From assembly GCA_943789305.1 (NCBI GenBank), contig CALSTP010000001.1, forward strand, positions 1,381,178-1,445,177: a stretch of DNA of 64,000 bases. The letters are read 5' to 3'. Numbering within the stretch: the stretch's first letter is position 1; each line of letters starts with the position of its first letter. Position numbers and translations under genes: made by a program. The notes below the pieces were generated by a model, which was not told the DNA's origin, searched no databases, and worked only from the letters and a program-made list of their open reading frames with translations. This document shows positions 1 to 64,000 of this stretch, piece by piece. The stretch is from an uncultured Flavobacteriaceae bacterium. GTDB taxonomy: Bacteria; Bacteroidota; Bacteroidia; Flavobacteriales; Flavobacteriaceae.

Positions 1-1
1 T

Positions 2-1129
2 GGAGTAAAAAACCTAAGGCTGAACTATGCCACAAAAGCACTTTCTAATATCTCGATTTTGAGTTATATTCAAAAGTTGGGAGCTGGATTGGACACAGTC
101 TCCATTCAAGAAGTACGTCTAGGGCTTCAGGCGGGTTTTAAGCCGAGTTCAATTATCTACACTCCAAATGGTGTTTCTTTAGCTGAAATTGAAGAAGTAG
201 CTGATTATGGAGTTCAAATAAATATTGACAACTTATCAATACTTGAGCAGTTTGGAAGTAAATACCCAAATACACCTGTTTGTATAAGAATCAATCCCCA
301 TGTAATGGCAGGAGGAAACAGCAACATATCAGTGGGACACATAGATTCTAAATTTGGAATTTCTATTCATCAAATTCCGCATTTACTTAGGATAACCGAA
401 AACACTAAAATGAACATAAACGGGATTCACATGCATACTGGAAGTGACATTTTAGATATTGATGTATTTCTTCACGCTTCTGAAATTTTATTTGAAACCG
501 CAAAAAATTTCAAAAATCTAAGTTTTATTGATTTTGGATCTGGATTTAAAGTTCCTTACAAAAAAGAAGACATAGAAACCAATATTGAAGAACTAGGGGA
601 AAGATTAACTGGGAAATTTAATCAATTTTGTGCAGATTATGGGAAAGAACTAACTTTAGCATTTGAGCCTGGAAAATTTCTTGTAAGCGAAGCTGGGTAT
701 TTTATTTCAAAAGTAAATGTGATAAAGCAAACTACTTCAACAGTTTTTGCCCAAATCGACAGTGGTTTTAATCATCTAATACGTCCAATGTTTTATGGAT
801 CCCATCATGAAATAGAGAACATTTCAAACCCTAAAGGGAGAGAACGTTTTTATTCTGTTGTGGGCTATATTTGTGAAACGGACACCTTTGGAAGTAACCG
901 TAAGATTTCTGAAATTAACGAAGGAGATTTCTTAGTATTCAAAAATGCGGGAGCTTATTGTCAAACCATGGCTAGTAACTATAATTCAAGGTACCGCCCA
1001 GCGGAAGTTTTATGGATCAACAATGAAGCCCATTTGATCCGAAAAGAGGAAACATTTCAGGATATTCTTCACAATCAAGTTCTTTTAAATTTTGATAAAG
1101 TAAACGAGAGAAAAACGGTAAGTACTTAA
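2..1129 (+). CDS. lysA: Diaminopimelate decarboxylase, 5' end outside the window
   Basis: PLP enzyme that decarboxylates meso-diaminopimelate to L-lysine in the cytoplasm, the last step of lysine synthesis. The frame is open from the first bases of the window, so the N-terminus is missing. Visible motifs are YATKA (the PLP-binding lysine, codon at 35-37), [30 protein letters not shown] and CETDTFG, the usual alanine-racemase-fold and C-terminal beta-domain signatures of LysA. A TTG at 59 is an internal codon, not the start, because the PLP lysine lies upstream of it. The gene is convergent with mnmA and the two stop codons overlap by 4 bases, leaving no room for a separate terminator. Family assignment is confident. 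Confidence 0.95.
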
Positions 1130-2319
1130 GAAATAACTCCGGATCCCAAGAGCTCATCATCAACATACCAAGCCACAAATTGCCCTTCACTAATAGCAGT
1201 TTGAGGCTTATCAAAAAGAACATAAAGTCCGGTTGCTTCATTGTATAGAGTTGCTGGTTCTAGGGGTTGACGATAACGAATCCGTGCATCAACCTTTAGC
1301 GTATCTCCAATGGCTAATTGAAGGTCTTCTCTGACCCAATGAATCTCATCTTGTGCAACAATCAAACCTCGGCGAAGTAGACCAGGATGATGTTTTCCTT
1401 GCCCAGTATAAATAATATTCTCTTCTACATCTGTATCGATAACAAATAAGGGTTCTGGGGTTCCTCCTACTCCTAATCCTTTTCTCTGCCCTTTGGTAAA
1501 AAAATGAGCGCCTTGATGCTGACCTACTACATTACCGTCGGTTGGGCTATAATTCTTTTTTGTAGTGTGAAAGATTAGTCGTTCTTTTTGAGAAGAAAAA
1601 TTGATTTCTTGGTTTTGATATTCCTGGTAACTTTCATCTATCTCGATAATCTCTCCAGATTTAGCTTGAAGTTTTTGCTGTAAAAAATCAGGTAAACTAA
1701 CTTTACCTATAAAACAGAGACCTTGAGAGTCTTTTTTGTTGGCTGTAACAAGATCTTGATCAGAAGCAATTAGTCTAACTTCTGATTTTTGTAACTCACC
1801 TAAAGGGAATAAAGTCTTTGAAAGTTGTTCTTGAGTTAATTGACATAAAAAATAGGATTGATCTTTATTCGAATCGCAACCGCTCAGTAAACGATAAAAA
1901 GACTTGCCCTCAGAATCGACCTTAACATCTCTTCGACAATAATGACCCGTGGCTACAAAATCAGCACCTAAAGAAAAAGCAATATCCATAAAAAGTGTAA
2001 ACTTGATTTCACGGTTACACAAAATATCTGGATTTGGAGTCCTTCCTTTTTTGTACTCATCAAACATATAGTCAACAATACGATCTTTATACGCAACACT
2101 TAAATCTACAGTTTGAAAAGGAATACACAGTTTATCAGCAACGATCATCGCATCATTACTATCTTCTAGCCAGGGACACTCATCGGATAATGTCACACTT
2201 TCATCGTGCCAATTTTTCATGAAAAGTGCAATTACCTCATACCCTTGTTTTTTCAATAAGTATGCGGCAACACTTGAATCAACACCTCCAGAAAGACCAA
2301 CAACAACTTTCTTTTTCAT
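1126..2319 (-). CDS. mnmA: tRNA-specific 2-thiouridylase MnmA
   Basis: Thiolates U34 of tRNA Lys, Glu and Gln (s2U) using ATP and relayed persulfide sulfur, in the cytoplasm. The protein has 397 residues. The PP-loop [13 protein letters not shown] lies at residues 8-20, and the two catalytic cysteines are C101 (in [12 protein letters not shown]) and C202 (in SQGLCFIGK). The central and C-terminal beta-barrel domains follow, with a normal C-terminus (LGSGVIS). The middle domain carries an insertion around residues 225-255 compared with the shorter enterobacterial enzyme. It is the last gene of the leftward run after yidC, 57 bases downstream of it, and its stop overlaps the lysA stop. Confidence 0.95.
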
Positions 2320-2376
2320 AAAACAAAGTTAGATAATTGAATCGATACAATTAACCTAAATATGCATTGCATTAAT

Positions 2377-4206
2377 CTAACGTTTTCCTCTGGCCTTTTT
2401 TTGTTGCTCTGCCTGTTCCATTGCTTGTTGCAAACGAGCAGAGAAACCACTTTTTTTCTTTGGCTTCTTTTTGTTCTCCTCAATTTTTGCCAAAATCTTT
2501 TCATCATCAACAATATAGTTTTTAATAACAAGCATTAAAATAATTGTAAGTACGTTAGAAACAAAATAATACAAACTCAATCCACTTGCATAATTATTAA
2601 AAAATACAAGCATCATAAAAGGCATGATATACATAATAACCTTCATATTGGGCATTCCAGGTTGTTGAGGAGCGGATTGTTGTCCTGCGGTCATCATTGT
2701 ATAAAAGAATATCGCTACAGAAGCTAAAATTGGAAATAAACTGATGTGGTCTCCATAAAAAGGAATATTAAAACCTAATTCAAGAATAGAATCATAAGAT
2801 GATAAATCATCTGCCCATAAAAAGCTTTTTTGACGCAAGGCAAAAGCAACAGGAAAGAAACTGAACAAAGCATAGAAAACTGGAAGCTGAATCAAGGCAG
2901 GAAGGCATCCTGACATTGGATTTGCACCAGCTTTACTGTATAAAGCCATAGTTTCTTGCTGTCGTTTTACAGAATCATCCTTGTGCTTTTCTGAAATCAC
3001 ATCTACTTCAGGTTTCAAAACCTTCATTTTGATTTGAGAAACGTAGGACTTGTAAGTTACCGGTGACATGACCAATCGAACGAGCACAGTCATTATGATG
3101 ATAGCAATCCCGTAAGGTAAAAAAGAACTCAAGAAATTAAAGGTAGGGACAAAAACATATTTGTTTATCCAACCAAAAATTCCCCAGCCGAAATCAATAG
3201 ATTCTTCAATTCCTAAATTGTATTGTGCCAAAGTCTTGTATTCTGTTGGTCCAAAATACCATTGAAAGTTTTGGAATATTTCTCCGGTAGCAATTACGGG
3301 AATTTCAGCATGATATTTCTTAGTAAACTGTTGATCTACAATATCGGAATCTACCAAATTTTCCGAAGTGAAACGAACACTTTCAAAAGATTTTTCAGGA
3401 ATCAAAATGGAATTAAAAAAATGCTGTTTAAAAGCAATCCAATGCACATCACTGTCTTCTTCTTCATCTGAAGAGGACACGGATAGGTAATCAATTTTAT
3501 TGTCATCAAAAGAATAAGTCAATTCATGATAACGATTTTCATACTCAATACTTTTGGAGTTTCTAAACGCTTTTAAATCCCAGCTAATGTTTTGTTGCTC
3601 ACGAGTATTCATCAAACGAAACATCCCCTCTGAGCGAATAGAAAAATCAATAACATAACTATCAGCATTGATTTTATATTCAAAAACAATAAACTGAGAT
3701 GAGCTGACTGATGCTGTGAAAGTTAAAATTTGGTTTCCGTTTCGATTAGTGATTTTTGGCGTAAAATAAAAATCAACTGTATTTAAAATCCTACCATCAG
3801 AAGTCGAAAAACTATAATTAAAATTTTGGTTTTCTTTTACGAGATATAAAGTATCCTGCTTATAATTATTGAATTCTTTTAAAAATAAACTTGATATTTG
3901 AGCTCCTTTTGAAGAAAAAACAACAGATAATTTTTCATTTTCTAAAGCGAGATCTACGGATTTATTTGCTTGAAATAAGCTTGAAAATGAACCATAAGCT
4001 GCTTTCATTTGTTGATCTTGAAGGGAATCATTTAAAACAATTCCTAAAGAACCCTCAGAAGCTGGATTAGTTGAAGCTTCCCTTTGTTTTGTGTTATCTG
4101 TAGCGACTTCTTCTATGGGTTGTTGATTATTCAACATCCATGTAAGAATAAGTGCTATCAAGAAAAATCCTACAAATTGCCAGGGATCAAATTTTTTATT
4201 TTCCAT
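2377..4206 (-). CDS. yidC: Membrane protein insertase YidC
   Basis: Inner-membrane insertase that places membrane proteins into the bilayer, alone or with SecYEG. It has 609 residues, normal for the long Bacteroidota form. There is an N-terminal transmembrane segment at about 9-25, a large periplasmic P1 beta domain (about 60-340), then the conserved 60KD_IMP core with five membrane segments starting near FGWINKYVFVPTFNFL and including LPYGIAIIIMTVLVRL and the conserved MSPVTYKSY stretch. The C-terminus is a lysine/arginine-rich tail (KKKPKKKSGF to KKARGKR), typical of a ribosome-contacting tail. It lies 24 bases downstream of pyrG and is probably cotranscribed with it. Confidence 0.96.
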   Translation of the reverse strand: MENKKFDPWQFVGFFLIALILTWMLNNQQPIEEVATDNTKQREASTNPASEGSLGIVLNDSLQDQQMKAAYGSFSSLFQANKSVDLALENEKLSVVFSSKGAQISSLFLKEFNNYKQDTLYLVKENQNFNYSFSTSDGRILNTVDFYFTPKITNRNGNQILTFTASVSSSQFIVFEYKINADSYVIDFSIRSEGMFRLMNTREQQNISWDLKAFRNSKSIEYENRYHELTYSFDDNKIDYLSVSSSDEEEDSDVHWIAFKQHFFNSILIPEKSFESVRFTSENLVDSDIVDQQFTKKYHAEIPVIATGEIFQNFQWYFGPTEYKTLAQYNLGIEESIDFGWGIFGWINKYVFVPTFNFLSSFLPYGIAIIIMTVLVRLVMSPVTYKSYVSQIKMKVLKPEVDVISEKHKDDSVKRQQETMALYSKAGANPMSGCLPALIQLPVFYALFSFFPVAFALRQKSFLWADDLSSYDSILELGFNIPFYGDHISLFPILASVAIFFYTMMTAGQQSAPQQPGMPNMKVIMYIMPFMMLVFFNNYASGLSLYYFVSNVLTIILMLVIKNYIVDDEKILAKIEENKKKPKKKSGFSARLQQAMEQAEQQKKARGKR

Positions 4207-4230
4207 AATTTATTAAGTCAATTATTGACT

Positions 4231-5844
4231 TTATTTTGAGTGATTGTATTTCAAACTTGCTTTTACAAAATCCACAAACAGTGGATGTGGATTAAGTACC
4301 GTGCTTTTATATTCAGGGTGATATTGAACACCTACAAACCAGGGGTGGTTAGGATTTTCAACCACTTCGACTAATCCTGTCTTTGGATTAACACCGGTAG
4401 CTCTTAATCCTGAAGCTTCTATTTCTTCCCTGTAATGATCATTGTATTCATAACGGTGGCGATGACGTTCAGAAATGGAATTTTGACCATATGCTTCATG
4501 AGTCAAAGAGCCTGAAACCAAATCACAGTCCCAAGAGCCTAATCGCATAGTACCTCCCATTTCGGTAATAACTTTTTGATTTTCCATTATTGAAATAACT
4601 GGCTCCAAACATTCGGGATCCATTTCGATAGAATTTGCGTTTTTTAAGCCCATTACATTTCTTGCGTGTTCAATAACTGCCATTTGCATTCCCAAACAAA
4701 TTCCAAAAAAAGGTATCTTGTTTTCTCTTACATATCGAACAGCATCAATTTTTCCTTGAATTCCACGATCCCCAAAACCAGGAGCGACAATGACTCCATC
4801 AATATTTTTAAGTTTTTCTGAAACATCCGAAGCAGATAAAAATTCAGAATGTATGGATTCAACGACAACCTTAACTTCATTCGAAGCACCAGAGTGTATT
4901 AAAGATTCTAGAATTGATTTATAAGAGTCTTGTAGTTCTACATATTTCCCTATCAACCCAATTTTTATTTGTTGTTTTGGGTTTTTATGCTTTTGTAAAA
5001 ATTCTTTCCAATAAACCAGATCAATGGGTTTACTTTCCAGATTTAAAGTATTTAAAACAACTTTATCCAATCCTTCGTTCAGCATCAATAGAGGAACATC
5101 ATAGATTGTTTCCGCGTCTATTGATTGAATAACAGCTTCTTGTTTTACGTTACAAAATAAGGCAAGTTTTCTTCTAATTTCGTCTGAAATATGATGTTCT
5201 GTTCTACAAACCAAAACATTAGCTTTTACCCCACTCTCCATTAGCGTTTTTACTGAATGTTGAGTTGGTTTGGTTTTCAATTCCCCTGCAGCAGATAAAA
5301 ACGGGACTAAGGTTAAGTGAATTACCATTGCATTTTCGTCTCCAAACTCCCAAATCAATTGACGTACTGCTTCAACATACGGAAGAGATTCGATATCTCC
5401 AACAGTTCCGCCGATTTCAGTAATTATAATATCATACTCTCCCGATTCGCCAAGAAGACACATTCGTTCCTTTATTTCGTTCGTTATATGAGGTACGACT
5501 TGTACTGTTTTTCCTAAAAAAACTCCTTTCCGTTCTTTTTCAATCACACTCTGATACACCCTTCCTGTGGTTACATTATTGGCTTGAGAAGTAGATACAT
5601 TCAAAAAACGTTCATAATGCCCTAGATCTAAATCCGTTTCAGCACCGTCATCTGTCACAAAACATTCACCATGTTCATACGGGTTTAGGGTACCAGGGTC
5701 AACATTAATATAAGGGTCAAACTTTTGAATTGTTACACGATACTTTTGAGCTTGTAAAAGCTTGGCTAAAGAAGCAGCAATAATTCCTTTTCCGAGGGAA
5801 GAAGTAACTCCTCCAGTAACAAAAATATATTTGGTGTTTGACAT
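4231..5844 (-). CDS. pyrG: CTP synthase
   Basis: Makes CTP from UTP, ATP and glutamine. It has 537 residues, full length. The N-terminal synthetase domain starts with VTGGVTSSLGKG (residues 9-20) and contains NVDPGTLNPYEHGE and EIGGTVGDIES. The C-terminal class-I glutamine amidotransferase domain has the nucleophile C383 in GICLGMQMAVIEHARN and the His/Glu pair in QYHPEYKS near the C-terminus. The ATG is preceded by an AT-rich leader of about 80 bases, with a TAGTTTTTG sequence near 5900 that loosely fits a -7 box. It is followed closely by yidC, so nucleotide and membrane-protein functions share one transcript. Confidence 0.97.
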   Translation of the reverse strand: MSNTKYIFVTGGVTSSLGKGIIAASLAKLLQAQKYRVTIQKFDPYINVDPGTLNPYEHGECFVTDDGAETDLDLGHYERFLNVSTSQANNVTTGRVYQSVIEKERKGVFLGKTVQVVPHITNEIKERMCLLGESGEYDIIITEIGGTVGDIESLPYVEAVRQLIWEFGDENAMVIHLTLVPFLSAAGELKTKPTQHSVKTLMESGVKANVLVCRTEHHISDEIRRKLALFCNVKQEAVIQSIDAETIYDVPLLMLNEGLDKVVLNTLNLESKPIDLVYWKEFLQKHKNPKQQIKIGLIGKYVELQDSYKSILESLIHSGASNEVKVVVESIHSEFLSASDVSEKLKNIDGVIVAPGFGDRGIQGKIDAVRYVRENKIPFFGICLGMQMAVIEHARNVMGLKNANSIEMDPECLEPVISIMENQKVITEMGGTMRLGSWDCDLVSGSLTHEAYGQNSISERHRHRYEYNDHYREEIEASGLRATGVNPKTGLVEVVENPNHPWFVGVQYHPEYKSTVLNPHPLFVDFVKASLKYNHSK

Positions 5845-5923
5845 CCGGTTTTAAAGAGTAATTATTAATTATTTACCGGGCTTAAAATTACAAAAACTAT
5901 TGAAATAAATAGAGATCTTAATC

Positions 5924-7654
5924 TTATTTCTTAATTTCTAAAAGTTCATAACCCTTGTGTTCCAATAAAAAATATGCTCGGTTTTGATACCCTTGATCCT
6001 TATGAGGAACATAATCAAAGCGACTTTCGATATACTCTGTTTCCCCAAGAGCAGCTGAACTCAATTGATTCCGATGTGCCCATCGTAAAATAACATCTAA
6101 AGTTAAATCATAGCCACGCAAGGCTTCTCGATTAGGTAGATCTCCAAAAGAACTTAGATAAAGAGAATCAAACACTTTGGTTCTCTTACTCTCATCAGAA
6201 AAAGCACCGGCCGTAAAAGTAAATCTTAAATTCCCTAATTGTTTTTTTGAAATATTAGAATTATCATAAGCGTTGGACCTATAAGTTGTAAACAGTTGAA
6301 CATCTCGTTCCATAGAAACCTGTGAGTTGAGAAGTGAAGTCACACTGGCTATGAGTCCCAGGTTTTGCGATTCAAAGATTACTTTATTTGTTAAAGAATC
6401 TACCAATAAAGAATCTATTAAATCAGGAACAACGTATCCACCTGGTTCAGGACGTAACATTTGAGCAAAAGGATAACGGTTCAACAACTTTTCTTCTATG
6501 TCGTAGTTTAAAGAATCGGCAACAACCAAAACATTTTGTGTTGAGTCAATTACAGTATCTAAATAGTCAAACATTTTATCTCTTAATAGCTCGGGAGCAG
6601 TTATGGATTGATATACGTTAGGACGATTAATTACAGGGTTAGAAGAAAGAGGGGCAATCATAGGAATCAGTTTTAAACTGTCCTGAAGTGATAAAATATC
6701 GAAGTTGGATGGGATTAATGGACCAATCATCACATCATTTTCTGACCAATTCAGGCTATTCAACTTTTGTTTTAAATATTGTTTGTCGTTTTGGGTATCA
6801 ATAACATTTAGCAAAACCTCGATGCCCAATCGCCCTGCTTCTTCAACTGCCATTATTACTCCAGAATAAAAATTTAATGCAATGGTATGTAGGTTACGAG
6901 TCTTCAGTTTTATTTTGGTATCCTCAATCGAATCAAACTCTATTTGATTTGATTTAAAAGGCAATAAGAGACCTAAGGTAATTTTGGATTCTGGAGGAAT
7001 AGAATCGCGTAAATTGTTTTTTTCGACCAAAAGATCGTTTTCTATTTTGAGATCTCCCGTAAGATCTAAAGGAATCTTTAAAATCATTCCAGCCTGAAGT
7101 CCATTTGTCTTAAGAAGCGGGTTTAATTCAATTAAATCAGAAGCAACTACTCCTAATTTTTTCTCCAGACGATAAAAACCTTCTTTGGGCTTTACCTTGT
7201 AATAATTAAATTCTTTTTCTAGGGCTAGGGTTTGAGCTTCAGTACGTTTGGGAACAATAATTTCTTGCCCTATTTTGAGTCCAGATACAATCTCGGGATT
7301 ATATTGTTCTAACTTTTGAACTGTAATTCCATAACGATAAGCCAATCGCCACTTTGTTTCCTTAGGCTGAACCAAGTACATCGTTAATGTATCGGGCAAA
7401 CTGGCTTTGGTAATGGGTTTTGGTTTTGAATAAACAGGGATTTGAAGAATCATTCTTTTCTTTAATCCGATTTTTTTGATGAGAGGATTGTATTGATAAA
7501 TTTGCTCAATTTGAATATCATACTTTCGAGCTAATCCATATAAAGTTTCCTTCTTTTTTACTTTATGGTTTTTAAAAGAATTGGGTTCAACCTGGGCAAC
7601 TACACTCAAAGTGATAAAAAAAAGTAGAGAAAATAAAAATTGTTTAATACTCAT
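5924..7654 (-). CDS. Secreted protein with three LysM domains and a type-1 periplasmic-binding fold
   Basis: I chose the ATG at 7654 (MSIKQFLFSLLFFITLSVVA, a clear signal peptide ending AQ) over a longer in-frame start that would overlap guaA. The mature protein has three LysM repeats, at about residues 30-73, 90-134 and 150-195, each with the pattern (Y/H)xVxxxE(T/G)xxxLxxxxG...LxxxNP...L..G..I.IP. Then comes a domain of about 350 residues (from KITLGLLLPF) that looks like the branched-chain-amino-acid/ANF receptor binding fold. This architecture is known in Bacteroidota as 'LysM / amino acid ABC transporter substrate-binding' proteins; the ligand is unknown. LysM suggests peptidoglycan binding in the periplasm. 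It lies 16 bases after guaA. Confidence 0.85.
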   Translation of the reverse strand: MSIKQFLFSLLFFITLSVVAQVEPNSFKNHKVKKKETLYGLARKYDIQIEQIYQYNPLIKKIGLKKRMILQIPVYSKPKPITKASLPDTLTMYLVQPKETKWRLAYRYGITVQKLEQYNPEIVSGLKIGQEIIVPKRTEAQTLALEKEFNYYKVKPKEGFYRLEKKLGVVASDLIELNPLLKTNGLQAGMILKIPLDLTGDLKIENDLLVEKNNLRDSIPPESKITLGLLLPFKSNQIEFDSIEDTKIKLKTRNLHTIALNFYSGVIMAVEEAGRLGIEVLLNVIDTQNDKQYLKQKLNSLNWSENDVMIGPLIPSNFDILSLQDSLKLIPMIAPLSSNPVINRPNVYQSITAPELLRDKMFDYLDTVIDSTQNVLVVADSLNYDIEEKLLNRYPFAQMLRPEPGGYVVPDLIDSLLVDSLTNKVIFESQNLGLIASVTSLLNSQVSMERDVQLFTTYRSNAYDNSNISKKQLGNLRFTFTAGAFSDESKRTKVFDSLYLSSFGDLPNREALRGYDLTLDVILRWAHRNQLSSAALGETEYIESRFDYVPHKDQGYQNRAYFLLEHKGYELLEIKK

Positions 7655-7670
7655 ATGGATACTGTTTCTG

Positions 7671-9200
7671 TTATTCCCATTCAATAGTTGCAGGAGGTTT
7701 TGAACTGATATCATAAACAACTCTATTCACTCCCTTAACTCGATTAATTATTTCATTTGATGTTTTTTGTAAAAAATCATAAGGTAAATTTACCCAATCA
7801 GCAGTCATTCCATCTGTAGAAGTAACAGCTCGCAGTGCAACACATTTTTCATAGGTGCGCTCATCTCCCATTACTCCCACACTGTTTACAGGAAGTAAAA
7901 TTGCACCTGCCTGCCAAACTTGATTATACAGGCCATTACTTTTAAGTCCATTAATAAAAATCGCATCAACTTCTTGCAACATACTTACCTTTTCTTGGGT
8001 AATATCACCTAAGATACGAATTGCTAGTCCAGGTCCTGGGAAAGGATGTCTTCCTATCAATTCTGAGTCAATACCTAAACTGGTACCTACGCGTCTTACC
8101 TCATCTTTGAAAAGCATACGCAAAGGCTCAACAATTTTCAATTTCATATAATCCGGTAAACCTCCCACATTGTGATGGGATTTAATCGTAGCTGAAGGGC
8201 CATTTACTGAAATGGACTCTATCACATCAGGATATATTGTTCCTTGGGCTAGCCATGTCGATCCTTTTGTTAATTTAGATTCGTCGTCAAAAACATCAAT
8301 GAAAGTATTTCCAATAGCTTTTCGTTTAGCTTCAGGATCAGATATACCCTCTAGTTTATCAAGAAAACGTTTTGATGCATCTACCCCCTTAACATTGAGT
8401 CCCATCCCCTTATATTGTTCTAGCACACTCGGAAATTCGTCTTTTCGAAGAAGGCCGTTATTTACAAAAATACAATTCAATTGACTTCCAATAGCTTGGT
8501 GCAATAAAACAGCAGCAACAGTAGAATCAACACCTCCAGATAAACCGAGGATTACTTTTTCTTTTCCGATTTGTTTTCTGAGAGATTCTAAAGTCATCGA
8601 AACAAAAGAATCTGGTGTCCAGTCTTGCTTTACTTGGGCAATATCTACTAAAAAATTACAGAGTAACTGTTTTCCATCGGTGGTGTGATAAACCTCTGGA
8701 TGAAACTGTATTGCGTAGGTATCTTCTCCTTCTATTCGATAAGCTGCGTTTTCAACATCTGCGGTACTTGCTAAACGCATGCCTCCTTTTGGAAGCTCTT
8801 TAATTGTATCACTGTGACTCATCCAAACTTGACTTCCTGACTCAATTGACTTAAAAAAAACCTCATCTGGAGCAACGTAAGATAAATTGGCACGCCCATA
8901 CTCCCTTATGTTAGATGGGCTAACTTTCCCGCCTGAAAAATGTGCTAAATACTGTGCTCCATAACAGACTGCCAATAAAGGAATATTACCTCTAATTTCT
9001 GATAAATCAGGATGAGGGGCATCTTCTGAACGAACAGAATAAGGAGATCCCGACAAGATTATCGCTTTGAAAGGTTTTAAATCTTTGGGAGGATTGTTGT
9101 AAGGGTGAATTTCACAGTAAATAAATAACTCTCGGATGCGCCTTGCAATTAATTGAGTGTATTGCGAACCGAAGTCTAATATGAGCACTTTTTCTTCCAT
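7671..9200 (-). CDS. guaA: GMP synthase (glutamine-hydrolysing)
   Basis: Converts XMP to GMP with glutamine and ATP. The protein has 509 residues from the ATG at 9200; a TTG two codons upstream is open but the family starts at [13 protein letters not shown]. The amidotransferase domain has C79 (AVCYGAQYL) and H168/E170 (QFHPEVYH). The ATP-pyrophosphatase domain has the P-loop [11 protein letters not shown] at about 220-230, and the C-terminal dimerisation domain ends with the invariant [10 protein letters not shown] sequence TATTTTTG overlaps the start region (9204-9211) and fits a -7 box but would give an almost leaderless message. It heads the leftward run with the LysM protein, pyrG, yidC and mnmA. 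Confidence 0.97.
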
Positions 9201-9261
9201 ATACAAAAATACAATTTAATCTCCGTTCAATAAAAGCTATAACGTTTTTTTAGTAAAAGAA

Positions 9262-10872
9262 TTATTCTAGAATAATCCAATCAAATTTTAAAGATAAAGG
9301 ATCGAGGTTTTGGGATAAAATAGACAATAATTCACTTCCATATTTAAGATAAAACTCTGAAAAATTTACTGTCCGCTCTTGTAATTTTTCATTTGGAAAA
9401 AGTAAATCATGAAGCAATATTAGCCTCTGTACTTGATCTTTTAACTTTCGCTTCTGAGCTTTTAACAATCTTTGCTCTAAATTATCAATACCCTTAAATT
9501 GTTTCTTTTTCTGAGCTTTTACTGCTCCTTCAAAAGAAGCATCTGTCTGGATTACCAATTTTTCTAATGAATCGAATTGCTTTTCTAAAGTTTTCTTTAA
9601 AAATCGAAGATCCAAATCAATATTACTGATTTGTCGAACTTTTTTATTAATCAATGAAGAACGCTTTAAAAAAACATCCAACGGATTCAACTGAATGTTT
9701 TGCATTTTTTTAGCAATTTTCTTGGTTACTAAAACTGCTGTGTTTCTGTGCAACAAAATTGGAAACAAAACTTTTTGAGATTCAAAATAGGACTTGAGTT
9801 CTAACCAATAAGCCAACTCTCCACCCCCTCCAACATAACATAGATTAGGTAAAACAGTTTCTTGATACAATGGGCGCATCAATACGTTAGGAGAAAATCG
9901 TTCTGGGGTTTTCTCGACCTCTTGTAATAATTCTTCTCGAGTCCATGAAAGGCTTGCATCTGCATCAGAAAAACCCTTTTCTGTTTGAATAATTCGTAAT
10001 CGATCGTTTTCAGTAAGATAAAATAAGTTGATTTTTCGGGGATTTACTTGTGGAACATATGAAGAATCGTAATCTGATTGAATTTTACTTATCGTTTTAT
10101 TGACATGAAACTCACAACTTCTTGACTGTAATTCTTCCTTTATTTTGGGTGCAAATTCCATTTTCAAAGCACGATCATCTCCATCAAGAATAACTAAACC
10201 TTCTGATTCAAATAACTTATGAACAAGCTTTCGGGTTGCTTCTGCAAGAGTTTGTGAAGACAAGTAACTTCCCTGGATCAATTCTTTAAGTTCTATGGCA
10301 GTCGAAGTAGTGCCTAAATTTTTTTCAAACACAGAAAACAAAGATTCAATACCATCTAGGGAAAATTTTCCTACTGCTCCTGCTTTCTTTCTATTCCATT
10401 TGAAATTCTTAGACTTAAAATTAAAAAAAGAAATTTCTTCAAAATCATGATCCTCAGTTGCCATCCAATAAATTGGAACAAAATTATATTTTGGATAAGC
10501 TATTTTTAAATTTTTACACAAATTAAGAGTGCTTATAATTTTATATAAAAAGTACAAAGGACCTGTCATTAAATTGAGCTGATGTCCTGTCGTAATTGTA
10601 AAAGTATTGTTCAGAGAAATACTTTTGATATTCTGATAAACTGGGCTATCTTTCAATAAAAGAGTATCATATTGTCTTTCGAGTGCATCGACCAATGTTA
10701 TTCTTTTATTTTCTGTAAAAGTCTTTTGTTTTTCTAAAAATTGTTTTTGAAAATTTTTAATCTCAGGAGTTTCTCCATAAAATTGACTTAATGGTTTATT
10801 TCCCTCAAAAAGATCGCATATGATTTTGGAAACATATCCTGACTTTCGATAAGAAATTTGTTGAGACCGCAT
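9262..10872 (-). CDS. bshC: Putative cysteine ligase BshC (bacillithiol biosynthesis)
   Basis: The family adds cysteine to glucosaminyl-malate in the last step of bacillithiol synthesis. Family features seen: the N-terminal SGYVSKIICDLFEGNKPLSQFY stretch, the Rossmann-like core with ITTGHQLNLMTGPLYFLYKI and YWMATEDHDFEEI, and a lysine-rich helical C-terminal half (about residues 400-500, probable coiled coil). At 536 residues it has normal length. The other bsh genes are not in the window. It stands alone, divergent from the M14 peptidase, with 92 bases between the two starts that must hold both promoters. The enzymatic assignment is by family; BshC activity has been inferred mostly from genetics in Bacillus. 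Confidence 0.9.
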   Translation of the reverse strand: MRSQQISYRKSGYVSKIICDLFEGNKPLSQFYGETPEIKNFQKQFLEKQKTFTENKRITLVDALERQYDTLLLKDSPVYQNIKSISLNNTFTITTGHQLNLMTGPLYFLYKIISTLNLCKNLKIAYPKYNFVPIYWMATEDHDFEEISFFNFKSKNFKWNRKKAGAVGKFSLDGIESLFSVFEKNLGTTSTAIELKELIQGSYLSSQTLAEATRKLVHKLFESEGLVILDGDDRALKMEFAPKIKEELQSRSCEFHVNKTISKIQSDYDSSYVPQVNPRKINLFYLTENDRLRIIQTEKGFSDADASLSWTREELLQEVEKTPERFSPNVLMRPLYQETVLPNLCYVGGGGELAYWLELKSYFESQKVLFPILLHRNTAVLVTKKIAKKMQNIQLNPLDVFLKRSSLINKKVRQISNIDLDLRFLKKTLEKQFDSLEKLVIQTDASFEGAVKAQKKKQFKGIDNLEQRLLKAQKRKLKDQVQRLILLHDLLFPNEKLQERTVNFSEFYLKYGSELLSILSQNLDPLSLKFDWIILE

Positions 10873-10964
10873 AAAGAATTTTGGTATTGTAAAGATATTC
10901 CTTATAAAGTAAATATAAAAATATAGGATTAATTTTATCTTTACGTTCGCGAAACAATTTATAC

Positions 10965-13415
10965 ATGAAAAATTTAGTTCTAAACTTACTTATAGGCCTA
11001 TTATCAACTACTTTGATTTCCCAAAACATTCCTTCTCCTAGTGAGTTTCTGGGATACGAATTGGGGACACAATTTACAAGACATCATCAAGTTGTTTCAT
11101 ATTTCAATGCAGTTGCTTCTGCTTCTGAACAAGTTAATACTTCGTCTTATGGTTCAACTTATGAAGGAAGAGAGTTACAATTGGCAATAATTTCAAGTTC
11201 AGAAAATTTATCTAATCTTGAAGAAATTAAAGAAAATCACCTAATTCAGGCCGGTTTAAAAAAAGGAATCGCATCTTCTTTGGAACCAAAAAGTATTGTT
11301 TGGTTGAGTTATAATGTTCATGGGAATGAAGCTGTTGGTACAGAAGCTGCAATGAAAACAATTTATACCCTTGTATCTAAAAAATCAAATTGGCTACAAA
11401 ACACAGTGGTAATCATCGATCCCTGTATTAATCCCGATGGGCGTGACCGTTATGTAAATTGGTACAACCAAGTAAAAAGCACTCCTTTTGACAGCTCCCC
11501 CTTAGCTGATGAACATTATGAAGATTGGCCAGGCGGAAGATACAACCACTATTATTTTGATCTCAATAGAGATTGGGCATGGGTGACTCAAAAAGAAACC
11601 CAACAACGTTTAAAAAAATACCATCAATGGTATCCACATATTCATGTTGACTTCCATGAACAAGGAATAGATAGTCCCTATTATTTTGCTCCGGCAGTAG
11701 AACCTTTACATGAAATCATTACAGATTTTCAAAGAGAATTTCAACATACAATTGGAAAAAATCATGCCCATTATTTTGATAAAGAAGGATGGTCGTACTT
11801 TAGTAAAGAAGTTTTTGATCTTCTGTATCCAGGATACGGAGATACTTACCCCATGTTTCTTGGAGCAATTGGAATGACATATGAACAAGGGGGAAGTGGT
11901 CAAGCAGGATTGAGTGTAAAAAACAAGATTGGAGATAATTTAACCTTAAAAGATCGTATAGCACATCACTACACCACGGGTCTTTCAACCATTGAAACCG
12001 CAAGTAATAATTCAAAACTTATTAATGATGAATTCAAAAAATATTTTCAAAACGATAATGTAAAATACGCGACTTACGCTTTAAAGGGAGAATTTGATAA
12101 AATAGCCAGTCTCAAAAGATTATTGGACATACATCACATCCCTTACGAGCATCCTAAAACTAAATTGAATATCAAAGGATGGGATTACGAAAAACAAAAA
12201 AACACTACTATTTCTTTTGGTTCCGATGCCCTGATACTAAATGGTGTTGGTGAAAAAGGAAAACTGATTCAAGCATTATTTGAACCCAAAACTCAACTTT
12301 CAGATTCTGTAACTTATGACATTACCTCTTGGTCTTTGCCTTATGCATATGGACTAAAAGCAGTTGCAAGTCAACAAAAAGTTTCAAACACCATTCCATT
12401 TAAAGAAGAATCAATTGTTACACCTCCAGAAACAAACGCATATGCATATGCAACAGGGTGGAGAAGTTATAAAGATGGAAAGTTTTTAGCAGCATTACTG
12501 AAAGAAAAAATCAGAGTTCGATATAACCTAAAACCCCTTGTGAATGGAGGAAAACGTTGGGCTGAGGGAAGTCTTTTTATATTAAAAGGTGAAAATAAAA
12601 TCATTGAAGAGTTTGATGAAAAAATCCGAAACCTTGCTGTAGAAAATAACCAAACCCTAATCCCTCTTGCTTCAGGTTTTTCGGATGCAGGAATTGATTT
12701 AGGATCAAACTTGATGGAATTTATTCCTCAAAAAAGAGTTGGACTCATCAAGAGTGATAATTCCAACCCACAAGGATATGGAGAAATTTGGCATTTTTTC
12801 GAGCAACAATTAAAATATCCCATTACCCAAATTAATTTGAATCGATTAAATGATCGTAACCTTGATAAATTTGATGTTCTTATACTTCCACCAGGGGGTT
12901 ATAATCTTTTTTCTGATGATGATTCTGGGCTATTGAAATGGATACAAAAAGGGGGGCGCCTTGTCGCTTTGGGTTCTGCAATTAGAGCATTTGCAAATCA
13001 AAATGCTTTTAACTTAAAAACTAAAAGCATGGACGATAAACCAGATAAATTTGTTCCATATGCAGAATTGGAAAGAAATGATATTAGCTCTGCAATTTAT
13101 GGTAGTATTTATTCTGTAAATATTGACACTACCCATCCCCTAGCATTTGGATACGATAAAAACTATTTCAGTTTAAAAAATAGCGCTACGAGCTACCAAC
13201 TCTTAAGTGAGGGAACTGTTGGAAACCTTCCAAAAGAATCAAAACCCTTAGCTGGTTTCAGTGGAAGTGAAGCGATTAAGCGTCAAAGTGAATCCTTGAT
13301 TTTCGGTATGGAAAACTTGGGGAGTGGAAGTGTTATTTACATCGTAGACAACCCATTGTATAGAGGATTCTGGGAAAACGGTAAACTCTGGATAATAAAT
13401 GCAGTATTTCACTAA
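10965..13415 (+). CDS. Secreted M14-family zinc carboxypeptidase
   Basis: The protein has 816 residues with an N-terminal signal peptide (MKNLVLNLLIGLLSTTLISQ). The peptidase domain carries the M14 zinc site H119/E122 in VHGNEAVG, a third histidine in HVDFHEQG (H231 is my best choice), and the catalytic glutamate E307 in MTYEQGGSG. The C-terminal 350 residues contain a glutamine-amidotransferase-like fold (LPPGGYNLFSDDD, GGRLVALGSAI), common in Bacteroidota members of this family, without a visible catalytic cysteine. It probably degrades peptides in the periplasm or outside the cell. It ends 4 bases before the convergent rimO stop, with no obvious terminator. Confidence 0.88.
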   Translation: MKNLVLNLLIGLLSTTLISQNIPSPSEFLGYELGTQFTRHHQVVSYFNAVASASEQVNTSSYGSTYEGRELQLAIISSSENLSNLEEIKENHLIQAGLKKGIASSLEPKSIVWLSYNVHGNEAVGTEAAMKTIYTLVSKKSNWLQNTVVIIDPCINPDGRDRYVNWYNQVKSTPFDSSPLADEHYEDWPGGRYNHYYFDLNRDWAWVTQKETQQRLKKYHQWYPHIHVDFHEQGIDSPYYFAPAVEPLHEIITDFQREFQHTIGKNHAHYFDKEGWSYFSKEVFDLLYPGYGDTYPMFLGAIGMTYEQGGSGQAGLSVKNKIGDNLTLKDRIAHHYTTGLSTIETASNNSKLINDEFKKYFQNDNVKYATYALKGEFDKIASLKRLLDIHHIPYEHPKTKLNIKGWDYEKQKNTTISFGSDALILNGVGEKGKLIQALFEPKTQLSDSVTYDITSWSLPYAYGLKAVASQQKVSNTIPFKEESIVTPPETNAYAYATGWRSYKDGKFLAALLKEKIRVRYNLKPLVNGGKRWAEGSLFILKGENKIIEEFDEKIRNLAVENNQTLIPLASGFSDAGIDLGSNLMEFIPQKRVGLIKSDNSNPQGYGEIWHFFEQQLKYPITQINLNRLNDRNLDKFDVLILPPGGYNLFSDDDSGLLKWIQKGGRLVALGSAIRAFANQNAFNLKTKSMDDKPDKFVPYAELERNDISSAIYGSIYSVNIDTTHPLAFGYDKNYFSLKNSATSYQLLSEGTVGNLPKESKPLAGFSGSEAIKRQSESLIFGMENLGSGSVIYIVDNPLYRGFWENGKLWIINAVFH

Positions 13416-13419
13416 ATAA

Positions 13420-14724
13420 TTATTCGACTGGTTCTGCATAAAGATCAAAATCGGCTGCCTCAATAATGGTGAGATTAAAGTATTCTCCTTGTTTAAGATA
13501 AAATTTTGTAGCATCAACCAATACTTCGTTATCAACATCTGGTGAATCCATCTCAGAGCGGCCCACAAAAAAATTCCCTTCTTTACGATCTATTACACAT
13601 CGGTATGTTTTCCCAACCTTTTCTTGATTTAATTCCCAAGAAATCTGAGACTGAATATCCATGATTGCAGAAGACCTTCTTTGTTTTTCTTTTTCAGGAA
13701 CATCATCTTCCAATAGATGTGCGTGGGTGTTTTCTTCATGACTGTAAGTAAAACATCCCAAACGCTCGAAACGCATTTCTTTTACCCAAGCTTTTAATTC
13801 CTCAAAATGTTCTTCAGTTTCCCCTGGATACCCTACAATCAAGCTGGTTCTTAAAGTAATCTCAGGAACGAGTTTTCTAAATTCTTTGAGAAGTTTTGTT
13901 GTTTTATCTTTGGTAGTCCCCCTTCTCATGGATTTCAAAATATCATCTGAAATATGCTGTAAAGGAATGTCTAAATAATTACATACTTTGGGCTCAGATT
14001 TCATAACCTCTAAAACATCTAGAGGAAAACCTGTGGGGAATGCGTAATGCATTCTAATCCATTCAATCCCCTCTACTTTAACCAAGGCTTGCAATAGCTC
14101 TGCCAAATTTCTTTTTTTATAAATATCCAAACCGTAATAAGTCAGATCTTGAGCAATTAAGATCAATTCTTTAACTCCATCACTTGCTAAAGACTCTGCT
14201 TGTTTTACTAAGTCTTCAATTGGTGTTGAACGATGTTTTCCACGCATCAAAGGAATTGCACAAAATGAACATGGTCGATCACAACCCTCTGATATTTTGA
14301 AGTATGCAAAGTTTTTTGGGGTTGTTGTAATTCTTTCTCCAAGAAGTTCGTGCTTGTAATCAGCTTCTAATGCAGCCAATAATTGAGGTAATTCACTGGT
14401 TCCAAAATATTGATCCACATCAGGAATTTCTTTAACAAGGTCTGGCTTGTACCGTTCACTTAAACAACCTGTAACAAAAACTTTATCTATTTCTCCTGCT
14501 TCTTTTCTCTGGATATTTTCCAAGATTGTATTTACAGACTCCTCTTTGGCGTTATCAATAAAACCACAAGTATTAATGACAACTATATTTCCATCTTCTT
14601 GATGAACTACTTCTTTATTGTTGGCTTTGAGTTGCCCCATTAAAACTTCAGAATCATATACGTTCTTGGAACATCCAAGAGTAATTACATTAATCTTATT
14701 TTTAGTGGAATTTTTTGTTCGCAT
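13420..14724 (-). CDS. rimO: Ribosomal protein S12 methylthiotransferase RimO
   Basis: Radical-SAM enzyme that methylthiolates the conserved aspartate of ribosomal protein S12. It has 434 residues. The N-terminal UPF0004 domain has the three cysteines of the auxiliary 4Fe-4S cluster (C18 in LGCSKN, C53 in NTCGF, C87 in TGCLSE). The radical-SAM motif is C148-x3-C152-x2-C155 in GCDRPCSFC. The C-terminal TRAM domain covers about residues 370-434. RimO rather than MiaB is indicated by the LGCSKNVYDSE start and the GKHRSTPIEDL region. It follows the alpha/beta hydrolase by 3 bases. Confidence 0.94.
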   Translation of the reverse strand: MRTKNSTKNKINVITLGCSKNVYDSEVLMGQLKANNKEVVHQEDGNIVVINTCGFIDNAKEESVNTILENIQRKEAGEIDKVFVTGCLSERYKPDLVKEIPDVDQYFGTSELPQLLAALEADYKHELLGERITTTPKNFAYFKISEGCDRPCSFCAIPLMRGKHRSTPIEDLVKQAESLASDGVKELILIAQDLTYYGLDIYKKRNLAELLQALVKVEGIEWIRMHYAFPTGFPLDVLEVMKSEPKVCNYLDIPLQHISDDILKSMRRGTTKDKTTKLLKEFRKLVPEITLRTSLIVGYPGETEEHFEELKAWVKEMRFERLGCFTYSHEENTHAHLLEDDVPEKEKQRRSSAIMDIQSQISWELNQEKVGKTYRCVIDRKEGNFFVGRSEMDSPDVDNEVLVDATKFYLKQGEYFNLTIIEAADFDLYAEPVE

Positions 14725-14727
14725 ATT

Positions 14728-15717
14728 TTATTGAGCAGTTAAATGGGTTTCAAAAAATCGGATGCTTTCTTTGGTTACCCCTTCAACATCTTTACTCGTA
14801 ATATATGATGTCATAACATGGTTTCCTGATTTAGGAAAAGCCATTTTTTCTTTTTGTGAAGCCATTGTTCCCAGCTGCTCAAACATTGATAACATTGCCT
14901 CAACAGAAACAACATTGTCTTGGTTTATTTCATCCTTGTAGTAATAGCCCATAAAAACCGGTTTTTTAATCTTCTCAAAGGTTTCAGGAGTCATCGCTAC
15001 TTCAATTAATTTTTGGACATGGGTTATTGCTTGAATATGATATCGAGTAGTCCAAAATTGTTCTTTTGGTGAAACCACATCTTGCATGAGATGATAATTT
15101 GTGCCTAAAGCAAAAGTTGTTATTTCTAATCCCCAAGGAAGAGTTCCAATACCTATAAGTTGGTTTTTAATTCTAATATTAGGAGAGTATAACCCAATAA
15201 TTGCAACCTTTGGATCATCACCTAATAATAGACTTAATGTTCCACCATTAGAAGTACCCAACAGAATTACTTGATCTCCCAGAGTTTTAGCAACTTCTAA
15301 TGCTTCTAATGCGCTTGCAATATATTGATCTCCATTGAATTCTTCTAAAGGACTTTCATTGTCTATCCCATGTCCAAACAAACGAGGTAGATACAAATTT
15401 GCTTTAAAATGTTTAGCTATTTTTTGATGAAAAGGAGCTCCCTCTTCTGAACTAGCAGAAAAACCATGCATGTACAAAACACTGTATTTTGTTTTTTTAG
15501 GTATTGAATCATAAAACTTAATTCGGGATGCATTACCGTCCTTTATTCCTTCTATTTTTAATTCACGAGCTGTAATCCAATTATTCAACTCAAAAAGATT
15601 CTCTGGAACAGATGGAACCTCTTGATTTAAATTTGGTTCAACTACCTTGGGTCCTGAAAAAAAAACGAGGATCAAGATTCCGAAAAAGCCAAGTATAATT
15701 TTAAGATTTCTTTTCAT
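14728..15717 (-). CDS. Membrane-anchored alpha/beta hydrolase
   Basis: The protein has 329 residues. Residues 5-21 form a hydrophobic anchor or signal segment (LKIILGFFGILILVFF). The hydrolase core shows the oxyanion-loop motif YMHGFSAS and the nucleophile elbow LLGTSNGGT (GxSxG). A conserved ASGNHVMTSY-like stretch near the C-terminus (KSGNHVMTS) supplies the catalytic histidine. The substrate is unknown; an esterase or lipase acting at the outer face of the inner membrane is the reasonable guess. It sits between ftsY (9-base gap) and rimO (3-base gap) in one leftward transcript. Confidence 0.8.
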   Translation of the reverse strand: MKRNLKIILGFFGILILVFFSGPKVVEPNLNQEVPSVPENLFELNNWITARELKIEGIKDGNASRIKFYDSIPKKTKYSVLYMHGFSASSEEGAPFHQKIAKHFKANLYLPRLFGHGIDNESPLEEFNGDQYIASALEALEVAKTLGDQVILLGTSNGGTLSLLLGDDPKVAIIGLYSPNIRIKNQLIGIGTLPWGLEITTFALGTNYHLMQDVVSPKEQFWTTRYHIQAITHVQKLIEVAMTPETFEKIKKPVFMGYYYKDEINQDNVVSVEAMLSMFEQLGTMASQKEKMAFPKSGNHVMTSYITSKDVEGVTKESIRFFETHLTAQ

Positions 15718-15726
15718 TTCTTTATA

Positions 15727-16680
15727 TCAATTAAAAAAAGAGTGTAAAAAAGATTCTACATTAAAAATTTGTAGATCATCAATTCCTTCTCCCACTCCAA
15801 TAAATTTAACGGGAATTTTGAACGCATCAGAAATTCCAAGAACAACCCCACCTTTTGCAGTTCCATCGAGTTTGGTAACTGCCAGTGAAGTAACTTTAGT
15901 AGCTTGAGTAAATTGTTTTGCTTGTTCAAAAGCATTTTGACCTGTAGAACCATCTAGGACTAAAAGTACTTCATGAGGAGCGTTGGGTACCACCCGATCC
16001 ATAACTTTCTTAACTTTTGAAAGTTCATTCATCAAATTAATTTTGTTGTGAAGACGGCCCGCGGTATCAATCAGAACAACATCAGCTTTCTGCTTCTGGG
16101 CAGACTCAAGCGTGTCAAATGCAACTGAGGCTGGATCGCTTCCCATTTGTTGTTTTATTATGGGAACATCCGAACGATCTGCCCATACTTGCAATTGATC
16201 AATTGCACCTGCTCTAAAAGTATCTGCAGCACCCAAAACTACCTTTTTACCAGCACTTTTATAATGATGAGCTAATTTTCCAATGGTTGTTGTTTTTCCA
16301 ACACCATTAACTCCAACTACCATAATAACATGAGGCTGGTCCGCAAAAGTATTCGAAAAAGAAAAAGGTTTTTCGGGTTGTTGGGGATTTAATATTCCCG
16401 AGATTTCTTCTTTCAAAATCAAACTCAACTCCTTTGTTCCTATGTAACGATCTTTAGCTACACGAACTTCAATTGCATCAATAATCTTTAGAGTAGTTGT
16501 AACTCCAACATCTGATGAAACCAGAACTTCTTCTAAATCGTCCAACAAATCAACATCAACAGTTGACTTTCCAGCTATGGCGGTTCCAAGTTTTGAAAAA
16601 AAAGATTTTCGTGTACGCTCTAAACCCTTATTCAAGTTTTTTTCTTGATCCCCAGAAAATAATGATTTTAATAAACTCAT
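15727..16680 (-). CDS. ftsY: Signal recognition particle receptor FtsY
   Basis: SRP-receptor GTPase that docks ribosome-SRP complexes at the membrane. It has 317 residues, the short form without an acidic A domain, usual in this phylum. The N domain covers about 1-105. The G domain has P-loop VGVNGVGKTTT (about 122-132), AADTFRAGAIDQL (151-163), DTAGR (205-209) and TKLDGTAKGG (269-278). Its ATG is only about 14 bases downstream of the hairpin that ends the rpmB-rpmG-DUF4295 transcript, so its expression may depend on read-through past that hairpin. Confidence 0.95.
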   Translation of the reverse strand: MSLLKSLFSGDQEKNLNKGLERTRKSFFSKLGTAIAGKSTVDVDLLDDLEEVLVSSDVGVTTTLKIIDAIEVRVAKDRYIGTKELSLILKEEISGILNPQQPEKPFSFSNTFADQPHVIMVVGVNGVGKTTTIGKLAHHYKSAGKKVVLGAADTFRAGAIDQLQVWADRSDVPIIKQQMGSDPASVAFDTLESAQKQKADVVLIDTAGRLHNKINLMNELSKVKKVMDRVVPNAPHEVLLVLDGSTGQNAFEQAKQFTQATKVTSLAVTKLDGTAKGGVVLGISDAFKIPVKFIGVGEGIDDLQIFNVESFLHSFFN

Positions 16681-16693
16681 GAAGCTGTTAAAT

Positions 16694-16725
16694 AAAAAAA
16701 GCTACTGTAAAAGTAGCTTTTTTTT
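16694..16725 (-). terminator. Rho-independent terminator after the rpmB-rpmG-DUF4295 genes
   Basis: On the minus strand a stem AGCTACT/AGTAGCT with a short loop is flanked by A-runs and T-runs on both sides, so it reads as a terminator in either direction. It lies between the DUF4295 stop (16748) and the ftsY start (16680). Confidence 0.8.
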
Positions 16726-16747
16726 AGATTGGTTACTCGGACTGTAA

Positions 16748-16900
16748 TTAGTGTTTACTCAACCAGTCGTTAACAAGGTCTGGTGCAGTAATAGTTTCTA
16801 CGAAAGAATAACTTTTAGATTCACCTTTCTTTACCATTTTAATCACTTTGGTAAGTCTTTTTGATCCCGTTTGTAGGGTAGCTACTGATTTCTTTGCCAT
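16748..16900 (-). CDS. DUF4295 small basic protein
   Basis: A 50-residue protein starting MAKKSVATLQTG and ending VNDWLSKH, rich in lysine. This matches DUF4295, a short protein found in Bacteroidota directly downstream of rpmG. The function is unknown; its position and basic composition suggest a ribosome-associated protein. The start is 2 bases after the rpmG stop. The complete open frame lies on the minus strand with a clean ATG and TAA, and conservation of the L28-L33-DUF4295 order supports it as a real gene. Confidence 0.88.
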   Translation of the reverse strand: MAKKSVATLQTGSKRLTKVIKMVKKGESKSYSFVETITAPDLVNDWLSKH

Positions 16901-16902
16901 GG

Positions 16903-17085
16903 TTATTTAATTTCTTTGTGAAGAGTCATTTTCTTTAGGATCGGATTGAATTTCTTAATCTCCAATCGATCTGGCGTATTTTTTTTATTTTTTGTTGTGA
17001 TGTAACGGGAAGTACCAGGTCTTCCAGAGTCTTTGTGTTCAGTACATTCAAGTATAACTTGTACACGGTTTCCTTTTTTTGCCAT
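16903..17085 (-). CDS. rpmG: 50S ribosomal protein L33
   Basis: A 60-residue protein, [18 protein letters not shown]... with [20 protein letters not shown], the standard bacterial L33 signature. Only one cysteine remains (ECTEH), so this is the zinc-free (C-minus) type of L33. It lies between rpmB (12-base gap) and DUF4295. Confidence 0.96.
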
Positions 17086-17097
17086 GATCTGATATAT

Positions 17098-17334
17098 TTA
17101 GATGGTTTTTCCTTTTGCTCTAGCCTCTTTCAAAACTGCAGAAATTCCTTTTCTATTAATTGTTTTTAATACAGAAGCGGTAACTTTTAAGGTAATCCAT
17201 TTATCTTCTTCAGGGATAAAAAATCGCTTCTTGATGAGGTTAACCTCAAAACGACGCTTGGTTTTGTTGATGGCTTTAGAAACGTTGTTACCAAACATTG
17301 CTCTTTTTCCACTTATTTCACAAACTCTTGACAT
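17098..17334 (-). CDS. rpmB: 50S ribosomal protein L28
   Basis: A 78-residue protein beginning MSRVCEISGKRAMFGNNVS with the L28 signature KRRFEVNLIKKRFF. It is the first gene of the three-gene ribosomal group and has a good promoter candidate just upstream at 17370-17398. Confidence 0.97.
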   Translation of the reverse strand: MSRVCEISGKRAMFGNNVSKAINKTKRRFEVNLIKKRFFIPEEDKWITLKVTASVLKTINRKGISAVLKEARAKGKTI

Positions 17335-17369
17335 AATTCTAGACTTTAGTGTTCTTTTAAAACAGGATG

Positions 17370-17398
17370 CAAATTTAATGTTTTTTATGGAGTATCAA
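17370..17398 (-). promoter_or_regulatory. Promoter candidate for rpmB
   Basis: On the minus strand a -33 TTG (17396-17398) is followed after 18 bases by TAAATTTG (17370-17377), an exact match to the Bacteroidota sigma-ABfr -7 consensus TAnnTTTG. This is about 36 bases before the rpmB start. Confidence 0.65.
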
Positions 17399-17592
17399 AA
17401 TAGTTTTTAATCAAATTTTAAAAGACGTTTTTTGGTTTTAAATAACAAAACCCTTTTTTAGTACATTTAAGAGTATAAACCTAGGGTTAGAATGAAAATT
17501 TGATTCAATTCAAAGGATTCAATTTTTTTATTTATTATGTGAAGTGCCGCAAATGAACCTTATGAAATTTAACCTCATCTTATATAAAAAAA

Positions 17593-18021
17593 GAAATAAC
17601 TATTCAACAGAAAGGAATTTTTAAAACAACAAAAGAAAATCTTTGGAATGCACTGACCAATATCGATCAAATGAGACAATGGTATTTTAAAGAAATTAAC
17701 TTTTTTGAACCCAAAATAGGTTGCGAAACACTCTTTTCAATTCAGTATGAAGGAAAAACTTTTTACACATAGATGGAATGTTTATTAAGTTATTCCAAAT
17801 GAAAAAATAGCTTATCATTGGCAATATGAAGAATACGATGGAGAATCAACTGTTTCGTTTAAATTGAAAAAAGAGAAAAATGGTGTATCAATCACTCTAA
17901 CTGCCAAAATTTTAGATCCTTTTCCTGCGATGAAAGAATTCAGTTACAAAAGTATGTTCAAAGGCTGGTAAACGCTGAAAAAGTTCGATTAAAATCTTTT
18001 GTAGAACAGAAAAAACAATAA
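17593..18021 (+). pseudogene. Decayed SRPBCC/AHSA1-type domain gene
   Basis: Reading + frames gives EITIQQKGIFKTTKENLWNA, then LTNIDQMRQWYF... up to GKTFYT and a stop. Another frame then gives VIPNEKIAYHWQYEEYDGES and FKLKKEKNGVSITLTAKI, and a third ends with AEKVRLKSFVEQKKQ and TAA at 18019-18021. The order and motifs (N-terminal xxEXLWxALTxxxxMxxWYF, central VIPNEKIAYxWxYxxYxGES) match the activator-of-Hsp90-ATPase-like SRPBCC family of about 150 residues. At least two frame changes and several in-frame stops, plus no ATG in the right frame, show it is dead. It fills most of the 700-base gap between rpmB and cinA; I see no other gene there. Confidence 0.75.
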
Positions 18022-18034
18022 AAAAATTATGCTG

Positions 18035-19276
18035 CTAAAAAAGTTGTTTGTGCAAAAGTTCCATGACTTTATTTACAGCTTTTTCAATGACGTGCTCTCT
18101 GTGTTTTCCTAAACGAAATTCATGACTTACGACTCCTTTATTGGAAGCTAAAGCAATAAAAACAGTTCCTAAATCTGCATCAGAATCTCCTTTGGTAGGT
18201 CCTGCGTTTCCAGTTGTAGAAATACCAATAGTTGCTCCCATTTGCTCTCGAACAGCTACAGCCATTGCTTCAGCAACTTGGGCACTTACTACAGAATATT
18301 GATTTATCAAAGATTGAGATATCCCTAATACATTAACTTTAATATCGGTTGTATAAGCAACTACTCCTCCCTTAAAAAATCCAGATGCACCTGGAGTTTG
18401 AGTGAATCTGTTTGCTATTTTTCCACCGGTACAACTCTCTGCAACCGCCAAACTATTATTTGTTTTTATAAACTGATTCTGAAGTTGCTCTTCAATAGAT
18501 GCGTCCTCTTCAAATCCTACAATAATCTCTCCTATAAGAGGGTATAATTTTTTAATTTGGTCATCAATCCTTTGATTGAGCAGAGATTGATTTTCCCCTT
18601 TAGCAGACAAACGCAGCCGAACCCTTCCAAGATTTGGGAGGTAAGCAAGTTTTATATCTTTAGGTAAATTGTTTTCCCAGTTTTCAATACGTTCTGCAAT
18701 TACACTCTCTCCTAGTCCATAAGTAAGTAATGTTTTATGAATGATGAAAGGTCGGGTGTAATGTTTTTGTAAAGCGGGAATAACTTCGTTACTAATCAAT
18801 GCTTTCATCTCAAAGGGCACACCTGGCAAAGAAATAATTACACGGTCTTCGTTTTCAAACCACATCCCTGAAGCGGTTCCATAAAAATTATTTAGAACTT
18901 TTGCCTTTGATGGCAATAGAGCTTGCTTTCGATTTTCGTTGTTAATGGGTGTAGGGACATATTTCGCAAACATTTCTTCGATGCGTTCTAATACAAGTTC
19001 ATTTTTAACCAAAACATCTTCAAAGTATGCACAAAGTGTATGTTTAGTTAAATCATCTTTTGTTGGACCCAAACCTCCTGTAAGAATAATTACTTGAGCT
19101 CGTTTTTGAGCTTCATCCAAGCAATTCTCAATATGTTCTTTACGATCAGAAATGGAAGTGATTTGTCCAACTTCAATTCCAATTTTATTCAACTCTTTAG
19201 CAATAAAAACAGCATTGGTATTTACAATTTGTCCAATAAGAATTTCATCCCCGATACTTACAATTTCTGCAATCAT
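18035..19276 (-). CDS. cinA: CinA-type nicotinamide-nucleotide amidase with molybdopterin-binding-like domain
   Basis: A 413-residue two-domain protein. The N-terminal MoCF-like domain starts IVSIGDEILIGQIVNTNA and has ILTGGLGPTKDDLTKH. The C-terminal CinA domain (from about residue 260) has AVAESCTGGKIANRFT and GGVVAYTTDIKVNVLGI, the NMN deamidase signature. The family recycles NMN and in some species is tied to competence. The gene is the last of a leftward run and starts 1 base after the FAH-family stop. Confidence 0.93.
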   Translation of the reverse strand: MIAEIVSIGDEILIGQIVNTNAVFIAKELNKIGIEVGQITSISDRKEHIENCLDEAQKRAQVIILTGGLGPTKDDLTKHTLCAYFEDVLVKNELVLERIEEMFAKYVPTPINNENRKQALLPSKAKVLNNFYGTASGMWFENEDRVIISLPGVPFEMKALISNEVIPALQKHYTRPFIIHKTLLTYGLGESVIAERIENWENNLPKDIKLAYLPNLGRVRLRLSAKGENQSLLNQRIDDQIKKLYPLIGEIIVGFEEDASIEEQLQNQFIKTNNSLAVAESCTGGKIANRFTQTPGASGFFKGGVVAYTTDIKVNVLGISQSLINQYSVVSAQVAEAMAVAVREQMGATIGISTTGNAGPTKGDSDADLGTVFIALASNKGVVSHEFRLGKHREHVIEKAVNKVMELLHKQLF

Positions 19277-19277
19277 A

Positions 19278-19889
19278 TTACTTAACTTTTATTGAAAATA
19301 ATCGACGACCTTCTAAAAATCCTTCTAGTGTGTCATTCACATTAACTGCACCAACCCCAGCAGGGGTTCCAGTAAAAATTATGTCTCCAATTTTTAAGGT
19401 AAAAAATTGAGATACATAGGATATCAATTCATCTATTTTCCATAACATCAAGGCAGTTGATGAGCTCTGTACTACGTCTCCATTTTTAGTCATTTCAAAC
19501 AGAAGTTGATCAACATTGGGGAGTTCTCTTTTTTTAACCCAATCTCCAACCACAGCAGCTCCATCAAATGCTTTTGCTTTTTCCCAAGGCAAACCATTGG
19601 CCTTAAGTTTGGCCTGAAGATCTCGGGCGGTAAAATCAATTCCTAATCCAATTTGATCGTAGTATTTATGTGCAAATTTTTGTTGAATGTGTTTCCCTAT
19701 ACGATTAATACGAATCAAAACTTCAACCTCATGGTGTACGTCATTTGAAAATGGAGGGATAAAAAATGGTTGGTTTTTTAAAACCAAAGAAGTATCTGGT
19801 TTAAGAAAAACTACAGGATCATCAGGTTTTTCGTTTGCTAGTTCTTTGATATGATCGCTGTAATTCCGACCAATGCATATTATTTTCAT
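19278..19889 (-). CDS. Fumarylacetoacetate hydrolase family protein
   Basis: A 203-residue protein beginning MKIICIGRNYSDHIKELANE with FLKPDTSL and the HHEVEVLIRI metal-binding stretch, then GIDFTARDLQ and IIFTGTPAGVG, all typical of the single-domain FAH fold (acylpyruvate hydrolase or oxaloacetate decarboxylase type). The exact substrate cannot be read from sequence; acylpyruvase or oxaloacetate decarboxylase are the closest known activities. It sits between the exonuclease and cinA in one run. Confidence 0.88.
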   Translation of the reverse strand: MKIICIGRNYSDHIKELANEKPDDPVVFLKPDTSLVLKNQPFFIPPFSNDVHHEVEVLIRINRIGKHIQQKFAHKYYDQIGLGIDFTARDLQAKLKANGLPWEKAKAFDGAAVVGDWVKKRELPNVDQLLFEMTKNGDVVQSSSTALMLWKIDELISYVSQFFTLKIGDIIFTGTPAGVGAVNVNDTLEGFLEGRRLFSIKVK

Positions 19890-19925
19890 AATCTAGATTG
19901 TAAAAACGATTGATTAAACCAACTT

Positions 19926-20699
19926 TTAATGACTCTCATTAAATTTACTCAAACGCAAAGCAGTTAATACTTTCTTTGTGTACAAAGGGAAGTCAGCGTT
20001 AAGCAACCATCCAAAGTATCCGGGTTCTTTTTCTAGAACCTCATCTATCGTTTTTCCTTTGTGTTTTCCAAATGAAAAACAGGGTTCATCTTCTTTATTC
20101 AAAACAATAAATCCTGCTACATCCAGAGATCGCTTTCGGGTAGAAAATTGACTTAAAAAATCCAAGTTATTTTCCAATTGATCATAACGTTCAATCTGAG
20201 CCAATAATACTTGATAAGTCGCATCGGTATCAGCCATTGCCGAGTGAGCATTTTTCAATTCTTTATTGCAATAAAACTTTAAAGCTGCACTCAGGGTTCG
20301 TTGTTCCATTTTGTGAAAAATAGTTTGCACATCAATGGTCTTATGATTCTTGAGGTCAAAATCTATTTCAGCACGCATAAATTCTTCAGCTATCAAAGGG
20401 ATATCGAAACGATCTGAATTGAATCCTGCCCAATCACATCCTTTCATGAAAGCATAAATTTCAACAGCTAAAGTTTTAAAATTAGGAGCATCTGCAACCT
20501 TTTCATCTGTTATTCCATGAACATCAGAAGCTGCTTTAGGGATAGGTATCTCCGGATTTACCAACCAGGTTTTTCCTTCTTTATTTCCATTGGGTAAAAG
20601 CTTAAGAACTGCGATTTCAATAATTCGATCTTTTACTACATTAACTCCAGTAGTTTCAAGGTCAAAAAAGCAAAGCGGTCGTTTAAGTTCTAATCCCAT
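19926..20699 (-). CDS. DnaQ-like 3'-5' exonuclease
   Basis: A 257-residue protein. The Exo I motif FFDLETTGVN is near residues 12-21, Exo II lies around GFNSDRFDIPLI, and Exo III is HSAMADTDAT (HxAxxD type), so this is a DEDDh exonuclease. The C-terminal extension (about 190-257) ends with FSFGKHKGKTIDEVL...GYFGWLLNADFP, a small 'exodeoxyribonuclease X-like' region found in Bacteroidota homologues. A proofreading or repair role is possible. It follows the E2 gene by 9 bases. Confidence 0.88.
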   Translation of the reverse strand: MGLELKRPLCFFDLETTGVNVVKDRIIEIAVLKLLPNGNKEGKTWLVNPEIPIPKAASDVHGITDEKVADAPNFKTLAVEIYAFMKGCDWAGFNSDRFDIPLIAEEFMRAEIDFDLKNHKTIDVQTIFHKMEQRTLSAALKFYCNKELKNAHSAMADTDATYQVLLAQIERYDQLENNLDFLSQFSTRKRSLDVAGFIVLNKEDEPCFSFGKHKGKTIDEVLEKEPGYFGWLLNADFPLYTKKVLTALRLSKFNESH

Positions 20700-20708
20700 A
20701 AAATATTT

Positions 20709-22040
20709 TTAAAAATCAATTGAAGTATCCCATTGCTCCAAAGCATCAGAAACCACTTTTACAAATTGTCCGCCCATAGCTCCGTTGATTATGCGATGGT
20801 CATAACTGTGACATAGCATCATCTTTCTTCTTATTCCTATAAAATCGCCATTTGCAGTTTCGATAACAGCTGGCATTTTTCGAATGACACCAATAGCCAA
20901 AATACCAACTTGAGGTTGATTGATAATTGGTATTCCTGTTATTGATCCGAAATTTCCAACATTAGTAACCGTGTAAGTTCCATCCTGAACTTCATCAGGT
21001 TGTAGTTTGTTTTCTCGAGCACGTTTCGAAAGTTCATTCACTGCTCGAGCCAAACCTACCAAATTGAGATGATCTGTATTTTTTATCACAGGAACAATCA
21101 AATTACCGTCTCCCAAAGCAGTTGCCATTCCAATATTTATCGCTTTCTTTTGAATAATTCTACTATCCCCATCAACCGAACTGTTGAGTAGCGGGTATTC
21201 TTTTAGTGCTTTAGCAACAGCAGAGATGAATATGGGAGTAAAAGTTAATTTTTGTTGCTCTCGTTCTTGAAATCTTTTCTTAACCCGTTCTCTCCATTCC
21301 CAAAGATCGGTAACATCTACCTCAACAAAAGATTGGACATGTGCTGAAATTTTTCGACTCATAACCATATGATCCGAAATCATCTTACCCATTCGAGTCA
21401 TTTCAATTATTTGATCTTGTCCAGAAACAATAATGGGTTGGATATCTATATGGTTTTTCGAGTAAACCTGTTGGTTTTCATTAATTTCTTTAACCTTAGT
21501 TCGCCTTTCTATATAAATTAACATATCTTTTTTGGTAACCCTTCCTTTATCTCCTGAACCTTTAATTGTTTCCAATTCTTCAATTGAGATACCCTCTTCT
21601 TTTGCAATATTTCTTACTAAAGGAGAATAAAATCGATTCGAATCATTAGATGAAATCGATGAAGCTTGAATCGTTTCTTGGATTGAGGAAACCTCAGCTT
21701 CTATAATTTCAACTGGATTTTCCTCAGGAGTACTTTCAACTTCTATAACAGGTTGAGGAATAATAAATTCTTCTTTTTCACTAGATGAATCATCATTTCC
21801 CTCGACCTCAATTACAGCAATTACGTCTCCTACCTGTGCTATTTCATTTACCTCAAATTTCTTTTCTAAGAGTACTCCTGCTACTTCGGATGGGATATCT
21901 GAATCTACTTTATCAGTGGCAACCTCCACGACTGATTCATCAATAGCTATTGGATCACCTACATCTTTGAGCCAAGCACTGAGCGTTGCCTCTACAACAC
22001 TTTCGCCCATTTTTGGTAACTTAAGTAGGTATTTACCCAT
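20709..22040 (-). CDS. Dihydrolipoamide acyltransferase, E2 component of a 2-oxo acid dehydrogenase complex
   Basis: A 443-residue protein with one lipoyl domain (VVEVATDKVDSDIPS, lysine at about 44), a peripheral-subunit-binding domain (YSPLVRNIAKEEGISIEELE with GSGDKGRVTKKD), and a C-terminal catalytic domain. The active-site motif reads SYDHRIINGAMGG: the catalytic H415 is present but the usual Asp of HxxxDG is Asn (N419). The E1 and E3 genes are not in the window, so branched-chain, pyruvate or 2-oxoglutarate specificity cannot be fixed; the DHRxxNG form resembles the branched-chain-type E2s of this phylum, as I recall them. It heads the run with the exonuclease, FAH and cinA. Confidence 0.9.
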   Translation of the reverse strand: MGKYLLKLPKMGESVVEATLSAWLKDVGDPIAIDESVVEVATDKVDSDIPSEVAGVLLEKKFEVNEIAQVGDVIAVIEVEGNDDSSSEKEEFIIPQPVIEVESTPEENPVEIIEAEVSSIQETIQASSISSNDSNRFYSPLVRNIAKEEGISIEELETIKGSGDKGRVTKKDMLIYIERRTKVKEINENQQVYSKNHIDIQPIIVSGQDQIIEMTRMGKMISDHMVMSRKISAHVQSFVEVDVTDLWEWRERVKKRFQEREQQKLTFTPIFISAVAKALKEYPLLNSSVDGDSRIIQKKAINIGMATALGDGNLIVPVIKNTDHLNLVGLARAVNELSKRARENKLQPDEVQDGTYTVTNVGNFGSITGIPIINQPQVGILAIGVIRKMPAVIETANGDFIGIRRKMMLCHSYDHRIINGAMGGQFVKVVSDALEQWDTSIDF

Positions 22041-22116
22041 AGTTTAAAGCTTTTTAAAGTGTGACAAAGGTATCAAAATTATTAGAGATTTAATTAAAAA
22101 ACAAAGTACATTGTAG

Positions 22117-22734
22117 CTAACCTTGAAGGGAATCTTCATAAGGAATTCGCTTTAAAATACTGCGGCCTAGAGTTATCTCATCAGCATATTCTAGTTCATC
22201 TCCAACAGGTATTCCACGTGCAATAGTTGATATTAAAACTTCAAAAGCCGATAATTGCTTGTGGATATAAAAAGTAGTTGTATCTCCTTCCATTGTAGCA
22301 CTTAAGGCAAATATGACTTCTTTTACTTTTCCAGATTTCACTTTTTCTACCAAAGAAGTAATGGTCAAATCTTGTGGGCCTACACCATCAATTGGTGAGA
22401 TAATTCCATTCAAGACATGGTATTTCCCCTGAAATTGATTCGTGTTTTCAATTGCCATTACATCTCTGATATCCTCAACAACACAAATCTGTTCATCAGA
22501 CCGTCTTGGATTAGAACATATTTCACAAACCTCAGTGTCTGCAATGTTGTGGCATTGTGAACAAAAAGTAATCTCAGATCTAAACACATTTAAAGCCGAT
22601 GTTATTCTTTCGGTTTGTTCTTTGGGTTGTTTTAATAAATGTAAGACCAGTCGCAACGCAGTTCTTTTGCCAACCCCAGGTAATTGTGACATTTGATCAA
22701 CGGCCTGTTCTAGTAACTTAGATGAAAATTCCAT
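22117..22734 (-). CDS. recR: Recombination protein RecR
   Basis: A 205-residue protein from the ATG at 22734; a GTG two codons upstream is open but [20 protein letters not shown] is the family start. Helix-hairpin-helix [12 protein letters not shown] is at about 18-29, and the zinc cysteines are C58, C61, C70 and C73 (FCSQC...CEIC). The Toprim domain starts at [14 protein letters not shown]. RecR works with RecO and RecF to load RecA at gaps. It is 76 bases upstream of the E2 gene and may have its own transcript. Confidence 0.95.
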
Positions 22735-22908
22735 TAACACAAAAATACAAAATAAACCGTCTTATTTTATTTGATAAACCCATTAAGCACCGAAGTAATC
22801 AACATAAAAAACAATTTTAATTTATTTGGAATACAATAAAACAAAAAAGATCAAAGAGTAGGGGTTGTTAAGCAATGATTATTCTTTTCTTTTATACCTT
22901 TAGCAAAT

Positions 22909-24369
22909 ATGATAACACCTGTTTTTATTCTTAGTATGATTCTTGGTTATTTTGTTGTTTTAATAACCATATCGTATTATACTAGTAGAGAAGATTCTAA
23001 TAAAGAATTTTTTACAGCCAATAGAAGCTCACCTTGGTATTTAGTTGCTTTCGGTATGGTTGGGGCTTCACTTTCTGGAGTTACTTTTATATCCGTACCT
23101 GGGTGGGTCAAAGTTTCTGAATTTAGTTACCTTCAAGTGGTCTTGGGTTACATGGTTGGTTATTTTGTTGTTGCTTATGTTTTACTTCCCGTTTATTATA
23201 AAAATCAAGTAACTTCTATCTATGAATATTTAAATAAACGACTCGGAAAAAACAGTCATCTAGCTGGTGCTTTTTTCTTCTTTATTTCGAGAGTATTGGG
23301 AGCAGCTTTTCGCTTGTTTTTAGTTGCAATTGTTTTACAACAATTTATTTTTGATTCATGGAATATACCTTTTGAAGTTACCGTTATTCTTTCTATTCTT
23401 TTGATATGGGTATACACTCAGCGCGGAGGAATTAAAACCATAGTATGGACAGACACCATTCAAACCAGCTTGATGATTTTAGCCGTCTTTTTGTCAATAA
23501 TGTACATCAATAAAGAACTCGAATGGAGTATGATTGATTTTTTAAATTCTGCAAAATTAAGAGAATACAGCGATGTATGGGTAACCGATTCTTTTTTTAT
23601 TCGTAATCATTTTTTAAAATCCTTTATCGGTGGAATGTTCATTACAATCTGTATGACGGGTTTAGATCAGGATATGATGCAGAAAAATTTAAGCTGTAGG
23701 AATTTAAAAGATGCACAAAAAAATATGATGGTTTTTAGTGTAGTCTTGGTCTTTGTAACTGGACTTTTTATGCTTTTAGGAGCATTGTTATTCATTTATG
23801 CAGAAAAAGAAGGAATAGTTCTGCCAATAATGGATGGAAAAGCTAAGTCTGATTTACTTTTCCCAGAAATTGCACTCAACGGTAACCTTGGTTTGGGAGT
23901 TGGAATCACATTTATTTTAGGGTTAATTGCTGCTGCATACAGCAGTGCAGATAGTGCACTTACTTCTTTAACTACTTCTTTTTGTGTTGATTTTCTATCC
24001 CTTGAAAAAAAAGATCAGATAACGCAAAAAAGTATTCGGAAAAAAACTCATATTGGCATGAGTATTATGCTTGTAGTGGTAGTTATCGCTTTCAAATACA
24101 TTCTAAATCAAAATGTAATTGACAGTTTGCTTACTGTTGCTGGCTATACCTACGGACCTTTATTGGGGTTATTTGCTTTTGGAATTTTCACCGACTACAC
24201 CATAAAAGACAAGTATGTTTGGATAGTCGTTTTTACATCTGTTATTTTAAGTAGTTTTCTTGGTGGAATAGATCCTTCTCTTATCGGTGGATATCAAATT
24301 GGTTATGAGTTATTACCACTCAATGGCATATTTACCTTCTTGGGATTAATACTGATTCGTAGCAAGTAA
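22909..24369 (+). CDS. Sodium:solute symporter family protein
   Basis: A 486-residue inner-membrane protein with about 13 hydrophobic segments. SSS-family features are the N-terminal [17 protein letters not shown] stretch, [21 protein letters not shown], and the [18 protein letters not shown] sodium-site helix near residues 340-360. The solute cannot be told from sequence. It is the only rightward gene between recR and the TetR group. Its 3' end overlaps the convergent CoA-binding gene by 24 bases. Confidence 0.92.
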
Positions 24370-24720
24370 AACTAAAGTACACGCCTGTTCGGTTTCAATC
24401 CCTGCCTCTTTTAGGAGTCTTTCGAATTTTTCGTTTTCTGTCCCAGGATTAAAAATCACCCTTCTGGGTTTTAACTTTATTAGGTAATCATAATACATTT
24501 CTTGACTAGCTGGACCCAAATACAAAGTTACTGTATCTACATTTTCCCACACTGATTGATGCGCTTTGTGTATGGGAGTATCCTCCAAAACTCCAGTACG
24601 GAATCCCATTGCAAATACAGTATGTGAAGCGGCTCTCAATTTGTAAAAAGCTTTGTTGGAATACCGCTCAGGATTCGTAGAAGCTCCAAGAATTAAAGTG
24701 GACTTATTAATTTTTTGCAT
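24346..24720 (-). CDS. CoA-binding domain protein
   Basis: A 124-residue single-domain Rossmann protein. [20 protein letters not shown] matches the CoA_binding_2 family, and [19 protein letters not shown] is the conserved C-terminal stretch. The role is unknown; a nucleotide or CoA ligand is inferred from the family. It begins 1 base after the fabH stop, so the two are cotranscribed. Confidence 0.88.
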
Positions 24721-24721
24721 C

Positions 24722-25729
24722 TTACCAAACCATCATTGAGCTTCCCCATGTAAACCCACTCCCAAAAGCTGCAAGAACAACCTTTGAACCTTCTTTAATT
24801 TTGCCTTCTTCCCAAGCCTCTGTCAAAGCAATTGGAATGGAGGCTGCAGTTGTATTACCATATCGCATAATGTTGTTGTAAACTTGATGATTTTCTAATC
24901 CGAATTTCTTTTGGATGAATTGTGAAATTCTAAGGTTTGCTTGATGGGGAACCAACATATCAATATCAGTTGCCTGCCAATTGTTTTTTTGTAATCCTTC
25001 ATTAATTACTTCAGAAAAACGAACCACAGCATGTTTAAAAACAACTTGCCCATTCATATAGGGATAATAGCTTAAATCTTCTGGATCGTTCGCATCAATT
25101 ATTTCGGGAACCCATCGCTTAGTACTGGGTCCAATCAAAGATAATTCTTCAGCATGCTCCCCCTGTGAATAAATATGGGAAGACATCAGACCTCGATCCA
25201 TATTTGTTTCTCTGGTAAGAACTGCTACACCTGCACCATCACCAAAAATAACAGACACTCCGCGACCTCTGGAAGTCATATCCAAACCACCAGAATGATT
25301 CTCAGACCCTACCACCAACACGTTCTTATACATCCCTGTTTTGATGAATTGGTCAGCAGTGGATAAAGCATATATGAAACCACTACATTGATTTCGAATA
25401 TCCATAGCAGGGCAAGCTGGGATGCCCAATAAATCTTGAAGAATCACTCCAGATCCAGGGAAATAATAATCTGGACTTAGAGTTGCAAATAGGATTAAAT
25501 CCAAATCTTCAGCTTTCATATTTGCACGTTCCAAAGCAATTTTGGTTGCTTTGAGAGCCATTGTAGCTGTACTGTTTCCATCTCCCTTTTTTATGTGGCG
25601 ACGTTCTTTTATTCCTGTTCTTTCGGTTATCCATTCATCAGAAGTATCCATAATATTGGAAAGATCCGAGTTGGTAACAATATTTTCAGGAAGGTATTTT
25701 CCTAACCCAATAATTCTTGAATTATACAT
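24722..25729 (-). CDS. fabH: 3-oxoacyl-ACP synthase III (FabH-type ketoacyl synthase)
   Basis: A 335-residue thiolase-fold enzyme that starts fatty acid synthesis by condensing an acyl-CoA with malonyl-ACP. C115 in NQCSGFIYAL is the nucleophile, and PHQANLRI and YGNTTAAS supply the His and Asn. GDGAGVAVL is present. The protein is slightly longer than E. coli FabH and carries an insertion at about 185-215, as in other Bacteroidota paralogues. Because there is no rpmF-plsX neighbourhood here, this may be a second FabH paralogue used for a special product. Confidence 0.88.
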   Translation of the reverse strand: MYNSRIIGLGKYLPENIVTNSDLSNIMDTSDEWITERTGIKERRHIKKGDGNSTATMALKATKIALERANMKAEDLDLILFATLSPDYYFPGSGVILQDLLGIPACPAMDIRNQCSGFIYALSTADQFIKTGMYKNVLVVGSENHSGGLDMTSRGRGVSVIFGDGAGVAVLTRETNMDRGLMSSHIYSQGEHAEELSLIGPSTKRWVPEIIDANDPEDLSYYPYMNGQVVFKHAVVRFSEVINEGLQKNNWQATDIDMLVPHQANLRISQFIQKKFGLENHQVYNNIMRYGNTTAASIPIALTEAWEEGKIKEGSKVVLAAFGSGFTWGSSMMVW

Positions 25730-25785
25730 AATTGTTAATCGTTGTTTTATTACAAGTAAAGAATAATAGAAGGCATAACAAAAAA

Positions 25786-27093
25786 TTATATAAACTTTTT
25801 GTAATTGTCTACTACAACATTAGATTTTAAGTCATGTAACAAATTATACAATCCAAAGAATGTTCTGTTAATGTAAAGGAAGTGTCTTGAACCACGATTT
25901 CCATTTAGTTTACGCAAGTACTCATCTTTAGAAAGTCTTTCACTCATTTGAGCGACCTTTATCCAAAAGGTATCATCAGAAAAATCAAAGGTTTCATTGT
26001 GAAATGGAAATGTCAATACTCCAAGTAACTCGTGAAACAAATCTGTTATGTATGCACTATCTTCAACAGAGTCATCGGGTCTAAGGATTTCTAGAGCTGA
26101 AATTTTATCTATGAAAAAATTACGATCCTCCATCGCCTCTTTTTGAGCCAACTCAAAATAGGGTACATAGAAATCTTCTGGAACATCTTTGATGCAACCA
26201 AAATCAATTGCTATCAAATTAGCTGAATCATCAACCAAAAAATTACCTGGATGTGGATCTGCATGAACACGTTTCAAAACATGCATTTGATACATATAGA
26301 AATCCCAAAGTGTTTGCCCTATTGAATTACTTTCTTTGGGATTATTATTTTTTGCAGTGTATTGTGCTAAATGAATTCCAGACATCCAATCCATGGTTAA
26401 AATTTTATGACAAGAAAATTCATTATAATATTTCGGAAATTTTAATTTAGGAATGTGCTTACAAGCTTCTGTAATTGCTTTGCTTTGCTCCAACTCTAAA
26501 GTGTAGTTCGTTTCCTCTAACAACTTCCCTTCAACTTCTTTAAAATATTTTTCTGAGTCTTTACCTTTCAGATTAAAAAGTCTTGTAGCAACGGGCTTTA
26601 CAAGTGTTAAATCCGAACTGATGCTATTAGCCACTCCTGGGTATTGAATTTTTACAGCAAGTGTTTTGCCATTATGAGTAGCTTTGTGGACTTGTCCAAT
26701 ACTTGCTGCATTTACAGATTCGGTTTGGAATGTATCGAAGATCGATTCTGGATAATCTCCTAAATATCTTTTGAATGTTTTTCTAACCAGCGGTCCAGAT
26801 AATGGAGGGACTGAGAATTGAGCTAGGCTAAACTTATCTACATAAGCGCGAGGCAATAGGTTTTTTTCCATGCTTAGCATCTGGGCAACTTTCAATGCAC
26901 TCCCCTTAAGGCTTTTAAGACCATCGTAAATATCAGTGGCATTGTTTTCATCAAAATTATCTTTGGCGTTTTTAGGATTTCTAATTTTATCTCCAATGTA
27001 TTTGATGTAATTCCCTCCTATCTTAACCCCGGTACTCACCAGTTTTCCTGCTCGTTCAATTTTTCCCGTTGGGATGTAATCTAAAGTTTTCAA
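25786..27093 (-). CDS. ABC1/AarF (UbiB) family protein kinase-like ATPase
   Basis: A 435-residue protein. The N-terminal KxGQ-like motif appears as LKGSALKVAQMLSME, the nucleotide-binding region includes AASIGQVHKATHNGKTLAVKIQYPG, and the catalytic segment is KRVHADPHPGNFLVDD with IDFGCIKDVP (metal-binding DFG). This is the UbiB/ADCK fold of atypical kinases, tied in other bacteria to quinone synthesis. The C-terminal ~150 residues are helical. It follows the TetR-like gene by 6 bases. Confidence 0.88.
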   Translation of the reverse strand: MKTLDYIPTGKIERAGKLVSTGVKIGGNYIKYIGDKIRNPKNAKDNFDENNATDIYDGLKSLKGSALKVAQMLSMEKNLLPRAYVDKFSLAQFSVPPLSGPLVRKTFKRYLGDYPESIFDTFQTESVNAASIGQVHKATHNGKTLAVKIQYPGVANSISSDLTLVKPVATRLFNLKGKDSEKYFKEVEGKLLEETNYTLELEQSKAITEACKHIPKLKFPKYYNEFSCHKILTMDWMSGIHLAQYTAKNNNPKESNSIGQTLWDFYMYQMHVLKRVHADPHPGNFLVDDSANLIAIDFGCIKDVPEDFYVPYFELAQKEAMEDRNFFIDKISALEILRPDDSVEDSAYITDLFHELLGVLTFPFHNETFDFSDDTFWIKVAQMSERLSKDEYLRKLNGNRGSRHFLYINRTFFGLYNLLHDLKSNVVVDNYKKFI

Positions 27094-27099
27094 TAAATT

Positions 27100-27750
27100 T
27101 TATTTAATTTTCTCTTTCCATAAAAACTTCCCAAAATCAAACAATGCCTCAAGTTGGGTATTGTCAAAAACATTGAAAGCAACATTCACTGATTTTTCAA
27201 TTGCTTCATCGGTTCTTTCAAAGCCTTCGGAAGTATCATCCAACCAGAATTTTAATAAAAACAGTAATTGAACCCAAGCTGCTTCAGAAAAAAGTACAAC
27301 AGGGTGTTGAGTTATCTTAGTTGTTTTGTCCACATTTCCCTCTTCGATTAAATCCGTAGAAAAATCTTTGAAACACTTTTTTAATTTTTTGAGCTGTCCT
27401 ATTGCAGACATAGATGAACCTAGAGAATTTAGTGCAAAAAAAACATAGCTTCTGTTGAGTAACAGGACTTCAAAAAATGTAAAATAAAAAGTTAATAAAC
27501 GATCTTTTCTACTTAGCTCATCAAACCTTTGATTTTTGTGAATCAAATCAATTGTATTTTCAAAAAAAGCTTGCCAAACCTCATGTTTTAGTGAATCTAA
27601 TGATGCGTATGTTTTATAAAATTTGGATTCTTCAATTGCGTTTATCTTACAAAATCTATAAACCGACAGAGGAAATTGTTCGTTTTCCAAAACGCTTTCC
27701 ATATAAATGGAAAGAATATCAGATATTTTTTTCTTCTTTACTGTTGCCAT
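27100..27750 (-). CDS. TetR/AcrR-like transcriptional regulator
   Basis: A 216-residue protein from the ATG at 27750 (MATVKKKKISDIL); the longer open frame upstream reads like untranslated leader. The N-terminal region (about 8-60) is a weak TetR-type helix-turn-helix, in which FPLSVYRFCKINAIEESKFY corresponds to the recognition-helix area. The rest is all-helical. Its place directly upstream of the ABC1 kinase gene in one transcript suggests it controls that operon; this is inference. A TATTTTTG sequence at 27770-27777 fits a -7 box. Confidence 0.72.
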   Translation of the reverse strand: MATVKKKKISDILSIYMESVLENEQFPLSVYRFCKINAIEESKFYKTYASLDSLKHEVWQAFFENTIDLIHKNQRFDELSRKDRLLTFYFTFFEVLLLNRSYVFFALNSLGSSMSAIGQLKKLKKCFKDFSTDLIEEGNVDKTTKITQHPVVLFSEAAWVQLLFLLKFWLDDTSEGFERTDEAIEKSVNVAFNVFDNTQLEALFDFGKFLWKEKIK

Positions 27751-27769
27751 ATCATTCTTATATTTATTA

Positions 27770-27777
27770 CAAAAATA
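27770..27777 (-). promoter_or_regulatory. -7 box candidate for the TetR-ABC1 transcript
   Basis: TATTTTTG on the minus strand matches TAnnTTTG, 19 bases before the regulator ATG. No clear -33 TTG at the right distance was found, so this is a weak call. Confidence 0.35.
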
Positions 27778-27827
27778 CAAATTGTTTATCTTTTTATGAA
27801 AAAAATTAAACAAAATAAAATGCCAAT

Positions 27828-27857
27828 TTGTCAGCGAATAAAGAATGGTATTTTTTT
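27828..27857 (+). promoter_or_regulatory. Promoter candidate for htpG
   Basis: A TTG at 27828-27830 is followed after 18 bases by TATTTTTT starting at 27849, close to the TTG-N19-TAnnTTTG pattern of this phylum. It ends 27 bases before the htpG ATG. Confidence 0.45.
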
Positions 27858-27884
27858 TGAGTTGTGATTATAAAAAATAAAACT

Positions 27885-29768
27885 ATGTCAAAAGGTAAAA
27901 TCAATGTTTCCGTAGAGAACATTTTCCCTCTTATCAAGAAATTTTTATACAGTGATCACGAGATATTTTTACGTGAGCTGATTTCAAATGCAACTGATGC
28001 TACATTAAAACTGAAGCATCTTAGCAATCTAGGTGAGTCAATTGGAGAATTAGGTGATCCAATTATTGAAATCAAACTGGATAAAGAAAATAAAACCCTT
28101 CACATCATCGACCAAGGAATAGGGATGACGTCTGAGGAAGTAAAAAAATACATCAACCAAGTTGCCTTTTCTGGTGCTGAAGAATTCCTGGAAAAATATA
28201 AGGATAGTGCTGCTGATAGTGGAATCATTGGGCATTTTGGTTTGGGCTTCTACTCTGCCTTTATGGTTGCAGAAAAGGTAGAATTAATTACCAAGTCATT
28301 TAAAGATGAACCTGCTGCTCACTGGACTTGTGACGGTTCTCCAGAATTTACTCTGGAAACTCATAACAAAACAGAACGAGGTACAGAAATCATTCTTCAC
28401 ATCGTGGATGATTCTGTTGAATTTTTAGAGAATGCAAAAATCACTGAGCTACTAAACAAGTACAATAAGTTCATGCCGGTAGCTATTAAGTTTGGAACCA
28501 AGGAAGAAACTCTTCCTATTCCAGAAGGAGCTGCAGAAGGAACTGAAGCAGATAAAGTAACCGTTGATAATATTGTAAATAACCCAAATCCAGCCTGGAC
28601 ACAACAACCGGCTGATTTGAAAGAAGAAGATTATAAGTCTTTTTATAGAGAGCTTTACCCAACACAATTCGAAGAGCCATTGTTCAACATTCATTTGAAT
28701 GTAGACTATCCTTTCAACCTGACTGGGATTCTTTACTTTCCAAAACTAAGCAATGACCTTAATATTCAAAAAGATAAGATTCAACTCTACCAAAACCAGG
28801 TTTTTGTAACGGATAATGTTGAAGGGATTGTCCCTGAATTTTTAACTATGCTTCGAGGGGTTATTGATTCTCCAGACATTCCACTAAACGTATCCCGAAG
28901 TTACTTACAAGCCGATGGTGCAGTCAAAAAAATAAGTAACTACATTACACGAAAAGTAGCCGATAAATTGACTAGCCTTTTCAAAAAAGACCGTGCAGCT
29001 TTTGAACAAAAGTGGAACGATATCAAGGTAGTTATTGAATATGGTATGCTTTCAGAAGATAAGTTCTTCGAAAAGTCTGACAAATTTGCACTCTACCCTA
29101 CAGTTAATGGAACTTACTTCACTTTTGAAGAATTAAAAGAGGCTACTAAAGATTTGCAAACCGATAAGGACGAAAAACTTATTGTTCTTTATGCCTCAAA
29201 CAAAGATGAACAGCATTCCTACATCGAAGCTGCCAAAGAAAAAGGATATCAGGTTTTACTTTTAGATTCTCCTATTGTACCTCATCTTATTCAAAAACTA
29301 GAGAGTACTCACGAAAAAATTTCTTTTGCTCGTGTAGACGGAGATGCAATTGACAACTTGATCAAAAAAGATGAAGTAACCGTTTCTAAGCTTTCGGATG
29401 AAGATAAAGAAGCACTTACTCCCCTGATTGAAGAAGTAATACCTAAAGAGAAATACACCATTCAACTAGAAGCATTGAGTAGTTCACAACTACCATTTGT
29501 CTTGACACAACCTGAATTTATGCGTCGTATGAAAGAAATGCAACAAACCGGTGGTGGTGGAGGTATGTTTGGAAATTTCCCTGAAATGTACACTTTAGTA
29601 GTAAACACCAATCATCCATTAGTTAGTCAAATCTTGAGTACCAAGACCAAAAAGAAAAGAGAACGACTAATTCAACAAACTCTTGATTTGGCTCGCTTGT
29701 CACAGAACCTTCTTAAAGGAGAAGAGCTTACCCAATTCATTGTTCGCTCGGTTGATCTGATTAAATAA
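27885..29768 (+). CDS. htpG: Molecular chaperone HtpG (Hsp90)
   Basis: A 627-residue protein from the ATG at 27885 (MSKGKINVSVENIFPLIKKF); a GTG seven codons upstream is open but unneeded. The GHKL ATPase domain has LRELISNATDA, DQGIGMT and GHFGLGFYSAFMVA. The middle domain has the catalytic-loop arginine region PLNVSRSYLQ. The C-terminal dimerisation domain ends with LARLSQNLLKGEEL. Residues 200-220 hold an acidic linker (EGAAEGTEADK). The gene stands alone with a strong terminator behind it. Confidence 0.96.
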   Translation: MSKGKINVSVENIFPLIKKFLYSDHEIFLRELISNATDATLKLKHLSNLGESIGELGDPIIEIKLDKENKTLHIIDQGIGMTSEEVKKYINQVAFSGAEEFLEKYKDSAADSGIIGHFGLGFYSAFMVAEKVELITKSFKDEPAAHWTCDGSPEFTLETHNKTERGTEIILHIVDDSVEFLENAKITELLNKYNKFMPVAIKFGTKEETLPIPEGAAEGTEADKVTVDNIVNNPNPAWTQQPADLKEEDYKSFYRELYPTQFEEPLFNIHLNVDYPFNLTGILYFPKLSNDLNIQKDKIQLYQNQVFVTDNVEGIVPEFLTMLRGVIDSPDIPLNVSRSYLQADGAVKKISNYITRKVADKLTSLFKKDRAAFEQKWNDIKVVIEYGMLSEDKFFEKSDKFALYPTVNGTYFTFEELKEATKDLQTDKDEKLIVLYASNKDEQHSYIEAAKEKGYQVLLLDSPIVPHLIQKLESTHEKISFARVDGDAIDNLIKKDEVTVSKLSDEDKEALTPLIEEVIPKEKYTIQLEALSSSQLPFVLTQPEFMRRMKEMQQTGGGGGMFGNFPEMYTLVVNTNHPLVSQILSTKTKKKRERLIQQTLDLARLSQNLLKGEELTQFIVRSVDLIK

Positions 29769-29802
29769 AAAAAGGCTGTCTCAAAGGACAGCCTTTTTTT
29801 TT
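29767..29802 (+). terminator. Rho-independent terminator of htpG
   Basis: The perfect 7-bp stem GGCTGTC/GACAGCC with a 6-base loop is preceded by A's and followed by nine T's, directly after the htpG stop. Confidence 0.93.
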
Positions 29803-29844
29803 GAATATATTTAGCTGGTTTTAGCTTAGGCATTAATATATCGC

Positions 29845-30530
29845 ATGAATCAAGACGAAGATTATAAACTGGACAATCCCGTTTGGTATGCCCTAAAAGA
29901 AATACACAAACAATATGCGATTGAATTTAACGTATGTAAGTTTTACTATCCTGAGTTAAGTACTTTTGGAACCATCGGACCAAATGGAGTAACAGAAATA
30001 GCTTCAGACCAATACGGTCAGCTCACCTCTCTTTTTTATATGGTAGGAGGATCACCAAAAACAGGATTGCAAACTCAAATTAAAAAGCAACTCACCGCAA
30101 ATCAAATGATTCTTTACACCCCATTTGATTTAGAACTTACTGAGTCAATTATTATCCTTGATTCTAAGGAACAAAAAAAAGAACTTTATGATTTAGTGAA
30201 TTTTGTACAACCAGGTTTTATCAGAGAGAAAACTGTGCAGATGGGAACCTATTTCGGAATTTATAAAGATAATCGTCTAATTGCTGCATCGGGTGAACGG
30301 ATCAAGTTAAATGCTTTTACTGAAGTCAGCGCCGTAGTTACACATCCCAACTACATCAGAAAAGGATATGCAAAACAATTGATAAAACAAACCACAGATA
30401 AAATATTTACTGAAAAAAAATCCCTGTTTTACATGTAGAAAAAAACAACATCCATGCAATAAATCTCTATGAACAACTCGGTTTTATAACCCGGCGAAAA
30501 ATGGGGTTTTGTTTAATTGAAGTTATTTGA
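29845..30530 (+). pseudogene. GNAT-family N-acetyltransferase, frameshifted
   Basis: The first frame runs MNQDEDYKLDNPVWYALKEI... to a TAG at 30436-30438 (197 residues). It contains the acetyl-CoA motif region VVTHPNYIRKGYAKQL (the Q/RxxGxG/A equivalent is RKGYAK). The last residues KSLFYM are out of frame. Shifting by one base at the A8 run (30413-30420) gives PVLHVEKNNIHAINLYEQLG and FITRRKMGFCLIEVI to a TGA at 30528-30530, which is the standard GNAT C-terminus. One more A in the run would restore a protein of about 228 residues. This can be a true mutation, slippage, or an assembly error. Confidence 0.85.
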
Positions 30531-30562
30531 TTTTAGCTCCCTAAATATAGAATTATCTCCAC

Positions 30563-32089
30563 TTAAAGCAATGAATTTTCTTTGGAATAAGGAAAAATTT
30601 CATCGTACCTTTTGATGAGATTCATCCCCAAGCGTCTGTTGATGTGTTGACGCCGAAGTTGATCGGGTGAACTCAAGCCTGAAGCTGCAATCAACTCCGT
30701 AAAACTCTTGAGTGTTTTTCTGTGGAAATTGGCCACACGAGTAGATTTATCGTTCACGTCCAATCCACTAATTAAAGATTTATCTTGAGTAGCTACTCCA
30801 ACTGGGCAAGTATTAGCGTTACACTCCAGTGCTTGAATACAACCAATAGCCATCATCATTGCACGTGCACAACTTACCATATCAGCGCCAAGAGCCAAAG
30901 CACGAGCAATATGAAATCCTGTAAATATTTTTCCAGAGGCTATCAGTTTAATTTCATCTTTTAGCCCATAACCCACCAATGTGTCATAGGCAAAAGCCAA
31001 TCCGTCGCGTAAGGGAACTCCAAGGGAATTTGAAAATTCGACCGGAGCTGCACCAGTTCCCCCTTCTCCCCCATCAATTGTAATAAAGTCAGGAGTAATT
31101 CCTATTGATAGCATTGCTTTACAGATATCGATAAATTCTTGCTTTTTACCAATACATAATTTAAATCCGACAGGTTTTCCTTGAGATCGTTCACGTAGTA
31201 AAGAAATAAATTCAATCAATTGGGTTGGATTCGAAAAGACAGAATGGCTTGGGGGAGAGTGAACATCTGTGTATGGATCTACTCCTCGTATCGCTGCAAT
31301 CTCTGGAGTATTTTTCGAAGCAGGTAAAATTCCTCCATGACCAGGTTTTGCTCCCTGAGAAACTTTTATTTCAATCATTTTAACTGAATCTATAGCTGCT
31401 TTCTCCTCAAATAAATCTGGGCAAAAATCTCCTTCTTTGGTTCTACAACCAAAATAGCCTGTTCCAATTTGCCATATTAAATCTCCTTTGAATTCAAGAT
31501 GAAAGGGACTGATTGAGCCCTCGCCTGTATTCAGTGCAAAACCACCAATCTTTGCTCCCTTATTCAATGCCAAAACAGCATTTTTACTCAACGAACCATA
31601 ACTCATTGCAGATACATTCAATAAACTTGCTGAATAAGGCTGTGTACAGTGTTTATTTCCAACCGTAATTCTGGGGCTTGAATCTACTTTAACTTGATCA
31701 ATTGCATACATCGAATGATCCATCCACTCATAACCAGATCGATAAACATCCATTTGAGTTCCAAAAGGAACCGTATCGGTGACATCTTTTGCTCTTTGGT
31801 AAATCAAACTTCTAAACATTCTATTAATGGGACGACCTTGAGTATCAGTTTCTACAAAATATTGCATAATCTCTGGACGAATTGCCTCCAGTAGATAACG
31901 AATATGTCCAAAGACAGGATAATTTCGAAGTATGGTTTGTTTTTTTTGTGTTAGGTCATAAAAGCCAGTTAAAATTAATGGAATAGTAAAGATTAAAGTC
32001 CATTTGATGGGCTCCCATATGAGGTGTATTGAAGCGGTTAAAATAAGGATCAGAATAGAAAAAAAAACAAAGCCTGTACGTACGCTCAT
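30563..32089 (-). CDS. FMN-binding glutamate synthase-like (GltB-domain) membrane protein
   Basis: A 508-residue protein with two N-terminal hydrophobic segments (about 5-40), then the GltB FMN/Fe-S barrel: SYGSLSKNAVLALNKGA, KVSQGAKPGHGGILP, TIDGGEGGTGAAPVEF, and CNANTCPVGVATQ carrying the 3Fe-4S cysteines. It lacks the amidotransferase and other large-subunit domains of true glutamate synthase, so it is one of the stand-alone 'FMN-binding glutamate synthase family' proteins whose reaction is not settled. It lies between the broken GNAT gene and alkB, alone. Confidence 0.88.
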   Translation of the reverse strand: MSVRTGFVFFSILILILTASIHLIWEPIKWTLIFTIPLILTGFYDLTQKKQTILRNYPVFGHIRYLLEAIRPEIMQYFVETDTQGRPINRMFRSLIYQRAKDVTDTVPFGTQMDVYRSGYEWMDHSMYAIDQVKVDSSPRITVGNKHCTQPYSASLLNVSAMSYGSLSKNAVLALNKGAKIGGFALNTGEGSISPFHLEFKGDLIWQIGTGYFGCRTKEGDFCPDLFEEKAAIDSVKMIEIKVSQGAKPGHGGILPASKNTPEIAAIRGVDPYTDVHSPPSHSVFSNPTQLIEFISLLRERSQGKPVGFKLCIGKKQEFIDICKAMLSIGITPDFITIDGGEGGTGAAPVEFSNSLGVPLRDGLAFAYDTLVGYGLKDEIKLIASGKIFTGFHIARALALGADMVSCARAMMMAIGCIQALECNANTCPVGVATQDKSLISGLDVNDKSTRVANFHRKTLKSFTELIAASGLSSPDQLRRQHINRRLGMNLIKRYDEIFPYSKENSLL

Positions 32090-32247
32090 ATCATATTATT
32101 TTTAAGAATATAGTTGTATTTTTCTTAAAGATAATCAAACAAAGGTTTATGAAAAAATCAACAGTTGGTGTTAATACATCAAAACAAGTTTCTTGCGAAG
32201 AATTTAATATCTATAAATTTTAAGAAAAAATAAATGTACTTTTGATT

Positions 32248-32859
32248 ATGCTCGGTCTTTTCTCAGATAATGTTCAAATTTGGAAACCAAAACTTCCCGA
32301 TGCTGAACTGTATTATTTTTCAAATTTTTGGTCAAAAAAAAAAGCAGATCTCTTGTTCAATAATTTGAATAATAAAATCCCTTGGAAACATGATCCCATT
32401 ACTGTTTTTGGGAAAAAATATCTCCAGCCTAGATTAACTTCTCTTCACAGTATAAACAATCAAACCTACAAATATTCTGGGATTACCATGAATCCCGAAC
32501 CGATGTCTCCTACATTACTCGATATACTTACTAAAATTAAGACTGTAGAGCAACACGAATTCACAAGCGTTTTACTCAATAAATACAGAAATGGTAAGGA
32601 CAGTAACGGATGGCATTCTGATGATGAAAAGGAATTAGGGAAAAATCCCATCATAGCCTCGGTTAGTTTAGGTGCTGAAAGATTTTTTCATCTAAGACAC
32701 AAAAAAAATAAACATGAAAGACATAAAATTAAACTTGCTCATGGAAGTCTGTTGATCATGGGAGGGGAAATGCAGCACCACTGGCAACATCAAATCGCAA
32801 AAACTCAAAAACAAATAGGTCCAAGAATCAATTTGACCTTTCGGAAAATAATGTTTTAA
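32248..32859 (+). CDS. alkB: AlkB-like 2-oxoglutarate/Fe(II) dioxygenase
   Basis: A 203-residue protein from the ATG at 32248. The Fe(II) ligands are H and D in GWHSDDEKELG and H in GGEMQHHWQH, and the 2-oxoglutarate-binding arginines lie in GPRINLTFRKI (RxNxTFR). This is the ALKBH2/3-like class that reverses alkylation damage in DNA by oxidative demethylation. TACTTTTG at 32239-32246 fits a -7 box but is too near the ATG unless the message is nearly leaderless. After the stop, the same frame stays open for 47 more codons (see findings). Confidence 0.9.
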   Translation: MLGLFSDNVQIWKPKLPDAELYYFSNFWSKKKADLLFNNLNNKIPWKHDPITVFGKKYLQPRLTSLHSINNQTYKYSGITMNPEPMSPTLLDILTKIKTVEQHEFTSVLLNKYRNGKDSNGWHSDDEKELGKNPIIASVSLGAERFFHLRHKKNKHERHKIKLAHGSLLIMGGEMQHHWQHQIAKTQKQIGPRINLTFRKIMF

Positions 32860-33053
32860 AAAAAAGCTATCGAGCGAATCATCAATCAATTCAAAAAAAA
32901 TGAATCACAAGAAAGACAAATTATCAGTAATTTTGAATACCATAAAGACAAAAATGTTTTTTTTCATTATCATATTAAACCAAAACTCAAATATTTAGTC
33001 TAAAAGTATTATAAAATTTAGTAAAACCAAACTCACTTCATAAATTTACTGCC

Positions 33054-35255
33054 ATTAAAAATCTTATTACCCTTTTTTTTATAGTTGCTTTTACCACTCT
33101 TTCTATCGCTCAAGAGACTAGAGCTGCTGATGTGAAATATACGAATGAATCCATAGAAATAGATGGTTTTGGAAAAGAGAAGTCTTGGGAAACTACAAAC
33201 GAAATTTCAGATTTTTGGCAGTGGTTTCCAACCGATAGCCTTAAAGCAGACCAACGTACAACAGCAAAATTTTTAGTTGATGATGAAAATTTATATGTTC
33301 TTATTACCTCTTATTCGGAATCTTCCGAATACATAGTTCCTTCTTTGAGAAGAGATTACTCCGGTGCTGGGAACGATAATGTAACCTTAATTTTAGATAC
33401 TTTTATGGATGGAACCAATGGATTTATGTTTGGTACCAATCCGTTGGGTGTTAAAAGAGAGTCTTTGATTTCAAACGGGGGAAATAATTATGAAAAAGAC
33501 TACAATAATAGCTGGGATGTTAAATGGGAAACAAAAGCCAGTCAACAAAATGGGTTTACAGTTTCTGAAATAAAAATACCTTTGAAGTCCATACAATATC
33601 CAGAAGGAGCTACACAATGGAGGGTTAATATTTATCGCCATGATACGCATACCAGACAGTGGTCTACCTGGGCTAATATTCCTCAAAATCAAACTATTGC
33701 TGGATTAGCATTCATGGGGGTAGTTAATTTTGAAAAGCCTTTGAAGAAATCAAAAAAAATGATTGCTCTTATTCCTTATGTTGGTGGAGCTGTTCAAAAA
33801 GACTTCGATGCAAGCCAACAAACAAATAACTTCAATTATGGGGGTGATGCTAAGGTTTCCATTGGGAGTGGCATGAATTTGGATTTAACATTTAATCCAG
33901 ATTTTTCACAAGTTGAGGTAGACGATCAAATAATCAACTTATCTCGATTTGAAGTAACTCTACCCGAAAAGCGTCAGTTTTTTATTCAGAACAGCGATTT
34001 GTTTGTAAACTTTGGAGATCGTAGAGAGGCACAGCCTTTCTTCTCAAGAAGAATAGGAGTAGCAAAGGACACCACAGGTACAACTTTTGAAAACAAAATC
34101 ATTGCTGGTGTTAGGTTGAGTGGAAAAATCAACAATAATTTACGATTGGGCTTTCTAAACATGCAAACTGATCAAGATCCTTCAAATCAAATAGCTGCAA
34201 ACAACAGTACTGTATTTACATTACAACAGCAGGTTTTAGATCGATCTAATTTGAGTTTTATTTTTGTGAACCGTCAAACTAGTGGAAATCCCGAATTTGA
34301 TCATTCCCAAGATAAGTTCAATAGAGTCATTGGATTAGACTTCAACTTGGCTTCAAAAAGTAATCGCTGGACTGGAAGAACATTCTTACACCATTCGTTC
34401 AGCCCCGATCAAAAACAAGATGCATATGCCTCTGGGATTCGCTTTAATTATAATGCAAAAGTACACTCGGTATCTTATGGAGGGACTCGAATTGGTGAAA
34501 ATTATCAGTCGGATTTAGGGTTCATAAGAAGAACTGGTATTTTAAAAAATTACCTTCGATACACCTACCGCATCTGGTTAAAATCAAAAACATTGAGATC
34601 CATAAATTTATCACAAACCTTCTATTATGTAGGTCGTCCCAAAGACGATTATCTCACCACCGATCGCGGATTATGGTCTAGTGTTGAATTTTCATTTTTA
34701 AATCAGGCCAAGTTAGAATTCCGCTACAGCAATCGTTATACATATTTAACAAATGATTTTGATCCTACGCGAAGTGACTCTAATGTTTACTTGGAAGGAG
34801 GAACTGGATATGATTATGATGATGTTGAATTATCGTTTCAATCGGATAGAAGTAAAATCCTTAATTACAACATAAAAAGTAGCTATGGAAATTTTTTTAA
34901 TGGAACAAAGTTTTCTGTGTCTTCACAAATGAACTACCGATTACAACCTTATTTCACAGCGAGTATGCGTTTGAACTACGATCAAATAAAACTTCCCGAT
35001 CCCTACCCCTCTGCAAATCTTATTCTCATCGGTCCTAAAGTTGATATTACCTTCACTAGAACGATTTTTTGGGGGACTTTTTTCCAATTCAGTTCGCAAT
35101 CTGAGATTTTTGGAATTAATTCAAGGTTGCAATGGAGATTCAGTCCTTTATCAGATTTTTATCTTGTTTATAATGATAATTACTTTGTAACTGATACTTT
35201 TGCACCTAAGGTCAGAAGTTTAACTTTTAAGTTAACCTACTGGTTCAATAAATAA
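33054..35255 (+). CDS. Secreted DUF5916 protein with N-terminal CBM9-like domain (non-ATG start)
   Basis: Outer-membrane-type protein. Residues after the signal form a carbohydrate-binding family 9-like domain (IEIDGFGKEKSWETTNEISD... with TAKFLVDDENLYVLI), followed by the long DUF5916 beta-strand region that ends in the aromatic YWFNK, typical of outer-membrane barrels. The first ATG/GTG-class start codon in frame is GTG at 33132, which would drop the export signal. The same frame is open upstream to a stop at 33012 and encodes, from an ATT at 33054, a perfect signal peptide (M/I KNLITLFFIVAFTTLSIAQ). I therefore place the start at the ATT, or take it as a mutated ATG. Function unknown. Confidence 0.82.
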   Translation: MKNLITLFFIVAFTTLSIAQETRAADVKYTNESIEIDGFGKEKSWETTNEISDFWQWFPTDSLKADQRTTAKFLVDDENLYVLITSYSESSEYIVPSLRRDYSGAGNDNVTLILDTFMDGTNGFMFGTNPLGVKRESLISNGGNNYEKDYNNSWDVKWETKASQQNGFTVSEIKIPLKSIQYPEGATQWRVNIYRHDTHTRQWSTWANIPQNQTIAGLAFMGVVNFEKPLKKSKKMIALIPYVGGAVQKDFDASQQTNNFNYGGDAKVSIGSGMNLDLTFNPDFSQVEVDDQIINLSRFEVTLPEKRQFFIQNSDLFVNFGDRREAQPFFSRRIGVAKDTTGTTFENKIIAGVRLSGKINNNLRLGFLNMQTDQDPSNQIAANNSTVFTLQQQVLDRSNLSFIFVNRQTSGNPEFDHSQDKFNRVIGLDFNLASKSNRWTGRTFLHHSFSPDQKQDAYASGIRFNYNAKVHSVSYGGTRIGENYQSDLGFIRRTGILKNYLRYTYRIWLKSKTLRSINLSQTFYYVGRPKDDYLTTDRGLWSSVEFSFLNQAKLEFRYSNRYTYLTNDFDPTRSDSNVYLEGGTGYDYDDVELSFQSDRSKILNYNIKSSYGNFFNGTKFSVSSQMNYRLQPYFTASMRLNYDQIKLPDPYPSANLILIGPKVDITFTRTIFWGTFFQFSSQSEIFGINSRLQWRFSPLSDFYLVYNDNYFVTDTFAPKVRSLTFKLTYWFNK

Positions 35256-35266
35256 TATTATACTTT

Positions 35267-35989
35267 ATGAAATTCTTTTATACTATTTTCGTTCTAAGCC
35301 TTTTAATTTCATGTGGTTCGCCCAATAAAAAATCGATGCAAGTAACGGGTAAAATTGATGGCTTAAGAAAAGGAACCCTTTACCTTCAAAAATTACAAGA
35401 CAGTACAATCATCAATATTGATTCTTTCAAGATTCAAAAAAACAGTGATTTCAGATTAGAGACTGAGATCGAATCTCCCGAAATTTATTATTTATATCTG
35501 GCAAAAGAAGACGGAGATACACTCAACGATCGAATTTTGTTTTTTGCGGAAAAAGGTGAGATTGTCATTAATTCGCTCTTAAAAACCTTTGAAAGCAGTG
35601 CTCAAATTAGTGGTTCTGAAAATCAAGTGTTGTTTGAAGAATACCAATCTGTTCTTAGAAAGTTTAATGAACAGAATCTTAATCTCATCAAAGACTACAT
35701 TAAAGATGATGGACTAACTGCTAATGAAAAGGAACAAAAACTTACAAAAGCTTCTAAGAGTCTATTGCGTCGTCGTTATCTATATGCTTTGAATTATGCC
35801 AACAATAATGCAGACAAAGAAATTGCTGCTTATATTGGTCTTTTCGAGGTTAATGATGCCAACAAAAAGTTCTTAGACGATCTTTACAATAAAATGTCTG
35901 AGAAAGTAAAAAACTCAACCTATGGGTTAGCATTTGGAAAATATCTTTCTTCTTTGAAAGAAGAAGAAAAAGCTGAGAAGACTGAGTAA
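35267..35989 (+). CDS. DUF4369 lipoprotein
   Basis: A 240-residue protein with signal peptide and lipobox (LSLLISCGS, lipidated Cys at about 16). The N-terminal DUF4369 domain runs VTGKIDGLRKGTLYLQKLQD... with VINSLLKTFESSAQISGSENQ. The C-terminal half is helical and charged and ends KEEEKAEKTE. DUF4369 is often found in front of thioredoxin-like domains in Bacteroidota; none is present here. It is 11 bases downstream of the DUF5916 gene. Its stop codon lies in a 12-bp inverted repeat shared with the convergent gene. Confidence 0.85.
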   Translation: MKFFYTIFVLSLLISCGSPNKKSMQVTGKIDGLRKGTLYLQKLQDSTIINIDSFKIQKNSDFRLETEIESPEIYYLYLAKEDGDTLNDRILFFAEKGEIVINSLLKTFESSAQISGSENQVLFEEYQSVLRKFNEQNLNLIKDYIKDDGLTANEKEQKLTKASKSLLRRRYLYALNYANNNADKEIAAYIGLFEVNDANKKFLDDLYNKMSEKVKNSTYGLAFGKYLSSLKEEEKAEKTE

Positions 35990-36011
35990 ACTGAATTATT
36001 TCAGTTTACTC
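35984..36011. terminator. Bidirectional hairpin overlapping two convergent stop codons
   Basis: A perfect 12-bp inverted repeat, GAGTAAACTGAA, with the 4-base loop TTAT. The left arm contains the DUF4369 stop and the loop begins with the stop of the opposite gene. Only short T-runs follow, so termination strength is uncertain. Confidence 0.7.
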
Positions 36012-36268
36012 ATCTTTTCTGAGATTGAAGCTGTTTTTGTATTCAATTCTTCAACAATTCCATTAAAATATTTCTTTGCAGGGATTTCCTCTGTATGGTC
36101 ATGAATTTTCATGATTAATTCATCAAATAAAGCAATTGCCTCGTCAATTAATTTTTCAGTTTTATTAAAATCTCCTTTAGGGTTTAACAATTCCCATACG
36201 TAGATTTCTTCTATCAAAGCACCAACGCAATTGTTGATGTCTTTTTTTAATTGCTTTTTACTTGCCAT
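35996..36268 (-). CDS. Conserved hypothetical small helical protein
   Basis: A 90-residue protein beginning MASKKQLKKDINNCVGALIE, charged and all-helical by eye, with no signal peptide or metal motif. It resembles short cytoplasmic proteins that are common in Flavobacteriia, but I cannot give a family name. It is the last gene of the leftward idi-queD-bcp group, 29 bases after bcp, and shares the convergent hairpin with the DUF4369 gene. Confidence 0.75.
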   Translation of the reverse strand: MASKKQLKKDINNCVGALIEEIYVWELLNPKGDFNKTEKLIDEAIALFDELIMKIHDHTEEIPAKKYFNGIVEELNTKTASISEKMSKLK

Positions 36269-36297
36269 AATCCATTTTTTTTAAGATATTTTTTTTG

Positions 36298-36744
36298 TTA
36301 CTGTATTTTTTGAAGTGCTTTTTTTATGTGACTGTCGGGTCTGAGACTATTGTGAACATAAGAGATTCTACCTTCTTTATCTATCACAAAAGTAATGCGC
36401 TTAGTGTAGAGTCCAAATAAAATTTTAGGTAATTTAAATAAACGTTGTACTTTTTGTTTGTGATCGGATAGTAATATAAAAGGTAATCGATGTCTTTTTG
36501 CAAACTTCTGATGGCTTTTAACTCCATCTGAACTCACACCAATAACCTCAGCACCCAGCTCAACAAACTCTTCGTAATGATCTCTGAAACTACATGCTTC
36601 TGAAGTACAATTAGGGGTTTCATTTTTGGGGTAGAAATAAATAACAACTGGCTTTTTACCCAATACGGTTTCGCTTTTAAAGCTTATCCCGTGCTGATCG
36701 AGTAATTCAAAAGAAGGAACTAGGTCTCCAACCTTTAGACTCAT
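36298..36744 (-). CDS. bcp: Thioredoxin-dependent peroxiredoxin, Bcp/PrxQ type
   Basis: A 148-residue peroxidase that reduces hydroperoxides. The active-site stretch FYPKNETPNCTSEACSFRD has the peroxidatic Cys (TxxC) and the resolving Cys five residues later, the PrxQ atypical 2-Cys arrangement. The usual TPGC is TPNC here. The N-terminus GDLVPSFELLDQHG is typical. Its start overlaps the queD stop by 4 bases, so the two are translationally coupled. Confidence 0.92.
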   Translation of the reverse strand: MSLKVGDLVPSFELLDQHGISFKSETVLGKKPVVIYFYPKNETPNCTSEACSFRDHYEEFVELGAEVIGVSSDGVKSHQKFAKRHRLPFILLSDHKQKVQRLFKLPKILFGLYTKRITFVIDKEGRISYVHNSLRPDSHIKKALQKIQ

Positions 36745-37154
36745 AATTTTTCTGAATAAGTCACAAAGTTTCTTGGAGTTTCATACAGAACAACTTCCAT
36801 ACTTTGATTGGGTTTTAATATTTTTTTGAGCTTATCATAAATCACAACCACTATATTTTCAGCTGTCGGAATCGTGTCCATAAATTCTGGAACTTCAAGA
36901 TTTAGATTTTTATGATCAAATACATCTTCAACCTGAGTTTTAATGTGATCTTTTAGAACTTTCATATCGATAACGTAGCCAGTTTGTGGATCAATAGGTC
37001 CAGTAACACTTACTATCAGTTCATAGTTATGTCCATGGAAATTTGGGTTTGAACATTTGCCGAAAATGAGTTCATTTTGTTGATCAGACCAATCTTTTCT
37101 GTACAAACGATGTGCAGCATTAAAATGGGCTTTTCTACTTACAGTAACATTCAT
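36741..37154 (-). CDS. queD: 6-carboxytetrahydropterin synthase (QueD/PTPS family)
   Basis: A 137-residue protein. The zinc histidines lie in FNAAHRL and NFHGHNYEL, and the catalytic cysteine is in GKCSNPNFHGH. This makes 6-carboxytetrahydropterin from dihydroneopterin triphosphate on the way to queuosine. The D-H relay is in VFDHKNLN and the C-terminal glutamate is in LYETPRNF. Start and stop overlap neighbours by 4 bases on both sides (idi upstream, bcp downstream). Confidence 0.9.
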   Translation of the reverse strand: MNVTVSRKAHFNAAHRLYRKDWSDQQNELIFGKCSNPNFHGHNYELIVSVTGPIDPQTGYVIDMKVLKDHIKTQVEDVFDHKNLNLEVPEFMDTIPTAENIVVVIYDKLKKILKPNQSMEVVLYETPRNFVTYSEKL

Positions 37155-37675
37155 ATTTGCTCTTTTAAATGATTGTAAAAACGTTCAAAAATAATTGCAA
37201 ACCAAACGGTATAATTTTCAGGATTATTAATCAAATCAACATGGATTTTATCAATATGCATCCATTTCCAAGAGGCAACTTCTTTTGGATTGATTTCAGG
37301 TTTATTTTCATATCTCCCCAACATAACATGATCTAATTCGTGTTCGGTCAATCCATTATCAAATGGTGCTTTATATATAAAATTAAATAAGTATTCCAAA
37401 TCGGTTTCGAAGCCCATTTCTTCTTTCAATCTTCTTGTTCCAGCCTCTATATTTCCTTCTTGGTCACGTTGATGGCTACAACAAGTGTTGGTCCATAAGC
37501 CAGGAGAATGATATTTTTCAAATGCACGTTGTTGAAGCATCAACTCATTTTTACTGTTAATTACAAAGACTGAAAACGCTCGATGCAAAACCGCTTTCTG
37601 GTGGGCTTCCATTTTTGGCATCAATCCAATAGGTTCATCTTTTGGAGTGACTAGAATAACTTTTTCTTCTTCCAT
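37151..37675 (-). CDS. idi: Isopentenyl-diphosphate delta-isomerase, type 1
   Basis: A 174-residue Nudix-fold enzyme from the ATG at 37675; three extra in-frame codons upstream are ignored. It isomerises IPP to DMAPP. The active cysteine is in NTCCSHQ and the catalytic glutamate in TEHELDHVM. The Nudix-like box is near RRLKEEMGFE. It heads the overlapping idi-queD-bcp run. The 94 bases before prfC on the other strand form a divergent promoter region. Confidence 0.93.
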   Translation of the reverse strand: MEEEKVILVTPKDEPIGLMPKMEAHQKAVLHRAFSVFVINSKNELMLQQRAFEKYHSPGLWTNTCCSHQRDQEGNIEAGTRRLKEEMGFETDLEYLFNFIYKAPFDNGLTEHELDHVMLGRYENKPEINPKEVASWKWMHIDKIHVDLINNPENYTVWFAIIFERFYNHLKEQI

Positions 37676-37769
37676 GCAATTCAAAATTACCTATTAATTT
37701 ATCAAAAACCTATTTTAAAAAGAAACTCCCTTCTAATTTATAGTGTTATTTTTGAACAAAATTAATTTG

Positions 37770-39353
37770 ATGTTTTTAGAAGAAATCGCAAAGAGAAGAA
37801 CCTTTGGTATTATATCGCATCCCGATGCTGGAAAAACTACCCTCACAGAAAAACTTCTCCTTTTTGGAGGAGCAATCCAAGAAGCAGGTGCAGTTAAATC
37901 TAATAAAATAAAAAAAGGTGCTACCAGTGATTTCATGGAAATCGAACGCCAAAGAGGAATTTCGGTTACAACTTCAGTTCTTGCTTTTATTTATAAAAAC
38001 AAAAAAATTAACATCCTAGACACTCCAGGGCACAAAGATTTTGCTGAAGATACTTTTAGAACCTTAACAGCTGTAGATAGTGTTATTGTGGTAATTGATG
38101 TTGCAAAAGGTGTTGAAGAACAAACCGAAAAACTCGTTGAAGTTTGCCGAATGAGAAATATTCCCATGATTGTTTTCATAAATAAATTGGATCGAGAAGG
38201 AAAAGATTCTTTTGATTTATTGGATGAAGTTGAATCTAAACTAGGGCTTCGTGTGACTCCGCTATCACACCCAATAGGAATGGGTTATGATTTTAAAGGA
38301 ATTTATAATATTTGGAATAAAAACGCAAAGCTGTTTTTAGAGGAAGACAAACAGACTAAAGGGAATACAGTTTCTTTTAACTCTCTTGAAGACAAAGAAT
38401 TGGAGCATTTAATTGGTAGTGATTCCCTACAAACTTTAAAAGATGAATTGGAATTGGTAGCTGGAGTATACCCTCCCTTTTCCCAAGAAGAATATCTGGC
38501 AGGTAACCTACAACCTGTTTTTTTTGGGTCCGCTTTAAACAACTTTGGAGTTCAAGAGCTTTTGGATTGTTTTATTGATATTGCTCCTGCTCCTCTTGAA
38601 AAGAAAGCAGAGGAAAGGATGATTCAACCAGATGAAAAAACTTTTAGTGGCTTTGTTTTTAAAATACACGCCAATATGGATCCCAATCACAGAGATCGCC
38701 TAGCTTTCATTAAAATTGTATCGGGTACTTTTGAGCGGAACATACCCTATCTACATGTTCGAAATAATAAGAAGGTAAAATTTTCGAGCCCAAATGCTTT
38801 TTTTGCAGAACGAAAAGAGATTGTTGATGTTTCTTATCCAGGTGACATTGTTGGACTTCATGATACTGGAAATTTCAAAATTGGAGATTCTTTAACTTCG
38901 GGAGAACAAATTCACTTCAAAGGGATTCCGAGTTTTTCTCCAGAACACTTCAGGTACATCAATAATGCTGATCCAATGAAAGCAAAACAACTCAACAAAG
39001 GCATTGACCAACTCATGGATGAAGGAGTTGCCCAGCTTTTTACCCTTTCTATCAATAATCGTAAAATAATTGGCACAGTGGGAGCGCTGCAGTTTGAGGT
39101 CATTCAATACCGTTTAGAGCATGAATATGGTGCAAAATGCTCTTATGAAAACCTAAATGTGTTCAAAGCTTGTTGGGTGGACGCATCAGATGAAAAAAAT
39201 GAAGAATTTTTAGATTTTAAAAGAGTAAAACAAAAATTCTTAGCTCAGGATAAGCAAGGACAAATGGTTTTTTTGGCAGACTCTAGTTTTTCTCTACAAA
39301 TGACACAACAAAAATACCCATCCATTACTTTTCATATGACTTCTGAGTTTTAA
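37770..39353 (+). CDS. prfC: Peptide chain release factor 3
   Basis: A 527-residue GTPase from the ATG at 37770; a GTG nine codons upstream is open but family members start near FLEEIAKRRTFGIISHPDAGK. G1 is SHPDAGKTT, G2 region RQRGISVT, G3 DTPGHKDF, G4 NKLDRE. RF3 releases RF1/RF2 from the ribosome after termination. It stands alone and no terminator was seen behind it. Confidence 0.95.
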   Translation: MFLEEIAKRRTFGIISHPDAGKTTLTEKLLLFGGAIQEAGAVKSNKIKKGATSDFMEIERQRGISVTTSVLAFIYKNKKINILDTPGHKDFAEDTFRTLTAVDSVIVVIDVAKGVEEQTEKLVEVCRMRNIPMIVFINKLDREGKDSFDLLDEVESKLGLRVTPLSHPIGMGYDFKGIYNIWNKNAKLFLEEDKQTKGNTVSFNSLEDKELEHLIGSDSLQTLKDELELVAGVYPPFSQEEYLAGNLQPVFFGSALNNFGVQELLDCFIDIAPAPLEKKAEERMIQPDEKTFSGFVFKIHANMDPNHRDRLAFIKIVSGTFERNIPYLHVRNNKKVKFSSPNAFFAERKEIVDVSYPGDIVGLHDTGNFKIGDSLTSGEQIHFKGIPSFSPEHFRYINNADPMKAKQLNKGIDQLMDEGVAQLFTLSINNRKIIGTVGALQFEVIQYRLEHEYGAKCSYENLNVFKACWVDASDEKNEEFLDFKRVKQKFLAQDKQGQMVFLADSSFSLQMTQQKYPSITFHMTSEF

Positions 39354-39402
39354 AATTTTTACTTTATGTTTTTTTATTAACTTGGTAATAAACAACAAAT
39401 AA

Positions 39403-39507
39403 ATACATTTCAATAATGAAATAACTCAACTCATTAAAGATGTTAAAAACAAAGAACCTTATCAAGAAATTTTGCTCCAATTGTACCGAAAAACCAACAT
39501 GTTATGA
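39403..39507 (+). pseudogene. Possible 3' remnant of a gene upstream of DUF2200
   Basis: Open frame of 34 codons with coding-like composition: NNEITQLIKDVKNKEPYQEI then LLQLYRKTNML. It has no start codon, an in-frame TAA just upstream, and a TGA at 39505-39507 overlapping the DUF2200 ATG as ATGA. This looks like the tail of a lost gene once coupled to DUF2200; family not recognised. Confidence 0.35.
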
Positions 39508-39867
39508 CCACCACTCCCGCCCATGATCAACGTATTGCACAAATGACTTTTGCATCTGTTTATCCGCATTATGTCAACAAAATTGAGAAAAAAGGAAGAA
39601 CAAAAAAAGAATTACATACCGTAATTGAATGGTTAACCAGTTATGATGAGAGCACTTTATCAGAATTGATTAAACAAAAAGTAACCTTTGAAACGTTCTT
39701 TAAAAATGCAAAGCTTAATTCCAATGCCCATTTAATTACAGGTGTAATTTGTGGCTACAGAATTGAGAAAATTAATACTGCATTAACAAAAAACTCGATA
39801 TCTGGATAAGTTTATTGATGAACTCGCTAGAGGAAGAAAAATGGGGAAAATTCTTCGCAGCCCATAA
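39504..39867 (+). pseudogene. DUF2200 protein, frameshifted near the 3' end
   Basis: MTTTPAHDQRIAQMTFASVYPHYV followed by KIEKKGRTKKELHTVIEWLT matches DUF2200, a family of about 115 residues, and runs to a premature TAA at 39807-39809. After the run of six A's (39788-39793), another frame encodes the expected C-terminus RYLDKFIDELARGRKMGKIL to a TAA at 39865-39867. Removing one A from the run restores the full gene (about 120 residues). The DUF has no known function. It may still make a near-complete protein with a wrong last segment. Confidence 0.8.
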
Positions 39868-39873
39868 AAGAAG

Positions 39874-40200
39874 CTAATCACGTGAAGCATCAAAGCCACG
39901 CTTCCCAAATAGAATATCAAAAAACAAAGTAAAATCTCCACGAAGGCTCCAAAGCGGATGCTTAAATGTTGCAGGTTTATTTTTTTCAAAAAAGGCATGT
40001 CCTACCCAAGCAAAACCATAACCGGTTAGGGGCAATACAATCCAAAAACGAGCTTCTTTCTCTGCAAGAATAAGATATATTAAAATTCCAAAAACTAAGA
40101 AGGTGCCTATAAAATGTAATGCCCTACTTGTTTTGTTTTTATGTTCTGATAGATAGAAGGGATAGAATTCTTTAAAATTCTTAAATGATTGATCTGACAT
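39874..40200 (-). CDS. Mpo1-like (DUF962) membrane protein
   Basis: A 108-residue protein with FKEFYPFYLSEHKNKTSRALHF, a first membrane helix (FIGTFLVFGILIYLILA), YGFAWVGHAFFEKNKPATF and HPLWSLRGDFTLFFDIL. These are the conserved histidine motifs of DUF962/Mpo1; the yeast homologue is an Fe-dependent dioxygenase of 2-hydroxy fatty acids. The bacterial role is unproven. It faces the DUF2200 gene; its start is 23 bases from a hairpin that ends the rpoBC-DUF3467 transcript. Confidence 0.85.
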   Translation of the reverse strand: MSDQSFKNFKEFYPFYLSEHKNKTSRALHFIGTFLVFGILIYLILAEKEARFWIVLPLTGYGFAWVGHAFFEKNKPATFKHPLWSLRGDFTLFFDILFGKRGFDASRD

Positions 40201-40223
40201 GTTTTATTGTTTTAAACTAAGAT

Positions 40224-40261
40224 AAAAACAATCCCTGACTTCAAAGTCAGGGATTGTTTTA
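40224..40261 (-). terminator. Terminator of the rpoB-rpoC-DUF3467 transcript
   Basis: A nearly perfect long stem (AAAACAATCCCTGAC with GTCAGGGATTGTTTT) and a 6-base loop, ending in T's on the minus strand after DUF3467. Its right arm abuts the DUF3467 stop; the hairpin can also act on the + strand. Confidence 0.9.
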
Positions 40262-40570
40262 AGCTTCACCGGTAGGGCCAAAGTTTAGCGGAATTGGAGG
40301 CTGTTCTTGAAATTGAATTTCTCCATTGGCTTGTTCAAAACGTTGAATGTTTTCACTCAATGCCTTTTGTAATCTTTTGGCATGTTGTGGGGTCAAAATA
40401 ATCCTTGACTTAACCTTTGCTTTAGGAGCTCCAGGCATCATTGAAATAAAATCGACAATGAACTCAGATATTGAGTGGTTGATTATCGCAAGATTAGAAT
40501 AAGTTCCTTCTGCGGTAGTTTCGTCTAACTCAATATTAATCTTTTGTTCTTCTTGTTTTGAATCACTCAT
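40259..40570 (-). CDS. DUF3467 protein
   Basis: A 103-residue protein: INIELDETTAEGTYSNLAII, HSISEFIVDFI and SRIILTPQHAKRLQKAL, the DUF3467 signature. It lies 3 bases after rpoC, a position kept across Bacteroidota, which suggests a role linked to transcription or its regulation; unknown. The very short gap indicates cotranscription with rpoBC, and the operon terminator follows at once. Confidence 0.9.
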   Translation of the reverse strand: MSDSKQEEQKINIELDETTAEGTYSNLAIINHSISEFIVDFISMMPGAPKAKVKSRIILTPQHAKRLQKALSENIQRFEQANGEIQFQEQPPIPLNFGPTGEA

Positions 40571-40573
40571 AAG

Positions 40574-43500
40574 TTATGCTTCAAATTCAGCTTCGTTTTT
40601 GTTTATCAACAAACTTGTATATTCTTCTTTTGATCCTACAATGATGTCATTGTATTCTCTAAGACCGGTACCTGCTGGGATTTTATGCCCGACAATTACA
40701 TTCTCTTTAAGACCTTCTAAAGTATCTACTTTACCATTTACTGCTGCTTCATTCAATACTTTTGTAGTTTCTTGGAATGATGCTGCTGAGATAAATGATT
40801 TGGTTTGAAGAGAAGCCCGAGTAATCCCCTGAAGTTCTGGGGTTGCAGTTGCAGATGCTGCGTCACGTGCAACAACTAATGCTTTCCCTTCACGTTTAAG
40901 AATTGAATTTTCATCACGGAGGTCTCTTGAAGTTATCAGTTGTCCTTCTTTTAAATTTTCAGAATCACCAGAATCTTCTACGACTTTCTTACCGAACAAT
41001 TCATCATTCTCTGCTATAAAATCATATTTATGAATCAATTGATTTTCTAAGAAAATAGTATCACCTGGATCGTTGATTTTAACTTTACGCATCATTTGGC
41101 GTACAACTACCTCAAAATGTTTGTCGTTAATTTTCACTCCTTGTAATCGGTATACTTCTTGTACTTCGTTTACGAGATATTGTTGTACAGCTGAAGGTCC
41201 TTTAATTTTTAATATATCTACTGGAGTAATTGAACCATCGGATAAAGGCATTCCTGCTTTTACATAGTCATTTTCTTGAACCAAGATTTGACTTGAAAGT
41301 TTTACAAGGTATTTCTTGATGTCGCCAAATTTAGACTCTACTATAATCTCACGATTACCTCTTTTGATTTTACCAAAAGAAACTACCCCATCGATTTCAG
41401 ATACAACTGCAGGGCTCGAAGGATTACGAGCTTCAAAAAGTTCGGTCACACGAGGTAAACCTCCTGTAATATCTCCAGAACGAGCAGATTTTCTTGGAAT
41501 TTTTACTAAGATTTTTCCTTCCTCTATTTTTTCGTTTTCATCAACCATAATATGAGCACCAACTGGCAAGTTGTATGAACGCAATACGGTTCCTTTTTTG
41601 TCATGAATCAATAAAGTTGGTATGATTTTCTTGTTTCTAGATTCAGAAATCACTTTTTCCTGGAAACCAGTTTGTTCATCAATTTCTACTTGATAAGTTA
41701 CTCCCTGCTCGATGTTTTCGTAAACAATTTTTCCTGAAAATTCAGAAACGATAACTCCATTGAATGGATCCCAGTTACAAATTAATTCGTCTTTTTTGAC
41801 TGTAGCTCCGTTTTTGATCATCAAAGTTGATCCATATGGGATATTATTGGTGCTCAAAACAACTTTTGTTTTCTTGTCGATCAATTTGATTTCGGAAGTT
41901 CTGGAAATTACAATTTTGATTTCGTTTCCTTCAGCATCTGTTCCGTTTACTGTTTTAAGGTCTTCAATTTCAGCAACACCATTAAATTTCACACGAAGTT
42001 CGTTTTCTTGAGAACTACCTCCTGCTACCCCACCAACGTGGAAGGTTCTTAGGGTTAACTGTGTTCCTGGCTCTCCAATAGACTGAGCAGCAACAACTCC
42101 TACAGCTTCTCCTTTTTGAACCATTTTACCGGTTGCAAGGTTTCGACCATAACATGAAGAACATATTCCTTTCTTTGCTTCACATGTCAATGGTGATCTT
42201 ACTTCGACTGATTCAATCGGAAGGTGATCAATACTGTCAGCAATCAAGTCTGAAATTTGTTCACCTGCGCCAACAATGACAGAGGCGTCAAGAGGGTTTA
42301 TGATATCAAACAAAGCAACTCTTCCTCGAATTCGATCCGATAAAGGTTCAACAATTTCCTCATTTTTTCGCAAAGGCTTAACTTCAATACCCCTGAGTGT
42401 ACCACAATCAACTGTATTGATAATTACGTCTTGAGATACATCAACCAATCGACGTGTTAAGTATCCTGCATCTGCAGTTTTAAGAGCGGTATCGGCTAGT
42501 CCCTTTCGGGCACCGTGTGTAGAAATAAAGTATTCTAAAATCGAAAGCCCTTCCTTAAAGTTGGAAAGAATTGGATTTTCAATAATTTCCCCACCACCAG
42601 AAGTTGATTTCTTCGGTTTAGCCATTAAACCACGCATTCCTGTTAACTGACGAATTTGTTCTTTAGATCCACGAGCTCCGGAATCTAACATCATGTATAC
42701 AGAGTTAAATCCTTGCTGATCTTCACTAATTCTCTTCATTGCCAGATTGGTAAGACGCGAATTGGTGTTTGTCCAAATATCAATGATTTGATTATAACGT
42801 TCGTTATTTGTAATCAGACCCATATTATAATTACCCTTAATACCGTCAACCAGATTATTGGCTTCCTCGATTAAAGGTTGTTTTTGTGGTGGAATGATAA
42901 TGTCTCCCAAACTGAAGGATAATCCTCCTTTAAAGGCAAAACCATACCCCATACTTTTAATCTTATCTAAAAACTCTGCAGTTTCAGGGACACTGGTTAC
43001 TTTGAGGATTTTCCCAATAATTTCACGAAGGTTTTTCTTGGTAAGAACCTCGTTAAAGTATCCTGCTTTTTCTGGTACTACTTCATTAAATAATACACGT
43101 CCAACAGTTGTGTCAATAATTTGGTATTCTAGTTCACCTTCTTCATTGAAATCTTTTGCTCTAATTTTAATTGTAGCATTAAGATTTACGCGTTTTTCAT
43201 TATATGCAATATGAACTTCTTCTACAGAATAAAAAGTTAATCCCTCTCCAACAACTTTATGGTCGGGAGTAGAAACACGAGCTTTGGTCATATAGTAGAG
43301 TCCTAAGACCATATCCTGAGAAGGAACAGTTACTGGCGAACCGTTGGCGGGATTCAAAATATTATGAGAAGCTAACATCAAAAGCTGTGCTTCTAATATG
43401 GCTTCTGGACCTAATGGTAAATGAACAGCCATTTGATCTCCATCAAAATCGGCATTAAATGCTGTACATACCAGAGGATGTAATTGAATTGCTTTCCCTT

Positions 43501-44878
43501 CAATTAATTTGGGCTGAAATGCCTGAATACCAAGTCTGTGCAAGGTGGGAGCACGATTCAATAATACAGGATGTCCTTTTAGTACTTTTTCTAAAATATC
43601 CCAAACTACTGGTTCTTTACGGTCTATAATTTTCTTAGCTGACTTTACAGTTTTTACTATACCACGCTCAATTAATTTTCGTGTAATGAATGGCTTGTAT
43701 AGTTCTGCAGCCATATCCTTGGGAAGACCACATTCAAACAATTTCATTTCTGGACCAACAACAATTACAGAACGAGCAGAATAGTCAACTCGTTTTCCTA
43801 GTAAGTTTTGTCTGAAACGACCTTGTTTTCCCTTTAAAGAATCTGAAAGGGATTTCAAAGGACGGTTTGAATCTGTTTTTACCGCTGAAGATTTTCTTGT
43901 ATTATCGAATAAAGAATCAACTGATTCTTGAAGCATACGCTTTTCGTTTCTTAAAATTACCTCAGGAGCTTTAATTTCAACTAAACGCTTCAAACGATTA
44001 TTACGAATTATCACACGACGATAAAGATCGTTTAAATCTGAAGTTGCAAAACGTCCTCCATCCAAAGGAACTAATGGTCGTAATTCTGGAGGAATTACAG
44101 GAACCGCCTTTACAATCATCCACTCTGGAAGATTTTCTTTACGCTCATTAGCATCACGAAATGCCTCTACAACTTGAAGTCTCTTAAGTGCTTCTGTTTT
44201 ACGTTGTTTTGATGTTTCATTATTTGCTTTATGACGCAATTCATATGAAAGTTCTTCCAAATTAATTCTTGAAAGTAAATCGATTAAACATTCAGCCCCC
44301 ATTTTCGCAATGAATTTGGTTGGATCTGATTCGTCGAGGTATTGGTTTTCAATGGGTAATTTTTCGAGTGCATTCAGGTATTCTTCTTCAGTAAGAAAAT
44401 CCATTTTCTGAAGAGGTTCTCCTTCTTCATTTTTTGCATCACCTGGCTGGATAACGACATATCTTTCGTAGTAAATAATCATATCCAGTTTCTTGGAAGG
44501 TAATCCAAGAAGGTATCCTATTTTATTGGGTAAAGAACGGAAGTACCATATATGTGCAACAGGAACAACCAAATTAATGTGACCCACACGGTCTCTTCTT
44601 ACTCTCTTTTCAGTAACTTCTACACCACATCGATCACATACAATTCCTTTGTATCGAATTCGTTTGTATTTCCCACAAGCACATTCAAAATCTTTTACGG
44701 GACCAAAAATACGCTCGCAAAAAAGACCATCACGCTCTGGTTTATGCGTTCGATAATTAATCGTTTCAGGTTTTAAAACTTCTCCCCGGGAGTTTCCTAA
44801 AATTACCTCTGGTGAAGATAATCCAATGGATATTTTGTTGAATTTTTTTTGAGTAACAATTTCGTTATTTCTTGCCAT
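40574..44878 (-). CDS. rpoC: RNA polymerase beta' subunit
   Basis: A 1434-residue protein. The N-terminal zinc finger is [20 protein letters not shown]. The absolutely conserved catalytic motif is [12 protein letters not shown], and the second zinc site is [14 protein letters not shown]. The bridge/trigger-helix region includes [15 protein letters not shown] and [16 protein letters not shown]. Full length for the phylum, including the long C-terminal SBHM-type insertions. Starts 50 bases after the rpoB stop. Confidence 0.98.
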
Positions 44879-44928
44879 AACTACCTGTTGTTTTTTTTAA
44901 TGATTATAAGAGAAAATCAATTCTCTAC

Positions 44929-47900
44929 TTATTCTTCCAAACGAATATCAAGACCTAAACCTTTCAATTCATGCATTAGCACGTTAAATGATTCGGGTAA
45001 CCCTGGCTCTGGTAAGGTATCCCCTTTAACAATAGATTCATATGTTTTTGCCCTTCCTGCTACATCATCCGATTTAACGGTTAAGATTTCTTGTAACGTA
45101 CTTGAAGCTCCATATGCTTCTAATGCCCATACTTCCATTTCTCCAAAACGTTGACCACCAAATTGTGCTTTTCCTCCAAGAGGTTGTTGCGTAATTAAAG
45201 AGTAAGGTCCAATAGAACGCGAGTGCATCTTGTCATCAACCATATGCCCTAATTTTAACATATAGATCACTCCTACTGTTGCTGGTTGATCAAAACGCTC
45301 TCCTGTTCCACCATCATATAGATAAGTGTGACCATATTTTGGAATTCCAGCTTCATCTGTGAGAGTATCAATTTCACTTGCACTTGCTCCATCAAAAATT
45401 GGAGTGGCATATTTCTGATCTAATTTTTGACCTGCCCATCCAAGAACAGTTTCATAAATCTGACCGATGTTCATTCGAGAGGGCACCCCAAGTGGATTCA
45501 GAACAATATCAACTGGAGTTCCATCTTCTAGGAAAGGCATTTCTTCGTGACGTACAATACGTGCAACAATACCTTTGTTTCCATGACGTCCAGCCATCTT
45601 ATCCCCTACTTTCAACTTGCGTTTCTTAGCAATATATACTTTTGCTAAACGCTTAATTCCAGCAGGTAATTCGTCTCCAACACTAATCGTAAATTTCTCA
45701 CGACGCAATGCACCTTGAAGATCATTTTCTTTAATCTTATAGTTGTGAATTAAATCTGCAATCAGGGTATTGGTAGCAGAAGTTGTTGTCCAAACTCCTT
45801 TTGTCAAGTGAGTATAGTCCTCTACAGCTGTTAGCATTTTTAATGTGTATTTTTTACCTTTTGGTAAAATTTCTTCCCCTAAGTCATTTTGAACTCCTTG
45901 ACAAGTTTTTCCATTTACAATGGTAAATAACTTTTCAACCATAATAGAGCGAAGCTCTTCAAATTTGACATCAAATGATGATTCAAGGATTTCAAGTTCT
46001 TGCTTATCTTGGTTTCGTTTTCGTTTGTCTTTTACTGATCTTGTAAAGAGTTTTTTATCAATAACAACTCCATGAAGAGATGGCGGTGCTTTTAATGAAG
46101 CGTCCTTAACATCTCCTGCTTTGTCTCCAAAAATAGCGCGTAATAATTTTTCTTCAGGTGTTGGATCTGATTCTCCTTTTGGAGTAATTTTCCCAATCAA
46201 AATATCACCAGGATGAACTTCGGCTCCAATACGAATCATTCCGAACTCATCAAGATCTTTGGTTGCTTCTTCACTTACATTCGGGATGTCATTTGTAAGC
46301 TCTTCTGAGCCTAACTTGGTGTCACGAACATCTAGTGAATATTCATCAATATGAATAGAAGTAAATACGTCTTCACGGACAACACGTTCAGAAATCACAA
46401 TAGCATCCTCAAAATTATATCCTTTCCAAGGCATAAAAGCTACTTTCATATTTCTTCCCAAGGCAAGCTCTCCGTCTTGGGTTGCATATCCTTGAGAAAG
46501 AACTTGACCAGATTTTACACGATCTCCCTTCTTGACTATTGGTTTAAGGTTAATACAAGTCCCTTGATTGGTTTTTCTAAACTTAATTAAGTCGTATGTT
46601 TTTGTATCACTTTCAAAACGAACCAAGTATTCTTCTTCACTGAGATCATACTTAATTGTAATTTTGTTAGCATCTACATATTCTACAACTCCATCTCCTT
46701 CTGCATTAATCAAAACTCTTGAATCAGAGGCAACTTGACGTTCAAGCCCAGTTCCCACAATAGGAGATTCTGGTCGTAGTAAAGGTACTGCCTGACGCAT
46801 CATGTTAGATCCCATCAATGCTCGGTTTGCATCGTCATGTTCCAAGAAAGGAATCAAAGATGCAGATATTGATGCTATTTGGTTCGGAGCTACATCAGTA
46901 TAGTCAATCATTTGAGGGCCAACTACAGGATAATCAGCTTCTTCACGTGCAATGATTTTATCAGCTGTGATTTGTCCACCTTCATCAAATGGTATATTGG
47001 CTTGAGCTATTAATTTACTTTCTTCCTCTTCAGCAGTTAAATATACTGTTTCCTTAAGATCGATTTTACCATCAGTTACTTTTCTGTAAGGTGTTTCAAT
47101 GAATCCGAGGTTATTCACTTTAGCAAAAACTCCTAAAGAAGAAATCAAACCAATATTAGGTCCCTCAGGTGTTTCTATAGGACACAAACGCCCGTAATGT
47201 GTGTAATGTACATCACGCACCTCAAATCCAGCTCGCTCTCTTGAAAGTCCTCCAGGTCCAAGAGCAGATAAACGTCTCTTGTGGGTTATTTCAGCAAGCG
47301 GATTGGTTTGATCCATAAACTGAGAAAGTTGGTTGGTTCCAAAGAAAGTATTTATAACAGAGGATAGTGTTTTGGCATTGATTAAGTCAATCGGAGTAAA
47401 CACTTCATTATCACGAACATTCATTCGTTCTCGAATTGTTCGAGCCATACGAGCTAAACCTACTCCAAATTGTGAAGAAAGTTGTTCTCCAACCGTACGA
47501 ACACGACGGTTCGATAAGTGATCAATATCATCAATCTCTGCTTTTGAATTAATTAGTTCAATTAAGTACTTTACAATAGTGATGATGTCTTGTTTTGTCA
47601 AAACAAGCTTATCCATTCCTTCATCGTTTCCTAATTTCTTATTCATTCGGTAACGACCAACCTCTCCAAGATTGTATCTTTGATCCGAGAAAAATAATTT
47701 ATCAATAATACCACGAGCAGTCTCCTCATCTGGTGGTTCAGCATTTCTTAATTGGCGATAAATATGTTCTACTGCTTCTTTTTCAGAATTGGTTGGATCT
47801 TTTTGAAGGGTGTTGTGAATGATTGCATAATCAGACATGTGAGCGTCTTCTTTATGCAATAAGATTGTTTTTACACTTGCTTCAATAATTTCATCTATAT

Positions 47901-48738
47901 GATCTTTTTCAATTATGGTATCACGGTCGATTATAATTTCGTTACGTTCAATAGAAATAACTTCTCCGGTATCTTCATCAACAAAATCTTCGTGCCATGT
48001 ATTCAAAACACGAGCTGCTAGTTTTCGTCCAAGTATTTTTTTGAGCGCTGTTTTTGAAACTTTAATTTCTTCTGCAAGATCAAAGATTTCAAGAATATCT
48101 TTGTCACTTTCGTATCCAATGGAACGAAAAAGAGTTGTTACAGGTAATTTTTTCTTACGGTCGATGTAGGCGTACATCACATTATTAATGTCTGTTGCAA
48201 ATTCGATCCATGATCCCTTGAAAGGAATAACCCGTGCAGAATATAATTTAGTACCGTTGGCGTGGAAAGATTGTCCAAAGAATACACCGGGTGAGCGATG
48301 TAACTGAGATACAACTATACGCTCGGCTCCGTTTATTACAAATGTACCACTAGGGGTCATGTAAGGAATTGTTCCTAAAAAAACATCTTGAACAATAGTT
48401 TCAAAATCTTCATGTTCGGGATCTGTACAGTATAACTTTAAGCGTGCTTTTAAAGGTACTGAATAGGTTAATCCACGTTCTATACATTCTTGGATAGAGT
48501 ATCTTGGTGGATCAACGAAGTAATCAATAAATTCTAAAACAAACTGATTACGGGTATCAGTTATGGGGAAATTCTCTTTAAAGGTATTAAAGAGACCTTC
48601 TTCTGCCCGTTCAGCAGATTTAGTTTCAAGTTGGAAAAAATCTTGAAAAGATTTGATTTGAATATCTAGAAAATCTGGGTATTCAGGTGTCTTTTTAGCA
48701 GAAGCGAAATTTACTCTATTCTTTAATATACTTGGCAT
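44929..48738 (-). CDS. rpoB: RNA polymerase beta subunit
   Basis: A 1269-residue protein. The rifampicin-region [20 protein letters not shown] is intact and of the sensitive type, followed by the conserved [18 protein letters not shown]. Other signatures are [36 protein letters not shown] and the C-terminal [16 protein letters not shown]. It is separated from rplL by 124 bases that hold a strong hairpin (attenuator candidate). Confidence 0.98.
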
Positions 48739-48803
48739 CAGGAGTGGTTTTATTTTATTTGCAACAACGATACAAGACTTGGATGGCCTATAAACTATAA
48801 AAG

Positions 48804-48840
48804 GGTTACCACCTCTAGAGCTGCTCCAGAGGTAATAACC
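48804..48840 (-). promoter_or_regulatory. rplL-rpoB intercistronic hairpin (attenuator or processing site)
   Basis: On the minus strand GGTTA...ACCTCTGGAG pairs with CTCTAGAGGT...TAACC, giving a stem of about 15 bp with a small loop, followed by CCTTTT. The position matches the known attenuator/RNase III region between rplL and rpoB in other bacteria, which lowers rpoBC relative to ribosomal proteins; the role here is inferred. Confidence 0.6.
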
Positions 48841-48862
48841 TTACTTATTTGAGTTGGGGGAA

Positions 48863-49237
48863 CTACTTAAGTTCAACCTCAGCTCCTGCTTCTTCTAAAG
48901 AAGATTTTAAACCTTCAGCTTCATCTTTTGAAACTGCTTCTTTAACATTAGCTGGAGCAGAATCTACTAGTCCTTTAGCTTCTTTGAGACCAAGTCCAGT
49001 AAGTTCTTTAACAAGTTTAACAACTGCTAATTTAGAAGCTCCTGCTGATTTAAGAACAACAGTAAATTCTGTTTGTTCATCTGCTGATTCTCCACCGCCT
49101 GCTGCTGGTCCTGCTGCTGCAACTGCTGCTGCAGCTGGCTCAATACCATACTCGTCTTTTAAAATAGTAGCTAATTCATTAACTTCTTTTACAGTTAAAT
49201 TAACTAATTGTTCTGCGAATTCTTTTAAATCTGCCAT
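48863..49237 (-). CDS. rplL: 50S ribosomal protein L7/L12
   Basis: A 124-residue stalk protein: N-terminal dimerisation helix ([20 protein letters not shown]), alanine/glycine-rich hinge at about 35-50, and C-terminal domain ending [15 protein letters not shown]. Binds L10 and recruits translation factors. Followed by a strong hairpin before rpoB. Confidence 0.98.
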
Positions 49238-49295
49238 TTTGAAATTTAATTTAAATAATTATTTTAGTTGAGTGCGTACACAAATTTTTATCAGT

Positions 49296-49811
49296 TTAAC
49301 GTTCTGATAGAGTTTTCAATATACCAGCTAAATTACCAGCGCTAGACTTAAGTCCAGAGACAACATTTTTAGCAGGCGATTGTAATAAAGTAATAATCTC
49401 TCCGATTAATTCTTCTTTTGATTTTATTGCTACCAAAGCATTAATTTGGTCATCTCCAATATATATGGACTCCTCAATGTAGGCGCCTTTTAATAATGGT
49501 TTTTCAGATTTTTTTCGAAAATCTTTAATTACTTTTGCTGGTGCGTTTCCAATCTCAGAAAACATTAAAGAGGTGTTCCCTTTTAAAACTTCTTTTAAGT
49601 CTCCAAATTCTTTATCAGAAGCGTCCATAGCTTTACTTAAAAGCGTATTTTTCACTACAGATAATCTGATATTAGCCTTAAAACAAGCTCGTCTAAGCGC
49701 TGAAGTATCTTGAGCATTCAAACCAGCTGTATCTGTAAGATACAAAGTTTTAGCATCCGATAATTCTGCGGTTAGCTTTTCAATTACTTGCGATTTTTCT
49801 TCTTTTGTCAT
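49296..49811 (-). CDS. rplJ: 50S ribosomal protein L10
   Basis: A 171-residue protein, MTKEEKSQVIEKLTAELSDA..., with LRRACFKANIRLSVVKNTLL and a C-terminal helical tail that carries L7/L12. It is 20 bases after rplA and 58 before rplL. In many bacteria it represses its own message; no leader structure was worked out here. Confidence 0.97.
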   Translation of the reverse strand: MTKEEKSQVIEKLTAELSDAKTLYLTDTAGLNAQDTSALRRACFKANIRLSVVKNTLLSKAMDASDKEFGDLKEVLKGNTSLMFSEIGNAPAKVIKDFRKKSEKPLLKGAYIEESIYIGDDQINALVAIKSKEELIGEIITLLQSPAKNVVSGLKSSAGNLAGILKTLSER

Positions 49812-49831
49812 TCGATTAGTTTTAAAAAATC

Positions 49832-50521
49832 TTAAGCGATTTTAGTGTCAATTGAAATACTAGGACTCATTGTGCTGGACATAAAAATGCTCTTTACATA
49901 AATCCCTTTGGTTGTAGAAGGCTTTAGCTTCATAATTGTCATCAACAATTCGTTAGCATTGTCTTTGATTTTGTCGGCTGTAAAAGATGATTTACCTACA
50001 GATGCGTGAACGATTCCAGTTTTGTCAACTTTAAAATCAATCTTTCCACCTTTTACATCACTAACAGCTTTTTTGATATCCATTGTTACTGTACCTGTCT
50101 TTGGATTTGGCATTAAACCACGTGGACCTAATACACGTCCTAAGGGACCTAATTTACCCATAACACTCGGCATTGTAACAATAACGTCAACATCAGTCCA
50201 ACCGTCTTTGATTTTTTGTAGATATTCATCTAATCCAACATAGTCAGCACCACCTTCTTTAGCTTCATCTTCCTTGTCAGGAGTTACTAAAGCAAGTACT
50301 CGAACATTTTTTCCAGTACCATGCGGAAGGGTTACTACTCCACGAACCATTTCATTAGCTTTTCGAGGATCTACTCCTAAGCGAATCGCTAGGTCAACTG
50401 AAGCATCAAATTTTACATTAGTAATTTCTTTTACTAATGAGGAAGCTTCTTCAAGAGAGTAAACTTTGTTCGTTTCAACTTTTGCTCTTGATTCTTTTTG
50501 CTTTTTTGTAAGTCTTGCCAT
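49832..50521 (-). CDS. rplA: 50S ribosomal protein L1
   Basis: A 229-residue protein with [33 protein letters not shown] and [18 protein letters not shown], the standard L1 signatures. Lies 17 bases after rplK. L1 often represses the rplKA message. Confidence 0.98.
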
Positions 50522-50538
50522 TTTCTTTCTTTATAAAA

Positions 50539-50979
50539 TTAAAAAGGAGACTTTCCTCCTGATACATTGAAGCCCATAGATCGAGCAGTACCTGCAACCA
50601 TTTTCATTGCTGATTCGATCGTAAATGCATTTAAATCTTGCATTTTATCTTCAGCAATAACTTTTACTTGATCCCAAGATACTGTTGCTACCTTATCTCT
50701 GTTGGGCTCGCCTGAACCTTTCTTGGTTTTAGCTGCTTCCATCAATTGAACGGCCGCCGGAGGTGTTTTAATGATAAAGTCAAATGACTTATCTTTATAT
50801 ACAGAGATTACAACCGGTAAAACTTTACCAGGTTTGTCTTGAGTTCTAGCATTAAATTGCTTACAAAACTCCATGATATTTACCCCTGCAGCACCTAGCG
50901 CGGGTCCAACCGGTGGCGACGGATTCGCTGCACCTCCCCTTACTTGTAATTTGACTAGCTTGTCTATTTCTTTTGCCAT
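50539..50979 (-). CDS. rplK: 50S ribosomal protein L11
   Basis: A 146-residue protein, with [20 protein letters not shown] at the start, [12 protein letters not shown] and the conserved C-terminal [10 protein letters not shown]. Follows nusG by 66 bases. Confidence 0.98.
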
Positions 50980-51045
50980 TGTTTCAATTTACGATTAAGA
51001 ATATTTGAAGTGGAAGCTTCAAATTATTCAATATATGTGTAACAT

Positions 51046-51597
51046 TTAAATTTTCTCTACTTGCATATAACTTAATTCCAATGGTGTTTTTCTACCGAAA
51101 ATCTTGACCATTACTTGAAGTTTGCGTTTATCTTCATTTACATTTTCAATTGTACCTGTGAAGCCATTGAAGGGACCATCAATAACTTTAATTGTTTCTC
51201 CAGTTGCATAAGGAATAGCTGCGTGCTCTTCTGTAAGAGCCAACTCATCAACTTTCCCTAACATACGACTTACTTCAGATGCTCTTAAAGGAATAGGTTC
51301 TCCTCCTTTGGTCTCTCCCAAAAAACCAATTACGTTGGTAACTGATTTGATGATATGAGGAATCTCACCAACTAAGTCAGCTTTTACCATAATGTATCCT
51401 GGAAAATAAACTTTTTCTTTGTTAACTTTTTTTCCATTTCGAATTTGGACAACCTTTTCTGTTGGAACTAAAATATCTTCTAGATGATCATCATATCCTA
51501 GGCGACTAATCTCGGAAGCTATGTAATCTTTAATTTTGGCTTCTTGACCACTCACTGCCCGAACTACGTACCATTTTTTTTCGATCCCCTCAGACAT
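51046..51597 (-). CDS. nusG: Transcription termination/antitermination protein NusG
   Basis: A 183-residue protein. The NGN domain begins KKWYVVRAVSGQEAKIKDYI; PGYIMVKADL and the KOW domain (IKVIDGPFNGFTGTIENVN) follow. Couples RNA polymerase with Rho or ribosomes. It starts 2 bases after the secE stop, in the conserved secE-nusG-rplKAJL order. Confidence 0.97.
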   Translation of the reverse strand: MSEGIEKKWYVVRAVSGQEAKIKDYIASEISRLGYDDHLEDILVPTEKVVQIRNGKKVNKEKVYFPGYIMVKADLVGEIPHIIKSVTNVIGFLGETKGGEPIPLRASEVSRMLGKVDELALTEEHAAIPYATGETIKVIDGPFNGFTGTIENVNEDKRKLQVMVKIFGRKTPLELSYMQVEKI

Positions 51598-51599
51598 TA

Positions 51600-51797
51600 T
51601 TAACCGTTGATTAAGTTAAAGTATACACTAATAACTCGAGATAGTACTGTGTCTGCCCCCCATATGGCTAATGAGAAAAGGAGTGAAAAAACAAGAACGA
51701 CTACAGTTAAACGCTGAAGTTCTTCACGTGGAGTCCAAGAAACATTATTTTTTAATTCTTCAAAAGAATCTTTTATATAGGATATGAATGCTAACAT
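51600..51797 (-). CDS. secE: Preprotein translocase subunit SecE
   Basis: A 65-residue protein with one amphipathic helix (YIKDSFEELKNNVSWTPREE) and one membrane helix near residues 30-50. Short one-span SecE, usual outside the enterobacteria. Follows tRNA-Trp in the same transcript. Confidence 0.95.
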   Translation of the reverse strand: MLAFISYIKDSFEELKNNVSWTPREELQRLTVVVLVFSLLFSLAIWGADTVLSRVISVYFNLING

Positions 51798-51819
51798 CTG
51801 ATACTATTATTTTTTTATG

Positions 51820-51892
51820 CACGGGTTGAGAGGCTCGAACTCCCGACACCTGGTTTTGGAGACCAGTGCTCTACCAACTGAGCTAAACCCGT
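51820..51892 (-). tRNA. trnW: tRNA-Trp (CCA)
   Basis: A 73-nt cloverleaf on the minus strand: acceptor ACGGGTT/AACCCGT, D-loop GCTCAGTTGGTAGAGC, anticodon stem CTGGT with loop CTCCAAA (anticodon CCA), T-loop GTTCGAGCC. The CCA end is not encoded. Lies between tuf and secE, as in other Bacteroidota. Confidence 0.97.
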
Positions 51893-51900
51893 TTTTATTT

Positions 51901-51941
51901 GACACAAAAGGCATCCGTCAAAGACGGACACCTTGTGTATC
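51901..51941 (-). terminator. Hairpin between tuf and tRNA-Trp
   Basis: On the minus strand GGTGTCCGTC-TTT-GACGGATGCC, with flanking CACAA/TTGTG pairs and TTTTGTG behind. It can be a partial terminator or an RNA processing signal that separates tuf mRNA from the tRNA. Confidence 0.6.
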
Positions 51942-51960
51942 ATATTAAAAACTTTTTTTC

Positions 51961-53148
51961 TTAGTCTAAAATCTCTGTAACCTGACCAGCACCAACTGTT
52001 CTACCTCCCTCACGGATTGCAAAACGCAGTCCAATACTAAGAGCAATTGGGTTAATTAGATCAACATGGATTGTTAGGTTGTCTCCAGGCATTACCATTT
52101 CTACACCATCAGGTAAAGAAATGTTACCAGTAACATCAGTTGTACGAACGTAAAACTGTGGACGATAGTTATTGTGGAATGGAGTATGACGTCCACCTTC
52201 TTCTTTTTTGAGAACGTATACCTCTGCTTTGAACTTAGCATGTGGAGTTACAGAACCTGGCTTACAGATTACCATACCTCTTTTGATATCCGTTTTTTCA
52301 ATACCTCTCAATAAGATACCAACGTTATCTCCAGCTTCACCTCGGTCTAAGATTTTTCTAAACATCTCAACTCCAGTTACTGTAGATTTAAGTTTCTCAG
52401 CACCCATACCAATAATGTCAACTTCGTCTCCAGAGTTAAATACTCCAGTTTCGATACGTCCTGTTGCTACAGTACCACGACCAGTAATTGAGAATACATC
52501 CTCAACTGGCATTAGTGCATCTTTTTCAACATCACGCTTTGGAAGTTCAATCCATACATCAACTTCATTCATTAGATTGAGTACAGTGTCTACCCATTTT
52601 TGTTCTCCGTTTAGAGCACCAAGAGCAGAACCAAGAACTATAGGAGTGTTGTCTCCATCATAATCATAGAAAGAAAGTAATTCTCTTACTTCCATCTCAA
52701 CTAATTCTAAAAGTTCTTCATCATCAACCATGTCGGCTTTATTAAGAAACACAACGATACGTGGTACACCAACCTGACGACCCAAAAGGATATGTTCTCT
52801 TGTTTGTGGCATTGGCCCATCTGTTGCAGCAACTACAAGAATTGCTCCATCCATCTGTGCAGCACCAGTAACCATATTCTTTACGTAATCGGCGTGACCT
52901 GGACAGTCAACGTGAGCGTAATGACGATTTTGTGTTTGATATTCAACGTGTGATGTGTTGATAGTAATACCTCGCTCTTTTTCTTCAGGAGCGTTATCAA
53001 TTTGGTCAAAACTTCTCGCTTCAGAGAATCCAGCGTCTGACAATACTTTAGTAATTGCAGCAGTGAGTGTAGTTTTACCATGATCTACGTGACCGATTGT
53101 TCCAATATTTAAATGTGGTTTTGACCGATCAAATGTTTCTTTAGCCAT
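51961..53148 (-). CDS. tuf: Elongation factor Tu
   Basis: A 395-residue GTPase that brings aminoacyl-tRNA to the ribosome. G1 GHVDHGKTT, the GITINT switch [13 protein letters not shown], and [13 protein letters not shown] are all present, with domains 2 and 3 intact to the C-terminal [10 protein letters not shown]. It is the first gene of the tuf-tRNA-Trp-secE-nusG run and has a -7 box match at 53182-53189. Confidence 0.98.
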
Positions 53149-53181
53149 AATACAGGTTTTTCTTTAATGTTTTAAGAGGTG

Positions 53182-53189
53182 CAAATTTA
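53182..53189 (-). promoter_or_regulatory. -7 box candidate for tuf
   Basis: TAAATTTG on the minus strand, 34 bases upstream of the tuf ATG, matches TAnnTTTG exactly. The nearest upstream TTG is about 31 bases away, too far for the normal spacing, so the -33 element is not assigned. The rest of the 210-base gap to the VWA gene is AT-rich with nothing else seen. Confidence 0.5.
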
Positions 53190-53358
53190 GAAATTTTTTT
53201 ATTTAAAAATTACTTTTCTACAACTTTTTAAATATTTTTTTTTATGCTGAACATGACACTCCCTTTTTCTGATTTGAATATTGGCCTTTAAGGAGTTAAA
53301 AGAGGTTGAAAAAACAAGATTTCAAATCATTTAATATCACTTTTTATTTTTAAAGAAA

Positions 53359-54672
53359 TTATTTCTTTCTATTCATTTCCAAAACTGCTTTTTCTATTCC
53401 TTTAGGGGTAAGAGGATACATCGGTAAAAGCTCTTTTATTATTTGTGTTGACAAGGTTCCGTTCCAGTATCGAATTGGTTCTGGATTGAGCCAAGCAACT
53501 TTTTTAAAATGCTCTTTGATATCAGAGTAGGTATTTAAACTGTTTCGATCCAATTCGTATGGAGCCATTGCAGCATCTCCAATAAAAAACACATGATAAT
53601 TTGGATCTTTGGATAATAGACGATCTACAGAAAGTGGTTTTCGGCGTTGTGAATCAGTAAAAACCTGTTTGTAAACTGTATTATGAAAATAATAAGTTTC
53701 TAAATCATGAGCAAAACGGGTTTTCATTTTCCTAAACAGCGTTTGAACAGATTTGATGTAAGGATGCATGGAATACCCGCCATTGTCTATAACTAATAGG
53801 ACTTGCAACTTATCAAAAATTTCATTTTTTATTTCTGGAATAAAAAGTCCGCCTCGTTCCAGTCCATTATCAATGGTTGCTTTGACATCTAAAGTTTCTT
53901 GAGCTGTTTCTTCAACTATTCCTTTCAAAGAGGCTAAAGCTGCATCAATATTGTTGTCATTCAAAACAGCATCAAGGTCAACAGGGAAGTAGTTTGAATC
54001 TCCCAATACTTTTCGAGCCATTTTTCCTCCACCAGATCCTCCAACACGAATTCCATCTTTAGCAGCACCTCCATGACCATATGGCGAAATTCCTCCTGTA
54101 CCAACCCAATGACTCCCACCACTATGGTTGGTCTTTTGTTGTTTCATTACTTCCTCCATTCGTTGCATCAATTCTTCTAAACTCAGATCAGAATAATCTG
54201 CCATTCGATCCAAAGGTCGATTGGGTGTTTCTTCTTGATCTTGTTCCTGATCGTCTTGAAGATCACCTTTGTCTTTATCCCAAAGTTCACGACCATTCAA
54301 AACTTCTTTAATGTCATAGTGAGTTAAATGTATCTGATCTAAAAAACGGTTTACCCATTCTTCTGGAGACAAATCGTCCTCCATTCTTCCAAAATTAGTT
54401 TCCTTCCATTGCTCAAAAGTTTGAGATCTAAGAATTGCATCGTTCAAACGTTCATCGGGTCTTATATTTATATTTAAAAAATAGTTGTAAAAAGCTTTGG
54501 TATAAGGTCCCATATGCTCAGGATCTTTTATAATAAATGTTCTCAGAACATTGTAGAGATCTCCTATGGTTTTTACCAATCCCTTTTCCATTGCTTTTTG
54601 CAACAGCAAGATTGCCCGGACATCAACAGCAAGATCAAATTTCTTGAAAGTCTCTGGAAGTTTTGTAAACAT
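53359..54672 (-). CDS. VWA-domain (CoxE-like) protein
   Basis: A 437-residue cytoplasmic protein. Residues 1-240 are helical and charged, with an acidic linker near 135-155 and a glycine-rich stretch at 183-216. The C-terminal von Willebrand A fold begins near residue 290, with the MIDAS-like motif D296-N-G-G-Y-S301 in place of the canonical DxSxS. Always paired with MoxR-type ATPases, as here (8-base gap). Such MoxR-VWA pairs act as chaperones for metal insertion or complex assembly; the client is not known. Confidence 0.82.
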   Translation of the reverse strand: MFTKLPETFKKFDLAVDVRAILLLQKAMEKGLVKTIGDLYNVLRTFIIKDPEHMGPYTKAFYNYFLNINIRPDERLNDAILRSQTFEQWKETNFGRMEDDLSPEEWVNRFLDQIHLTHYDIKEVLNGRELWDKDKGDLQDDQEQDQEETPNRPLDRMADYSDLSLEELMQRMEEVMKQQKTNHSGGSHWVGTGGISPYGHGGAAKDGIRVGGSGGGKMARKVLGDSNYFPVDLDAVLNDNNIDAALASLKGIVEETAQETLDVKATIDNGLERGGLFIPEIKNEIFDKLQVLLVIDNGGYSMHPYIKSVQTLFRKMKTRFAHDLETYYFHNTVYKQVFTDSQRRKPLSVDRLLSKDPNYHVFFIGDAAMAPYELDRNSLNTYSDIKEHFKKVAWLNPEPIRYWNGTLSTQIIKELLPMYPLTPKGIEKAVLEMNRKK

Positions 54673-54680
54673 GAGTTCGT

Positions 54681-55589
54681 TTAGTTTAAAGTTCCAAAAC
54701 TTTGTTCGGAAGCATTTCCAAACTGTCGTTGAACACGTTCTAAATCAGCTTGGGTCTTGATTAATGTTCCTAAGCCGTCCAGAGCATTAATTTTATGCAG
54801 AGCCTCTTGAGTTGTGAAAGTTTTTATAAACCTCAACCAATTCAATAATTCTCGTGTAGTTGGAGAACGCTCCAAACCAATATTTCGAAGTTGATAAAAA
54901 ATATCCAAAGATGTATCTACAATTTTGTTTGAAACATTGGGATGGTGTTTGCTTACAATCATTCGCATTTTTTCTGCATCAGGAAACTGAATATAGTGAT
55001 ATATACAGCGCCCTTTGAATGCTGTGGGAAGTTCTTGTTCGCGATTGGATGTAATTACAATCGCAGGCATGTCTTTTTCTGATGCTTCAATTACTTTACC
55101 CGATTCTGGTAGGATAAATTTACGATGACTCAAAGCATAAAGTAAATCATTTGGGAATTCTCTCGGGGCTTTGTCAATCTCATCAATAAGTAAAACTGAG
55201 TTTGGTTTACTAAAAGCTTTGGCAGCGGGTCCCATAAAAACGTAATCGGATAAATTTTCAGTGTCCCTACCCCCAGTTGAAAGTTTAGTTTTCAAACCTT
55301 TTTGGTTTCGCTGAGAGTTCAGGATTTCAATTTGTGAATCTCTCAAATACTTTACATGATCAAATTTAGCCACAAATTGTTCTACATTACTTTTGGAGCC
55401 AGCTGGATAAACAAACATTTCCGTCTTTTGACTGGCTGCATATTGAAGTGGTAATTCTGTTTTTCCTGTCCCGGGTTCTCCTTCAATTAATAAGGGCATC
55501 CCTAGGGTTCTTGAAATATGAAAAGCTTGTGCCAATTCTTTGTCACATAGATATTGATCTGATCCCTCCCAAAATGTAGTCTCTGCCAT
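54681..55589 (-). CDS. MoxR-family AAA ATPase
   Basis: A 302-residue protein. Walker A is GEPGTGKT (37-44), Walker B LLIDEIDKAP (about 133-142), and the sensor region is AIVITSNREQELPTAFKGRC. Forms a hexameric chaperone with the VWA partner encoded downstream. It is preceded by an esterase and a sulfatase in the same run. Confidence 0.9.
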   Translation of the reverse strand: MAETTFWEGSDQYLCDKELAQAFHISRTLGMPLLIEGEPGTGKTELPLQYAASQKTEMFVYPAGSKSNVEQFVAKFDHVKYLRDSQIEILNSQRNQKGLKTKLSTGGRDTENLSDYVFMGPAAKAFSKPNSVLLIDEIDKAPREFPNDLLYALSHRKFILPESGKVIEASEKDMPAIVITSNREQELPTAFKGRCIYHYIQFPDAEKMRMIVSKHHPNVSNKIVDTSLDIFYQLRNIGLERSPTTRELLNWLRFIKTFTTQEALHKINALDGLGTLIKTQADLERVQRQFGNASEQSFGTLN

Positions 55590-55607
55590 AAAAATATATT
55601 TGTTAAT

Positions 55608-56270
55608 TTATTGTTCAATATACTGTTTAAAAATCTTTTGTAAATGCTTTTTATCGATGCGGTGTTCACCCGGATATTTTTCTATGTGAAAATCTAAATT
55701 ACCTGCTTTAAGAATTTCTTTTATTTCTTTCAACCTTTGATCATTCAAAAATTGATCGGATTCTCCATAGGTAAATATTTTACAAATCTTACCAAACTTT
55801 GTTTTTGCAATTTTAAAATCAATATCCTCTGGAATCCAACAAGCATAAGGAATTAGAAAGTCTACTTCCACTTTTAAATGGTGTAACCATCGCATTGCAG
55901 TTACCCCACCTTGTGAAAAACCCATGATTATTGATTTACAATCTCTAGAAAGTTTATTTAAATATTGGTTGTGTAAGGTGGAACAATAATTAGAAAAATC
56001 GTCAATCTCTTCTAGTCGATCCCGTTTGGTCATCCAAGAGGCAACTATCTCACCTCCAAAACCGTTTACGTAAAAACGGGATAAAGCTTCAGGTGAGACT
56101 ACAAAATGGAGCTCTGGATCAAAATTCTTAAATTTATAAAGCATTTGTTCAGCCAACATATTTGATCCATGAAGAACAAACCAAAAGTATTTTGTTTTTG
56201 AGCTTAAGTTTCCATAAGTAACATACCGAGCTGTTTTGGGTGTAACAATATGATGTGTGTTTATTTCCAT
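55608..56270 (-). CDS. Alpha/beta hydrolase, phospholipase/carboxylesterase-like
   Basis: A 220-residue protein with the nucleophile elbow MGFSQGGVTA (GxSxG), an HG oxyanion motif (FVLHGSNMLA), and a terminal His in YPGEHRIDKK. No signal peptide, so cytoplasmic. The substrate is unknown. Sits between the sulfatase (8-base gap) and MoxR (18-base gap). Confidence 0.8.
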   Translation of the reverse strand: MEINTHHIVTPKTARYVTYGNLSSKTKYFWFVLHGSNMLAEQMLYKFKNFDPELHFVVSPEALSRFYVNGFGGEIVASWMTKRDRLEEIDDFSNYCSTLHNQYLNKLSRDCKSIIMGFSQGGVTAMRWLHHLKVEVDFLIPYACWIPEDIDFKIAKTKFGKICKIFTYGESDQFLNDQRLKEIKEILKAGNLDFHIEKYPGEHRIDKKHLQKIFKQYIEQ

Positions 56271-56278
56271 AAATTCTT

Positions 56279-58144
56279 TTACTTTTCTAGGAAATCTTGA
56301 TAAGTGGTTTGCAAAATAGCTTTACCCTGATACTTTAAAGCTTCTTCTTCTTTTCCTTCGGCTTGAATGGCATCCTTTTTTATAAAATCATAAACGATAT
56401 GACCTGAATTATTTAGGGTTCCAAAACCTTCATTGAAAATATAATGAACAAATCGTTTTTTGTTTGAGTTAAACAAGTGTGTCCCAAATTCAAATAAACT
56501 GTTATCTGCTCCCAACAAATCTATCAATGTAAAGGCTAAATCAACCTGAGAGCCCAGATTATCATTTACAGTTCCAGTATTTGTCAAAGCTCCACCCAAC
56601 CATAACATCGGTATTTTAAATCGATTAGGAGTATTAAACACTTCATTTTCGTTATTTGGTAGAGGGTGGCCGTGATCTGCTGTAATTATAATTAAAGAAT
56701 TATCCCACCAATCTTGAGTTTTTGCAAAAGCTACAAAGTCTCCTATAGCTTTATCGGTATATGCCATTGAACTTTTGAATTTATTCAACTCTGAATTTTT
56801 CCCAAATCGATATTTGCCAGGAAATTCATAAGGTTCATGACTCGTTAAAGTCAAAATTGTTTTGAAGAAAGGGTTTTGTTTGTTAAGCTTTAAATCTTGA
56901 ATAATCCTTTCAAAAAGAACATGATCATGAACACCCCACTTGGAGTTCCAATCTTTTCGTTCAAAAATTTCAGATCCATAAATTTGATCAATACCCTTGT
57001 TATATAAATAAGTGTTCATATTTCCAAAATTCAAATCACCACCGTAATAAAAAGAATTGTGATAACCCATAATTTTCATTGATTGAGAAAGTAATGGAAG
57101 CTTTTTAGATTTCATGGGCATTTTTATGATGCTTTTTTTTGGTTGTGGATAATACCCACTCAAAAGACTCACCAACCCCTTATCAGTTCGATCACCATTA
57201 GCATAAAAGTTTGTAAACAATAAACCTTCTTTGGTATACCTATTAAAATTTGGAGTTATTAGAGGATCTCCCCCCAAGGGCCCAACAACCTTCGCAGTAA
57301 AACCTTCCCAAATAATGAAAATAATGTTTGGTTTTTTTGTGTTCAAAACAGGAGTCTGAATTGAATCCATTATAAGTAAAGGTTCCCGGTATTTTTTGAA
57401 AAGAGTTAAAGCTTTTTCAGTTGAATATTCTACAAATAGGTTTTGGTTTGCATCAACATGTTTGGTAATTGCATGCATAAAATTCCATGCGTAATTTACC
57501 GCTGCATGATTTGCATATATTTTATTTGAAAAATAAACATTGCTTTGGTTGATTGGAATTGTTTGTAAACCGCCTCTTATGGGAAGAATCAAAACACCAA
57601 TCAATAAGAATAAAAAGGGTAAACTCCAAAGTGAAGCTCGTCCCATTAGCTTGACGTGCTTGTAAATTAAAAAATTGACTGCGAGATAGATCAAATAAGA
57701 TAAGACTCCAAAACCAAAAAGAGCTACTATTATTTCGCTCATATTAACAGAAGCAAACATTAATTCTGGGGTGTTGAGATAACGAACAAATGTTGTGTCT
57801 AGTCGCGTATTCCAATATGAATACAAAAAAAGGTCGACAAACAAAAGGAAGTTCATTACCAAAAGTATAAACCAAGAATACGTTTGATGTATTGTCAAAA
57901 TCGCCCTACTGTTTGTAAAAACCCCAAATAAAACAATCATAAAAGGGAACACAACAATATATGCCGCTATTGATAGATCCAATCGAAAACCATAAATGAA
58001 AACATAAAAAAACTCACTTATGTCTAAATTTTTTGTTGAATTGAGATGATAAACGAGAAACACAAAACGAGCTACAACAAAATACAAAACCCAAAAACCA
58101 TAGTATTTGAGATTGAAAATAATTTTATTTAAGAGTGCGTTCAT
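56279..58144 (-). CDS. LtaS-like membrane sulfatase (phosphoglycerol transferase family)
   Basis: A 621-residue inner-membrane protein. Five hydrophobic segments lie in the first ~200 residues, then a long extracytoplasmic sulfatase-fold domain with FIIWEGFTAKVVGPLGGDP (metal-binding Glu), NGDRTDKGLVSLLSGYY (nucleophile Thr), and ITADHGHPLPNN (metal site). The LTA synthase family transfers phosphoglycerol or phosphoethanolamine to lipids or sugars. Gram-negative homologues modify membrane glycans; the acceptor here is unknown. It is the first gene of the leftward operon that runs through the esterase, MoxR and VWA genes. Confidence 0.88.
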   Translation of the reverse strand: MNALLNKIIFNLKYYGFWVLYFVVARFVFLVYHLNSTKNLDISEFFYVFIYGFRLDLSIAAYIVVFPFMIVLFGVFTNSRAILTIHQTYSWFILLVMNFLLFVDLFLYSYWNTRLDTTFVRYLNTPELMFASVNMSEIIVALFGFGVLSYLIYLAVNFLIYKHVKLMGRASLWSLPFLFLLIGVLILPIRGGLQTIPINQSNVYFSNKIYANHAAVNYAWNFMHAITKHVDANQNLFVEYSTEKALTLFKKYREPLLIMDSIQTPVLNTKKPNIIFIIWEGFTAKVVGPLGGDPLITPNFNRYTKEGLLFTNFYANGDRTDKGLVSLLSGYYPQPKKSIIKMPMKSKKLPLLSQSMKIMGYHNSFYYGGDLNFGNMNTYLYNKGIDQIYGSEIFERKDWNSKWGVHDHVLFERIIQDLKLNKQNPFFKTILTLTSHEPYEFPGKYRFGKNSELNKFKSSMAYTDKAIGDFVAFAKTQDWWDNSLIIITADHGHPLPNNENEVFNTPNRFKIPMLWLGGALTNTGTVNDNLGSQVDLAFTLIDLLGADNSLFEFGTHLFNSNKKRFVHYIFNEGFGTLNNSGHIVYDFIKKDAIQAEGKEEEALKYQGKAILQTTYQDFLEK

Positions 58145-58382
58145 TAAATCTAAATAAAGTCTTGAAACGATCAGCTACAAAAATGAATAAAAAAAAGGAA
58201 TACTAAAAAGTAAATCAAAAAATAATACTTTTATTTTCTAAACTTTCTGTGAAATGAAATATTGACTTATCAAGGTTTTCAAGTATTTTTTAATTGTGGT
58301 AACCATAGTTAGGATTAGTTGTCCGTTTCCAGGAGGATCTTAAAGTTTTGCTAGAATTATTATAAAGTCTACTCAATAAAAT

Positions 58383-58682
58383 CTAATCATTGGGACAAGT
58401 TCCCCAAACTGGTTTATTGACATCTGTTAAGGCTGAACCACCTGAAAATTCCTCAGGTTCAGATTGAAAATTTGAAACACACCAGCTGGATAAATCTTGA
58501 TTAAAATTTGTTGCTCCGCCAAACACATTTCTCATGTTGGTTAAACTTGAAACATCAACTGCTCCACCCTCTGAAGATGAAACACTTAATAAAAAAGTAA
58601 GTGTTTCGGGCTCATCTGGAACGGGAGAATCCTTCGAACAAGCAAGAAGTAGAATTAAAATAAAAAGAAATTCTTTTTTCAT
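58383..58682 (-). CDS. Short lipoprotein, apparently a shrunken BspA/InlB-repeat protein
   Basis: A 99-residue protein with signal peptide and lipobox (FILILLLACSKD). After the lipid Cys comes FLLSVSSSEGGAV, the start of an InlB B-repeat, and then directly DVSSLTNMRNVFGGATNFNQ and DLSSWCVSNFQSEP, a single BspA-type (DUF285) repeat and its C-terminal end (VNKPVWGTCPND). Full-length relatives have a whole InlB domain and many repeats between these parts, so an internal deletion is likely, leaving the frame intact. Surface-anchored at the outer membrane if made. I see nothing gene-like in the 238 bases between it and the sulfatase start. Confidence 0.65.
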   Translation of the reverse strand: MKKEFLFILILLLACSKDSPVPDEPETLTFLLSVSSSEGGAVDVSSLTNMRNVFGGATNFNQDLSSWCVSNFQSEPEEFSGGSALTDVNKPVWGTCPND

Positions 58683-58871
58683 TATTTATTTACTTAAATC
58701 AATAATCTACTCGAAAATTATCCCCATTAAAAAAGGAAGCCATTAGATTTGAAATATGTATTCAATATACTTATGAAATTTATAAATTTTATGATCTCAT
58801 GATTTATGAAAACATCTTTTTATAGCTATTTAATTAATATTTAGTACCTTAACATTAAAAAATATTGTCTT

Positions 58872-59096
58872 ATGAAAGAAATTTTATATACTTTGATTTT
58901 TACAGCGATACTTATGGGTAGTGTATATGCCTATGCCGTATATGCGACTAGAACTGGGCTAGAAGAAGATGAAAACAAGAATTTTATTCCGGATTCATGG
59001 GAAAAAAAATTCAAATGGGCTTTTACTGGTAAAGCTATCATTATGTTTGCATTAGGCTTTGGCATAGGTTTTTTAACAAATGAATTGTTTTTTTGA
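58872..59096 (+). CDS. Small two-span membrane protein
   Basis: A 74-residue protein starting MKEILYTLIFTAILMGSVYA with one hydrophobic segment at 4-24 and another at about 52-72 (TGKAIIMFALGFGIGFLT). The linker is acidic (GLEEDENKNFIPDSWEKK). No family recognised. The start and a 20-base A/T leader look normal, and it lies between two lipoprotein genes of opposite direction. Confidence 0.6.
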   Translation: MKEILYTLIFTAILMGSVYAYAVYATRTGLEEDENKNFIPDSWEKKFKWAFTGKAIIMFALGFGIGFLTNELFF

Positions 59097-59268
59097 ATTA
59101 GCAAAAATACTCGCATCAAATCCAAAAAGAAGTAACTAGCAACTAAAAAAGTGTTTCGTTTTTATCGCAATTATATTGTGTAATTATTAACATTTATTCA
59201 ATGGCACTTGGAACTCTTCAAGTATACTATAGGACTGCTATGTTGATGAAATTTTGTATATTTATTTA

Positions 59269-59610
59269 ATGAAAATTAATCTAAGAAGCGCTTTCATTTT
59301 ATCGTTTCTTTTCATAAACTCTTGTTCAAAGAATGCTACTGATCCAGAAGAACAAGCTCCTACTCAATATACCTTAACCGTTACTACTTCAGAAGGAGGT
59401 TTTGTAACACCAGATGCTAATGGGACTTATGATGCAGGAGCTGTAATAACAATTTCAGCAACTCCAAATGAAGGATATAAGTTTGATAGATTTTCAGGAA
59501 GTGATAATGATGATAGTAGATGCGGCTTTGCTCGTTACTGCCGAACTGCTATAAAAATGAATTCAAACAGAGATGTCCAAGTTTTTTTCAAACTAAGTAC
59601 TTCAGAATAA
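59269..59610 (+). CDS. Small lipoprotein with an InlB B-repeat
   Basis: A 113-residue protein from the ATG at 59269. It has a signal peptide and lipobox (FINSCSKN), then one InlB B-repeat: YTLTVTTSEGGFVTPDANG and DAGAVITISATPNEGYKFDRF. Two cysteines (CGFARYC) may form a disulfide. Surface-anchored; function unknown. The same SEGG repeat occurs in the lipoprotein at 58383, so the two may be related remnants or paralogues. Confidence 0.75.
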   Translation: MKINLRSAFILSFLFINSCSKNATDPEEQAPTQYTLTVTTSEGGFVTPDANGTYDAGAVITISATPNEGYKFDRFSGSDNDDSRCGFARYCRTAIKMNSNRDVQVFFKLSTSE

Positions 59611-59643
59611 ATTTTATTACTTTTTTGGTATTATCAATATATA

Positions 59644-59683
59644 TTGGAAGAAGATAGAAGATTTAAAAAATAGATGAATAAGT
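59644..59683. repeat. 40-bp direct repeat, left copy
   Basis: Identical to 62458-62497. It lies just beyond the terminator that follows the tRNA-Thr fragment, so the duplicated block is longer than the tRNA core and includes flanking DNA. Confidence 0.9.
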
Positions 59684-59697
59684 GCGCTAACAACCAT

Positions 59698-59727
59698 AAA
59701 AAAAAGGCTTAACCTTTCGGAGAGCCT
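59698..59727 (-). terminator. Duplicated tRNA-operon terminator, left copy
   Basis: On the minus strand AGGCTCTCC-GAAA-GGTTAAGCCT is followed by eight T's. It is the same hairpin as at 62520-62548 behind the intact tRNA-Thr(GGT). Confidence 0.75.
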
Positions 59728-59737
59728 AATATGGTTG

Positions 59738-59779
59738 AGCCAGCGAGCAGATTTGAACTGCCGACCTCTTCCTTACCAA
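59738..59779 (-). other. tRNA-Thr 3' fragment (attachment-site remnant or tRNA pseudogene)
   Basis: Identical to the last 42 nt of tRNA-Thr(GGT) at 62558-62599. Upstream on the minus strand (59780-59812) similarity to the 5' half is weak: only GCGTA and GGTAGA-like pieces recur, so no cloverleaf forms. This is either the leftover core of an integration or a decayed full copy. Confidence 0.8.
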
Positions 59780-59887
59780 AGAAGATATTCTACCTATAAA
59801 GATACGCTCATCCTTTATGAATACTCTGTTAAGTATTGAATTCATTGAAATTTAATTTTTAGATATAGCTATAAAAACCTATCAGAG

Positions 59888-59906
59888 GTTCGCTATAAGT
59901 TCGCTA
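59888..59906. repeat. 19-bp repeat GTTCGCTATAAGTTCGCTA, left copy
   Basis: Itself a double copy of TTCGCTA with TAAG between. It recurs exactly at 62496-62514, next to the other end of the element, and stands 38 bases before the integrase start. Possible integrase arm-type site; inferred. Confidence 0.6.
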
Positions 59907-59943
59907 TTTTTCGTATCTTGGTGTTAGTAATAAAAGAAGAGGT

Positions 59944-60138
59944 ATGGAAATAACAAAGCACCATAATTTCATATTGGCATTTATGCGACCGCTAGGGAAA
60001 AACAAAAAGCAAACTCTATATGTTAGATATAAATATGGCGGAGGCTCTCTGAAGAGTAAATCAACCCCCATTAGATTGCTAGGGCAGGATTGGGATAAGT
60101 CGAAACGCCACCTTTTCCAAGTTCCACCATATCTGTAG
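59944..60138 (+). pseudogene. N-terminal stub of a tyrosine recombinase/integrase
   Basis: 64 residues: MEITKHHNFILAFMRPLGKN, KQTLYVRYKYGGGSLKSKST and PIRLLGQDWDKSKRH. This pattern (strands of the arm-type DNA-binding domain, then the I/L-x-x-x-x-WD motif) is how Bacteroidota phage/transposon integrases begin; full proteins have about 400 residues. The frame breaks near codon 55, where sequence belonging to the opposite-strand CxxC gene begins, so a deletion removed the catalytic domain. An AGAAGAGGT-like leader and TATCTTGG (near -7) precede the ATG. The region 59780-59943 otherwise holds only the 19-bp repeat. Confidence 0.65.
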
Positions 60139-60269
60139 TGGGGGTTATTTCTTTTAACACTCAAGACGCACTGCTTACATGCAAACACCCAGTCTGAACC
60201 TTCCTTGAATTTCACACGATACATTGTCTTCCAGTCCTTATTACAGAGAGCACATAACTTTTGTCTCAT
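60110..60269 (-). pseudogene. Small CxxC (zinc-ribbon-like) protein, 3' end lost
   Basis: The first 52 residues look genuine: MRQKLCALCNKDWKTMYRVK, then FKEGSDWVFACKQCVLSVKR and NNPHYRYGGTWK, with CxxC...CxxC. Short proteins ending in Y-G-G-T-W-K occur widely in Flavobacteriia. After TWK the frame continues to 59904 but only as the antisense of the integrase stub, so the true C-terminus was cut. The protein may still be made with a nonsense tail. Function unknown. Confidence 0.55.
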
Positions 60270-60298
60270 TAAATAATCTTTAAATCATACTATATTGG

Positions 60299-60961
60299 TT
60301 ACGTTAACATAACCCAGATAATAAATATTATTATTACGGCAACAAGAAGAGCTACCCCAAAACTAAACATTTCAGATAATTCTTGATTTTTCTCCTTATC
60401 ACTTTGAAAAGTTTCAGAAATTTCTTCTCTAATTTTTGTTTCGGGCTGGCTTACCATTTTGGTTACATCTTCATTAATTTTATAACCCGTTGATATAATG
60501 TTTTTCTTCCCACAGTTGTCGCAAAATTTTGCATTAGGATTAATTTCTTGACCACAATCACATAATTGAATCTTGGGTTTTCTTACTATTTCTTCTCCAC
60601 ACTCGGAACAGAATTTAGCATCATCTTTAATTTTAGAACCACATTTACAACTATCATTTTTTTCAAATATTTTCTTAATAGATTTTTCTACTGGATTTAT
60701 ATTAGAATTTCCCCTGCTATTGTTTTCGCTCTTACTTCTAATCCAAATATTTTTATCAGCCCATTTAGAGTAAAAAAAGAAAATTAAAATTGGAAATCCT
60801 ACAACCCAAGAGTAAAAAGGCTGTGCGACCGTAAAAGCATTTTTCACTCCAAGTTCTTGAAGGCTTGATACTTTGAGTGTCTTTTCCATTACCATAATGA
60901 AACCAAATAAAAAAATAAAAACAAAAATTTTAATTACTCGTCTTAGTAATATATTATGCAT
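60299..60961 (-). CDS. Membrane protein with two zinc ribbons
   Basis: A 220-residue protein. Two N-terminal membrane segments lie at about 9-25 and 47-64, and one at the C-terminus at about 200-219. Between them are two zinc-ribbon units, C105/C107 with C118/C121, and C134/C136 with C147/C150 (pattern CxCGxxIxxxAKFCxxCG), like the 'zinc-ribbon' family. A charged helical linker joins the ribbons to the last helix. It starts 9 bases after the GIY-YIG gene and reads the same way, so the two form an operon. Function unknown. Confidence 0.78.
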   Translation of the reverse strand: MHNILLRRVIKIFVFIFLFGFIMVMEKTLKVSSLQELGVKNAFTVAQPFYSWVVGFPILIFFFYSKWADKNIWIRSKSENNSRGNSNINPVEKSIKKIFEKNDSCKCGSKIKDDAKFCSECGEEIVRKPKIQLCDCGQEINPNAKFCDNCGKKNIISTGYKINEDVTKMVSQPETKIREEISETFQSDKEKNQELSEMFSFGVALLVAVIIIFIIWVMLT

Positions 60962-60970
60962 AAGAATATT

Positions 60971-61807
60971 CTATTTTCGTTTTAAATCATCCAATGTTTT
61001 TCCCTCTATATTTTTCCAGTCTCTCCAGCCATTACTTCTTCTGGCTAGTACTGTCGCAGAAGCTGCACTTGGTGAATTAAATATGTGGTCTGTCTTAAAT
61101 AAATATCCATCATTGACTTCTTCCAAAACTCCACTTTCAATAAGTTTTTCTCTAGAATTAATAATATATTTCCCACCAGAATTAGTTACATTAAGATTAC
61201 ACTTACTGCCCTTATAAACAACAAAACCATCATCAGACATCTCTCCTTCTGCAAATGCTTTTTTGCCTTTACATATAAAAATCTCTTTTGTGTCATCTTC
61301 TTTTCTGATAGATTCAAATAAAGGATAGCCTAATGTAGCTAAAAGAATTTTAAGAGTTTCAAAATTATCTAATAAATCATATTCTCTACTTTCAGGCAAA
61401 GATGGTTTATTAGACCCTGTGTCATTTTCAGTTTTATATCTCCCATATTCCTCTGCTTTTTCTAAACAATGGTGTTCTAAAAATTTACCATCAGTTTTTG
61501 TAAATTCATTTGTTTTTGTTGTAACAATAACACAGTGAGTCCAAAATTCCTTATTTCTATTATGAGATTTTATTCGTTTAAAACAATCCTCTCCTTCTCC
61601 TATATATACTTTTGGTTTTATTAACTCATCTGAACTTCCAAATAAAAAGTAAACTCCTGTAAAATTTACTATCTCTCTCTTCGCGGCTTCTGCTAATTTA
61701 TTTCTAGGTATTAGAATTGCTTTTACAAGTCTGTTTGTTATTTCCGCCTCTCTTATGCTTGTAGGATGTCCATCAGGCAAGAAAATCTGTATAGTTTGTG
61801 GTTTCAT
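60971..61807 (-). CDS. GIY-YIG nuclease-like protein with C-terminal DUF4357 domain
   Basis: A 278-residue protein. The nuclease core has GVYFLF (51-56), VYIGEGEDCFKRIKSH (67-82, with R78 as the candidate catalytic arginine) and the metal-binding Glu in KFLEHHC (E111). The C-terminal ~55 residues, FNSPSAASATVLARRSNGWR, are DUF4357, a domain found at the ends of restriction-modification-like proteins. It is known as a combination in predicted nucleases; the target is unknown. First gene of a two-gene operon with the zinc-ribbon protein, inside the tRNA-Thr element. Confidence 0.85.
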   Translation of the reverse strand: MKPQTIQIFLPDGHPTSIREAEITNRLVKAILIPRNKLAEAAKREIVNFTGVYFLFGSSDELIKPKVYIGEGEDCFKRIKSHNRNKEFWTHCVIVTTKTNEFTKTDGKFLEHHCLEKAEEYGRYKTENDTGSNKPSLPESREYDLLDNFETLKILLATLGYPLFESIRKEDDTKEIFICKGKKAFAEGEMSDDGFVVYKGSKCNLNVTNSGGKYIINSREKLIESGVLEEVNDGYLFKTDHIFNSPSAASATVLARRSNGWRDWKNIEGKTLDDLKRK

Positions 61808-61870
61808 AATTTAAATCTACAAATTAATCACCAATAACTTTAAATACTCCTTTAAACTAAGATTACTATT

Positions 61871-61919
61871 ACTGTTCTTTTACTTATGCTGTTACTTTGT
61901 TTTGGCTTCCTTTGGGTCT
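61871..61919. repeat. 49-bp direct repeat, left copy
   Basis: Matches 62202-62250 with one mismatch. It includes TTACTTATGCTGTTACTTTG and GGCTTCCTTTGGGTCT. It lies 26 bases upstream of the small gene at 61945, and its final TTG may serve as the -33 of that gene's promoter (TAATTTTA at 61933-61940). Confidence 0.85.
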
Positions 61920-61944
61920 TGGCATTATTTTGTAATTTTAGGTT

Positions 61945-62196
61945 ATGAGAAAATTAATTAAGAATTATCTAAAAGACCCATTAGCTACCATAGCTATCAA
62001 TACAACAATATTCATTATGGGTTGTTTGTTCTTTGGAACATTAGCCACTATTGGTATAGTTTCTACATTTGTTAGGGATTATAAAAACCCTCCTACTGAT
62101 ATTCGTCATCAACACATTAAGCAGCATTCAGATGAGCAATTAAAATATAATGAAATGATAAAGCTGCTTGACTCTATTAATTCAAAATTGGAATAG
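61945..62196 (+). CDS. Small membrane protein between direct repeats
   Basis: An 83-residue protein with MRKLIKNYLKDPLATIAINT, one or two overlapping hydrophobic segments at about 15-42, then a charged C-terminal part (HQHIKQHSDEQLKYNEMIKL) likely to be a coiled coil. No family recognised. It is the only rightward complete gene of the element. The 49-bp repeat stands on both sides (26 bases upstream, 6 bases downstream), which resembles a cassette. Confidence 0.6.
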   Translation: MRKLIKNYLKDPLATIAINTTIFIMGCLFFGTLATIGIVSTFVRDYKNPPTDIRHQHIKQHSDEQLKYNEMIKLLDSINSKLE

Positions 62197-62201
62197 TTTA
62201 A

Positions 62202-62250
62202 ACTGCTCTTTTACTTATGCTGTTACTTTGTTTTGGCTTCCTTTGGGTCT
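62202..62250. repeat. 49-bp direct repeat, right copy
   Basis: See the left copy at 61871-61919. Between this copy and the 40-bp repeat at 62458, about 200 bases hold no gene, only an AT-rich inverted repeat near 62373-62406. Confidence 0.85.
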
Positions 62251-62457
62251 AGTGATTAACTAAATGAGTAAACTTTGTAACACACTCAAACTTTCTGTGT
62301 GGAGAGACTAGGGTAATAAGAAGAAGTGAAGTGAATTTTGGCAGAGTAGGTAAAATAGAGAACAAAAAACCTCTATAGTACTATTTATATATAGTACTAT
62401 ATATAGTTTCTTTTATTTATTTATATACTATATATATATTATGTGCCACCATGACAC
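62251..62457. other. Gene-free stretch with AT-rich inverted repeat
   Basis: No open frame of note. CTATAGTACTAT at 62373-62384 and ATAGTACTAT at 62391-62400 with TATATAG after it form an imperfect palindrome in low-complexity TA sequence. No function can be assigned. Confidence 0.5.
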
Positions 62458-62497
62458 TTGGAAGAAGATAGAAGATTTAAAAAATAGATGAATAAGT
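62458..62497. repeat. 40-bp direct repeat, right copy
   Basis: Identical to 59644-59683; it overlaps by 2 bases the 19-bp repeat at 62496-62514. Confidence 0.9.
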
Positions 62498-62514
62498 TCG
62501 CTATAAGTTCGCTA
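62496..62514. repeat. 19-bp repeat, right copy
   Basis: Identical to 59888-59906. It lies between the 40-bp repeat and the terminator of the tRNA operon. Confidence 0.6.
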
Positions 62515-62519
62515 AACAT

Positions 62520-62548
62520 AAAAAAAAGGCTTAACCTTTCGGAGAGCC
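62520..62548 (-). terminator. Terminator of the tRNA cluster
   Basis: AGGCTCTCC-GAAA-GGTTAAGCCT followed by seven T's on the minus strand, 10 bases after the 3' end of tRNA-Thr(GGT). Confidence 0.85.
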
Positions 62549-62557
62549 TTATATGTT

Positions 62558-62629
62558 GAGCCAGCGAGCAGATTTGAACTGCCGACCTCTTCCTTACCAA
62601 GGAAACGCTCTACCCCTGAGCTACGCCGG
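62558..62629 (-). tRNA. trnT: tRNA-Thr (GGT)
   Basis: A 72-nt cloverleaf: acceptor GCCGGCG/CGCTGGC, D-arm GCTCAGGGGTAGAGC, anticodon loop TTGGTAA (GGT), T-loop GTTCAAATC. No CCA encoded. Its 3' half is duplicated at 59738-59779, so it is the likely attachment gene of the element on its left. Confidence 0.97.
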
Positions 62630-62641
62630 CAATAAAAAGAG

Positions 62642-62714
62642 AGCGAGAGACCGGGTTCGAACCGGCGACATTCAGCTTGGAAGGCTGACGCTCTACCAAC
62701 TGAGCTACTCTCGC
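62642..62714 (-). tRNA. trnG: tRNA-Gly (TCC)
   Basis: A 73-nt cloverleaf: acceptor GCGAGAG/CTCTCGC, D-arm GCTCAGTTGGTAGAGC, anticodon loop CTTCCAA (TCC), T-loop GTTCGAACC. No CCA encoded. Confidence 0.97.
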
Positions 62715-62745
62715 ATGATTGAAAAATCCTTAAGTGATTTTTTTG

Positions 62746-62827
<82 letters not shown>

Positions 62828-62894
62828 AATAATATTTCAACAACCAAGATATTAAACTCTTGGATGAATCGAGACATATTCGATTCTTTTTTTG

Positions 62895-62968
62895 AGCCGA
62901 TGGAGGGACTCGAACCCACGACCTGCTGATTACAAATCAGCTGCTCTAGCCAGCTGAGCTACATCGGC
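62895..62968 (-). tRNA. trnT: tRNA-Thr (TGT)
   Basis: A 74-nt cloverleaf: acceptor GCCGATG/CATCGGC, anticodon stem CTGAT with loop TTGTAAT (TGT), T-loop GTTCGAGTC. First gene of the leftward four-tRNA cluster. Confidence 0.97.
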
Positions 62969-63086
62969 TTTTAAATTTTATTAGCCTTCTGAAAAACAAG
63001 ATTTTAATCTGATATTTTTAAAAAAAAATCATCAAAATCACAATGTTTCTTGAAGAACTAGTTTCAGTTTTCTGATAAACTGAGTG

Positions 63087-63094
63087 CAAATATA
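63087..63094 (-). promoter_or_regulatory. -7 box candidate of the tRNA cluster
   Basis: TATATTTG on the minus strand, an exact TAnnTTTG, about 120 bases upstream of tRNA-Thr(TGT). No clear TTG at -33. The remaining part of the 423-base gap (62969-63391) is AT-rich and shows no gene. Confidence 0.5.
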
Positions 63095-63391
63095 AAAGGA
63101 TTTAACTTAAAAAAAAGCATTCCTAGAAAAATAATGCAAGAATATTAAAGGTCAGTAAAATCTTAAAGTTCTTTCGAGTTAAAACACAGTAATTTAATTA
63201 ACCATTTGGACAATATCGCTAGTTAAAAGCAGGTATTATGAAAATTTATATAATAAAAAATAATTGAGCTAAGAATGAATTTATGTCTTTTTAAAAGCAG
63301 GAGATTCATAGATAATTTTTCTTTTTAAAAAACAATAACCTATCTTGTTCTTTAGTTTTATAAATCCCGTTTTATTTCAAAACACAAAAAA

Positions 63392-64000
63392 ATGAACAAA
63401 CATCTTTCTTTACGATCTGGCAACCCCGTTTTATCAAAAAGTACTTTTACAAGTGCAGCAAATGTTTCCGAAACAATGACCATAGAGGGTACGGTTAACA
63501 AAACTGCAATCTGCCTTTTTTTACTTGTTGGTACTGGTTATTTAACCTTTGATGTAATGAATCCAATCCTTTTGATTAGCTGCGCAATTGGTGGTTTTAT
63601 TATAGCACTGATTACCATATTCAAAAAGCACTGGGCTCCCATAACGGTTCCTATTTATGCAGTCTTGGAGGGAGGTCTACTGGGAGGAGTCTCTTATATG
63701 TACAACAACATGTACGAAGGGATTGTGAGCAATGCTGTTTTTTTGACCATCGGAATACTTCTCGCTTTACTTATGGCTTATCGTTCTGGCTTAATAAAAC
63801 CCTCCGAAAATTTCAAACTGGGAATTGTTGCTGCTACGGGCGGAATTGCGATTGTTTATTTAATAAATTTTGTAATGAGCTTTTTTGGCTCAGGATTGGG
63901 AATTATGAGTATTGAAAACGCATCTCTAATGAGTGTTGGATTTAGTTTAGTAGTTGTTGTAATTGCTGCTTTGAATTTAATTCTTGATTTTGATTTCATT
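63392..64000 (+). CDS. BI-1/YccA family membrane protein, 3' end outside the window
   Basis: The ATG at 63392 opens a frame of 203 codons that runs off the end. MNKHLSLRSGNPVLSKSTFT is followed by a cytoplasmic segment (NVSETMTIEGTVNKTAICLF) and at least six hydrophobic helices. KKHWAPITVPIYAVLEGGLL, GGVSYMYNNMY and FMSFFGSGLGIMSIENASLM match the Bax inhibitor-1/YccA-like DUF of Bacteroidota ('Bax inhibitor-1/YccA family protein'). The physiological role in bacteria is not settled. Confidence 0.88.
   Translation, partial: MNKHLSLRSGNPVLSKSTFTSAANVSETMTIEGTVNKTAICLFLLVGTGYLTFDVMNPILLISCAIGGFIIALITIFKKHWAPITVPIYAVLEGGLLGGVSYMYNNMYEGIVSNAVFLTIGILLALLMAYRSGLIKPSENFKLGIVAATGGIAIVYLINFVMSFFGSGLGIMSIENASLMSVGFSLVVVVIAALNLILDFDFI

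What the first reader, a model, noticed from the sequence alone, without database searches (positions are those of the whole stretch)
59644..62629. Remnant mobile element in the 3' half of tRNA-Thr(GGT)
Seen: 46 identical bases of tRNA-Thr 3' half at 59734-59779 and 62554-62599, plus the same terminator hairpin and an identical 40-bp flank on the far side of both, about 2.8 kb apart. An integrase N-terminal stub reads inward from the left copy. Known: tyrosine recombinases use tRNA 3' halves as attachment cores. Inferred: an element inserted here and carried a copy of the tRNA end and flank, then lost its integrase. The cargo is a two-gene GIY-YIG/zinc-ribbon operon and a small membrane gene between repeats.
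Basis: partly seen in the sequence, partly recalled or inferred. Interest (0 to 1): 0.7.

Follow-up and report, generated by a model that had tools for sequence, protein, structure and literature searches.

The report
Decayed genomic island in tRNA-Thr gene
A marine Flavobacteriaceae genome carries the leftovers of a mobile DNA island that inserted into a threonine tRNA gene, a spot where related species still carry a complete island or an empty site, so it is an ordinary kind of element in unusually good comparative context.

Summary
The 3' half of tRNA-Thr(GGT), a terminator hairpin and a flank are repeated at 59644-59783 and 62458-62604; all 92 directly repeated 19-mers of the window lie in 59600-62700. 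The decayed-island reading is supported. Two species of the genus carry at this tRNA an island sharing 22.46 kb at 99.86% identity, with an integrase starting 157 bp inside the far tRNA fragment; the window's homologous 64-codon stub starts 164 bp inside. A third species has the empty site. Each element has its own tandem arm repeat (GTTCGCTA here, GTTCACTA there). The integrase was cut near 60112 by fusion to a zinc-protein gene remnant. Corrections: foreign DNA reaches back to about 58296; the shared flank is probably an element arm, so two related elements may have stacked; the GIY-YIG gene matches defence candidate PDC-S14; the repeats round the small membrane gene are 5' ends of a decayed multicopy gene. 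Against: the closest relative lacks far core and stub and its contig ends before the tRNA. A remnant of a known kind.

The parts
62558..62630 (-). tRNA-Thr(GGT), intact target gene
   Evidence: ARAGORN, Rfam 64.3 bits
62558..62600 (-). attachment core, near copy: tRNA from anticodon loop to 3' end (43 bp)
   Evidence: pattern search; same 43 bp bounds the G002 island
59737..59779 (-). attachment core, far copy (displaced tRNA 3' half)
   Evidence: Rfam 29.0 bits for 59742-59808, at the family cut-off; not called by ARAGORN
62458..62557 (.). element arm (P) beside the tRNA, with terminator hairpin 62515-62557
   Evidence: repeat D3/D4, fold z -2.6
62496..62514 (+). tandem arm-type repeat GTTCGCTA x2, P arm
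   Evidence: function inferred
59888..59906 (+). tandem arm-type repeat GTTCGCTA x2, P' arm (integrase side)
   Evidence: function inferred
59944..60111 (+). integrase N-terminal stub (probable arm-binding domain)
   Evidence: 29% to G013 integrase, 33% to FRAM18 integrase, 0 of 1000 shuffles reach either score
60112..60269 (-). remnant of a small zinc-protein gene fused to the stub; junction about 60112
   Evidence: 84% DNA match to G016 begins at 60112; integrase alignments end at 60114-60123
60299..60961 (-). zinc-ribbon membrane protein, cargo
   Evidence: PF13240, PF12773; no relative at E 1e-3 in the DNA held around 12 other GIY-YIG genes
60971..61807 (-). GIY-YIG / DUF4357 protein, cargo; matches PADLOC candidate defence gene PDC-S14
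   Evidence: PF14267 (GIY-YIG itself below cut-off there), PDLC04925 E 4.8e-107
61945..62196 (+). small membrane protein gene, cargo
   Evidence: ORF; 75-77% DNA relatives in G013:C2 and G015:C13
61871..61927 (-). 5' end of a decayed MPRPKGS-type gene, copy 1
   Evidence: intact 70-aa relative L135:7308-7520
62202..62258 (-). 5' end of a decayed MPRPKGS-type gene, copy 2
59644..59736 (.). left flank and terminator: probable arm of an older, stacked element
   Evidence: whole repeat 97% to the right copy outside gaps; 86% over 126 bp, core included, to G012:C4
58296..59643 (.). foreign block left of the far copy (lipoproteins, small membrane ORF), absent from the G018 empty site
   Evidence: partly shared with G001 and G006
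56279..58144 (-). sulfatase gene, host neighbour of the empty site
   Evidence: PF00884; on the tRNA side in G018, G009, G012 and, through the contig join, G002; present in G001 and G006 on contigs without the tRNA

Best explanation
The interval 59780-62557 is the remnant of a genomic island that integrated site-specifically at the anticodon loop of tRNA-Thr(GGT). The element's tyrosine recombinase bound tandem arm sites (GTTCGCTA x2) in both arms and crossed over in the 43-bp core, so the element's own tRNA 3' half restored the gene and the host's 3' half was displaced to 59737. A deletion later fused the integrase after about 56 codons to a zinc-protein gene, so the element can no longer move by itself; it keeps a candidate defence gene (PDC-S14) and two small genes. 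The block to its left (58296-59736), which ends in a near copy of the element's arm, is probably what is left of an older related element at the same site. Shown: repeats, stub homology, occupied and empty sites in other species of the genus, the fusion point. Inferred: arm-site function, strand exchange, order of events, stacking.
For: Repeats and arm sites. Homologous integrase at the same tRNA and in the same orientation, 164 bp versus 157 bp from core to start codon. G013/G002 island 99.86% identical over 22,462 aligned bases; the G002 contig ends in 43-bp cores with 12 nt of tRNA 5' half on one side and 12 nt of native flank on the other. G018 empty site collinear with the G002 far junction, 86% over 561 bp. 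Arm motif at up to 1 mismatch in 19 genomes: 7 hits, 6 in the arms of these elements. Stacking: left flank matches the element arm, not the native flank of G018/G002; FRAM18_bin161 has an integrase on either side of a tRNA-Thr(GGT) copy, 65% and 29% identical to the G013 one. A tRNA-Ala(GGC) island in the same genome has the same layout.
Against: The closest relative G001 shows no far core or stub and ends before the tRNA. The stub is below Pfam's cut-off for Arm-DNA-bind_5 (18.2 of 22.6 bits, E 0.0036), and an unrelated family, TcaA_3rd_4th, scores about as well (E 0.0028), also below cut-off; identity is only 29-33%, and it shows no likeness beyond shuffles to the tRNA-Ala integrase. The reversed-pattern control for the arm motif gave 5 hits against 7, so the motif alone is weak; G013 shows it only in the integrase-side arm. 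In FRAM18 the left copy is a complete tRNA-Thr and tRNA-Gly, not a 3' half. DNA right of the far core keeps slight likeness to a tRNA 5' half (0.8-2% of 2000 shuffles score as well). No core was found left of the older block.
Confidence: 0.87

Rival explanations
1. Single integration with an unusually long core: the element's attP carried tRNA 3' half, terminator and flank copied from this host lineage, so the left flank is native host DNA and no older element is needed.
For: Terminators of similar shape follow tRNA-Thr(GGT) in G003, G005, G010 and G017 and lie outside the far core of G013. In Riemerella anatipestifer a 10-kb island has a 53-bp repeat beside tRNA-Arg (passages); that this repeat ends in a terminator-like hairpin is my reading of the printed letters.
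Against: G018 and G002, which share the sulfatase neighbour with the window, have another native flank without this terminator. The shared flank holds the arm-site region, and an 86% copy with a tRNA-Thr 3' half lies away from the tRNA-Thr locus in G012.
Confidence: 0.3
2. Ancient tandem duplication of the whole tRNA-Thr gene whose 5' half decayed; no integration.
For: Rfam scores 59742-59808 at 29.0 bits, just at the cut-off; the 5' side is slightly tRNA-like; FRAM18 does have a duplicated complete tRNA-Thr and tRNA-Gly pair.
Against: Close identity stops within a few bases of the anticodon loop, as in the G002 and G013 islands; an integrase stub with arm repeats follows at similar spacing; empty and occupied sites exist in the genus.
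Confidence: 0.05
3. Chance accumulation in a hypervariable region: the repeats arose by homologous duplication and the stub is unrelated debris.
For: The region holds several decayed fragments whose relatives lie elsewhere in the genus; in G001 part of it is present without core or stub.
Against: Core, arm repeats, stub, orientation and spacing agree with intact elements.
Confidence: 0.04

Closest known systems
tRNA-targeted genomic islands as defined by Islander (PMC4383910, passages seen), anticodon-centred (class A), 3' fragment
   Same: Intact tRNA gene, displaced 3' fragment in the same orientation on the downstream side, integrase sequence inside, length over 2 kb.
   Different: Integrase reduced to a 64-codon ORF; probable older element beside it.
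Island of G013 (record AC_MB531) and G002 (record HE327_NSB034) found here
   Same: Same tRNA, same core, homologous integrase on the same side at similar spacing, tandem arm repeats.
   Different: 22-26 kb with an intact integrase frame and, by reading the ORFs, aromatic-catabolism-like cargo; arm repeat GTTCACTA instead of GTTCGCTA; integrase 29% identical over the stub.
Riemerella anatipestifer 10K genomic island (PMC6764341, passages seen)
   Same: Flavobacteriia (recalled), integrase beside a tRNA, direct repeat at both ends; integration and excision shown there by experiment.
   Different: tRNA-Arg, 53-bp repeat, IntN1-like integrase; no relation tested here.
Tandem accretion of integrated elements, e.g. 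Streptococcus suis ICEs and IMEs (PMC7168690, passages seen)
   Same: Successive elements stacked at one target, as inferred here.
   Different: There both members are recognisable and often mobile; here the older one is inferred from an arm and a foreign block.
PDC-S14 (PADLOC candidate defence gene)
   Same: The GIY-YIG/DUF4357 cargo gene matches at E 4.8e-107.
   Different: A candidate only, function untested; carried by a dead element.

Membership tests
tRNA-targeted genomic island (Islander criteria) | intact tRNA gene plus a fragment of it in the same replicon | tested here: met
tRNA-targeted genomic island (Islander criteria) | fragment is the 3' end, downstream of the tRNA, same orientation | tested here: met
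   both on the minus strand, fragment 2.8 kb downstream
tRNA-targeted genomic island (Islander criteria) | contains an integrase open reading frame | tested here: not met
   only a 64-codon ORF with an integrase N-terminus; filed as a remnant, not as a working island
tRNA-targeted genomic island (Islander criteria) | length 2-200 kb | tested here: met
   2.8 kb between the cores
tRNA-targeted genomic island (general) | empty site in relatives | tested here: met
   G018, another species of the genus; not seen in the closest relative G001
tyrosine recombinase (the intact relative in G013) | homology to known integrases | tested here: met
   no hit of its own at E 0.01 in Pfam, NCBIfam, PHROGs or PDB sequences (Arm-DNA-bind_5 only at E 2), but E 7e-11, 21% over 455 columns, to the tRNA-Ala integrase, which passes two Pfam integrase-domain cut-offs
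tyrosine recombinase (the intact relative in G013) | catalytic R..K..HxxR..Y | tested here: inconclusive
   matching residues seen by eye (motif recalled); the structure job had not finished
integrase arm-type sites | same repeat in both arms, bound by the integrase | tested here: inconclusive
   repeats present in both arms of the window and G002 elements, in one arm of G013; binding not testable with these tools
PDC-S14 | full-length match to the PADLOC model | tested here: met
   residues 1-277 of 278 to 13-296 of 301

The most novel reading that the evidence does not exclude
tRNA-Thr(GGT) of this genus is a stacking dock used by a little-described branch of tyrosine recombinases. Each element carries its own pair of tandem arm repeats and an arm that may supply the tRNA with a new terminator. 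Successive elements stack, decay and leave cargo, here a defence candidate, and cargo genes are exchanged between docks at tRNA-Thr, tRNA-Ala and tRNA-Arg through dispersed pieces of the MPRPKGS gene.
Probability: 0.3. Interest if true: 0.55.

Novelty: new member of a known kind. Interest (0 to 1): 0.42.

Why it matters
The genomes of this marine genus are small (1.4-2.2 Mb held) and many are fragmented MAG-like assemblies, where mobile elements are hard to see. This locus gives an empty site, two copies of one island that differ by 0.14% between species, and a decayed copy, all at one tRNA, so gene flow in an uncultured genus can be followed step by step. It also shows an integrase that had no hit in the three profile libraries and the PDB sequences tried, so islands of this kind could be missed by routine annotation.

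Tried and rejected
Rejected: full ancient tRNA duplicate (see rivals). An integron-type cassette array for the dispersed MPRPKGS repeats was considered, because copies tend to lie between same-strand genes (30 of 38 neighbouring ORFs of at least 100 aa on the same strand, 19 copies; the table listed same-strand ORFs only and is no test). RNAalifold found no well-supported hairpin over the repeat (-1.0 kcal/mol) and no integron integrase was looked for, so this is left open and not claimed. A degenerate core left of the older block was not found: best scores lie within the range of 60 shuffles. The stub found only the window's own genome among 397 family genomes at E 0.001, and G002 and G013 at E 0.005-0.006 among 19 genus genomes. 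The G013 integrase gave 0 of 395 order genomes (that set held no genome known to match). None of the integrase, the GIY-YIG gene or the exact core was found in viral contigs. No integrase of the three types tested was found at E 1e-3 in the 12.9-18.2 kb fetched around 9 of the 12 other GIY-YIG genes; the other 3 were not fetched at that size.

Literature: 6 searches. Passages seen: PMC4383910, PMC4164334, PMC6764341, PMC7168690. Abstract and outline seen: PMC9897764. Other papers were seen only as listings. No paper of the held library has Flavobacteri, tRNA-Thr, integrase and genomic island together; that is a statement about that one search.
Full report
What is there. The window ends beside a cluster of tRNA genes on the minus strand, Thr(GGT), Gly(TCC), Tyr(GTA), Thr(TGT). 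The 3' half of tRNA-Thr(GGT), from the anticodon loop to the 3' end, recurs 2.8 kb downstream at 59737-59779, with a terminator hairpin and a 46-bp flank beyond it. Over the whole repeat 135 bases are identical, 4 differ and 9 are gaps. All 92 19-mers repeated on the plus strand of the 64-kb window fall in 59600-62700. A second exact repeat, GTTCGCTATAAGTTCGCTA, lies in both arms, at 59888-59906 and 62496-62514, in the same orientation.

Relatives. The genome is 2.08 Mb in 2 contigs, about 90% complete, and belongs to a genus of which 19 genomes, the window's own included, could be searched. A locus with a related integrase is titled MS024-2A, so the genus is probably that lineage of uncultured marine Flavobacteriaceae (inference). 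The tRNA core, at up to 2 mismatches, was found in 12 of 19 genomes; 4 of 19 (G000, G002, G012, G013) have more than one match.

Occupied site. G013 has a core 22.5 kb from its tRNA-Thr(GGT), and a 539-aa integrase frame starts 157 bp inside the far core. G002 has the same island on one contig: 22,462 aligned bases are 99.86% identical and the integrase is identical over 539 aa, although the two hosts differ in their tRNA core sequence. The G002 contig has 12 nt of the tRNA 5' half before one core and 12 nt of native flank after the other; the second side continues, by sequence overlap, in contig C89 through the native flank to the sulfatase gene. G002 carries about 3.3 kb beside the tRNA that G013 lacks. 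Contig lengths identify G002 and G013 with the MAG records HE327_NSB034 and AC_MB531 (contig lengths). The G013 copy lies inside a 369-kb contig, which speaks against contamination there.

Empty site. G018 has tRNA-Thr(GGT) and sulfatase homology with no insert. Its sequence is collinear with the core, native flank and sulfatase start of G002 over 561 bp at 86%. In the window the likeness to this native flank stops at about 58295. So the foreign stretch relative to G018 is about 58296-62557, 4.2 kb, and includes the lipoprotein genes left of the far core. G009 has about 0.8 kb between sulfatase and tRNA and only one core match. G012 has about 16 kb.

The closest relative. G001 (96% over 2.3 kb of the sulfatase side) matches the window to 58271, again at 58609-59138 (93%) and 60204-60284 (87%), and its contig ends at 5220 without reaching the tRNA. 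It lacks the lipoprotein, far core and stub between the last two blocks. G006 shares the left block to 58484 and a 43-bp piece at 59063. So the left block is older than these splits, but G001 neither confirms nor excludes integration of the right element.

Integrase stub. The 64-codon ORF at 59944 is 29% identical to the G013 integrase over 55 columns and 33% over 52 columns to a broken integrase beside a tRNA-Thr(GGT) in FRAM18_bin161. None of 1000 shuffles reached either score; against the tRNA-Ala integrase 186 of 1000 did, so there is no signal there. It scores below the Pfam cut-off for Arm-DNA-bind_5, next to an equally weak hit to an unrelated family. The integrase alignments end at residues 57-60, that is 60114-60123, and from 60112 on the DNA matches a sequence of G016 that in the window is the end of a small zinc-protein ORF on the other strand. 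The loss is therefore best read as a deletion that fused the two near 60112. The G013 integrase has no hit at E 0.01 in Pfam, NCBIfam, PHROGs or the PDB sequences, but aligns at E 7e-11 (21% over 455 columns) with the tRNA-Ala integrase of the window's own genome, which passes two Pfam integrase-domain cut-offs. The scan of the GTDB collection for it gave 3 loci: the two above and FRAM18_bin161 at 65%.

Arm repeats. In G002 the corresponding places hold GTTCACTAATGGTTCACTA and GTTCACAAATGGTTCACTA. In 19 genomes the general motif at up to one mismatch has 7 hits: 6 in these arms (2 each in G000, G002 and G013, the G013 pair overlapping in one arm) and 1 in an unrelated coding region of G017; the reversed control has 5. 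The motif was derived from these arms, so its specificity is partly circular; what is not circular is that the window and G002 elements each have their own version in both arms. G013 shows it only on the integrase side. The tRNA-Ala(GGC) island of the same genome repeats the layout with GGGTAATA pairs, read by eye.

Stacking. By the integration model the flank left of the far core should be host DNA. It is instead a near copy of the element's arm, and unlike the native flank of G018 and G002. A copy 86% identical over 126 bp, core included, lies on another contig of G012, 3.5 kb from tRNA-Arg(ACG), also with a lipoprotein gene next to it. Lipoprotein paralogues are common in the genus, so that neighbourhood alone is weak. 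FRAM18_bin161 shows an integrase on either side of a tRNA-Thr(GGT) copy, so stacking at this tRNA probably occurs, though its left copy is a complete tRNA-Thr/tRNA-Gly pair, which a simple integration does not produce. I give stacking about 0.6 and a single integration with a long core about 0.3. Similar terminators beside the core in five other genomes keep the second model alive.

Cargo. The GIY-YIG/DUF4357 gene matches the PADLOC candidate PDC-S14. It occurs in 13 of 149 genomes searched and, among the 19 of the genus, only in the window's. The zinc-ribbon gene 9 bp downstream has no relative at E 1e-3 in the DNA held around the 12 other copies, from under 1 kb to 9 kb or more per side, so the operon is not a conserved pair. 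The small membrane gene has relatives in G013:C2 and G015:C13. The 57-nt repeats that flank it are minus-strand 5' ends of a small gene family (MPRPKGS...; intact 70-aa copy L135:7308-7520), whose pieces are dispersed in the genus.

How it most likely works. Shown: the repeat structure, the homologous intact element, the empty site in another species, the fusion. Inferred: strand exchange in the anticodon loop, restoration of the tRNA by the element's 3' half, arm binding, then loss of the integrase by deletion and slow decay with retention of cargo. As a working island it fails one defining criterion, an integrase ORF, and is filed as a remnant.

Noticed in passing
L135:3800-10873 (G000:C2, window's own genome): A second island at tRNA-Ala(GGC): 3'-half copy at 10826-10873 (81%), 442-aa integrase reading inward, GGGTAATA pairs in both arms (by eye), and a lipoprotein gene whose DNA is 88% identical to window 59305-59616.
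   Followed up: partly
L036/L037 and L077/L078 (G013, G002): An island with aromatic-catabolism-like genes (names from reading the ORFs, not from a search) shares 22.46 kb at 99.86% identity between two species.
   Followed up: partly
G000:C1:1182486-1182790 (L080:8487-8791): A decayed 305-bp piece of the PDC-S14 gene, 91% identical to window 60959-61264, sits between two other genes.
   Followed up: partly
L135, L139, L151, L155, L034 and window 61871-62258: Pieces of a 70-aa MPRPKGS gene are dispersed: 42 model matches in 10 of 19 genus genomes; in G000, 6 of 7 lie in or just beyond the tRNA-Ala island. 30 of 38 neighbouring ORFs are on the same strand. No well-supported RNA fold; role unexplained.
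   Followed up: partly
L155:8190-19780 (FRAM18_bin161): A complete tRNA-Thr(GGT)/tRNA-Gly pair is present twice, 9.5 kb apart, with an integrase that appears to lack its N-terminus inside and a broken one outside.
   Followed up: partly
L034:9707-9832 (G012:C4): Orphan tRNA-Thr 3' half with terminator and flank, 3.5 kb from tRNA-Arg(ACG) and away from the tRNA-Thr locus of that genome. A paper on related Gulf of Maine flavobacteria reports a variable region beside a tRNA-Arg (PMC4164334, passages); whether it is the same place was not tested.
   Followed up: partly
L034:12483-12863 and L139:1755-2033: Short ORFs with HxH-like motifs that recall rolling-circle replication proteins lie near island genes (by eye, motif recalled).
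   Followed up: no
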